This document shows positions 1 to 27,188 of a stretch of 27,188 nucleotides of DNA, piece after piece. Positions within the stretch are counted from its first letter, which is position 1. Each line of letters begins with the position of its first letter. This DNA comes from a virus, in the IMG/VR virus record IMGVR_UViG_3300028376_000028, positions 1 to 27,188 of that record; one strand, 5' to 3'. The notes under the pieces were generated by a model. The model was not told where the DNA came from. It did not search any database and worked only from the letters and a program-made list of their open reading frames with translations. Position numbers and translations under genes: made by a program.

Positions 1-51
1 CATGCCTTTGATTAGGCTGGGCGATACTAGTTTTCGGTGTTTAAGCGCCAT
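1..51 (-). CDS. Start of an unidentified protein (partial, runs off the window)
   Basis: Only the first 17 codons are inside the window: an ATG at 51-49 on the minus strand, then an open frame with a basic N-terminus (MALKHRKLV...). A GGGGGC ribosome binding site lies about 5 nt upstream, and the gene starts 11 nt after the preceding gene's stop. It continues the late tail-gene operon, so a further tail-tip, fibre or lysis protein is plausible. Too little is visible to assign a function. Confidence 0.6.
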   Translation of the reverse strand, partial: MALKHRKLVSPSLIKGM

Positions 52-62
52 TGAAGCCCCCT

Positions 63-413
63 TTAGTGAGTCACCGCGACAACATGGACAGCAGCATCAG
101 CCGTTAGGTGGATCTCGATATACGCACCATTAATGATGTTCATACGAACGGCGGTCTGAGAACCTGCTACGAGCGAATAGGTGCTGCTGCTGGTAGTCTC
201 ATGACTAAGCGGAGCGCCCTCATAGGGGTATTCGACGATGCTGAACGAGCCGGAGCCGTACCCGGCTGGAACGTCGAAAATGACCATCCCGGTATAGTGA
301 CCGGTGCAGTCGATAGAGTAGGTCTCCGACCCTGACCCGCTATGGGTTTTATCTAGGCTAGACTTGTCTGTTTTTACGAAGTTGTTGACTTTTACGCGGC
401 TAGCATCAGCCAT
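63..413 (-). CDS. Small beta-rich virion-associated hypothetical protein (116 aa)
   Basis: A 116-aa open frame starting at ATG 413, preceded by a strong GGAGGTCG ribosome binding site also seen at other structural genes here (5871, 11546). The protein is rich in Ser, Thr, Gly, Tyr and Val, has no signal peptide or membrane segment, and alternates polar and hydrophobic residues as beta-sandwich proteins do. It lies at the downstream end of the tail module after a LamG-like protein. I do not recognise the family. A small tail-tip or decoration protein is an inference from composition and position only. Confidence 0.75.
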   Translation of the reverse strand: MADASRVKVNNFVKTDKSSLDKTHSGSGSETYSIDCTGHYTGMVIFDVPAGYGSGSFSIVEYPYEGAPLSHETTSSSTYSLVAGSQTAVRMNIINGAYIEIHLTADAAVHVVAVTH

Positions 414-519
414 AATACGACCTCCGAATATGAGGGTTAGAAGCGCGATCGTGGTCGTTAGGTGTGGTAGGTATGGGGTGCGCTATGAGGGTTATTTACA
501 AGTAAAATATTGAGTTGAA

Positions 520-1788
520 TCAGTAGATCCCGTGTTGAGATCGACGCCACTGGATGAAGTGTTCCACTTGTCGACGCGTGAATGAGCCGGTGAGGACTGT
601 GGGCATTGCGAGTTCACCCATCCATTGGTTGTTGCTGACGTAATATTGACCGACATAGAACGGGTGATTTGCGTCAGCCAGCTCGTAACCACCGGGTGTG
701 ATTTCTACGTCAACTTGAACCCCGTCTTTGAAGAGCGTGAGAAGGCTTGTGCTCCGGTCCCACCAAAAGACGAGATCAATCCACGTATCGGAGGGGACTT
801 GTCCCGTTCCTACGGCGTCGGATATGTCGGAGCCGCTCCCGTTTGTTGTCTTCAGGTAAAAGACCAACCCCGAGCTATCGTGAGCTACAAAGAAAGCCCA
901 CGCAGACGCCCCCCTCTTGGTCAACGCATATCGAGCACCGGTCCCGGCTGCTGAATCGACCTTCACAGCCATAGCACCCAGCAACCCGGCAGGCTCTTCC
1001 AGATAGAAGGGGTCTGATCCCAGAGAGCTAGAGCCGTCAAAAGCGACAGAGTGGACATTGGTAGCCACCCCATCACGTACCATCGTTGGAGTCCCTTCTA
1101 TCGCCACAAGGTCAAGCTCAGCCCCGTCAACGTCCCAATCGTCCACGTCCTGACCATCGGCATAGGGATTGATGTATTCGGACCCGTATACCCAAAGTGA
1201 GTCTTTCTGATCATAAGCCGTGTTGGCATATCGAATCTCGTTAACCGCAACCTGCTTGATATCCCCCTGACCGGACCCGTTCTGAGCGTAACGACCCCTG
1301 AATTTGAGTAGATGCTCAGTGTTTTGGAAGGTCGGTACGCCCTCGAACAACACGAAGACGCTCTTCCACTCCCAAGAGGTGTCAAATGAGATGACGCTAG
1401 TACCCGTAGCACTAGACACCGGCTTTGCGTCGAAATCGCCACTATCTGCACGGTAAAGGCTGCATTCAAGATCCACGTCCCGACCGAACACCTGAAACTC
1501 TACGATGTACGCGCCGTCAGTCTGAGCGAGAGCGCCGATCTCTTTGCGTCTCGGACTCACCATCGGGTTGATTTGATCCAGATCCCGCCCCGCCCCGCTG
1601 TTTGCAGTGACGTAGCTCGTTGACGTGGTTGACCAAGAGAGATCTATGGTTCCCAGACAAGCCCCACTAGACGCCCAACCGTAGTTAATCGCCTGCATGA
1701 TCTTCGAGACCTTCGAGGACTCAATATCACGCTTGAACAAGAACTCATTTTGAGTCGGTTTGTTTGGCTTTTTTGGTAGCTCAATCAT
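520..1788 (-). CDS. Tail fibre / receptor-binding candidate with C-terminal LamG-like domain
   Basis: A 422-aa protein. The start at 1788 is preferred because its ATG overlaps the preceding TGA as ATGA and has GGGGA upstream; an in-frame ATG at 1803 would add five residues but has no ribosome binding site. The C-terminal half (about residues 230-410) reads like a concanavalin A-like/LamG domain: a strand containing VAFDG, a Trp-rich core (DTWIDLVFWWDRS), a LFKDGVQV hairpin, then FYVGQYY and the final GELAMPTVLTG strand typical of laminin-G-3 proteins. The N-terminal half is not recognised. In tailed phages such domains bind glycans, so a receptor-binding or tail-tip adhesin role is inferred. 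It sits in the tail-tip cluster downstream of the tape measure. Confidence 0.8.
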   Translation of the reverse strand: MIELPKKPNKPTQNEFLFKRDIESSKVSKIMQAINYGWASSGACLGTIDLSWSTTSTSYVTANSGAGRDLDQINPMVSPRRKEIGALAQTDGAYIVEFQVFGRDVDLECSLYRADSGDFDAKPVSSATGTSVISFDTSWEWKSVFVLFEGVPTFQNTEHLLKFRGRYAQNGSGQGDIKQVAVNEIRYANTAYDQKDSLWVYGSEYINPYADGQDVDDWDVDGAELDLVAIEGTPTMVRDGVATNVHSVAFDGSSSLGSDPFYLEEPAGLLGAMAVKVDSAAGTGARYALTKRGASAWAFFVAHDSSGLVFYLKTTNGSGSDISDAVGTGQVPSDTWIDLVFWWDRSTSLLTLFKDGVQVDVEITPGGYELADANHPFYVGQYYVSNNQWMGELAMPTVLTGSFTRRQVEHFIQWRRSQHGIY

Positions 1789-2591
1789 TGGCTGATTCCC
1801 CATGCACTGAACCCGACTAGAAAGACATTCATCAAGTCGTCATAGGGGATCGGGTTGTCTTCATCATCACTAGGCAGCTCACTAGCCCAAGCGTCTATGA
1901 AGACGGGCCGTCCCGTTAGGCCGGTGTCGTCGGAGTGATATGATTTCCAGCTCAGTTCTATTCGGATAGGCCGATCGAAATCGACCCCAGAGCCCGTCAG
2001 ATCGACGCTAATAGGCTTTATCGTTCCGATCCCATCATCCAGACCGGGGACGGTCATTCCCTCTCTGTAGACCAAACCACCGCCTCTGATGAAACCGTGA
2101 CCTACGACCCTATGAAAATGACTTGAAAGCAAGTTCGGACGATAGAACGCGAGAGGACTCACCAGCTCAGTAGCTGTAGCGACCACTTCCGGCGTTGAAG
2201 AGCCGTCTTGATACTGCGTCACTTCCGCATTCAAGACGAGGCCGCCTTCAATGACTCTTGTGTCCTCGAAGGTTTCATCTTCACGGCTGAAGGTATCGCC
2301 TCCATCATCTTCGTAGACGCCTGCATATTCACCGGCTATCTCGATCGAGGTTTCTTCACCTCTCAAGATTGCTGTAGTGGTGTATGTGTGTGCTAAGTTC
2401 CCTGAGTAATCCCAGCGTTTGCGATAGTGACGCTCTGTCCACACACCGAACAGAGGAAGATCGCCAGCGTGACCAAAGGCTAGGCAAATCTTACGCCGGA
2501 AAGCACTGTTGATGTCGTCAACCTGCTTTCCGGCTGACTCAGCTCGTGTCGGTTGTCTGGATCTGATTTCTAGATCGGTTACTGAACTCAT
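1785..2591 (-). CDS. Tail-tip region structural protein, function unknown (268 aa)
   Basis: A 268-aa protein starting at ATG 2591, whose ATGA overlaps the upstream stop. Its own stop overlaps the next start, so it is translationally coupled on both sides. It contains many acidic residues (for example EDDGGD and SDDEDNP) and mostly beta-type segments, with no membrane segment or signal. I do not recognise a family. Its place between a 309-aa tail-region protein and the LamG-like protein suggests a virion component of the tail tip. Confidence 0.8.
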   Translation of the reverse strand: MSSVTDLEIRSRQPTRAESAGKQVDDINSAFRRKICLAFGHAGDLPLFGVWTERHYRKRWDYSGNLAHTYTTTAILRGEETSIEIAGEYAGVYEDDGGDTFSREDETFEDTRVIEGGLVLNAEVTQYQDGSSTPEVVATATELVSPLAFYRPNLLSSHFHRVVGHGFIRGGGLVYREGMTVPGLDDGIGTIKPISVDLTGSGVDFDRPIRIELSWKSYHSDDTGLTGRPVFIDAWASELPSDDEDNPIPYDDLMNVFLVGFSAWGISQ

Positions 2592-3517
2592 TCGTACACC
2601 TCCCAGATCTCAATAGCTCGGATCTGAATATAAGGGACATGATATTTGTGAAGGCTGTTGATCTGAGAGGTATCCGCGAGTTGAGGGCTTACCGGCCAGA
2701 CGTACATAGCGCGATCACTAGACAAGTCTTGCTTTGCAACGTGATCAAACCATTGAACCACTTCGTGATCTTCATCCACCGTCAGATTAGGCGTCAGACA
2801 ACCGACACTTGCCGTGATCTCATTGGAGCCAGCAACCGGAGCATTCGTTGAAGACCCTTCGCTATAGAATCCGTTCTTATCAGCTTTTGCTCGATACGAT
2901 GTAATAGCGGCTCCCGTATCGATCTTCGCCCAAGTCACCCGACCGTCATCGATCTTCCCGTTTCCAATGATCGCGCCTTTGCTGAATTGCGATGCTGACC
3001 GTATTTCCATGACCAGAGGCGAATAGGTTCCCTCAACTAGCCCTCTCTCATGGATGTTGTATGAGCATGAGCCAAAGCCCCATTCAGCCGGGTCCACACC
3101 GTCTTGAAACGGTGCCACTGAGGAATACTCCCAAGGATCAATAGCCGCCTTTTGGTCTCCCAAGAGCCGTAGTCTGATCTGAACTCGATCGGAACCGGCC
3201 AGAACCCCGCCTTCAGGGTTTGCGTCCAACTCACCGTTGCTGACACGACAGTAAAGACGCGCCTCGAAGCCTTTGAGACCGGGGTTTACATACCACGGCA
3301 TACGCATGACGGCAGACCAGCCAGCCACACTCACAAAAGGTCTTTCATAATCCTGTTGAGCTACGTCATTGTTGTAGCTTTCAAGCGTCAACGTGGTGTG
3401 TGAGCCTCTATTGTTGGCAACCCATTGAGCGGAATCCTTCATCCGGTTCAAGAGGTGAGTAGAGTAGCTCTCATCAGCCCCGTAGAGGTCGCTATGTGTG
3501 TGCTTGAAGTCAGCCAT
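2588..3517 (-). CDS. Tail-tip region structural protein, function unknown (309 aa)
   Basis: A 309-aa protein starting at ATG 3517, 11 nt downstream of the preceding tail gene. An AAGG lies upstream at slightly long spacing. The N-terminus (MADFKHTHSDLYG...) is followed by beta-rich sequence with conserved-looking Trp/Tyr clusters. It shares style with its neighbours: both this protein and the LamG-like one carry an internal portion resembling a jelly-roll, but I cannot name a domain. It ends in an ATGA overlap with the next gene. Likely a minor tail or baseplate protein by position. Confidence 0.8.
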   Translation of the reverse strand: MADFKHTHSDLYGADESYSTHLLNRMKDSAQWVANNRGSHTTLTLESYNNDVAQQDYERPFVSVAGWSAVMRMPWYVNPGLKGFEARLYCRVSNGELDANPEGGVLAGSDRVQIRLRLLGDQKAAIDPWEYSSVAPFQDGVDPAEWGFGSCSYNIHERGLVEGTYSPLVMEIRSASQFSKGAIIGNGKIDDGRVTWAKIDTGAAITSYRAKADKNGFYSEGSSTNAPVAGSNEITASVGCLTPNLTVDEDHEVVQWFDHVAKQDLSSDRAMYVWPVSPQLADTSQINSLHKYHVPYIQIRAIEIWEVYE

Positions 3518-3528
3518 CTATGAGCCTT

Positions 3529-5871
3529 TTACGAGTAAATATCTGCGTCTTGAGCGGGTGATCCCAGATGACCACCGGCATCAGCAAGGAAGGCATAGAG
3601 ACGGTTTGAGACGTTGGGATCATCGTACTCACTGGACCCAGCCCAACCGCTGTTTGAGTAGCTATCAACGTCTTTGAGGACGATGTAGAGGTCATCACTT
3701 GAAGCGATCGCCTCCCCCATCGTGTTGGAGAGATCGAGAGTCCAAGATCCGCCGCCTCCCGAGTCATTCACATTGAGAACAGATAGATTACCGGAATAGG
3801 CGTACCACTGCCGCCCCGTGGTGGTGACGATTTTGACGTCATCACCGGCTAGGAATCCGCTAAGACCGTCCCGATCTGGAAGAGTCTGAGAGATCTCGAT
3901 CGAGATGGTTCCGGCTGAGTAGGATTGGATCTTTGCAGCCGGAGCTACGAGACGGGGGACGCCTCCAAGATTCCAGTTGGAGAGTAGAACCCTACACACC
4001 ACGTCGTTGGTCTTGGGGTCGACGGTGCGACCTATCAGAAGTCCAATGAAGGTGATCTCTTCTTCGTCTGGCTTCTTACGTGAGCCGTCTGGCATCAAGA
4101 GACCGTCTTTGGGACCACCTTTGAGCTTCACCCAATTGAGCAGACCGGGGAGCTTCTCAGATCCTCCAACGCTCTCTAAGGGAACCTCGCATGTGAGGAT
4201 GGGAGGGTTATCTTTGCGTCTCTCAAGGTCGTTCGTCAGCTCCACATAGAGCCCACCTGAGTTACCTCTAGCGTCCATCTTGTCGCGATACCGATGAGTG
4301 ACCTCGTGTGGGCTCTGCCCGGCCATCTGGTCACTCTGAAAGCCGCTTGTATTGACTACTTTGATCCGGTCCGGTTCTTCACCGGCATCGTGACCACCAA
4401 TGGTAGCCTTGAGAGTCGAGCTGTAGTTATCGAGCCGGTAATCTAAGGGAATCTTGGTAGGGTTGAGGGTGACGTAGGAACTGTTAGCAGCGAGGCTAGC
4501 AGCATCGTCGATCTGGTAGGTGCTCCGTTGCACCAGACCAGTTTTCCCACCCTCTACAGGTACGGGATAGAAGCCGTTTGGAACCAGAAGATCTAGAATC
4601 ACGTCTTCAAAGGTATATGATCCGTCCCAGCCCAGCATGATCCGATCAATTGAACCGGGGATCTGGTCGATAGCGTTGAGCCAAGAGGCTGCATCTAGGC
4701 GATCCGCTGGGATACCTAGCCCCCAAGATCTACCCAGCACGTCAAACGTCTTGGTTGAGCTGTCAGAGGGGTCTACGAGGTTGTTATCTCCGTCCCCACT
4801 GGAGAGCATCAGAGCCAGCGCTATAGAAGCCGGTTTAGCCTCCGTATCGGATACGCCGTAGACGCCCTCAAAATCGTTTACAACGTCCCCATCACGCGCG
4901 ATTCGTGACCATCCACAGAAGAGGGTCACTTGTTCGTCAGAGTCCACGTCTTCGGACACCACCGAACCATTATCATCGTCTACGTCAGTGGACGTGTTGA
5001 ACCGAGCTGCTGCATTGACGTTCAGATAGCCGTCTTTCTTACTGGCTACAGCAGCTACGTCCCCGATCCTGACGTTGCATCTGTCAGTATCCGAATTGAC
5101 GTAGGTAGGCTCACTAGAACCGAAGTTGATCCGACCCTCTATCCAGTTGTTGGAGGTCCACTCTAACGGATGGTCTGAGAAAGCAACTGTTTCACCGCCC
5201 TCCGACCCGATAAGAGCCGCCATTTCCTGACCGGCTGAGATGATGATCTCGGTTTGCTGTTGGTTCGTGCTCAGACCATCAATGAAGCCTTCCCAAATCG
5301 TGGTTGGACCCGTCTCCCCCTTGAGGTCAAAGGATACCAGCTCGACCCCCCTACGTTTCATGTAGGGCGGCTGTGTATAAACCCCCTCTCCGATGCCATA
5401 AGTTCCAGCCGGTGAACCTGCTACGCCCCGCTCAACGGTACAGGTGTAGACGCCTCCCGAATTCGTGGACGATTGGACATAGATCGTCTCATTTCTGATA
5501 TAGAGATAGTCACCGGCTGAGATAGCCTCTGAGGACTTGATCTCAATGGAAGTCTGAGCGGTTGTCGTGACCTCTGCGTCAATCGTTGCGTCAGGTTCAC
5601 CTTGCAGACCGGCGTTACCTAGAACGCGCTTACAGATGCTCTGCGTAGCCGATAGAGCAAAGCTGAAAGCGGATACGTCTAAGCGACCCGTTTCGAGATC
5701 CACACTCTCATCAAGTGAGGCGGGGATCTCAGTTAATGCACGTTCACAGCCGTAACCAGTTGCAAGCGAAGAGGGGTCATATCCGTAGTGAAACAGAGCA
5801 CCCTCAGACTTGTATGAGTCAAGGTGAGGAATCCCCTGAATTCTGATACCTAATGAGCGGTTCTTAGCCAT
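3529..5871 (-). CDS. Large tail-tip / baseplate hub-like protein (Tal-like, 780 aa)
   Basis: A 780-aa protein starting at ATG 5871 in a TAATG overlap with the upstream stop, with a GGGGAGGTCG ribosome binding site. It is the largest protein downstream of the tape measure. In siphoviruses the order is tape measure, distal tail protein, then tail-associated (Tal/hub) protein. Residues around 120-150 contain IYVQSSTNSGG and a CTVERGVAGS segment, a phrase style common in phage tail hub proteins. Around residues 450-620 is a hub-like region with RDKMDARGN. No lysozyme or peptidase active site was seen. The hub assignment rests on size, order and partial resemblance. Confidence 0.7.
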   Translation of the reverse strand: MAKNRSLGIRIQGIPHLDSYKSEGALFHYGYDPSSLATGYGCERALTEIPASLDESVDLETGRLDVSAFSFALSATQSICKRVLGNAGLQGEPDATIDAEVTTTAQTSIEIKSSEAISAGDYLYIRNETIYVQSSTNSGGVYTCTVERGVAGSPAGTYGIGEGVYTQPPYMKRRGVELVSFDLKGETGPTTIWEGFIDGLSTNQQQTEIIISAGQEMAALIGSEGGETVAFSDHPLEWTSNNWIEGRINFGSSEPTYVNSDTDRCNVRIGDVAAVASKKDGYLNVNAAARFNTSTDVDDDNGSVVSEDVDSDEQVTLFCGWSRIARDGDVVNDFEGVYGVSDTEAKPASIALALMLSSGDGDNNLVDPSDSSTKTFDVLGRSWGLGIPADRLDAASWLNAIDQIPGSIDRIMLGWDGSYTFEDVILDLLVPNGFYPVPVEGGKTGLVQRSTYQIDDAASLAANSSYVTLNPTKIPLDYRLDNYSSTLKATIGGHDAGEEPDRIKVVNTSGFQSDQMAGQSPHEVTHRYRDKMDARGNSGGLYVELTNDLERRKDNPPILTCEVPLESVGGSEKLPGLLNWVKLKGGPKDGLLMPDGSRKKPDEEEITFIGLLIGRTVDPKTNDVVCRVLLSNWNLGGVPRLVAPAAKIQSYSAGTISIEISQTLPDRDGLSGFLAGDDVKIVTTTGRQWYAYSGNLSVLNVNDSGGGGSWTLDLSNTMGEAIASSDDLYIVLKDVDSYSNSGWAGSSEYDDPNVSNRLYAFLADAGGHLGSPAQDADIYS

Positions 5872-6785
5872 TACGACCTCCCCGACTTCTTGTAATTCGC
5901 TAGGCCGTCAACATCGGGATGATCTGAGGGTAGACGCTGCATGGTCAGCTCAAGATCATAGCTTCTGACACCTGAATCTGTCTCTGTGATCGAGGCTCTC
6001 GATTCTTCGGCGTACTTCGAGCCTTTGGGCGACCATAAGACCTCCCAATCTTGGTCTAGACTGAGGCTGGTAGGCTGACCGTGGACCATGATGACATCAG
6101 CTTCGTAGTCCGAGATCCCGTGTTCCCAAAGATCATGCCAGTAGTTGCCATGATCCCCGGTCGCTAGCTTAGCTGATGACGCAAACGAGGAGTCATCGTT
6201 GGTGTTGGGGTATACGTGACCTTCTGGGACTTCACGGAACCGAATAAGGCGGTATTCATCGTCGCCCCATCTCTGGTTGACGACGTGATCCCTACGGCCA
6301 TTGTTTCTGTACTGCTCTTTAGCGGCATAGAAGTCGATCTTGGGGATCGCAAAACCCATTGGTCTAGGTGACTGCCAGACGCCATAACGGGAGAAGTCCG
6401 AGACGACTTCATCACCAAAGGATGTAAGGTGATCGCCAGTGTTGGCGTTGAAGCCTACAAGCCGGTAATCAAAGTCACCGAAATCAGTCCGCCAGCCATA
6501 CTCACCAGCCCCCCCAGCCCCACCGGTGCCAACCGTGGTGATACCGGCTTTATCGAACTCGTCTGACTGGATAGGCAGATCACAAGAGAAGCTGTAAGAC
6601 CCATTCACTTCGGCGTTGATAGCCGATTCTAGAGCGTCATAGAGGCTAGGCCATTTGGTCGACACCTGACCCCGATAGGCGTAGTAAGTCCCCGGTGTGA
6701 GGGTGACACCGAAGCCAATTCCGGCTTGCCGGAAGACTGCCGTATTGTTGTCAGCCGTGATTTCGATTGGATACAAAAAATACAT
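5871..6785 (-). CDS. Tail protein, probable distal-tail-like component (304 aa)
   Basis: The start is placed at ATG 6785, overlapping the tape-measure stop as TGATG, with GGGGGA about 6 nt upstream; a GTG at 6788 would add one residue. The N-terminal region (MYFLYPIEITADN, then TPGTYYAYRG) and the glycine-rich GTGGAGGAGEYGWRTD segment look beta-structured. It lies directly after the tape measure, the usual position of the distal tail (Dit) protein, and before a 780-aa hub-like protein. The Dit role is inferred from synteny; no diagnostic motif was recognised. Confidence 0.75.
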   Translation of the reverse strand: MYFLYPIEITADNNTAVFRQAGIGFGVTLTPGTYYAYRGQVSTKWPSLYDALESAINAEVNGSYSFSCDLPIQSDEFDKAGITTVGTGGAGGAGEYGWRTDFGDFDYRLVGFNANTGDHLTSFGDEVVSDFSRYGVWQSPRPMGFAIPKIDFYAAKEQYRNNGRRDHVVNQRWGDDEYRLIRFREVPEGHVYPNTNDDSSFASSAKLATGDHGNYWHDLWEHGISDYEADVIMVHGQPTSLSLDQDWEVLWSPKGSKYAEESRASITETDSGVRSYDLELTMQRLPSDHPDVDGLANYKKSGRS

Positions 6786-9532
6786 CACTGTCCCCCGACT
6801 CTATAGCGGTCTGACTGGTTGAGAACGTCTCTGGCTCTACGGCTTGAGGTGGGATCACGTTCAAGAAGCGTTGCGCCTCTGAAATCGTTGATAACCGTCG
6901 TTGATCTCTGTTCGTTCTGAGACTCCCTGAGAGCTTCGAGAAAGGCTTTCTTGTTAGCGGCTACGGCTTTGTTCATATCGGGCATACGGGGAGCTTGAGA
7001 GCCCCCAGACGATCCACCAGAGACACCACCTCCAGAAGCACCGGACCCGGCAGATCCAGCCCCTCCAGCTACAGCCCCATACATGCCTGCAGCCGTCGTA
7101 TGTTTGACCGCAGCCGCATAGAAGGCGGGGTTTTGTGTGGTGAGAGCTAGACCCCATGCACCGGCAGCAGCAGCCGCCTCGAATCCTGCCTTGATCCCCG
7201 CTTGCTCTTTGACGGTATCGCCAAGAAGACCAGCCGCAGCCCCACCGGCAGCGGATACAGCTTCAAGACCCGCTTGGGTTGCATCCGTGGCGTTGGAGAA
7301 GTCCCACTGTTTCGAGGCTAGATCGCTAAGAGCCGTACCTAGCTGACCACCTGCATCAGAGAGGTCGCCAAAAGCATTGATCTTCTCTTGGAGTAGCTTG
7401 AGGTTCTCTTGTTCAAGCTCTTTTTGCTCCTTGAGTTGCTCGATTCTGCGCTTTGCAAACTCCCCCTCAACTTCAGAGAGCTTCTGGATCTTCTCTTCGT
7501 ATCCAGCCCCTACCTCAGACGACAGAGAACCAAGCATTCCGGCAGTATTTCCGGCTGCGCTCGAGATTCCGCCCGAGATCGTGGAGATGGTCTGGTTTCG
7601 TTGCTTGGTTTTGAGGTCTAGGAGCTTTCGCTCAGTATCTAGCTCAATCATCTTTTCAGCGTTCTTCCGCTGGGTTGCGGATAGCGCCTTTTGATCGAGT
7701 TCGATGAACCTACGGGTAGCATCGAGCCTGATTCGCTCTTCTCCGTTGACCGCCCTAGCGTTCTCTAGTCGGAGGTCTGAGAGCTTGTCCTCTACAGCCC
7801 ACTTCTTGAGCTGAGCTTCTACGTCATTCCCCTTACGTGCATCAACTTCGGCTCTAGCGTCTTTGAGAGCGTCCTTCCGTGCCTTTGCATCACGCTCCCG
7901 CAGCTCCGCTAGCTTTTCGTTCCTCTTGATCTTCGCAACTTCAACCCGGGCAGCCGCTTCGGCGTCTGACTTTGCGGTCTTCCTGATCTCCGCCTTTTGT
8001 TGCTCAAACTCGATTTCAATGCGGTCTTTTTCGGTTTTAGCCTGAGCTAGTGCTAGAGAATCCTTGGCGTCTTGGAGAGCCTCTCTACGTGCCTGAGCTT
8101 TCTTCTTATCTGCGTCAGCGCTGGACGATGGTTCAGGCGCTTCTTTAGCAGCCTCTTTACGTGCCTTTTCACCCTCTTCACGGTTGGCTAGGAGACCCTC
8201 ACGGATCTCAGAAGTAGTGGTCTTCAATCGGCGTTGAGACTCTTCGAGATCGTCAGTAGCCTTCTTGAGATCTTCAACGGCAGTCTGAGCCTCTGCGCTA
8301 TCCTGACCATAGTCCCGCATAGCTTCGGCAGCTTTGTACTGTAGATCCACCTGTTTGGCTGATACGGCGTTGAAGTCCTTGATCTCACGGGAGACTTCAC
8401 CCGTCGACTCACGAACCGCTGAGACGCTATCGTTGTAGAGTTCTGCTTGACGTGCACCCACGTCCCACATTGCGCGTATCTGACCGATGATAGGCGTCTG
8501 ATAGCTATCGAGCTTTTGATATTCAGCTTCCCTATCAGAGAGGGCTTTTTTCTCGGTTTCTAAAGCCCCCGTCATGCGTAGGAGAGCCTCAGACATTTCG
8601 ACGGTTCCACCTGCAGCCCGTCCCAGATCCTTCACGAGGCCATCTAGACCACCGTTGTTCACCCACGTCTCAATTCGACGAAGCATCTCGTGAGTGTTCT
8701 CTAGAGCGCTCACCATCTGCTCGTTCTTGGTGATGCTCTCACCAAACGCCTGTTGAATATCCCCCTGAGCGTCTTCAACGTTCTTTAGGGCTCTGAGATA
8801 CGGATCAATCTTGGTGGAAGCGCCTCCGATACGGTCGGAGAACGTATTTTGAACAGCCGCAGCCCTTTCCGTAGCGTCTTCAATCGAGTCGAGCGCCTTC
8901 ACCTGATCCGTGGTGAGGCCGATCATTCGAGCGATTCGAGGTGACAACTCACCATTCAGAGCACGTGCGTACTGTTGAGCCGCCTTCTCTGCTGACTGCC
9001 CCGTGACCTCCGCAATATCAGCGATTAGCTCTAAATCTTTGGCAGTGGCTTTAGCCCCTTCTGTAGCCGTCAAAAACGAACCGGCCATCGTTGCTAGTTG
9101 CTCGTCACCGAACATGGTCGACGTAGCTAGATCAGCGATGGTTGGCTGTAGGTTCTGGAACGCCTGATCAACGTCTCTCGCATTCGTGTAGACCGTTCTG
9201 AGACCGACCTTTAGACGCCGGTTGGCTTCATCTTGCTCTCTGAATGCTTCTACTGAGGCATCTACGACCTTCTTGACCGTCTTGAACGCTTTTACATAGG
9301 CGTATGCTTGAGCCACACCAGCCGCTAGAGCACCAGCGATAGGTAGAGCCGCCTTTTTCAGACCACCCATTGCACCACTGAGGCTCTTTGTCTGAGTCGC
9401 AGTCCGAGAAGACTGCTCCCCCGTCTCTCGAACGCTCTTAGAGGTCCTCTCAAAGCCCTTCTGAACCCGTTTTAGATTCTTGGTGGCTTTGTCTTTGACC
9501 TCGTATGTTACGCCAACTTTTTCGCTCGCCAT
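6785..9532 (-). CDS. Tail tape measure protein (915 aa)
   Basis: A 915-aa protein with the hallmarks of a phage tape measure: a basic coiled-coil N-terminus (KATKNLKRVQKGFERTSKS), a conserved N-proximal region about residues 130-235 (MFGDEQLATMAGSFLTAT, then ALNGELSPRIARMIG), a long Lys/Glu/Arg/Ala-rich coiled coil about 380-690, and an Ala/Gly-rich hydrophobic part about 700-850 that may be membrane-active during DNA entry. It sits immediately after the frameshifted chaperone pair, the standard order. Tape-measure length scales with tail length; 915 aa would suggest a tail of roughly 130-140 nm by the usual 0.15 nm per residue rule. The start at 9532 has only a weak GAG upstream. Confidence 0.93.
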   Translation of the reverse strand: MASEKVGVTYEVKDKATKNLKRVQKGFERTSKSVRETGEQSSRTATQTKSLSGAMGGLKKAALPIAGALAAGVAQAYAYVKAFKTVKKVVDASVEAFREQDEANRRLKVGLRTVYTNARDVDQAFQNLQPTIADLATSTMFGDEQLATMAGSFLTATEGAKATAKDLELIADIAEVTGQSAEKAAQQYARALNGELSPRIARMIGLTTDQVKALDSIEDATERAAAVQNTFSDRIGGASTKIDPYLRALKNVEDAQGDIQQAFGESITKNEQMVSALENTHEMLRRIETWVNNGGLDGLVKDLGRAAGGTVEMSEALLRMTGALETEKKALSDREAEYQKLDSYQTPIIGQIRAMWDVGARQAELYNDSVSAVRESTGEVSREIKDFNAVSAKQVDLQYKAAEAMRDYGQDSAEAQTAVEDLKKATDDLEESQRRLKTTTSEIREGLLANREEGEKARKEAAKEAPEPSSSADADKKKAQARREALQDAKDSLALAQAKTEKDRIEIEFEQQKAEIRKTAKSDAEAAARVEVAKIKRNEKLAELRERDAKARKDALKDARAEVDARKGNDVEAQLKKWAVEDKLSDLRLENARAVNGEERIRLDATRRFIELDQKALSATQRKNAEKMIELDTERKLLDLKTKQRNQTISTISGGISSAAGNTAGMLGSLSSEVGAGYEEKIQKLSEVEGEFAKRRIEQLKEQKELEQENLKLLQEKINAFGDLSDAGGQLGTALSDLASKQWDFSNATDATQAGLEAVSAAGGAAAGLLGDTVKEQAGIKAGFEAAAAAGAWGLALTTQNPAFYAAAVKHTTAAGMYGAVAGGAGSAGSGASGGGVSGGSSGGSQAPRMPDMNKAVAANKKAFLEALRESQNEQRSTTVINDFRGATLLERDPTSSRRARDVLNQSDRYRVGGQ

Positions 9533-9552
9533 GATGCGACTCGGTTAGGGGG

Positions 9553-10388
9553 TTACAGCGGTACGCCAGCGGTCTTGAGCATCTCTTGAGTCTTCTGAGT
9601 TTCTTTCCGATCTTCGTGAGCCTTCGTGGTGATCTGGGCTCTTACGTGGTCCACCATTTCAGCGACCTCACGCATGTAGTAAGGGAGGCTGAGAAGGTCG
9701 GTCCGTGGTGTTGTGACCGGATGCAGTGCAGATAGTGAGGGAGGTGCTAGATACGTCTCGTAGGTCTGATACAGCCGGATCACGTCGAGGTTGTGATCAT
9801 AACCATCGGAGGGTGATTCAGGACGTAGCCCGTAAATGGCTTCGAGATACGCCCTCAGACGTTTTTTTTGTCAGGTGATAGCGAGATGCTTTGCTTAATA
9901 TCGATGAAGACCTCGGTGACTTCGTTTGGGGGGATCGCTTCCAGAATCTCACGCTGATAGCGAGGCGCTAGATCATCCCACTGGTCCACTGGTTCTTCGC
10001 CGTCTGGACCCACCACGCCTTCAACGGTCTTAATGTGATCTGAGACGAACTTGATCACCGGCTCTACGTCTTCGGAGGTGATGCTCATTTCCGTCTTGTT
10101 GTACCGCTTCCACCAGCTCTCACGGTCTTCTTCGTCCATACGGTCCAAGAGCGGATCAAGTCCGATGGCGTAGGGGTCTTCATCCCCTTCCGCATAACCT
10201 CTAACCTCATCGAAAAGCTCTCCCTTAGACTCGGCATATTCAGCCGCCTTCTGAGTGAAAGATGCAGCCATTATCTTGATATCTAGCAACGCGGGATGCG
10301 TCGGTTTTCGATAGTGGAAGGTGACTTCGATCGTATCGGACTCGTACGAGCCAACGGATCGGTCTGCTTGTCCAAGTTGATAGGCCAT
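9553..10388 (-). CDS. Tail assembly chaperone, -1 frameshift fusion (gpGT-like, about 278 aa)
   Basis: Reading from ATG 10388 and slipping -1 at the A-run (9861-9867) joins the 177-aa upstream frame to a second frame ending at 9553. I checked that this second frame is open from the slip site: the junction reads KK then RLRAYLEAIYGLRP, and continues through a GTG at 9783. The product is 176 + 102 residues. In lambda and most long-tailed phages the equivalent G-T protein binds the tape measure through its T part and recruits tail tube subunits. The extension ends 20 nt before the tape-measure start. The downstream frame has no ribosome binding site of its own, so it is best read as the frameshift tail and not a separate gene. 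Confidence 0.85.
9855..10388 (-). CDS. Tail assembly chaperone, short form (gpG-like, 177 aa)
   Basis: A 177-aa acidic protein starting at ATG 10388 with GGAG 6 nt upstream, lying between the major tail protein and the tape measure. It ends SPDKKNV, with the final Lys-Lys-Asn encoded by the slippery A-run. The N-terminus (ESDTIEVTFHYRKPTHPALLDIKIMAA) resembles the strand-plus-helix start of siphovirus tail chaperones. It is expected to be the major translation product, with the frameshift form made in smaller amount. Synteny and the frameshift together make the assignment strong even though the sequence family is not recognised. Confidence 0.85.
   Translation of the reverse strand: MAYQLGQADRSVGSYESDTIEVTFHYRKPTHPALLDIKIMAASFTQKAAEYAESKGELFDEVRGYAEGDEDPYAIGLDPLLDRMDEEDRESWWKRYNKTEMSITSEDVEPVIKFVSDHIKTVEGVVGPDGEEPVDQWDDLAPRYQREILEAIPPNEVTEVFIDIKQSISLSPDKKNV
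9861..9867 (-). promoter_or_regulatory. Programmed -1 ribosomal frameshift site (A AAA AAC)
   Basis: On the minus strand the mRNA reads GAC AAA AAA AAC GTC TGA in the zero frame. The heptamer A AAA AAC fits the X XXY YYZ rule, and slipping -1 gives AAA AAA followed by CGT CTG AGG, avoiding the TGA two codons on. The eight-A run lies six nucleotides before the stop of the short form. A weak hairpin (AGCC...GGCT) lies about 20-40 nt downstream as a possible stimulator. Confidence 0.85.
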
Positions 10389-10418
10389 GAGGTGCTCCGG
10401 GGAAGGGGAAGGGGTAGA

Positions 10419-10457
10419 GGTGAGGTGGTACAGGTGAGGTGGGGTGAGGTGGTACAG
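10419..10457 (-). repeat. Direct repeats in a pyrimidine-rich leader before the tail chaperone gene
   Basis: A 15-bp unit (CTGTACCACCTCACC on the mRNA strand) occurs at 10457-10443 and 10433-10419, with a third CCACCTCACC between. The mRNA from 10464 to 10395 is almost free of G, so it is probably unstructured. The complementary strand carries GGGG-AA-GGGG-AA-GGGG at 10399-10414, a possible G-quadruplex. Confidence 0.7.
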
Positions 10458-10464
10458 ATCGAGT

Positions 10465-10487
10465 CCCGGCCCGAGGACCGGACCGGG
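10465..10487 (-). other. GC-rich hairpin between major tail protein and chaperone genes
   Basis: CCCGGTCCG, a 5-nt loop, then CGGGCCGGG form a 9-bp stem (one G-U pair) about 60 nt downstream of the major tail protein stop. It is flanked by TCGAT on one side and CTCGAT on the other. No U-tract follows, so a classical terminator is unlikely; RNA processing, 3'-end protection or transcript attenuation between a highly and a weakly expressed gene would fit. Confidence 0.6.
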
Positions 10488-10544
10488 ATCGAATCCGTGA
10501 AATTGCGTTATTTAGGTTAGGCGTGAATTGGGTACGTTAGCCGA

Positions 10545-11546
10545 TTAAGTGAAGCTGATAGAGAGGCCGCCAAGAGCCGTGAACGGAACGTCAAACAGGT
10601 AGTTCCCACCGGCTAGGTTTTTGCTGTGAGCGCCAAAGGCGCAATCGGTCATGGTGATTTCGATGGTGTCGGTGGTTCCATCGGTGAGCGTGATCACCAG
10701 ATCCGCCGTAGGTACGACCGTGAAAGAGCCGTTATCCGGTTGGACATTAGCCCCCAAGATCGTCGTGATGACGTTGCTGCGTGCCTTGAAAGTAACGGAA
10801 CCACCCGGCTTTGCTTCGTTGGGCAGATACAAGCCAACTTCATCGACCGCATGATCGTTGCCCAGCTCGCGGTCTTCATCGACTTCCATACCCGTCACAA
10901 CTTCGGCTGAAGTGATGGGGTATTGCGTCCCGTCGTAGGTGAGCGTCATCCCCTGACATTTGAGCCGGTTCTTTCCACCGCTGTAGCTGGAAGGAGCACT
11001 GATAGCCGTCGTGGAGGTCGTCATTTCAGAGTAGAGGCCAACACCTTCGTAGTTGACCCTAGCGTCTTGACCGTCTTCAAAAACGAACGTCGGGACGCCA
11101 CGGACCCCGGTAACGACACGTGTGAAGTAGTCGCCACCTACGTCGTCACGGATACCCTCGTAAACCGTCATCGAGGGGACCGAAGCCATTGCTCGACCGT
11201 AAGCCGTCGCATAGTCCACGGACGTATCGGCGTTGACCGTTTCGTCTAGGTTGGACGCCTTATAAAGATCGGCAATAACGGGCGGCGGCTCACCGGCTGT
11301 GCTCTCTTTGCCTACGAGATAGGTCGAAAAGCTGACATCCGTAGCCTCGCCGTATCGAAGGATCTGGCCCCCCAGACCATCATGGGTTTTTTCGGAGGCC
11401 GGTACGTCAACGGTACGCTCTTGAATCGAGGGTTCACCGATGATTCCCAGCCATTCGGAATCAGTTGGAGCGGAGCTGGTAAAAGCGTCGGTCCCGTAAG
11501 TGGATTCCGACTTGATACCTACGATGTGTCTGTCTGATAGAGCCAT
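10545..11546 (-). CDS. Major tail (tube) protein (333 aa)
   Basis: A 333-aa protein starting at ATG 11546 with a strong GAGGTCG ribosome binding site. The N-terminus (MALSDRHIVGIKSESTYGTD) matches the common opening of phage tail tube proteins, where a short strand is followed by a 'KESTYGT' turn. Later parts are beta-rich with a possible Ig-like C-terminal portion (about residues 245-333). It lies between a tail-terminator-like gene and the chaperone frameshift pair, the expected position of the tail tube gene. The isolated ribosome binding site and the long gaps on both sides fit high expression. Confidence 0.85.
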   Translation of the reverse strand: MALSDRHIVGIKSESTYGTDAFTSSAPTDSEWLGIIGEPSIQERTVDVPASEKTHDGLGGQILRYGEATDVSFSTYLVGKESTAGEPPPVIADLYKASNLDETVNADTSVDYATAYGRAMASVPSMTVYEGIRDDVGGDYFTRVVTGVRGVPTFVFEDGQDARVNYEGVGLYSEMTTSTTAISAPSSYSGGKNRLKCQGMTLTYDGTQYPITSAEVVTGMEVDEDRELGNDHAVDEVGLYLPNEAKPGGSVTFKARSNVITTILGANVQPDNGSFTVVPTADLVITLTDGTTDTIEITMTDCAFGAHSKNLAGGNYLFDVPFTALGGLSISFT

Positions 11547-11613
11547 AATGCGACCTCGCTGGAAGCTTTGCCCGTTACTGTTAGATGCTACTTATAGATA
11601 GAAAACCGAATTG

Positions 11614-12186
11614 TTACGGATTGAAATCGGGTACGTTCACGCTAACCTGTTGGGTTAGCTCGATGGACACCCCCGCTTCACGGTAGATGCCCGTTTCCCC
11701 TTGGATCGGGTCGGATACGCCAGACGCATTGAGACGGATCTGATTGATGTTCGTGCCGTCTACGGTGTGCTTGGTTAGAACGTCCTGAAGAATGCCCCTG
11801 TATCCCTCTGAGCGTTTCTCCATCCATTCCGTCATCAACAGGGTTCTACCCGTTGAGTTGGTGGGGAGGTCTACGCCTACAGACCGCTTCAAGATGATCA
11901 TTACGTTGACGACAGTGACTTGGTTGTAGTCGCTCAGATCGGCTGAAGCGTCTTCCAGTTCGGAAGGCCCGTACATCATCAAAACGAATACATCGGGGTT
12001 TCCAAGATGCTCTGATATCTGGTCAATGTTGCGATCTTTGGCGACCAAATAGGCGTGAGATTCAGGGACCGGGAGCGGATAGGTAGCCGTTGATCTAGCC
12101 CCGATATATGTCGGCAACTGAGCTTGCAAAACGCTTTCCAAGCGGTTCACAAAAGCTTCAACTGAATCTGAAATGGGGATAGGCAT
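11614..12186 (-). CDS. Tail terminator / tail completion protein candidate (190 aa)
   Basis: A 190-aa protein starting at ATG 12186 with AAGG 6 nt upstream. The layout is alpha-beta with a helix at the start (DSVEAFVNRLESVLQAQL), central strands including TVVNVMIILKR, and a C-terminal strand QVSVNV. That size and fold pattern is like the lambda gpU/HK97 gp10-type tail terminators, which cap the tail tube and join it to the head. It lies between the gpG-like morphogenesis protein and the major tail protein, the usual position for this function. The assignment is mainly positional. Confidence 0.65.
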   Translation of the reverse strand: MPIPISDSVEAFVNRLESVLQAQLPTYIGARSTATYPLPVPESHAYLVAKDRNIDQISEHLGNPDVFVLMMYGPSELEDASADLSDYNQVTVVNVMIILKRSVGVDLPTNSTGRTLLMTEWMEKRSEGYRGILQDVLTKHTVDGTNINQIRLNASGVSDPIQGETGIYREAGVSIELTQQVSVNVPDFNP

Positions 12187-12195
12187 TCGTTACCT

Positions 12196-12744
12196 TTACA
12201 GATTAAAGCGAGCGGACCCTAAACGGCGTCCCTTAGAGGCTAGCTTGTTCTTGATGAACCGCTGAATCTCAGTCATCAGGCGCTTATTGAGAGAGCCGCT
12301 AGACGGCAGAAGGGAGCGTCCGGGATAGGGTTCACCAAATGGCCCTTCTCCACCTGTAGTAAGCCTCTGAGCGTACTCTACGGAGGTTCCAATAGAGACC
12401 GAGTTGTTTGTTACCCGGTAGTAGTGTTCAACGTCCTTTGGATCGGTCAACGAGGGGAAGAGCCTCTCTCCCTGAGATCCGCCCCATCTCAAGACCGTCA
12501 AATCGTGGATCTTCTTCTCTTTCCACGCTGCGTATTTCGGCTCTGTGGAATAGTTCCAATTTTCGCCAACAAGACGCCCTTGACTTAGGATGTTCTTAGC
12601 CGCTGCTTCGAGGAACCAAGGGTGAATAACTTTGGTACAGAGCTGAGGCCAGATCTCTTGAATATCGAGATCGTTGTTGACGCCAATCAGACGCGCTATG
12701 GAGTCTTGAGCGTCCTTAGCTCCACCTAACCGCAGTTCAAGCAT
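12196..12744 (-). CDS. Virion morphogenesis protein (Mu gpG / phage_tail_S family, 182 aa)
   Basis: The start is placed at ATG 12744, which has AGAGG upstream and overlaps the end of the preceding gene; an in-frame TTG at 12762 would add six residues. The sequence fits the phage virion morphogenesis family (Mu gpG-like, PF05069): helix, then a Trp-containing segment YAAWKEKK, LRWGGSQGERLFPSLT (the 'R.TG.L..S' block), SIGTSVEYAQRLTTGG, and PYPGRSLLP (the 'R.FL' block). These proteins act in tail completion or head-tail joining. Confidence 0.82.
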   Translation of the reverse strand: MLELRLGGAKDAQDSIARLIGVNNDLDIQEIWPQLCTKVIHPWFLEAAAKNILSQGRLVGENWNYSTEPKYAAWKEKKIHDLTVLRWGGSQGERLFPSLTDPKDVEHYYRVTNNSVSIGTSVEYAQRLTTGGEGPFGEPYPGRSLLPSSGSLNKRLMTEIQRFIKNKLASKGRRLGSARFNL

Positions 12745-13003
12745 GGTTACGGAGCCTCTCAACTAGCTCATCTTTGGTCCCCGAGACTTTTAGATCAGCG
12801 TCTCTCAGCCGGTCCCTCAGTTCTTCAACGGTGAAGGCTTCAAGGTCTTCATCATCGTCGGGAACGTCTTCAATGAGCTGATACCAGTCGGGATGACGCT
12901 CATAGAGAGCGTCTGAGATGACTGCTGGGTCTCCCTGCTTCTTCGGCTTTTCGACGTCTGGTAGAACGAGCGTCATTGCCCTTTTGATCACTACGTTTTT
13001 CAT
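12737..13003 (-). CDS. Small head-region protein with C-terminal SAP/HeH-like helical domain (88 aa)
   Basis: The start is placed at ATG 13003 in a TAATG overlap with the upstream stop, with GGAGG 6 nt upstream; a longer frame to 13033 lacks this support. After a basic N-terminus and an acidic linker (DVPDDDEDLEAF), residues 54-88 match the SAP/HeH pattern: TVEELRDRLRDADLKVSGTK followed by DELVERLR. SAP-type helix-extended-helix domains bind DNA or act as protein docking units and are common in small phage head proteins (for example head-fibre or connector-associated proteins). The exact role is unknown. Confidence 0.78.
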   Translation of the reverse strand: MKNVVIKRAMTLVLPDVEKPKKQGDPAVISDALYERHPDWYQLIEDVPDDDEDLEAFTVEELRDRLRDADLKVSGTKDELVERLRNHA

Positions 13004-13431
13004 TACCAGCCTCCGAAATTTGCTGAATCCCACTTCTTAGGTGTGGGGTCAGTTGGATCTACGTTTGACTTGATGACGTTACCGGCTGATTGACTGTCGC
13101 CGAGGTCTGACGGGGATGAACCAATCGTCTCCTTGACCTCATTGAATGAGCCTTTGAACTCCCCACGTTGCGAACCGGAAAAACCCGCCTTCACGAGCGC
13201 CTGATACGCCGCATAAGCAACGATGCCCCGCTTTACGACCTCCGACCCGTTCGGGGTCATATCGGCTGCTGGGTCGATACCGTGGCGCTCTAACAAAGCG
13301 TTTAGAATACCGGCCCCGTCTTCGATCCAGTTGGTCAACTGGCTCCGATATGAGGCCGAGACATTGCTGGTATCGAACGGCAAGACATCCAAGACGTCTT
13401 GATCAGTCACGCTATGGGTTTCGATGGGCAT
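13003..13431 (-). CDS. Head-tail connector / adaptor candidate (142 aa)
   Basis: A 142-aa protein starting at ATG 13431 with GAGGG upstream, 3 nt after the preceding stop. The first 90 residues are helical (TDQDVLDVLP, SYRSQLTNWIEDGAGILNALLERHG, KRGIVAYAAYQALVKAGF), resembling HK97 gp6-like/SPP1 gp15-like adaptors that bind under the portal. The C-terminal 40 residues are polar and probably flexible. Its place between the capsid gene and the tail-completion genes supports a connector role. No diagnostic motif is certain. Confidence 0.65.
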   Translation of the reverse strand: MPIETHSVTDQDVLDVLPFDTSNVSASYRSQLTNWIEDGAGILNALLERHGIDPAADMTPNGSEVVKRGIVAYAAYQALVKAGFSGSQRGEFKGSFNEVKETIGSSPSDLGDSQSAGNVIKSNVDPTDPTPKKWDSANFGGW

Positions 13432-13434
13432 TTA

Positions 13435-13686
13435 TTACCCTCGGTCCGCTTCGATCATCTCAATCAGATCATCTTTCGTGACGGCGTTCCAAACAGGTTC
13501 AAGCCCCGCCTCTTTCGCCACCTCATAAAGGTCTTTTCGGGACAAGGAGGCTAGGTCTTGCTCGCGGTCTTCATCGTCATTGCCCTCATCGTCGGCTTGG
13601 GCTTGGGCTTGGGCTACGAGCCGCTCATATTCATCGAGCGGGATCCAAGCCCCGGTATCCGGGTGTTTACGCTGGGTCTGTCCCAT
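13435..13686 (-). CDS. Small acidic head-region protein with HeH/SAP-like C-terminus (83 aa)
   Basis: The start is placed at ATG 13686 with GGAGAG 5 nt upstream; an in-frame GTG at 13716 has no such site. Residues 1-25 are a KHPDTGAWIPLDEYERL segment, 25-44 an AQAQAQA/acidic linker encoded by a GGCTTG hexamer repeat (13592-13614), and 45-80 a helix-extended-helix block (LSRKDLYEVAKEAGLEPV, then TKDDLIEMIE). It is the second HeH/SAP-like protein in this cluster. It lies directly downstream of the major capsid gene, where head decoration or head-tail proteins are typical. Confidence 0.75.
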   Translation of the reverse strand: MGQTQRKHPDTGAWIPLDEYERLVAQAQAQADDEGNDDEDREQDLASLSRKDLYEVAKEAGLEPVWNAVTKDDLIEMIEADRG

Positions 13687-13738
13687 GATTGCTCTCCGTT
13701 GATCTGGTGTTCTCACGCAGGTCGATCTGTAGGGGGTG

Positions 13739-13759
13739 GGGAGGGAATCGAACCCTCCC
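13739..13759 (-). other. Hairpin with a T-loop-like sequence downstream of the capsid gene
   Basis: On the transcript strand GGGAGGG, loop TTCGATT, CCCTCCC form a perfect 7-bp stem 29 nt after the capsid stop. The loop matches the tRNA T-loop consensus (TTCRANN), and flanking TAGGGTG and CACCCCCTA can pair around it, giving a minihelix-like structure. There is no anticodon arm and no CCA, so it is not a tRNA. It may protect or end part of the capsid mRNA. Confidence 0.6.
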
Positions 13760-13787
13760 GTTATCCAATCACCCTAGTTGCTTCGGA

Positions 13788-14711
13788 TTAAGCGACATCA
13801 TCGAAAGCGATGAAGTAATCAGCGGAAACGACCACGATCGCGCCGTGAATGCGCATGTGAAGCTCACGGACGTTGGACTTGACGATATCGTCAGTTTCGA
13901 ACTCCGCTCCCTTCCAATCGAGGTACAAAAGGTTAGCGCTGTTGAAGACGCAGGCTGCGTCTTTGCTCATGTACGACAGGTTAGAAGCGTCGGTCTGAGC
14001 GCCGTCCTGATAGACCTTGGCACCGATCACAACACGATCGACCATCAGGTAATCTTCAAGGAAGGATGCGAGCTGCGAAGAGGTCGCATACTTGAATCCG
14101 GTCTGGCTCTGAAATTGAGCGTGATCACGGAGGTTGTTCGCCTTCGTGATGCCCAAGTAAACCGTATCGGCGAGGCTGTCTTGAACAGCGCTGCGAAGAT
14201 CACCGAGCGGGTCGGAGTTGGTGTCGTCGGACCACTGTTCGTTGGAACCAGCGGAAAGGTTACGAACGGTTACATCTTGGGCGTTCGTACCCGACGTACC
14301 AGCACCGGTCAGAATGGTGTTCAGCTCGGCGTCTTGCTCATACTTGATCTGATTATCAAGCTGAGGGACGAAGCTCTCTTTCACTTTCGCGAAAAGGGCA
14401 TCACCATCAAGCCCACGAGCATAGCTCTTGAACTTTGCGATCTTCTGGATCTTGAAATCCCGATCGCTCATGGGGGTGGACATTTCGTCGGCTTCAGCAT
14501 CCAGCGCACCGAAGCCATTGAGGCCGGTAGCCGCCGCCATAGCCTGAAAGTCAAGACTTTTGATTTTGCCTTCGTGACCGGGGATTGCTGAAGCCGGAAC
14601 CTTCTGGCAAAGAAGGTCGACCATAGAAATTTTTAGCTTCCCGTCTTCTTTGAGGCCCTTGTAGACCTCTTTGGTACGGGCATCATTGATTTGGCTTGGA
14701 TCGAACGACAT
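13788..14711 (-). CDS. Major capsid protein (307 aa)
   Basis: A 307-aa protein starting at ATG 14711 with a strong GGAGG ribosome binding site. It follows the protease/scaffold gene and precedes connector genes, the invariant position of the coat gene. The length fits an HK97-fold coat protein. Visible features are an N-terminal helical arm (INDARTKEVYKGLKEDGKL), a segment KSFVPQL-type helix about 110-125, a central helix-rich region, and C-terminal beta strands (HMRIHGAIVVVSADYFIAF) like the P-domain/A-domain ends of coat proteins. It resembles the Mu/E-type 'phage major capsid protein' layout, but the family was not fixed by motif. Isolated spacing on both sides fits high expression. Confidence 0.85.
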   Translation of the reverse strand: MSFDPSQINDARTKEVYKGLKEDGKLKISMVDLLCQKVPASAIPGHEGKIKSLDFQAMAAATGLNGFGALDAEADEMSTPMSDRDFKIQKIAKFKSYARGLDGDALFAKVKESFVPQLDNQIKYEQDAELNTILTGAGTSGTNAQDVTVRNLSAGSNEQWSDDTNSDPLGDLRSAVQDSLADTVYLGITKANNLRDHAQFQSQTGFKYATSSQLASFLEDYLMVDRVVIGAKVYQDGAQTDASNLSYMSKDAACVFNSANLLYLDWKGAEFETDDIVKSNVRELHMRIHGAIVVVSADYFIAFDDVA

Positions 14712-14790
14712 TGATTGCCTCCATAGGCTTAGAGACTCCGTTCGTGGTCGTGGCTAAATAGTAGGGGTGGGTGGAGCCAGATGTGTTATC

Positions 14791-14805
14791 GGTTAAGCGT
14801 GAATT
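14791..14805 (-). repeat. Shared 15-mer at the end of the protease gene (also at 10515-10529)
   Basis: AATTCACGCTTAACC on the minus strand recurs with one mismatch as AATTCACGCCTAACC at 10529-10515. Both copies lie at or just after a gene's stop and upstream of a separately spaced gene (major capsid; tail chaperone). The meaning is unknown; a shared regulatory or processing signal is possible, chance is not excluded. Confidence 0.4.
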
Positions 14806-15874
14806 ATTGCTTCATTTCCAGCTCGATAGCATCGAGACGGGAACAACTGTTTTTGCGCATGATGCGCGAAATCGTATCTTCATACGACAGCTCTACGGGA
14901 GCCGTAGGCGGATCTCCCTGACGTCCCTGTTCTTGAGTGTTCAGACGTACTGAGGGACGGTTTTCCACAGCGTCGAGGCGCTCCGTAACGGGATCAATCA
15001 AAGCCTTGATAGCGGAAAGGGTCAAAGCCTCTTCCGGCTCTTCATGCGATGCTTCATGCGATGCTTCATGCGATGCGTCATGCGATGCTTCAACATCCGT
15101 AGCGTCCACGTCTTGGGCTTCTTCGACCTCTTCCGAAGTGGCTTCGACGCCTTCACCTTCGGATCCGTCTCCGTCGCTCTGTGATGCTTCAAGCGATGCG
15201 TCATCCGATGCTTCATCCGCATCTTCCGGCTCTTCTTTTGGGGCAAGAGCATCGAGACGATCGAGGATCGGTGAAACCGCCTCTTCGAACATTTTCATTA
15301 GTGCTTCAGGCTCCATATTCAGCTCCGCAAGTTCATTTGTGAGTTGCTGTGAAAGGGTAATTTCCAAGGTGTCTTGGATCGTGCCGATTCCCTTGAGAAA
15401 GGGGTCGGCTGTAAGGCTGACTTCACGGATCACGGGGCCAAAAGTGTCGCCCCCCTCCGTCTTGTATTTGGGGGTGATTCCCACCGATACGTGTTTTACT
15501 TTTCCGGCGTCGATCGCCATCAAGGTGTCGTCGGTCCATTCGAATTCACCCCAAAGCCCGTTGAACCCTTGTTTATCAGCGAGCTTGACCCCCAAAAGGT
15601 CGCCATCCCGATCATGACTAGGTTTGTGATTTCGGAGCACCGGGAACCGATACGGCTCACCGTTGGTTACTTCCGCTTTACCGTCGAAATACGCTTGCAA
15701 ACGGATGGATTCAGAGACGATCTTGCGTAGATACGCCTCGGAGAATTCTATCTCCTCCCCGTGGTAGTCGATCGTTTCCCCGAGGGGCACCAATTTGACC
15801 CAAGACCGGTTTCGTTTCCCGCTGTTCGGGTCGGTCGATAGGGCAAGGGTGTATTTGATCATTTGTTCACTCAT
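14804..15874 (-). CDS. Head maturation protease fused to scaffold (Mu gpI-like, 356 aa)
   Basis: A 356-aa protein starting at ATG 15874, overlapping the portal gene by 8 nt. Residues 1-165 look like a phage head serine protease of the Mu gpI/S78-related type: LRNHKPS with candidate catalytic His83, GLWGEFEW, then HVSVGITPKY with candidate nucleophile Ser130, and IREVSLTADPFLKGIGT. Residues 185-305 are a very acidic, helical scaffold-like region with predicted coiled coil (EALMKMFEEAVSPILDRLDALAP) and a run of Glu-Ala-Ser-His repeats (262-277). The tail of the protein is basic-acidic and probably helical. A protease-scaffold fusion cleaves itself and the coat during maturation. Confidence 0.85.
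   Translation of the reverse strand: MSEQMIKYTLALSTDPNSGKRNRSWVKLVPLGETIDYHGEEIEFSEAYLRKIVSESIRLQAYFDGKAEVTNGEPYRFPVLRNHKPSHDRDGDLLGVKLADKQGFNGLWGEFEWTDDTLMAIDAGKVKHVSVGITPKYKTEGGDTFGPVIREVSLTADPFLKGIGTIQDTLEITLSQQLTNELAELNMEPEALMKMFEEAVSPILDRLDALAPKEEPEDADEASDDASLEASQSDGDGSEGEGVEATSEEVEEAQDVDATDVEASHDASHEASHEASHEEPEEALTLSAIKALIDPVTERLDAVENRPSVRLNTQEQGRQGDPPTAPVELSYEDTISRIMRKNSCSRLDAIELEMKQ
15041..15092 (-). repeat. 12-bp tandem repeat encoding Glu-Ala-Ser-His units in the scaffold region
   Basis: About four near-identical copies of a 12-bp unit (GATGCTTCATGC on the plus strand, with one GCGTCATGC variant) encode ASHDASHEASHEASHE. A degenerate group of related units lies at 15183-15220 (EASDDASLEAS). 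The near identity at DNA level suggests recent slippage expansion in a flexible scaffold segment. Confidence 0.9.
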
Positions 15875-18344
15875 CAGACGGACCCCCGTCGTAGGTAGCG
15901 CTACTAATAACGAACCTTATTAAAGGATTACCGAGCAACCCCGCCGATACTTCGCCGTCTTGGCTCAACCCCATGCCGCCCACCTGACTAAAGCCCTCCC
16001 CTAGTTCATCGAGCAGCTCTTCGTAGCCGGCCTCGCTGGGCAGGATCGCATTGGCCAAGCAAAGGCACGTGTCTGAGGGTCCTTCGTGAAGCCGATAAGG
16101 GGGTTTATCTTGAGCGTAGGCGTCTGAGTCTAGGAAGTACCGTCTGCCATCATTGTCTTTGCACGGGTCGCATGAATTGGCCTCCATCACGCTAGAGAAC
16201 TCCATCACAACCCGCTGATCTTCGATGCCCCTTGCTTCAGCCTCGTTCTTGATACGCTGGACAACCTCTTCACGTCCGTATGTGAACGTCCGTTGAGTGT
16301 ATCGTTTGGCTTGCTTTGCAAAGGCTGCTTGGGTCGGGATCTGCGGTTTCAGCCGCTCCGGTGCAGCCGGTGCCAGTTCATCAAAGGCGTTCGAGTCCAA
16401 ATAAGACTTGGTTACGTTCGCAGCGTGGTCAGCGATACGCTTAGATTGCGCCTCGATGTGTCTATGAAACTGGTCTGAGAGCCCCTGTAATTGGTAGACC
16501 TTGGCACCGGCGTCTTTAGGTACATTCGGGAGCGCCAACGTCCCCTGTTTTGCCTTCAAAACGCCGAGTTCACGGAGCTGAGAGGCGCTACCCTTGATAG
16601 CCAGTCGGTTGAGGGCGTACCGGATAGCTCCGGCGTACTCATCAACGTACTTATTGCGGAGGTTCTTAGAGATGCGTGTTACGCGGGCCGGGTCTGATAC
16701 ACCGGCTGTTAACCGGACGTATTCGTCACGGTGCTTTCGTGCGATCTTGCGCATCTCTGAGCCCATCTCGTTGTTACTTTCCATCACCCATTTACGCAGC
16801 CGCTCCGGGTCGTAGTTGGATAGCGTGATCCCGGTGTCCATCGGCTTGAATAGCCCTAGCCGGATAGCCTTTTCAGCGTCTGTTTCAGGTGTTGGCTCAT
16901 GGGTGCAAAAACCGTGTGTTGCTTCGACCGGTTGGGGATCAGCATTTTCACCGTCCCCACCGTTAGGGTCCACCGATTCCGGGTCATCGGGGTCCGTGGG
17001 TTCTTCTTCCGGCAAGGGTGAAAGATCCAGATACTCTCTGACCCGGTTTTGCGTGTCTCTGTCTACGGTTCCAAGCAATCCAGCTTGTGAAGCCTTGACA
17101 ACGTTCTCAATCCACTTCGGATCACGGGCCTCGCTGGCTAGGCTGAACGTTAAGCGGGGATATAGCTCTTCATCGAGCTGGGGTAGGGTTCCGGCTGCAA
17201 TCGCGTTACGACAGATACGGGGGATCAGGTGCTCATTGATGAGGTCACATACCGACTGACCATAGAAGCGGATTCGACGGACGTTCTCTTGCTGATCCTT
17301 GGAGTCAGCGAGAGCGTAAGAGCCGGTATCTCCGAGGCCGACAAGGGAGCCGGTGCTTTGGAGGGCTAGACTGATCTGTTCATCACAGTATCTACGGAGG
17401 CTCTCGAAGTCCGGGAGCTTTCCGTTAGGTGAAAGCCATTCAATGCCGTACCCACCCTTGATTTTGATGATTGGGACGTCGGTTCCCGTGGATGTTGATA
17501 GGACGTCTACGATCTTCTGAGCTTCATCTTCATCCTCAAACGGACCATCGGACGTAACGAATACGTATCCAGCTCCGTGACTCTCATCAGCGGCAATTTC
17601 GATCTGTGTCACGAGCTGCTTTGTCTCCACCCATCTCACAACCGACCTGAGTGCCGACCGCCCTTCCAGGTCCAGCCCAACGCCGGTCGAATAGAGCAAG
17701 AGATCATCAGCGGGAATCGTGACGTTCGAGCCAGATCCGGGATAAGCGAATTCAGTAGCTACCCATTCACGTCCGTCTTGGCTGAATAGCCATTTATCCA
17801 CCGTGTTAGGCATCCGGGGAGCGAGCTTAGACACTCCACCATCTTCACGGTCGATGATCTCCCAGAGCATGAACCCGAAAACCCGATCACCTAAGATCCA
17901 CGCCTTCAAGAGATCGCGCCAGTGGGAGGGCTTTCCTAGTAGGTTGCGCTTGATCCATTGAGCGTGGATCTCAGCCGCTTCAAGCTGGTCCTCTGGGGTA
18001 TCTTGCTGTTCTTCGGTATCCCATTGACCACTAACCAGCCCCTCCCAACCTCCGTCAACGCTTGAAGAAACAAGAGGGTCACTGACGTATGTGTGATGAT
18101 AGGTTCCGGGATCTCCACGGAGTCCACGAGCCTGATATTCGAAATCAGCGGCCCGATCTTTGTTGATTGGCTTACCTGAGATGTACTGGACGTTTGGACG
18201 CCCTTGCTCAGAGGTCGCCAGTTCGATGGTCTCAGCTTGTTCGGTGGAGAGTGTTACCGTCTCCCATTGAACATCTTCGGAGTCCTCCACGGACTTCGAG
18301 AGCTGCTGAATACCGTACTTTTTATGAAGGTCATCTTGAGACAT
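15867..18344 (-). CDS. Portal protein fused to MuF-like minor head protein (825 aa)
   Basis: An 825-aa protein starting at ATG 18344, 6 nt after the terminase stop. Residues about 100-460 match the Mu gp29/DUF935-type portal: IHAQWIKRNL..., WRDLLKAWILGDRVFGFMLW, DLLLYSTG, GRSALRSVVRW, and SLVGLGDTGSYALADSKDQQ. An acidic Pro-rich linker (about 470-500) leads to a helical region and, at 722-765, the MuF C-terminal motif NSCDPCKDNDGR followed by DTCLCLA (Cys725, Cys728, Cys760, Cys762), a metal-binding-like set found in phage head morphogenesis proteins. Separate genes (Mu gp29 and gp30) carry these two parts in Mu. The portal is the DNA gate; the MuF part is a minor head protein, sometimes injected. 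Confidence 0.9.
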   Translation of the reverse strand: MSQDDLHKKYGIQQLSKSVEDSEDVQWETVTLSTEQAETIELATSEQGRPNVQYISGKPINKDRAADFEYQARGLRGDPGTYHHTYVSDPLVSSSVDGGWEGLVSGQWDTEEQQDTPEDQLEAAEIHAQWIKRNLLGKPSHWRDLLKAWILGDRVFGFMLWEIIDREDGGVSKLAPRMPNTVDKWLFSQDGREWVATEFAYPGSGSNVTIPADDLLLYSTGVGLDLEGRSALRSVVRWVETKQLVTQIEIAADESHGAGYVFVTSDGPFEDEDEAQKIVDVLSTSTGTDVPIIKIKGGYGIEWLSPNGKLPDFESLRRYCDEQISLALQSTGSLVGLGDTGSYALADSKDQQENVRRIRFYGQSVCDLINEHLIPRICRNAIAAGTLPQLDEELYPRLTFSLASEARDPKWIENVVKASQAGLLGTVDRDTQNRVREYLDLSPLPEEEPTDPDDPESVDPNGGDGENADPQPVEATHGFCTHEPTPETDAEKAIRLGLFKPMDTGITLSNYDPERLRKWVMESNNEMGSEMRKIARKHRDEYVRLTAGVSDPARVTRISKNLRNKYVDEYAGAIRYALNRLAIKGSASQLRELGVLKAKQGTLALPNVPKDAGAKVYQLQGLSDQFHRHIEAQSKRIADHAANVTKSYLDSNAFDELAPAAPERLKPQIPTQAAFAKQAKRYTQRTFTYGREEVVQRIKNEAEARGIEDQRVVMEFSSVMEANSCDPCKDNDGRRYFLDSDAYAQDKPPYRLHEGPSDTCLCLANAILPSEAGYEELLDELGEGFSQVGGMGLSQDGEVSAGLLGNPLIRFVISSATYDGGPSDE

Positions 18345-18350
18345 TGACGA

Positions 18351-19619
18351 TCACCACGATCGGGAGATCCCGGTTAAGCGGGATGGTAAAGAGCCGACGT
18401 GTTCTGTGGTGGTCGTGGTGAGGCGTCGTTGGTCGTAATGTCGGTAGGCTAATGCGAGAGCACATACGCAATCGTCATGAAGACCGGAGGGAGCTGAGTA
18501 GCGTACTCCGTTGCGTCTGTACTCGTATTCAAATACGTCTAGTTCTTCTCGGATCTCACCATCGGGGAACCGGACCTTTTGCCCGTGGATACCAACAGCT
18601 AAACCCTCCATCAGTTGTTGCTTTGACTTCGGTGAGAACACGAAGCCCTCGATCCACTGAGAGCGCCGCTGCAAGTCCTCTGTGACCGGATCACCGGCCC
18701 CCGTTGAGTCTACGAGAGCGGGAGCGTCTGTTACCCGAATGATCTTGTCTTTCGTCTCTGGCCAAGGTACTTGTTGCCACCGGTGAAAGCGGCAGACCCT
18801 ACCCTCTTTGTCGATGCCGATACCCACGGTCCAATCAACGGACTTGGCTAGGTCCCAGCCCCATGCAATGGGGTCGGTTTCTGGCATTTCTGGGATCAAG
18901 CAAGCGTCGATAGCTTTGAGGCCGAACGGGTTCCCGCCATCATCTGCCGCTTCTGCTAGATACAGCTCACGGAACACGTGATCCGGGAGTGTCTGGCGAG
19001 CATCATCCAGCTCTTCTTGTGGGAAGACACCGGCTTCAACCGCATCAACCGCCGTGAGCTTGAAATGAGCGTGGTTCTCACGGTCCCTAGCGGATCTGCT
19101 ACCCTTGTAGAACCAGTTGGAACGCCCTTTGACGTTCCCAATGATCCTGATCGGCCCCTGAGTAGCTGTGAGGGTGGACCGAATCGCGTGAAATGAGGTC
19201 TCTTTGACCCGTGAAGCCTCATCAATAACGGCTGCGTATACGTCTTCACCGTAAAGGGAATCCGCTTTATCAGCGCTCTTGAACCAGATCTTACCCACAC
19301 CATTTAGGGTGATTGACTTTTCGGTAAGATTGGCTGTGAAGATCTCTCTGGGTAGGTATGAACGAAGCCGGTCAAACGCCATAGACGACTGTTTTGAGAC
19401 CGGAGCCACCCACCAATAGTTTGCACCCACGTAAGGTGCTTTCAGCGCCTTAGCGAGGATCCAGACCAAGCAGCCAAGCGTTTTTCCGGCTTTGGTACTG
19501 GCCTCAATCCACGAATAACGCTCCGGTGCGAATATCGAGCGATATTGCAGCGGGTACAGTTCGGGGAGGTCTATGTGAACGACTTGGGACATTTGGACTC
19601 GTGATGAGTCCAGATCCAT
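18351..19619 (-). CDS. terL: Terminase large subunit (TerL, 422 aa)
   Basis: A 422-aa packaging ATPase-nuclease. The ATPase has a Walker A-like EASTKAGKT (39-47), a Walker B VYAAVIDEAS (127-136, Asp133-Glu134), and a coupling-type IIGNVKG (159-165). The nuclease domain shows GWDLAKSVDWT (254-264), LVDSTGAGDPV (303 on, Asp304) and GLHDDCVCALALA (379 on, Asp382/Asp383), the three acidic clusters of the RNase H-like fold. It starts 1 nt after the TerS stop. An in-frame ATG at 19592 lies after a small GGACTC...GAGTCC hairpin and is an alternative start. It pumps DNA through the portal encoded next. Confidence 0.96.
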   Translation of the reverse strand: MDLDSSRVQMSQVVHIDLPELYPLQYRSIFAPERYSWIEASTKAGKTLGCLVWILAKALKAPYVGANYWWVAPVSKQSSMAFDRLRSYLPREIFTANLTEKSITLNGVGKIWFKSADKADSLYGEDVYAAVIDEASRVKETSFHAIRSTLTATQGPIRIIGNVKGRSNWFYKGSRSARDRENHAHFKLTAVDAVEAGVFPQEELDDARQTLPDHVFRELYLAEAADDGGNPFGLKAIDACLIPEMPETDPIAWGWDLAKSVDWTVGIGIDKEGRVCRFHRWQQVPWPETKDKIIRVTDAPALVDSTGAGDPVTEDLQRRSQWIEGFVFSPKSKQQLMEGLAVGIHGQKVRFPDGEIREELDVFEYEYRRNGVRYSAPSGLHDDCVCALALAYRHYDQRRLTTTTTEHVGSLPSRLTGISRSW

Positions 19620-19620
19620 T

Positions 19621-20016
19621 TTAGTCGTTTTCGTGGGTATCGTGGTCGTTGGTGGGATCTGGGAGGTTGAAGGTGTATTCGACGTCGCCGCTGTGCTCTA
19701 CGCGGTCAACATAGATCTTGTGAAACTTCGCCAGCAGCTCCAGAGCACGGACCTTATCGGAGGGTCTGACCCAGCCATCATCTTCACGTGCAAACGCCAG
19801 GTAAGTCAGCTCTGAAAGAACTTCGTTTGCACCGGCCCGCATCTCTTCGAGGCGCTCTTCAATAGCCTCAAGCACGGCGGGATGTTGCATGTTGTCTTTC
19901 GAAGAACTCTCGGGGTGCGCATAGTTAGCCAGCCGAGCCGCTTCAGTAGCGTTGAAACGTGCTTCGCCTACGTAAGCCTCTACAAAAGCGGGGAGTTTTC
20001 CGGTCAGCTTTGGCAT
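19621..20016 (-). CDS. terS: Terminase small subunit (TerS, Terminase_2-like, 131 aa)
   Basis: A 131-aa protein starting at ATG 20016 with GAGG 5 nt upstream. The sequence follows the Terminase_2 pattern: LTGKLPAFVEAYVGEARFNA, TEAARLANYAHPESSSKDN (helix-turn-helix), NMQHPAVLEAIEERLEEM, and a C-terminal KVRALELLAKFHKIY. It binds the packaging start site and regulates TerL. It is the first gene of the late structural operon, directly downstream of a terminator and a 32-bp promoter-like element. The acidic C-terminal tail ends ...DHDTHEND. Confidence 0.93.
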   Translation of the reverse strand: MPKLTGKLPAFVEAYVGEARFNATEAARLANYAHPESSSKDNMQHPAVLEAIEERLEEMRAGANEVLSELTYLAFAREDDGWVRPSDKVRALELLAKFHKIYVDRVEHSGDVEYTFNLPDPTNDHDTHEND

Positions 20017-20063
20017 GGGATCCTCGGACGATATTGGACGAACACCGGCCCTTTGTTGTGCCG

Positions 20064-20095
20064 CTATAGAGGTGGGTTACAAAAGGAATACCGAG
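20064..20095 (-). promoter_or_regulatory. 32-bp promoter-like element before the terminase operon
   Basis: The minus strand carries CTCGGT, then TCCTTTTGTAA, then CTCTATAG, in a 32-bp frame shared with two other sites (21723-21754 minus, 21987-22018 plus). It matches the 21723 copy at 23 of 32 positions with no gap. It lies between a strong terminator and the terS start, about 48 nt upstream of the ATG, so it is placed as a late promoter. The CTATAG end recalls single-subunit phage RNA polymerase promoters, but this is only a resemblance. Confidence 0.7.
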
Positions 20096-20103
20096 AGGGG
20101 ACG

Positions 20104-20147
20104 AAAAAACCCCCGATTAGGCGCAAAGGTATAAGCCTAATCGGGGG
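20104..20147 (-). terminator. Strong intrinsic terminator before the late operon
   Basis: A perfect 13-bp stem (CCCCCGATTAGGC with GCCTAATCGGGGG) with a 12-nt loop, followed on the minus strand by TTTTTT. It stops leftward transcription from the accessory genes just before the late promoter-like element and terS. Confidence 0.93.
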
Positions 20148-20197
20148 CGGAGTTGGTTCCCGGACAAGAGAACCACTAAAGGTGGGATATAAGTAAA

Positions 20198-20368
20198 TCA
20201 CCGGGTTTCGGACTTCTTGGCTGTTCGGTTGATCAGGGTACGGACCGTTTCGATGGGTAGCCGGATAGGGTCCCTTTCGTCGGGGAAACGGATTTCGACA
20301 TACCGCTCACGGGTGGCAGCATTCCAAGCCATGATCCAGCTAAAAGGGCGTTCGGGGATGTTAGGCAT
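20198..20368 (-). CDS. Small basic hypothetical protein (56 aa)
   Basis: A 56-aa frame starting at ATG 20368 with GGAG 7 nt upstream and ending about 50 nt before the strong terminator. The sequence (MPNIPERPFSWIMAWNAATR, then ERYVEIRFPDERDPIRLPIE, ending KKSETR) has a compact hydrophobic core with Trp residues and a beta-type centre, and looks like a real small phage protein. No family is recognised. It is the last gene of the accessory cluster. Confidence 0.75.
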   Translation of the reverse strand: MPNIPERPFSWIMAWNAATRERYVEIRFPDERDPIRLPIETVRTLINRTAKKSETR

Positions 20369-20422
20369 ACACAAGCTCCGATAACAGATATAGATTAGCT
20401 ACCAGAGCTTTTGATAGATGAA

Positions 20423-20536
20423 TCACCGGCTGCGCCACGTGTAACCGATCGTCGATTTAGACACCCCGAACTTTTCGCCGTCAGTGTGGCAGGCATCGTG
20501 TGAATCGGTGGGGGGTTTCCCTTCATTTAGAGCGGG
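20423..20536 (-). pseudogene. Open fragment with a helix-turn-helix-like segment, no start codon
   Basis: Directly after the TAA of the 126-aa gene and in the same frame, the sequence stays open for 37 codons and encodes HDACHTDGEKFGVSKSTIGY and TWRSR. The FGVSKSTI part is typical of a recognition helix-turn-helix. There is no ATG, GTG or TTG in frame before that motif. An ATG at 20528 is in another frame and could reach it only by a -1 slip on C CCC CCA. It could be a decayed DNA-binding protein, a readthrough tail of the 126-aa gene, or chance. Confidence 0.4.
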
Positions 20537-20917
20537 TTATGCGGGTACAGACAACGACCACCAATAGCCTTGCGGCTCGTCGTCCCGTTTGTGTTCTTCG
20601 CTTTTTTCGAGCCACACCTCGGCATCTTGCCAGATCAGCTCGGAGAGGGTGGTCGTATAGCTATTGACCAGCTTTTCGTGATCAACGGGGGTCTTGATCA
20701 TCTGATCAGGTTCGCAAGGAACGCGGACGAGGTAGGAAGCAGCCCCGGGGTTTTGCTTTTTCATATGGAGGTAATTCGCTTTGACGCTTGTCCAAGGACA
20801 GGCAAAGCGGGTGGATCTTATCCGAAATATACGGGGGTCAGGTAATATCCGGGGACGCCGGGGATCGGCTGGATCTAGCGAACGGCGTAAAACGAGGTAG
20901 GTGTATTCTTTGGGCAT
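20537..20917 (-). CDS. Hypothetical protein (126 aa)
   Basis: A 126-aa frame from ATG 20917 with only a weak GTGAG upstream. It is Pro/Arg-rich near the start (DPADPRRPRILPDPRIFRIR), has a central ASYLVRVPCEPDQMIK segment, and ends with a Trp-rich YWWSLSVPA. Codon-level appearance and a start close to the expected operon position make it likely coding. I do not recognise it. It belongs to the accessory cluster between origin and terminase. Confidence 0.65.
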   Translation of the reverse strand: MPKEYTYLVLRRSLDPADPRRPRILPDPRIFRIRSTRFACPWTSVKANYLHMKKQNPGAASYLVRVPCEPDQMIKTPVDHEKLVNSYTTTLSELIWQDAEVWLEKSEEHKRDDEPQGYWWSLSVPA

Positions 20918-21068
20918 TTAACTCACTTAACTTTTAGGCGAATAATTCACAGGATCAACGGAGCTGGATCAACGACCTAAAGGCACACCATCAACCGCAC
21001 CTGATCACAGAATGGCTCTCCGTGGATCTGACGGCTTCAGGCGATACATCTTGCGATTTATCACACAT

Positions 21069-21320
21069 CTAGTTCCATCCAACCGGCTGATAGGTCATCA
21101 ACACGGCTGATAGGCTGGTTTCAACCCACTGAGATGTTTCCAGCGCACCGTTTAACAGGCTGTGAAAATATCCGTCTGAAATGTCGGGGTCCGTGATCTG
21201 GTCATCCACGATATCCATCTGCCAGAGCCTATGCTCGATCTGAACCAAAGACGGATCAGGTTCCCAGCTCTGGGGGAAAGGGGCGTACTGGTCGATCGGG
21301 TCAAAGGGGTCGTCGGTCAT
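21069..21320 (-). CDS. Acidic hypothetical protein (83 aa)
   Basis: An 83-aa, strongly acidic protein (MTDDPFDPIDQYAPFPQSWE, then DIVDDQITDPDISDGYFHSL). Its ribosome binding site GAGGTG is the last unit of a tandem repeat that lies directly upstream (21322-21384). No family recognised. Its composition is like small phage-encoded inhibitor or DNA-mimic proteins, but this is composition only. Confidence 0.7.
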   Translation of the reverse strand: MTDDPFDPIDQYAPFPQSWEPDPSLVQIEHRLWQMDIVDDQITDPDISDGYFHSLLNGALETSQWVETSLSAVLMTYQPVGWN

Positions 21321-21321
21321 T

Positions 21322-21384
21322 TTCGCACCTCATGCGAGCACCTCATGCGAGCACCTCATGCGAGCAAGCTCATGCGAGCAAGCT
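21322..21384 (-). repeat. 13-14-bp tandem repeats spanning a gene end and the next ribosome binding site
   Basis: On the minus strand: two units GAGCTTGCTCGCAT, two units GAGGTGCTCGCAT, then GAGGTGCGAAA before the ATG. The first units encode the last residues and stop (SLLA, TGA) of the upstream 101-aa gene. The later ones carry repeated GAGGTG ribosome-binding-like sites and repeated ATGA start/stop overlaps. GAGC..GCTC makes each early unit a small palindrome. Confidence 0.88.
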
Positions 21385-21675
21385 CAAAACAAGATCCCAA
21401 GGGTAAGGCTCTTCAGTTCCATCCACGCAACGGCTGAGCGATCCCCTAAGCGTGCAGCCATGACTTTGTAGCCCCACGTTCCCCTGCCCTTCGAGCTTCC
21501 ACGTGACATCAAGCTCACGGATCCAGACGCCCCGTTCTAGGTCAAAGCTGGGGTCGTCTGGATCGAAGGTTGGTTCGTGGTTGGCTGGTACTTCGACGTG
21601 ATCCCCTTCAACTTCGGTAGGGTCTATGGAGTCAATGACGGCGGTTATGTCGATATCACGTAATATGGGGTTCAT
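21370..21675 (-). CDS. Acidic hypothetical protein (101 aa)
   Basis: A 101-aa protein starting at ATG 21675 with GGAG 7 nt upstream. It is acidic (TEVEGDHVEVPANHEPTFDP, then DDPSFDLERGVW) and contains ELDVTWKLEGQGN, a likely beta hairpin. Its last residues (SLLA) are encoded inside a tandem repeat, so the natural C-terminus may have been changed by repeat expansion. It is the first gene after the 21723-21754 promoter-like element. Family unknown. Confidence 0.72.
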   Translation of the reverse strand: MNPILRDIDITAVIDSIDPTEVEGDHVEVPANHEPTFDPDDPSFDLERGVWIRELDVTWKLEGQGNVGLQSHGCTLRGSLSRCVDGTEEPYPWDLVLSLLA

Positions 21676-21722
21676 GTGGAGGCTCCTTTGCTTTTCAAAA
21701 TCGGAGCAACCATTGCCCCGCT

Positions 21723-21754
21723 CTATAGAGACATTTCACAAACGGATAACCGAG
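21723..21754 (-). promoter_or_regulatory. 32-bp promoter-like element before the accessory operon
   Basis: A minus-strand copy of the shared element: CTCGGT, TATCCGTTTGTGAA, then CTCTATAG. It differs from the plus copy at 21987-22018 only at positions 5 and 7. It lies about 48 nt upstream of the 101-aa gene's ATG, the same distance as at terS, and downstream of the terminator at 21926-21959. Equal spacing to two different genes supports promoter function. Confidence 0.7.
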
Positions 21755-21925
21755 ATCGGGTGGGTATTTTCACACCCCAAATGGGTCGAGGTCTGCAAGC
21801 ATTTGACCCGGTGGTTTTGCAGGCATAAACGGGTGATCGGGATTCAACCATCGTGATGGAGTGGATTCTAGACAACTCCGGTGACACCAAGACTCAGCTC
21901 TCTAAGGGTTGGGAGTCTCACGAAT

Positions 21926-21959
21926 AAAAAGAGGGAGCCCGGTTAAAGGCTCCCTCTTT
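21926..21959. terminator. Bidirectional intrinsic terminator
   Basis: A perfect 12-bp stem (AAAGAGGGAGCC with GGCTCCCTCTTT) and an 8-nt loop. On the minus strand it is followed by TTTTTATT, on the plus strand the stem itself ends in TTT. It separates the two outward-facing promoter-like elements. Confidence 0.9.
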
Positions 21960-21986
21960 GCTTCAAATTGCGCTCAGTCACCCGGG

Positions 21987-22018
21987 CTCGCTGATCCGTT
22001 TGTGAAATGTCTCTATAG
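21987..22018 (+). promoter_or_regulatory. 32-bp promoter-like element pointing rightward
   Basis: A plus-strand copy of the shared element (CTCGCTGATCCGTTTGTG, then AAATGT, then CTCTATAG). It is the only copy facing against the genes. A transcript from it would begin just before the 19-bp-stem hairpin at 22031-22088 and run antisense to the zinc-ribbon gene at 22172-22516. Confidence 0.6.
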
Positions 22019-22030
22019 AGGTCAGCGTAC

Positions 22031-22088
22031 TCAGCGAGAACCTCCGGGTCTGTATCCGCATGACAGTGTACCCGGAGGTTCTCGCTGA
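22031..22088. other. Very stable hairpin (19-bp perfect stem)
   Basis: TCAGCGAGAACCTCCGGGT pairs perfectly with ACCCGGAGGTTCTCGCTGA around a 20-nt loop in which CTGT and ACAG can pair again. There is no U-tract on either side, so it is not a standard intrinsic terminator. It lies about 13 bp downstream of the rightward promoter-like element and about 85 bp past the stop of the zinc-ribbon gene. An RNA hairpin, a protein-bound cruciform, or a single-strand origin-type element are all possible. Confidence 0.85.
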
Positions 22089-22171
22089 CGTCTAGCTCTA
22101 CCTTTGCCGGATTTCTACAAAACTATCTTTCTACACGTCGTCGAGCGCCTGAGACGGAAAGGGGAGGGGGT

Positions 22172-22516
22172 CTACCTGCATCCATCGCACTTCTCGCCCC
22201 GGATGGCAGACGGTCCACCGCACTCCGGGCAACCCAGCGAAGCCGAAGCCGAAGCGTTACGACCGTGGTACTTAGGGGGAGCCGCCTTGTGCACAGCCAA
22301 ATCGCGCATCGTCTCGTCTAGATCGCGATAGGCTGCTTTAAGCTCGTCGACATGGTCGTACTGGTACAGTGCGCGCACCGAAAAGCGCGACCATGAGTCC
22401 GCGAAGCGCTCCAACACTTTGTGGGGGATTATTTCGCCTTGCGCGTGTGCCAATATGAGGTCGTTGACCGTCTTGAAATCGTCGCTTTCTTCGTCGTGTC
22501 GGCGTCGCTGGCTCAT
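22172..22516 (-). CDS. Small protein with C-terminal CPxC zinc ribbon (114 aa)
   Basis: A 114-aa protein starting at ATG 22516 with GGAGAC upstream. The N-terminus is basic then acidic (MSQRRRHDEESDD), the middle is helical (ELKAAYRDLDETMRDLAV), and the end carries CPECGG and CDGC (Cys96, Cys99, Cys110, Cys113), a four-cysteine zinc-ribbon arrangement. Such small phage proteins often bind nucleic acids or host RNA polymerase. It lies between the origin-like region and the late genes and could be a regulator; this is inferred. Confidence 0.8.
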   Translation of the reverse strand: MSQRRRHDEESDDFKTVNDLILAHAQGEIIPHKVLERFADSWSRFSVRALYQYDHVDELKAAYRDLDETMRDLAVHKAAPPKYHGRNASASASLGCPECGGPSAIRGEKCDGCR

Positions 22517-22554
22517 TTTGTCTCCGTGTGTGTGTGTGAGTGAGTGTCAAGTCA

Positions 22555-22583
22555 TTTATAACAAACTCTCACAAATAAAGCAA
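22555..22583 (-). promoter_or_regulatory. Possible sigma70-type promoter for the zinc-ribbon gene
   Basis: On the minus strand TTGCTT (22583-22578) and TATAAA (22560-22555) are separated by 17 bp, about 40 nt upstream of the zinc-ribbon gene's ATG. It overlaps the end of the 44-aa membrane peptide gene. Agreement with the consensus is moderate. Confidence 0.4.
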
Positions 22584-22690
22584 GACGCCCGAAGCGCAAA
22601 GATAGCGGACATGAAAACCACTATGAGCACCATATAGCCTAGCGACGACATGGCGAAGTCGTATATTTTATCGGCCAGCTTTTTGCTCAT
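22556..22690 (-). CDS. Small single-pass membrane peptide (44 aa)
   Basis: A 44-aa frame from ATG 22690. A basic/polar head (MSKKLADKIYDF) is followed by one transmembrane segment (LGYMVLIVVFMSAIFAL, about residues 17-33) and a short tail with two cysteines. The ribosome binding site is weak (AGG at long spacing). The N-in, single-helix layout and size resemble small phage inner-membrane proteins (pinholin-like, superinfection exclusion, or host-modulating peptides). The function is unknown. It lies next to the origin-like region, not in a lysis cluster. Confidence 0.6.
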   Translation of the reverse strand: MSKKLADKIYDFAMSSLGYMVLIVVFMSAIFALRASCFICESLL

Positions 22691-22770
22691 CGGGGAGCCT
22701 GTAAAAGCAATGGTAATCTTCGCGCAACGATTTCACTTCGGTGAACACATCACTGTCTTTGAGATAACGG

Positions 22771-22828
22771 ATTTTCCACAGATGGCTATGCCTATATATA
22801 CTAGAGGGTATGACCATCTGTGGAAAAT
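22771..22828. promoter_or_regulatory. 15-bp inverted repeat with TTTTCCACA, around an AT-rich centre
   Basis: ATTTTCCACAGATGG (22771-22785) is perfectly repeated in inverse at 22814-22828. TTTTCCACA differs from the E. coli DnaA box TTATCCACA at one position and is a known DnaA-box form in some bacteria. The 28-bp centre holds CCTATATATACTAGAG, which could be a -10 region or an unwinding site. An operator controlling a promoter for the leftward small genes is the alternative. Confidence 0.8.
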
Positions 22829-22840
22829 ATGAGGCTGAAC

Positions 22841-22852
22841 CCCTCTAGAGGG
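22841..22852. promoter_or_regulatory. 12-bp palindrome CCCTCTAGAGGG
   Basis: A perfect palindrome 12 bp beyond the 15-bp inverted repeat. A half copy, CTAGAGGG, lies inside that repeat's centre at 22801-22808. This looks like an operator for a dimeric protein. Confidence 0.55.
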
Positions 22853-22944
22853 TGTTCTGAGAGGTGAATGAGTAACTGAGTAACTGTGATTGCACTGGGT
22901 ATCCCAGCAGACAACTGAACAAGTGTCAAGTGCCTTGTGGTTGC

Positions 22945-23264
22945 TGTTACAGGTGTGTTACGTCAAAAAGCGGGGTTGTTACAGACCTTGTAACAGCAAA
23001 TCCCCTAGCATTTACAAGGGGTTAAGCCTTGCTGTTACAAATGTTACAGATTCTGGGGGTAGTAAAAGAATATACTGTAAGAGGGGGTGTGTCCGTGGTT
23101 GGTTACGGCTGAGAGTTTATTATTTATTATATCTATTATTCTTGTAACATTTGTAACACCCCCCCTAAAATCGCCGTTTGGTAACGCCCACGGGCCGATT
23201 TTTGCTGTTACAAATGCTGTTACAAACCCGATCCGACTTGTAACAATTGTAACGATCTGTAACA
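22945..23264. repeat. Iteron-like array: 13 copies of TGTTACA / TGTAACA
   Basis: Forward units (TGTTACA) begin at 22945, 22956 (ending G), 22977, 23033, 23042, 23206 and 23218; inverse units (TGTAACA) begin at 22989, 23143, 23152, 23239, 23248 (ending G) and 23258. Many neighbours are spaced 9-12 bp, close to one helical turn. The array adjoins the end of the primase-helicase gene and surrounds an AT-rich stretch. Iterons next to a helicase-primase gene are the layout of phage and plasmid origins. Confidence 0.85.
23115..23140. other. AT-rich stretch inside the iteron array (possible unwinding element)
   Basis: Twenty-six bp with only one G and one C (GTTTATTATTTATTATATCT, then ATTATT), in contrast to GC-rich surroundings. 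It lies 2 bp before a pair of inverse iteron units. A DNA unwinding element is the natural reading. Confidence 0.6.
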
Positions 23265-23296
23265 AAAAGGCCGGACCCAACAAAAAGGCCGGACCC
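23261..23296 (-). repeat. Exact 18-bp tandem duplication of a terminator arm
   Basis: AACAAAAAGGCCGGACCC occurs twice in direct tandem. On the minus strand each copy gives GGGTCCGGCC followed by TTTTTGTT, that is the 3' arm plus U-tract of the terminator below. Confidence 0.92.
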
Positions 23297-23309
23297 TTAC
23301 GGTCCAGCC
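23281..23309 (-). terminator. Intrinsic terminator after the primase-helicase gene
   Basis: On the minus strand GGCTGGACC and GGTCCGGCC pair over 9 bp (one G-U) around a 5-nt loop, followed by TTTTTG, 28 nt after the primase-helicase stop. The second copy of the 3' arm and U-tract could form an alternative longer-loop terminator. Confidence 0.88.
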
Positions 23310-23336
23310 CCTTTGAATCCGCCACGGACTCGGTGC

Positions 23337-26300
23337 TTAGTCGTCGATATCAACCATCAACGAATCCAAATCCGGCAAAGGTTGAGCGTCCCCTTCTTCG
23401 ACGTCCACTTGATGTAGATAGACCGTGTACCACCGTTGCAATGAACCCCCGACTCTCCAAGCCTTATCGGGTCTGGCAACAAGGCCTTGGTCAGCCAGCC
23501 AATCAAAAAGCTGGGACGCTGTACAGCCCGCTCCCTTGGTCACACCGGAAGCGTCCAGCATAGAGGGGGTCGTATATAGTCCGTCACGTCTGGTTTTCCC
23601 GTCTTCCGATACACCGGCAAAACGAACCCCAAACGCCTCGTGTGCTCGGTCGTAGTCTGTTTCAACGGGGAATCTCGCCGGTTGGGCCGCAGCCATGTTT
23701 TGCAACACGGACCAAGCCCTAGCCTCGGGGGTCGTAACATCTCCCCTACTTCCGATGATTCGCTCTTTCACCACTTCAACCGCATATTCGACAAAGCTGC
23801 GGTTCCCATATTCCTCTTTCGTCTCAGCCCACGATTCCGGCAAGATCCCCACAAAATCAGCGAGCGCCAGAGCGGTATATACGATAGCTACCTGCTCCAT
23901 GATCCGGACGTTTTCGCCGTTTTCGATTCCGCTGATCAGGATATCTTGCGATTTGCGATGAAACGCCCGAACCCCGTCGAGGTTCGGCTGGTTAATCATC
24001 CATTGAATGAACGTCCTTCCGGCTACACCGTAGTTTTGCTGAAAACGCTCCCGGATCGCTTCGGCATGGTCCCGATCGATAGTGACCTCGCCCCGTTCGA
24101 TCGGCACATCAAGCATACGAACCGTCAGACCACCTTGAACGTGATCCGCGCCGATCCAATCAGTGATGGTGTTCTCACCGGTTGAAAGCGCTGTACAGGA
24201 CCATGAGCGCGTTTGTACGACCTCCGTACCCGACCGGTTAGACCGCCGCCGCCCTTCACCGTCAGCAAAGGAATAGACGAATTTCCGAACGTGGCGGGGG
24301 TCACATTCCTGCAGCTCGTCGAGAATCATACACGCACCACTGTAATCTTGCGCAGCGATTTCGTGCCCGTTCTTGGTGCCGTCCCAGCTTTTGATCAAGG
24401 ACCGGGGGTTGCCCCAGACCGACGAAGCGGCATAAAGCGAGCGGCTTTTCCCGCTGGAACTCGCCCCCGCCAGATGGACACCAAACGGATCCCGATCCAA
24501 AACGTGAAGTAGCGGACCCGCCAGCGACACACCTAACGCAAAGGCTAGGTACGGCGTCGTGACCGTCTCTTCAACGGCGTCTTTCCAGTCGTCGAGGGTT
24601 CCCTTTTCCTGCCCTCTCAGAGCCGTGTGTGCGCCCTCGGCGTACCAATCAGCCCCCATCACCTGTGTACCGTTGACGTAGACCGCCTGACCGTCGTCAT
24701 CGTGCCACCCACTACGCCGAACGACCGTGGATTCCTTGACGTCCCGCGCTTCAGAGTACCATTCACCCAACATTTCGCAGAAATCCCCACCACATCGCGG
24801 TTGAATTTGAACGCCGGCTTTAGCGGCAGCACCGGCTGCGTTTTTGGCCGCCGTCGAATCGACCCACGCATCTGCTTCAAGTGTCCCGTACCGTACCCGG
24901 CCCTTTCGATCATGATAACGGTACCGAACCCCGTAATCCCCGGACCCCTGAACCCGTACTATCGACAGAGGCCAGACCTCTCGAGCTATGGTTGCCGTCT
25001 CGTCGTGAAACCACTTCCCCGCATCTGAATCATACGCCCACTTTTCCTTTTTACAGATGAAACCGATTTGCCACCGGGTCGAGCTAGCATACGGGGGACC
25101 GTCGCCGAGGCGAACGTCCCGCGTTTCCGTCTGTTCGTGGAAGTCAACATAAGCGTCCTTGTCCGTTTGCAGGATCACAACGGCGTTATCCGACCCTTCC
25201 TTGTTACAGCCGGCCAGACGCTTCAACCGCTGGAGCTGTCGCATGGATTCATCCCGTTTCAGAGCGCCTAGCTCTCCCTCCGGGATATCACCGGCCTCGG
25301 CCCACTGATCAACTACCTGTTGGATCGCGGCGTCAATCAGCTCGTGACGTTGTTCGAATTCATCCTCGGTACTAGCTCGCTGATCGTCCGTACATTTGAA
25401 CGAAACGTGCATCTTTGCCCGATCTTCGTCGGTCGGGTCAGGCGTGGTCATTTCGACAGCGCACGCCGGTAGCCCTCGTTTGCCCAGAGTCCTGACGATA
25501 CGGTTAACCAGCGAGATCAAGGGCTTTCTATCGTCGGACCCGTCAAAATCGACCACATACAGATGACCACCATAGCCACCATGCAGCCCCTCTTTCGCCG
25601 CGCTCTTTGTCCAGCCTCCCCACATACGGTTAACCGGTGCGTCAAGAGGCGCACCTTCGACCCGATTTTCCTCTTTTTTCGGCTTGGTCAAGATGCGATC
25701 ACCGAGCCAGATGCCTCCCGGCACGATGCAAATAGCATCGACGTAATACGCCAGCGATACCCGGTCCCACTCTAGGTCTGCCGCTTCGCAATATTGCCGG
25801 AGTTGGTCCATAACCTCATCCGGGGCCGACCCGTTTACCAGTGCCGCTAGTTCGGCACGTCGCGTGAGTTGCGGAGGCTTGTTTTGCGCTTCCATACGCA
25901 GCCGTCTTGCCCGTGCGATCCGGCTAGATAGCTGCCGCTGCGGCTCGTAGTTCGTCCACATGTCGTACTGTTCGGCAATCCAGTCAGCCGCAGCCCGCTT
26001 TTCCTCTTTGGTCAACTCACCGGCGTCATATTTCCCGGCTTGCCATTGTGCGACAAGCTCGATGGGTCCGCCGCCGATCCCCGTTTTATGGTGAACATAA
26101 AGATTCTTTCCGCTGGCAAACTGGATTTTTGCCGTGTCCGTGTGCAGTTCGTGGGGAAACGAATGCCGCCCCTGACCGTGGTCGTATACGCCTATATCAG
26201 CGGCTACGAGCTGGATATCCAGCTCGGCCCGAATCCGGTCGTAATCCACCTGACGGCGGTACGTGCCGCCTCCGGTCCAAGGGATGATATCCCCATGATC

Positions 26301-26447
26301 GTCACGGGGGACTTCTTCAAAACCTATTTCGCGCTCTGCGGGTTCGGTTGTTACGCTATCTTCTGTCTCGATGTTTTTCGCTTCTTCTGACATTGGTTGC
26401 TCCTGGTTGATCTGGTATACCTTTGAAGGCTCTTTCACTTTTCCCAT
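23337..26447 (-). CDS. Primase-helicase with DUF927 ATPase domain (1036 aa)
   Basis: Start at ATG 26447 with GAGG upstream; it overlaps the end of the 60-aa gene region. A second in-frame ATG at 26393 has an equally good GGAG. Residue numbers count from the GTG at 26453. Region 70-135 resembles a CHC2 primase zinc domain but lacks the cysteines (FPHELHTD, HHKTGIGGGPIELV). Residues 298-430 look like an AEP primase: LYVVDFDG (Asp302, Asp304), KMHVSFK (His349), and RLAGCNKEG like the R-x-PGT-N-K block. The DUF927 ATPase has GASSSGKS (663-670) and MILDELQE (709-716). It probably primes and unwinds phage DNA at the adjacent iteron region. Confidence 0.85.
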   Translation of the reverse strand: MGKVKEPSKVYQINQEQPMSEEAKNIETEDSVTTEPAEREIGFEEVPRDDHGDIIPWTGGGTYRRQVDYDRIRAELDIQLVAADIGVYDHGQGRHSFPHELHTDTAKIQFASGKNLYVHHKTGIGGGPIELVAQWQAGKYDAGELTKEEKRAAADWIAEQYDMWTNYEPQRQLSSRIARARRLRMEAQNKPPQLTRRAELAALVNGSAPDEVMDQLRQYCEAADLEWDRVSLAYYVDAICIVPGGIWLGDRILTKPKKEENRVEGAPLDAPVNRMWGGWTKSAAKEGLHGGYGGHLYVVDFDGSDDRKPLISLVNRIVRTLGKRGLPACAVEMTTPDPTDEDRAKMHVSFKCTDDQRASTEDEFEQRHELIDAAIQQVVDQWAEAGDIPEGELGALKRDESMRQLQRLKRLAGCNKEGSDNAVVILQTDKDAYVDFHEQTETRDVRLGDGPPYASSTRWQIGFICKKEKWAYDSDAGKWFHDETATIAREVWPLSIVRVQGSGDYGVRYRYHDRKGRVRYGTLEADAWVDSTAAKNAAGAAAKAGVQIQPRCGGDFCEMLGEWYSEARDVKESTVVRRSGWHDDDGQAVYVNGTQVMGADWYAEGAHTALRGQEKGTLDDWKDAVEETVTTPYLAFALGVSLAGPLLHVLDRDPFGVHLAGASSSGKSRSLYAASSVWGNPRSLIKSWDGTKNGHEIAAQDYSGACMILDELQECDPRHVRKFVYSFADGEGRRRSNRSGTEVVQTRSWSCTALSTGENTITDWIGADHVQGGLTVRMLDVPIERGEVTIDRDHAEAIRERFQQNYGVAGRTFIQWMINQPNLDGVRAFHRKSQDILISGIENGENVRIMEQVAIVYTALALADFVGILPESWAETKEEYGNRSFVEYAVEVVKERIIGSRGDVTTPEARAWSVLQNMAAAQPARFPVETDYDRAHEAFGVRFAGVSEDGKTRRDGLYTTPSMLDASGVTKGAGCTASQLFDWLADQGLVARPDKAWRVGGSLQRWYTVYLHQVDVEEGDAQPLPDLDSLMVDIDD

Positions 26448-26449
26448 GT

Positions 26450-26632
26450 TCACCTCGTATAAGTCTCATCAAACGCCAGCTTTAGCTCACGTTCCCTATT
26501 TTCGCTGAGATCATTTTCCCGAATATCCCAGCCTGTCTTGCCTTTCACCTCTACCCTAGCTGTGTCGTCGCCGTAGACGATTCGCCACGTATCGGAGAGG
26601 TAGTAAAAATTAGTTTGCTTTTGCCTGTTCAT
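26450..26632 (-). CDS. Small hypothetical protein (60 aa)
   Basis: A 60-aa protein starting at ATG 26632 with GAGGAG 6 nt upstream. It has a YYLSDTWRIVYGDD beta segment, VEVKGKTGWD, and a helical charged end (RERELKLAFDETYTR). Its stop TGA lies 3 nt before the primase-helicase ATG, so it is co-translated with it. Its ribosome binding site is inside a hairpin. Function unknown; a replication accessory role is suggested only by coupling. Confidence 0.72.
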   Translation of the reverse strand: MNRQKQTNFYYLSDTWRIVYGDDTARVEVKGKTGWDIRENDLSENRERELKLAFDETYTR

Positions 26633-26637
26633 CTGTA

Positions 26638-26655
26638 GCTCCTCTCATGAGGAGC
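26638..26655 (-). promoter_or_regulatory. Hairpin covering the ribosome binding site of the 60-aa gene
   Basis: On the transcript GCTCCTC, loop ATGA, GAGGAGC form a 7-bp perfect stem whose 3' arm is the GAGGAG ribosome binding site, 5 nt before the start codon. Translation of this gene and the coupled primase-helicase could be held down until the hairpin opens. Confidence 0.7.
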
Positions 26656-26724
26656 CGAACCCGCTGATCTTCGCTTTCGTAAGTTAGCGTTGGTCGTGTG
26701 TCGTGAGCGGTTCAGCTCACAGTT

Positions 26725-26757
26725 AAAATAAAAAACCCACCTCCCGATTCGAGGTGG
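26725..26757 (-). terminator. Intrinsic terminator before the replication genes
   Basis: CCACCTC, a 7-nt loop, GAGGTGG, G, then TTTTTTATTTT on the minus strand. It ends transcription coming from the right, about 90 nt upstream of the 60-aa gene, and forms the 3' end of the structured RNA candidate. Confidence 0.85.
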
Positions 26758-26880
26758 ATTTGCGGGGTGATGACCGCTCTCGAATCAGGGGGTGGGTTCC
26801 GTGATACCGCCTCTGGAGAGACGGAAACTAGGATCCTATGTATTCACCAAATGGGCATCCACTGCCCGCGTCCTACACTA
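26725..26880 (-). ncRNA. Candidate structured RNA ending in an intrinsic terminator
   Basis: About 150 nt without a credible reading frame but rich in paired elements. On the minus strand from 5' to 3': GGGCA...TGCCC, the palindrome AGGATCCT, CCGTCTCT-CC-AGAGGCGG, then a 20-bp long-range stem (26798-26779 with 26753-26734; 18 Watson-Crick pairs, one G-U, one mismatch) enclosing GCGG...CCGC. The 3' arm abuts a T6 run. A competing 7-bp hairpin CCACCTC/GAGGTGG (26757-26737) uses the same 3' arm. No tRNA cloverleaf fits. It may be an independent small RNA or an attenuator leader before the 60-aa and primase genes. Confidence 0.55.
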
Positions 26881-26888
26881 AGAGCGTT

Positions 26889-27008
26889 CTACAAAACCAT
26901 TATCGACCCTACCCCTGCAGCGGGGGCTTGAATGGCCGAAAATAATTTCAAAATAGTTCGGTGGGCCGCTTTCTCTGTTAAGCCAGACCCTTCGATCTCG
27001 TTGCTCAT
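26889..27008 (-). CDS. Possible small peptide (39 aa)
   Basis: A 39-codon frame from ATG 27008 with GGAGAC 7 nt upstream. It encodes an amphipathic part (GLTEKAAHRTILKLFSAIQA) and a small hydrophobic end (PAAGVGSIMVL) before TAG. After the TAG the same frame stays open for 15 more codons (NALSVGRGQWMPIW). The good ribosome binding site favours a real peptide, but there is no family match and the size is small. Confidence 0.45.
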   Translation of the reverse strand: MSNEIEGSGLTEKAAHRTILKLFSAIQAPAAGVGSIMVL

Positions 27009-27070
27009 TGGTGTGGTCTCCGTCTCTCCGTTGGTGTGGTTGTCATAGGGGAGCAATCTTCCCCCCCTCT

Positions 27071-27188
27071 TTACTTGTCGATTTTATCTAGAATCCGGTC
27101 GATACCGTCACCATTATGACGAACCTGAATTTCAATCACGCCGAGTTGACTTTTCATTTCGGCAATATCCCTCTCGTTTTGAGTGATT
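27071..27188 (-). CDS. C-terminal end of a small coiled-coil protein (partial)
   Basis: The window edge cuts this gene; 38 codons to the TAA at 27071 are visible. They encode a heptad-patterned helix (RDIAEMKSQLGVIEIQV, then GIDRILDKIDK). This is like short coiled-coil phage proteins of the XhlA or tail/holin-associated kind, but those usually continue into a membrane helix, which is absent here. Function not assigned. Confidence 0.65.
   Translation of the reverse strand, partial: ITQNERDIAEMKSQLGVIEIQVRHNGDGIDRILDKIDK

Follow-up and report, generated by a model that had tools for sequence, protein, structure and literature searches.

The stretch of DNA analysed here (the window, 27,188 bases) is the entire virus record IMGVR_UViG_3300028376_000028, which comes from environmental DNA and represents a small tailed phage. 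The record is classed as linear, no repeats were found at its ends, and it is probably a fragment, i.e. an incomplete genome. The minus strand carries every plausible gene. On the left side are genes for the small terminase subunit (terS, a Terminase_2 protein), the large terminase subunit (terL), a Mu-like portal, a head protease (in whose gene 12-bp repeats at 15021–15239 encode an acidic/His repeat), the major head protein, the tape measure protein and the tail; on the right side are a DUF927 primase/helicase gene, the sole replication gene seen in the window, and a number of small genes. The closest annotated terminases among phage records are about 30 % identical, and no DNA match to phages was obtained with megablast. 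When the primase/helicase was used as query against viral contigs no contig was found, and an Rfam search returned nothing at E≤1.

Three copies of a 32-bp element

As had been claimed in a preliminary description of this DNA, the window contains three gap-free copies of a 32-bp element, designated A (CTCGGTATTCCTTTTGTAACCCACCTCTATAG, 20064–20095, minus strand), B (CTCGGTTATCCGTTTGTGAAATGTCTCTATAG, 21723–21754, minus strand) and C (CTCGCTGATCCGTTTGTGAAATGTCTCTATAG, 21987–22018, plus strand), which match one motif and have the blocks CTCG, TCC, TTTGTRA and CTCTATAG in common. A weight matrix scored the copies at 53, 52 and 45 bits and the next-best site in the record at 7.6 bits; as the matrix was built from the same three copies, its informative part is the gap to the next site only, and a fourth copy is absent from the 27-kb record. 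Copies B and C agree at 30 of 32 positions, a level at which about 2e-7 pairs are expected by chance, so that chance is excluded as the source of their similarity. Copy A agrees with B at 23/32 and with C at 22/32 positions. At the A–B level (at least 23/32) the window as a whole should hold about 25 pairs by chance, and one of 300 shuffled sequences gave A a best match of 23; the similarity of A and B by itself is not beyond chance. It is because of its position and its conservation, and not because of this similarity alone, that A stands above chance.

Copies A and B are both intergenic and their last G lies exactly 48 nt ahead of an ATG (20064 to 20016 and 21723 to 21675, respectively), in agreement with the earlier claim of about 48 nt for two of the copies, and GAGG or AAGGAG is found just upstream of the two start codons. 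The first gene past A is terS (19621–20016, minus strand; Terminase_2/phrog_51), and A is the proposed promoter of a terS–terL–portal–head–tail operon. The first gene past B encodes a 101-aa protein of no recognized family (21370–21675, minus strand; ribosome site AAGGAG), and B is the proposed promoter of an operon of four small genes without recognized function (21675–20198). Four near-identical tandem repeats of 13–14 bp (GCACCTCATGCGA) lie at 21325–21380, between two small genes. A and B thus form an intergenic motif that recurs at a set distance ahead of operons, with C as the exception.

It had also been claimed that every copy follows an intrinsic terminator, and this is cleanly the case for A, directly upstream of which a stem followed by six T residues (20102–20145, minus strand; −20.6 kcal mol−1, z −4.0) ends about 8 nt ahead of CTCG. 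It does not apply to B. The nearest minus-strand terminator, a stem and T-run at 21928–21959 that lies between B and C and ends the upstream minus-strand operon, has a stem that stops 173 nt short of the element, and the DNA immediately ahead of B holds no significant hairpin (z −0.9 versus shuffles). Copy C is preceded on the plus strand by this same stem, the T-run of which serves the minus strand, so that for C the claim is true only loosely.

B and C form the two arms of one 42-bp inverted repeat (21721–21762, minus strand, and 21979–22020, plus strand; 90 % complementary, 216 bp apart), a relation that was absent from the preliminary description. A plasmid search with the B/C region as query was empty. 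We considered and rejected an invertible promoter: either arm is the element itself, so flipping of the middle would change nothing.

Copy C is the least explained part of this arrangement. No convincing plus-strand gene was found behind it; instead, a stem–loop with a perfect 19-bp stem and a 20-nt loop (22031–22088, plus strand; arms 22031–22049 and 22070–22088) begins 12 nt downstream of the final G of C, in a non-coding stretch. This stem–loop has no T-run on either strand, and an 11-codon ATG frame begins in its loop. The predicted transcript 22013–22160 folds at −58 kcal mol−1 (z −4.4). Judging from the sequence, C may yield a short structured non-coding RNA, and transcription from it may run antisense into a 114-aa gene (22172–22516) toward the repeat-rich gap at 22940–23265; equally, C may have arisen as an inverted duplicate of B and be inert. 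The 3′ end of the primase/helicase gene (23368–23387) recurs in inverted orientation beside the hairpin, as a 20-bp match of 95 % at 22095–22114. The repeat-rich gap itself, of low GC content and adjoining the DUF927 primase/helicase gene, contains 11 of the window's 12 occurrences of TGTAACA, on both strands (TTGTAACA seven times), and is a candidate iteron origin. Kinship between the element and these iteron-like repeats was rejected, for although TTTGTAAC of copy A occurs four times among them it is absent from B and C.

Conservation of the element in relatives

A search with TerL identified one relative that covers A, a 4.2-kb contig (L001) with a TerL about 93 % identical; B and C are covered by none. 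In L001 the element is present ahead of terS with changes at 2 of 32 positions, each of which falls within or beside the variable stretch −12 to −7. Homology between L001 and the window starts at the terminator, the stem of which is kept save for a 3-nt length difference ahead of the T-run, and the identity runs on to CTATAGCGGC, after which the leader is rearranged or diverged (57 versus 47 nt) up to the ATG. The preceding 305 bases of L001 (1–305) are unrelated to the window, giving a sharp exchange boundary at the shared terminator. At fourfold-degenerate sites L001 and the window differ by 22 % in terL and by 36 % in terS. Taken alone, two changes in 32 bp have a probability of 0.017 at the lower (22 %) rate; for terminator and element as a single block we infer, rather than compute, that neutral persistence is much less likely.

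Conservation of the element ahead of the same operon was found in L001 alone. The element is absent from the more distant L025 and L026 (portal 59 % identical) and L002 (terL 59 % identical), and no copy lies inside the portal-to-tail operon of an 18.4-kb relative (L024/L027). Searches of IMG/VR and 84,980 prokaryote genomes with the exact pattern and at full length gave no copy elsewhere except that of L001 in IMG/VR. The relaxed motif TTTGTRAn6TCTATAGMG matched 33 contigs, nearly all of them within long open frames and unrelated, and a search that paired the left half with a different right half matched, apart from L001, nothing but unrelated or coding places. An intergenic CTCGGTTTTTGTGATACGCTTCTATAGCGG between two terminators in a contig resembling Pontimonas phage phiPsal1 (L059, 8985–9020) is present as a single copy, and was set aside as chance or at most a lead; the examined part of phiPsal1 itself holds no copy of the motif.

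A proposed phage-specific promoter and its possible readers

We consider the best explanation of A and B, with a probability of roughly 0.55, to be that they are phage-specific promoters of the middle or late class. This reading is favoured because the three copies score far above the next-best site, because each of A and B is followed at 48 nt by an ATG that has a ribosome site, because L001 keeps terminator and element while its leader is rearranged and its upstream DNA is unrelated, and because no copy lies inside the structural operon of L024/L027. Against it stand the lack of a gene for C to drive, the A–B similarity, which alone is within chance, the coverage of A by one relative and of B and C by none, and the fact that no activator or sigma gene was recognized in the window. 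We hypothesize that A starts the packaging–head–tail operon and B the operon of four small genes, both on the minus strand. At A, the strong terminator and the promoter would together form a conserved insulating cassette, in which incoming transcription would stop and then resume on a schedule set by the phage. Melting and initiation would take place in TCTATAG, at the 3′ side of the element, and recognition would fall to the asymmetric CTCGGTnnTCCkTTTGTRA at its 5′ side, where the bound protein would most likely be an activator or sigma-like factor of the phage that guides the host RNA polymerase.

Like host sigma-70 promoters, the element has a TATAG spaced from the start codon as in a promoter, but it differs from them in its bipartite match: in a scan with the E. 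coli pattern, from which the consensus of the host may differ, the copies reached at best 7/12, which is the random median. With the same pattern, no good −35 hexamer was found at the copies 15–19 nt from TATAGM, and a promoter scan of the window gave no entry at any of them.

It had been suggested that the end of the element resembles promoters of single-subunit phage RNA polymerases, and we weighed the alternative that a T7-like polymerase, its gene located in the part of the genome that the record lacks, reads the element as its promoter and starts transcription at the G of CTATAG. The promoters of T7, T3 and SP6 have CACTATAG in common at −7 to +1 (PMC13029058), which is matched at 7 of 8 positions by CTCTATAG in A, B and C and at 6 of 8 by ATCTATAG in L001. 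The element is also, like the late promoters of these phages, a short asymmetric intergenic repeat ahead of operons with CNCTATAG at −7 to +1; conservation in L001 stops just past +1, and the sigma-70 pattern (E. coli consensus) is absent. Nevertheless, the likeness does not extend upstream. Over −17 to +1 the copies match T7-type promoters at only 10–11 of 18 positions, with 8 to 42 other sites in the window scoring higher, and at −17 to −8 no likeness above background was seen; members of this promoter type such as those of KP34 and Syn5 differ widely. T7-type promoters reach no further upstream than −17, whereas the conserved blocks of the element extend to −31. CNCTATAG was also found within genes (at 2862, 4821 and 6801). 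The statement of the preliminary description that the window encodes no single-subunit polymerase was borne out, a search for PF00940 being empty with a positive T7 control, and the related contigs searched were likewise without a match; the only replication gene seen is the DUF927 primase/helicase. On this evidence, which comes from a probably incomplete record, we regard a T7-like polymerase as an unlikely reader. The part of the original proposal that finds support is the phage-specific promoter, for which the pre-operon position, the equal 48-nt leaders, the conservation in L001 and the lack of full-length copies elsewhere all speak; its T7-type part is not supported.

We infer that the element is more probably read by the host polymerase under redirection by a phage factor, because DUF927 is the only replication gene visible and because a relative (L026, portal 59 % identical) carries, as recognized by eye, Cro/CI-like and excisionase-like genes, a lifestyle that as a rule goes with use of the host polymerase. 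Promoters of the Mu Mor/C, P2 Ogr and phi29 p4 types are activator-dependent middle or late promoters read by host polymerase. The element resembles them in having phage-specific blocks in place of a −35 hexamer and in lying ahead of late operons, but no dyad or half-site of these factors was recognized in it and, unlike the activator-dependent type, its TATAGM lacks a T at the last position of the −10 hexamer. From its sequence, the 114-aa gene at 22172–22516 is a candidate for the phage factor: its product, for which no family or solved-structure match was found, ends in a zinc-ribbon-like CPECGGPSAIRGEKCDGC.

Rather unlikely, in our view, is that the element is a DNA-binding site and not a promoter, i.e. 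an operator or a recognition site for replication or packaging, the B/C pair binding a dimer or forming a cruciform. The 42-bp inverted repeat of B and C with its palindromic CTCTATAGAG end would suit such a role, as would the absence of a gene on C's own strand and the position of A beside terS, where packaging sites are frequent. The conserved part is asymmetric, however, A and L001 ending in the non-palindromic CTCTATAGCG or ATCTATAGCG, and A and B share both their orientation and their 48-nt distance from a gene. That B and C are a mere local inverted duplication and A a coincidental look-alike is very improbable: such a duplication would account for B–C, and some 25 window pairs are expected at 23/32, but the start-codon register (48 and 48 nt), the intergenic place and the conservation of A in L001 speak against it.

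Returning to A and B as middle or late promoters, it is plausible that they are a fresh instance of a familiar and fairly ordinary type of phage gene switch. A more far-reaching version, which we consider quite improbable, would be a new promoter class, in which CTCGGTnnTCCkTTTGTRAn6TCTATAG is read in the small tailed phages of this group by a factor or polymerase of its own, and in which a short, very stable hairpin RNA made from C on the opposite strand regulates the phage or primes replication toward the iteron-like 22940–23265. Copy C, if transcribed, would represent a phage non-coding RNA. Should A and B prove to be promoters, they would mark the middle or late transcription class in a group of phages among which no isolate was found, and would predict a new phage transcription factor or polymerase, the gene for which would travel with the motif. 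The unit of terminator and promoter, kept while the upstream gene was exchanged, would clearly exemplify an insulated late-operon module.

Follow-up and report, generated by a model that had tools for sequence, protein, structure and literature searches.

The window analysed here, a stretch of 27188 bases that makes up one complete IMG/VR virus record and is probably a genome fragment, hosts at 22945-23264 an array of short repeats which, judged by comparison with related loci, is very probably the replication origin of a tailed phage, organized as the origins of SaPIs. This is the best-supported reading of the region. The array is located next to a gene encoding a DUF927 helicase, the proposed initiator, and in related helicases the bases of the repeat vary together with a few residues of the protein. 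The window element belongs to a known type of origin. The residue-to-base code appears new among the PMC literature searched, in which no paper joining DUF927 and iterons was found besides PMC7581432.

As counted by the first-pass annotation, thirteen TGTTACA/TGTAACA units, 11 exact and 2 near, are found within 320 bp, and their spacing is often 9-12 bp, outer units included. The near matches, TGTTACG at 22956 and TGTAACG at 23248, differ each for one end base. Exact TGTWACA matches are 12 in the full 27-kb window, whereas 100 shuffles averaged 1.5 and never exceeded 6, and the array is thus far above chance. Units are organized in two inverted arms enclosing a 94-bp core. The left arm (22945-23048, plus strand) includes TGTTACA units at 22945, 22977, 23033 and 23042, the near match at 22956, and one opposite-strand TGTAACA unit at 22989. 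The right arm (23143-23264, minus strand) includes TGTAACA units at 23143, 23152, 23239 and 23258, the near match at 23248, and opposite-strand TGTTACA units at 23206 and 23218. The inner pairs, TGTTACAAATGTTACA at 23033-23048 (plus strand, with a 9-bp period) and TGTAACATTTGTAACA at 23143-23158 (minus strand), form a perfect 16-bp inverted repeat, the two copies lying 94 bp apart. The core between them (23049-23142) is the proposed unwinding region, and contains the 26-base stretch with the highest AT content in the region (23114-23139, 24/26 A/T, 92%), correctly described at the outset as flanked by the repeated units.

Going along the minus strand, the stop codon of the DUF927 helicase gene (23337) is followed by a terminator-like hairpin with a T run (23273-23296), 3' of the gene, and then by the array. 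Multiple short direct repeats, grouped on either side of an AT-rich region and located directly downstream of a DUF927 helicase gene, distinguish origins of the SaPI Rep type, and are all found in the window. The gene (23337-26453, minus strand) encodes a protein of 1038 amino acids, the nearest solved structures being SaPIbov1 Rep (8tch) and Cch (5dgk). The array had been described as abutting the terminator of a primase-helicase gene. Terminator-like hairpin and helicase are both there, but only half of the term primase-helicase is borne out, because Pfam detected in the protein the DUF927 helicase domain alone, and no primase domain.

A strong hairpin (22771-22828, DNA fold z = -5.4), carrying TTTTCCACA in both arms, and then the 12-bp palindrome CCCTCTAGAGGG (22841-22852) are also found beside the array, spanning together 22771-22852. 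Both had been noticed in the first reading and are real, and the hairpin is a candidate element beside the putative origin. The DnaA-like boxes claimed for the region are in contrast just the two TTTTCCACA copies in the arms of this one hairpin. The window shows a weak excess of TTWTNCACA sequences (4, versus an expectation of 1.0, with at least 4 in 2/100 shuffles), and the DnaA-box cluster of a DnaA-dependent origin was not found in the window. GC skew was computed on a fragment of a single genome with strand bias. It does change close to the array, yet the plus strand features at ~23 kb a local maximum, and not the minimum expected at an origin. DnaA boxes and GC skew were dropped as origin evidence, as there is neither a box cluster nor a skew minimum.

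The same layout is found right after the helicase gene in annotated phages encoding DUF927 helicases. The iteron is often different, being GTTCCC in the SaPI-like PT1028, GGTTACC in THSA-485A, TTTCACC in FP_Epona and GTTCCCC in phiAH14b. Significant iteron arrays were identified directly downstream of the helicase gene in 71/80 DUF927-helicase loci, a partly redundant set. Arrays were scored as significant when the best 6-mer count over the first 500 bp past the stop codon was higher than in all 100 first-order shuffles. The mean best 6-mer count is 9.3 downstream of the DUF927 genes, versus 4.5 in a stretch inside the same genes. The core gap of the 57 non-redundant arrays with a gap has a median length of 94 bp, equal to that of the window, and unit orientation is opposite across the gap in 49 of them; the first unit is found at a median distance of 12 bp past the stop codon. 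The AT excess of the gaps is partly due to selection, because the AT-richest gap was the one taken as core. The search suggested by the first-pass annotation, for an array conserved on the downstream side of DUF927 genes, was therefore positive, and lends comparative support to the notion of an iteron origin beside its helicase. No close relative having both the window helicase and the array was found; the search of viral contigs with the whole window helicase yielded no relative, and relatives of the window identified by terminase are without DUF927. Because of this, conservation of the window's own array is seen through distant relatives alone.

Pattern searches indicate that unrelated phage contigs share the two-armed array of TGTTACA units. 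Fourteen places on 13 other viral contigs, ranging from 31 to 54% GC, match a pattern in which 28 bases are fixed (two TGTTACA units, then a gap of 85-110, then two TGTAACA units). A slightly wider pattern was found at 20 places in genomes of Bacteroidota, Firmicutes, Acidobacteria, Proteobacteria, Synergistetes and in a methanogen bin, the chance expectation for the genome collection being, by simple arithmetic, about one in ten thousand. Replication genes adjoining the arrays encode a CHC2 zinc finger associated with DUF927, PrimPol-DUF3987, VapE, PrimPol-DUF5906, a DnaG-like protein with DUF5906, and CHC2-Toprim-AAA_25, and some TGTTACA arrays have no adjacent helicase of these kinds. Use of the array by VapE was considered as a general rule and discarded, because VapE relatives of L026 have none. 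In L025 (980-1183) and L033 (4201-4404) the TGTTACA arrays are upstream of a PrimPol-DUF3987 helicase; since the C-terminal HTH of this helicase looks resolvase-like, an unrelated domain may read the same heptamer. One 47818-base phage contig (L030/L034) has two two-armed arrays, one located by an integrase gene, the other by small terminase genes. The array in L048 adjoins a large terminase-like protein (2600-5986) hosting an intein with a LAGLIDADG endonuclease domain. In L053 (346-562) and L040 (325-448) the array is found within the 3' end of an open frame, and the 9-bp period corresponds to C-terminal V-T-x repeats.

Lone intergenic two-armed arrays are found in the chromosomes of Bacteroidales (L042, L046, L049, L051, L052, L056, L058), Ruminococcus (L045, L047) and Xanthocytophaga (L039, L050). 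Most of these genomes have 1-3 lone arrays. Phage genes are absent from the surroundings of the arrays, and no DUF927 gene was found in the genomes, Bacteroidales and others, that host them. Bacteroidales lone arrays have in common arms with GCGTTACAGTTGTTACAGTT, and a core containing an AT palindrome. The hypothesis that they mark the chromosomal origin was rejected, as no skew switch is seen on a 298-kb contig and neighbours vary. It is conceivable, if rather improbable, that two-armed TGTTACA arrays are an origin module exchanged across phyla and used by unrelated phage helicases (DUF927, DUF3987, VapE, DUF5906, RecA-like), the lone Bacteroidales copies being functional as well, either as origins of minimal parasites, or decoys, or sites for host proteins exploited by phages.

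The alignment across all DUF927 types is too diverse to be used for scanning. Mutual information was measured in 40 non-redundant helicases of the CHC2-DUF927 subfamily, the best sampled one, at 728 variable columns. The iteron register AG(G/T)N G NN A NN was set by eye before residues were inspected (AGGTGTAACA, AGGCGTAAGG and AGTGGGAACA are examples of CHC2-DUF927 iterons), and residues are numbered according to L029. In this set of sequences iteron bases covary with three residues, 827, 831 and 833, all in one beta-strand of the C-terminal winged-helix domain, a result which points to few helicase residues that read the repeat. Among the 728 columns, the top covariate of iteron position 4 is residue 827, that of position 6 is residue 831, and that of both positions 9 and 10 is residue 833. 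Helicases with R833 have C9 iterons in 19/19 cases and those with W/Y833 have G9 in 21/21; E827 is similarly associated with C4 (10/10) and R/H827 with G4 (5/5). As to the end bases of the iteron, R833 corresponds to CA, W833 to GG, and the single Y833 to GA. At position 6, A is found with M831 and T with V/I831. For positions 3 and 7, no residue stands out as a convincing partner among the 40 helicases. In 200 label shuffles (shared ancestry retained) at most one of positions 4, 6 and 9 pointed to the strand, versus three out of three in the observed data. On a tree constructed without the C-terminal region, 9 changes are needed for iteron position 9, and 10 changes for the joint state of this position with residue 833, corresponding to about nine independent switches. 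Close pairs change as the code says: E827 to V is accompanied by C to T in L165/L172, and V or I to M is accompanied by T to A in L157/L111 and L153/L121.

Six loci not used for training (L215, L289, L216, L220, L226 and L227, of which L215 and L289 have one wing in common) mostly obeyed the code, position 4 being correct in 5/5 and position 9 in 5 of the 6 testable cases. A locus sharing 94% identity with one of the training sequences, and three loci without a recognisable array, were left out of the test. Outside the coded subfamily, L054 and phiAH14b feature R where residue 833 aligns, and their iterons end with ACA. The window helicase sits in a different DUF927 branch, ~20-25% identical to the coded subfamily. 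Its C-terminal region (residues 860-1038, 23340-23876 on the minus strand) is predicted to hold a winged helix, with helices and a wing; the structure model of the domain had no confident PDB match. R1000 aligns with the specificity residue R833, for which the code predicts CA, and CA is found in the window iteron. R994 aligns, at a place where the alignment is gapped, with residue 827, for which the code predicts G, and T is found. Of the two positions that can be checked in the window protein, one agrees with the code.

Other functions may be envisaged for the array. It could be an operator, a set of sites through which a phage repressor or regulator controls either the helicase operon or genes lying left of it. 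The TGTWACA unit comes close to a palindrome, the region has more promoter-like matches than expected (5 versus 1.4), and HTH and integrase genes adjoin the array in some relatives. Yet, the array is found downstream, and not upstream, of the helicase gene in the window and in most relatives, residues in the C-terminus of the helicase itself covary with iteron bases, and the conserved AT-rich gap of ~94 bp with inverted arms suits an origin instead, all of which makes an operator very unlikely. A dual use, in which the sites serve as origin and also repress neighbouring transcription via the initiator or a different protein, does not conflict with the main reading, and overlaps it. Iteron initiators of plasmids often autoregulate, and both the promoter-like matches and the contig with two arrays, near integrase and near terminase genes, speak for a dual use, but the array is not upstream of the initiator gene, and we consider this additional role doubtful.

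Inverted arms flanking a ~100-bp core are also reminiscent of arm-type integrase sites (attP), or of the ends of a transposable element, and four related arrays have an integrase gene alongside. An integrase was however not recognised anywhere in the window, most related arrays are adjoined by replication genes, and the units covary with a helicase domain, so that sites of this type are extremely improbable.

If the region is an origin, the C-terminal winged-helix domain of the DUF927 helicase encoded in the window would bind the TGTTACA iterons, the beta-wing reading the bases. Two helicase hexamers would load head to head, because the arms point in opposite directions, and would assemble at the two sides of the 94-bp AT-rich core. 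The hexamers would then melt the core and unwind DNA both ways, leading to bidirectional replication. The element would be a helicase-origin pair in an uncultured phage. The family may be regarded as a natural library, in which the layout is constant, and the iteron changes together with three residues of the wing. If the code is true, protein sequence partly reveals which origin a DUF927 phage or satellite uses, and the way in which closely related elements avoid origin cross-talk is explained.

The P4 alpha protein is also a phage helicase binding iterons, at P4 ori, but both helicase family and iteron are other than those of the window. The parallel with P4 made in the first-pass annotation is supported as to an iteron origin beside a helicase; the SaPI Rep origin, however, is a better parallel than P4. 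According to PMC7581432, SaPIbov1 features, as the window, a DUF927 helicase, Rep, with iterons directly downstream of its gene. According to the same paper, which cites Ubeda 2007, these iterons, found just downstream of rep, are bound by the C-terminal domain of Rep; for the window helicase such recognition is a prediction. The SaPI-like PT1028 has a two-sided array around an AT-rich stretch, as found in the window. The two systems differ because the iteron is TGTTACA in the window and of the GTTCCC type in SaPIs, and the window is a tailed-phage genome, whereas SaPIs are satellites. Window helicase and SaPIbov1 Rep are ~20-30% identical over the core. Cch2, acting at the putative SCCmec origin, is similarly a self-loading helicase whose C-terminal domain binds downstream direct repeats, but belongs to the D5 type and has three AAGTG iterons (PMC7581432), whereas the window features a DUF927 helicase and ~13 units. 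AlphaFold2 places the code residues in the beta-wing of a winged helix. The domain of L044, a relative, matches both SaPIbov1 Rep (8tch) and TcpK bound to oriT of plasmid pCW3 (5vfx) with a Foldseek probability of 1.00. TcpK is a winged-helix protein which binds a 9-nt sequence, its box, in tandem repeats. Its beta-wing occupies the major groove, where the recognition helix does not sit, and wing residues contact DNA (PMC6137059). TcpK is a small stand-alone dimer involved in conjugation, whereas the window domain is part of a helicase at a putative origin. Binding mode of TcpK and fold matches are independent facts, and both fit the code.

Follow-up and report, generated by a model that had tools for sequence, protein, structure and literature searches.

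The hairpin region near the right end of the window (the complete 27,188 nt IMG/VR record analysed here) is best read as an intrinsic (Rho-independent) terminator that insulates the phage replication operon and is redundantly built, a reading to which we assign a probability of roughly 0.6. The terminator would stop RNA polymerase that has read through the minus-strand genes located at the record's right end. Its 3' strand GAGGUGGG, beside a run of six U residues (U6), could be closed by the adjacent CCACCUC to form a standard 29-nt terminator, or alternatively by an upstream arm, ACCCACCCCCUGAUUCGAG, to form a hairpin of 61-67 nt. A G+C-rich stem would abut the U tract either way, and termination should not depend on the upstream arm being free; either hairpin should terminate because both end at the same U6. 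We infer that termination takes place at this site in the cell, that the arriving transcript is a late or lysis mRNA, and that the redundancy has been selected.

Genomic setting of the hairpin region

The record derives from an uncultured tailed phage, and all of its convincing genes lie on the minus strand. Reading from right to left, the end of a frame cut off by the end of the record (stop codon near 27071) is followed by a 39-codon frame ending in Val-Leu-stop (27005-26887, minus strand), the hairpin region immediately downstream of it, a gene for a 60-residue protein (26632-26450, minus strand, ATG at 26632) and the gene for a DUF927-domain primase/helicase-type replication protein, assigned by domain match (26453-23337, minus strand). 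The 60-aa gene is the first past the terminator and overlaps the start of the replication gene; its product gave no family match, and the last 38 residues of the truncated right-end frame, used as a query, matched nothing. The hairpin region is the boundary between the preceding same-strand gene and the replication operon, which consists of the 60-aa gene and the gene for the DUF927 protein. Left of the DUF927 gene lie a TGTTACA-repeat region, small genes, and the genes for the terminase large subunit, the portal, the head and the tail, which continue to the left end. The repeat region (22941-23253), right after the replication gene, contains repeated TTGCTGTTACAAATG / TGTTACA elements in direct and inverted orientation and is a candidate replication origin. 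At 21721-22020, 42-nt inverted repeats (90%) beginning CTCTATAGAGACATTTCACAAACGG surround a 216-nt stretch with a strong terminator (21959-21928), an arrangement that looks like a small inserted element.

Within 26725-26905, no open reading frame of at least 50 codons was found on the minus strand, and the longest stop-free stretch there, read by eye, has 43 codons without an ATG, GTG or TTG start. The suggestion of the preliminary description that the region is probably non-coding is supported by the folding and shuffling results below.

Near relatives of the phage were identified via TerL and the major head protein (L002, L004 and L036/L037, at ~89-94% DNA identity). These carry only the structural module, and all stop short of the hairpin region. 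A search with the DNA of the region in phages and plasmids returned nothing relevant. No relatives of the DUF927 protein, its conserved core, the 60-aa protein or the upstream frame were found in IMG/VR, and none of the DUF927 and 60-aa proteins in genome contigs. A pattern search for the hairpin arms gave 14 contigs, all unrelated. Elsewhere in the record, a tRNA-like remnant (13733-13775, minus strand), which separates the major head protein gene from the gene that comes next, has a D-loop-like ATTGG, a T-arm-like GGGAGGGTTCGATTCCCTCCC and matching acceptor-like ends; it is kept in L036 as GGGGTGATTGGTAGG...CACCCC, and ARAGORN called no tRNA on it. At 10389-10544 (minus strand), an intergenic block of ~75 nt is identical to L036 while its surroundings differ, and contains GGATTCGATCC together with a CCGGTCC...GGGCCGG hairpin.

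Two hairpins predicted to compete for one 3' strand

The long hairpin (26736-26796, minus strand) was identified by folding, shuffling and its rank across the record. Its stem has 17 pairs and one mismatch (26796-26779 with 26753-26736), made up of 6 pairs (26796-26791 with 26736-26741), the mismatch and 11 pairs (26789-26779 with 26743-26753). Optional A-U pairs (26797-26798 with 26735-26734) and a small inner helix (26777-26774 with 26762-26765) add to it. The upstream (5') arm AACCCACCCCCTGATTCGAG (26779-26798, minus strand), recognised by sequence and folding, has a reverse complement that matches the 3' arm at 18/20 positions. The preliminary description had announced a 20-bp long-range stem; the stem is real, at the 17 pairs and one mismatch given above, and it is local, the arms lying 25 nt apart in a hairpin of 61-67 nt. 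The minus-strand segment 26732-26801 has a predicted folding energy of -38.3 kcal/mol, versus -20.3 (sd 3.0) for dinucleotide shuffles (z -6.0), with 0/200 shuffles as good, and the site ranks second among all 70-nt windows of the record on both strands. First in rank is 22031-22088 (minus strand; -43.1 kcal/mol, z -7.9), a perfect 19-bp inverted repeat with a 20-nt loop and no T tract after it.

Within the 3' arm of the long hairpin sits a short nested terminator hairpin, AAATCCACCTC-GAATCGG-GAGGTGGGTTT (26733-26761, minus strand), with 11 pairs and a 7-nt loop; alone it folds at -16.0 kcal/mol (z -4.2). The U tract TTTTTTATTTT (26725-26735, minus strand) is common to both hairpins, and RNA 3' ends are expected here. 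Its U6 (26735-26730) lies at the base of both, with the G+C base of the long stem at 26796/26736 and that of the short stem at 26758/26736; in both, A-U pairs extend into the U tract.

When the terminator was held fixed and the 40 nt upstream were shuffled, the strength of the long fold was reached in 0/2000 controls; when the long stem was kept and its pairs permuted, the strength of the short fold was likewise reached in 0/2000. Each pairing is non-random given the other. The preliminary claim of a long stem with a short terminator hairpin in the same 3' arm next to T6 is borne out by these controls and z scores.

At equilibrium, the long form has a probability of 1.0 and the short form 0.0 in every tested transcript that includes the whole 5' arm. 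Cutting the 5' arm away raises the probability of the short hairpin to 0.91-1.0, and the 5' arm alone is unable to form the short hairpin. The two 3' hairpins are thus mutually exclusive in the folding model, as had been proposed. For the growing chain, the predicted optimum is a branched upstream fold (to 26748) and then directly the long hairpin (from 26745); at no length was the short hairpin the predicted optimum, and the short form, when enforced, costs only ~6.5 kcal/mol.

Comparison with intrinsic terminators

A stable G+C-rich stem is followed directly by a U tract in the direction of transcription, as in an intrinsic terminator. The element also resembles intrinsic terminators in lying between a preceding frame and the next operon, and differs from them in that its 3' strand has two alternative partners. 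With stem and U6 in gene orientation, the site is one of the strongest of terminator type in the early region, and other unit ends of this phage also carry strong terminators. For mapped bacterial terminators outside Streptomyces, median stabilities of -16.8 to -13.3 kcal/mol and stems of 20-28 nt have been reported (PMC12207403); at -16.0 kcal/mol and 22 stem nt, the short form agrees with these medians. In most species the median distance from stop codon to U tract is 38-57 nt (PMC12207403); here it is ~150 nt, longer than these typical medians, which counts against the terminator reading. The site lies ~90 nt past the stop codon of the same-strand frame, a position that also fits an ordinary 3' UTR terminator.

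At 61-67 nt, with its 25-nt arm gap, the long form is above the usual 59-nt size limit of intrinsic terminators and may be less efficient at termination. Termination in a T7 polymerase reporter decreased when upstream sequence paired with the terminator stem (PMC8783025), so equal efficiency of the two forms cannot be assumed. The stretch from the terminator to the replication genes showed no recognisable promoter, and some read-through into these genes may therefore be needed. Regulation of such read-through is compatible with this.

The terminator after the DUF927 gene (23261-23312, minus strand) carries a tandem 18-nt duplication of its 3' half. GGGTCCGGCCTTTTTGTT occurs twice (23296-23261), each copy followed by U5, and one 5' arm pairs with either copy, at -27.8 or -28.8 kcal/mol. 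By these predicted pairings, the terminator is a second case of mutually exclusive terminating hairpins with a common arm, which fits redundancy better than switching. Slippage could have given rise to the duplicated GGGTCCGGCCTTTTTGTT copy.

Candidate promoters and the start of the replication operon

TTTTGTA-N6-CTCTATAG occurs exactly once in the record (20084-20064), ahead of the gene that lies just before the one for the large terminase, and L002 has it almost without change. At this locus (20064-20146, minus strand) TTTTGTAACCCACCTCTATAGCGGC comes after a strong terminator (20130 region) and ahead of the same gene, and L002 retains both almost unaltered; the TTTTGTAACCCACCTCTATAGCGGC site is a candidate late promoter. 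A degenerate copy of the phage promoter had been placed just upstream of the hairpin region and was rejected as stated. The pattern TTTTGTA-N6-CTCTATAG did not recover TTTTGTAGAACGCTCTTAG at up to 3 mismatches, the proposed copy has a different spacing and one base missing, and its TTTTGTAG falls in the Val-Leu-stop end of the 39-codon frame upstream. On the minus strand, no sigma-70-like site was found at the proposed position.

Past the terminator, the Shine-Dalgarno sequence GAGGAG of the 60-aa gene is buried in a hairpin, GGCTCCTC-ATGA-GAGGAGCT (26637-26656, minus strand; z -2.6), in which it is wholly paired with a probability of 1.0. It is plausible, given this predicted fold, that the hairpin exerts translational control on the first gene of the replication operon, and the buried ribosome-binding site would be a control point separate from the terminator. 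Just past the terminator, a TGTGAGC-TGAACC-GCTCACG hairpin or palindrome (26702-26721, minus strand; z -4.4 alone) is a possible operator; no second good copy of it was found in the record.

Alternative explanations

It is unlikely that the region instead yields a separate small RNA of the phage, ~120-160 nt long and ending at the terminator, which would either have a promoter of its own near 26890 or be cut out of the 3' UTR. It would base-pair with the 39-codon frame at its ribosome-binding region, or have its effect at another place. A non-coding stretch ending in a terminator is consistent with such an RNA. So is GTTTCCGTCTCTCC (26828-26815), which is complementary at 13/14 positions to GGAGAGACGGAGAC (27029-27016, before the 39-codon frame); pairing of this strength was seen in 2/200 shuffles and is predicted to form within the longer transcript, and the complementarity is suggestive only. 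In phage P4, the CI RNA, of the c4-type antisense class, lies in the replication-operon leader and has a segment complementary to the same transcript. The present region is like it in preceding a phage replication operon and in having a stretch complementary to sequence elsewhere in the transcript; unlike the P4 RNA, it has no Rfam match and a single complementary segment, over the ribosome-binding region of the upstream frame. The body of the supposed small RNA, moreover, is not structured beyond chance: outside the terminator, 26802-26890 gave a z of -0.6, with 51/200 shuffles as good, and what had been described as about 150 nt containing several hairpins is mostly one hairpin. Its proposed promoter is unsupported, with no sigma-70-like site there, and its best pairing to phage gene starts was equalled by 14/100 shuffled RNAs; pairing to gene starts, overall not beyond shuffles, was rejected. 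A search against the RNA family models of Rfam gave no match at the gathering score and only chance-level matches at a permissive threshold, which argues against a small RNA and a regulated leader alike. IsrK of prophage Gifsy-1 is a comparable phage-encoded RNA: it can fold in more than one way, its 3' end is a terminator with more genes beyond it, and further downstream a ribosome-binding site is buried (PMC4825925). For IsrK, the promoter has been mapped, two isoforms are known and targets have been tested (PMC4825925), whereas the element described here is known from sequence alone and is likened to it by description.

Quite unlikely, too, is a regulated leader of the attenuator or riboswitch kind, in which the operon is transcribed from upstream, the choice of hairpin sets read-through and the long stem is the poorer terminator. 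The likeness to an attenuator or riboswitch expression platform lies in two exclusive hairpins that compete for one strand before an operon. Each of the two is non-random given the other, and no promoter was recognised downstream of the terminator, both of which speak for such a leader. In an attenuator, the function depends on an alternative fold in which the U-proximal strand is withheld from the U-abutting stem. Here we see no such logic: the fold that competes with the terminator hairpin reaches the same U tract and is therefore not an antiterminator. Both folds end at 26736 next to U6, each setting a G+C-rich stem against it, and no antiterminator-type fold was found; the long form is the optimum both at equilibrium and in the growing chain, never the short one, and the region matches no known aptamer. 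The suggestion of an attenuator or riboswitch-like leader is not upheld by these results. That pairing with a terminator stem can lower termination (PMC8783025) does favour a regulated leader, as does a weak alternative branched fold (26775-26886, minus strand) with the closing helix CGCTCTT/GAGAGCG (26886-26880 with 26781-26775; CGCUCUU/GAGAGCG in the RNA). By competing for part of the 5' arm, this helix would keep the short terminator available; the z of its fold is -2.0 at best, for end points chosen once the fold was known, and -1.1 when the frame is extended by 10-12 nt on both sides. We consider it very unlikely that the closing helix picks, during transcription, between two unequal terminators on one U tract, with a protein or ligand tuning read-through into the replication genes and a further translational lock at the Shine-Dalgarno hairpin (26656-26637). 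The least probable of the readings considered is a DNA-level inverted repeat (a protein-binding site, or a recombination or packaging signal) with no RNA role. On the plus strand the same inverted repeat is of similar predicted stability (-40.1 kcal/mol), and the record has other long inverted repeats without a T tract after them (22031-22088; 21721-22020). However, T6 adjoins the stem only when the repeat is read on the minus strand, the way the genes run, and a DNA-level repeat would leave the extra short hairpin in the 3' arm unexplained.

Implications

If the reading as a redundantly built terminator is true, the element would be commonplace phage punctuation apart from one feature: in two terminators of a single phage, a shared arm gives rise to two exclusive terminating hairpins. 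It would also be a caution for sequence scans: two competing 3' hairpins are no proof of a switch, for which the alternative fold must also free the U-proximal strand.
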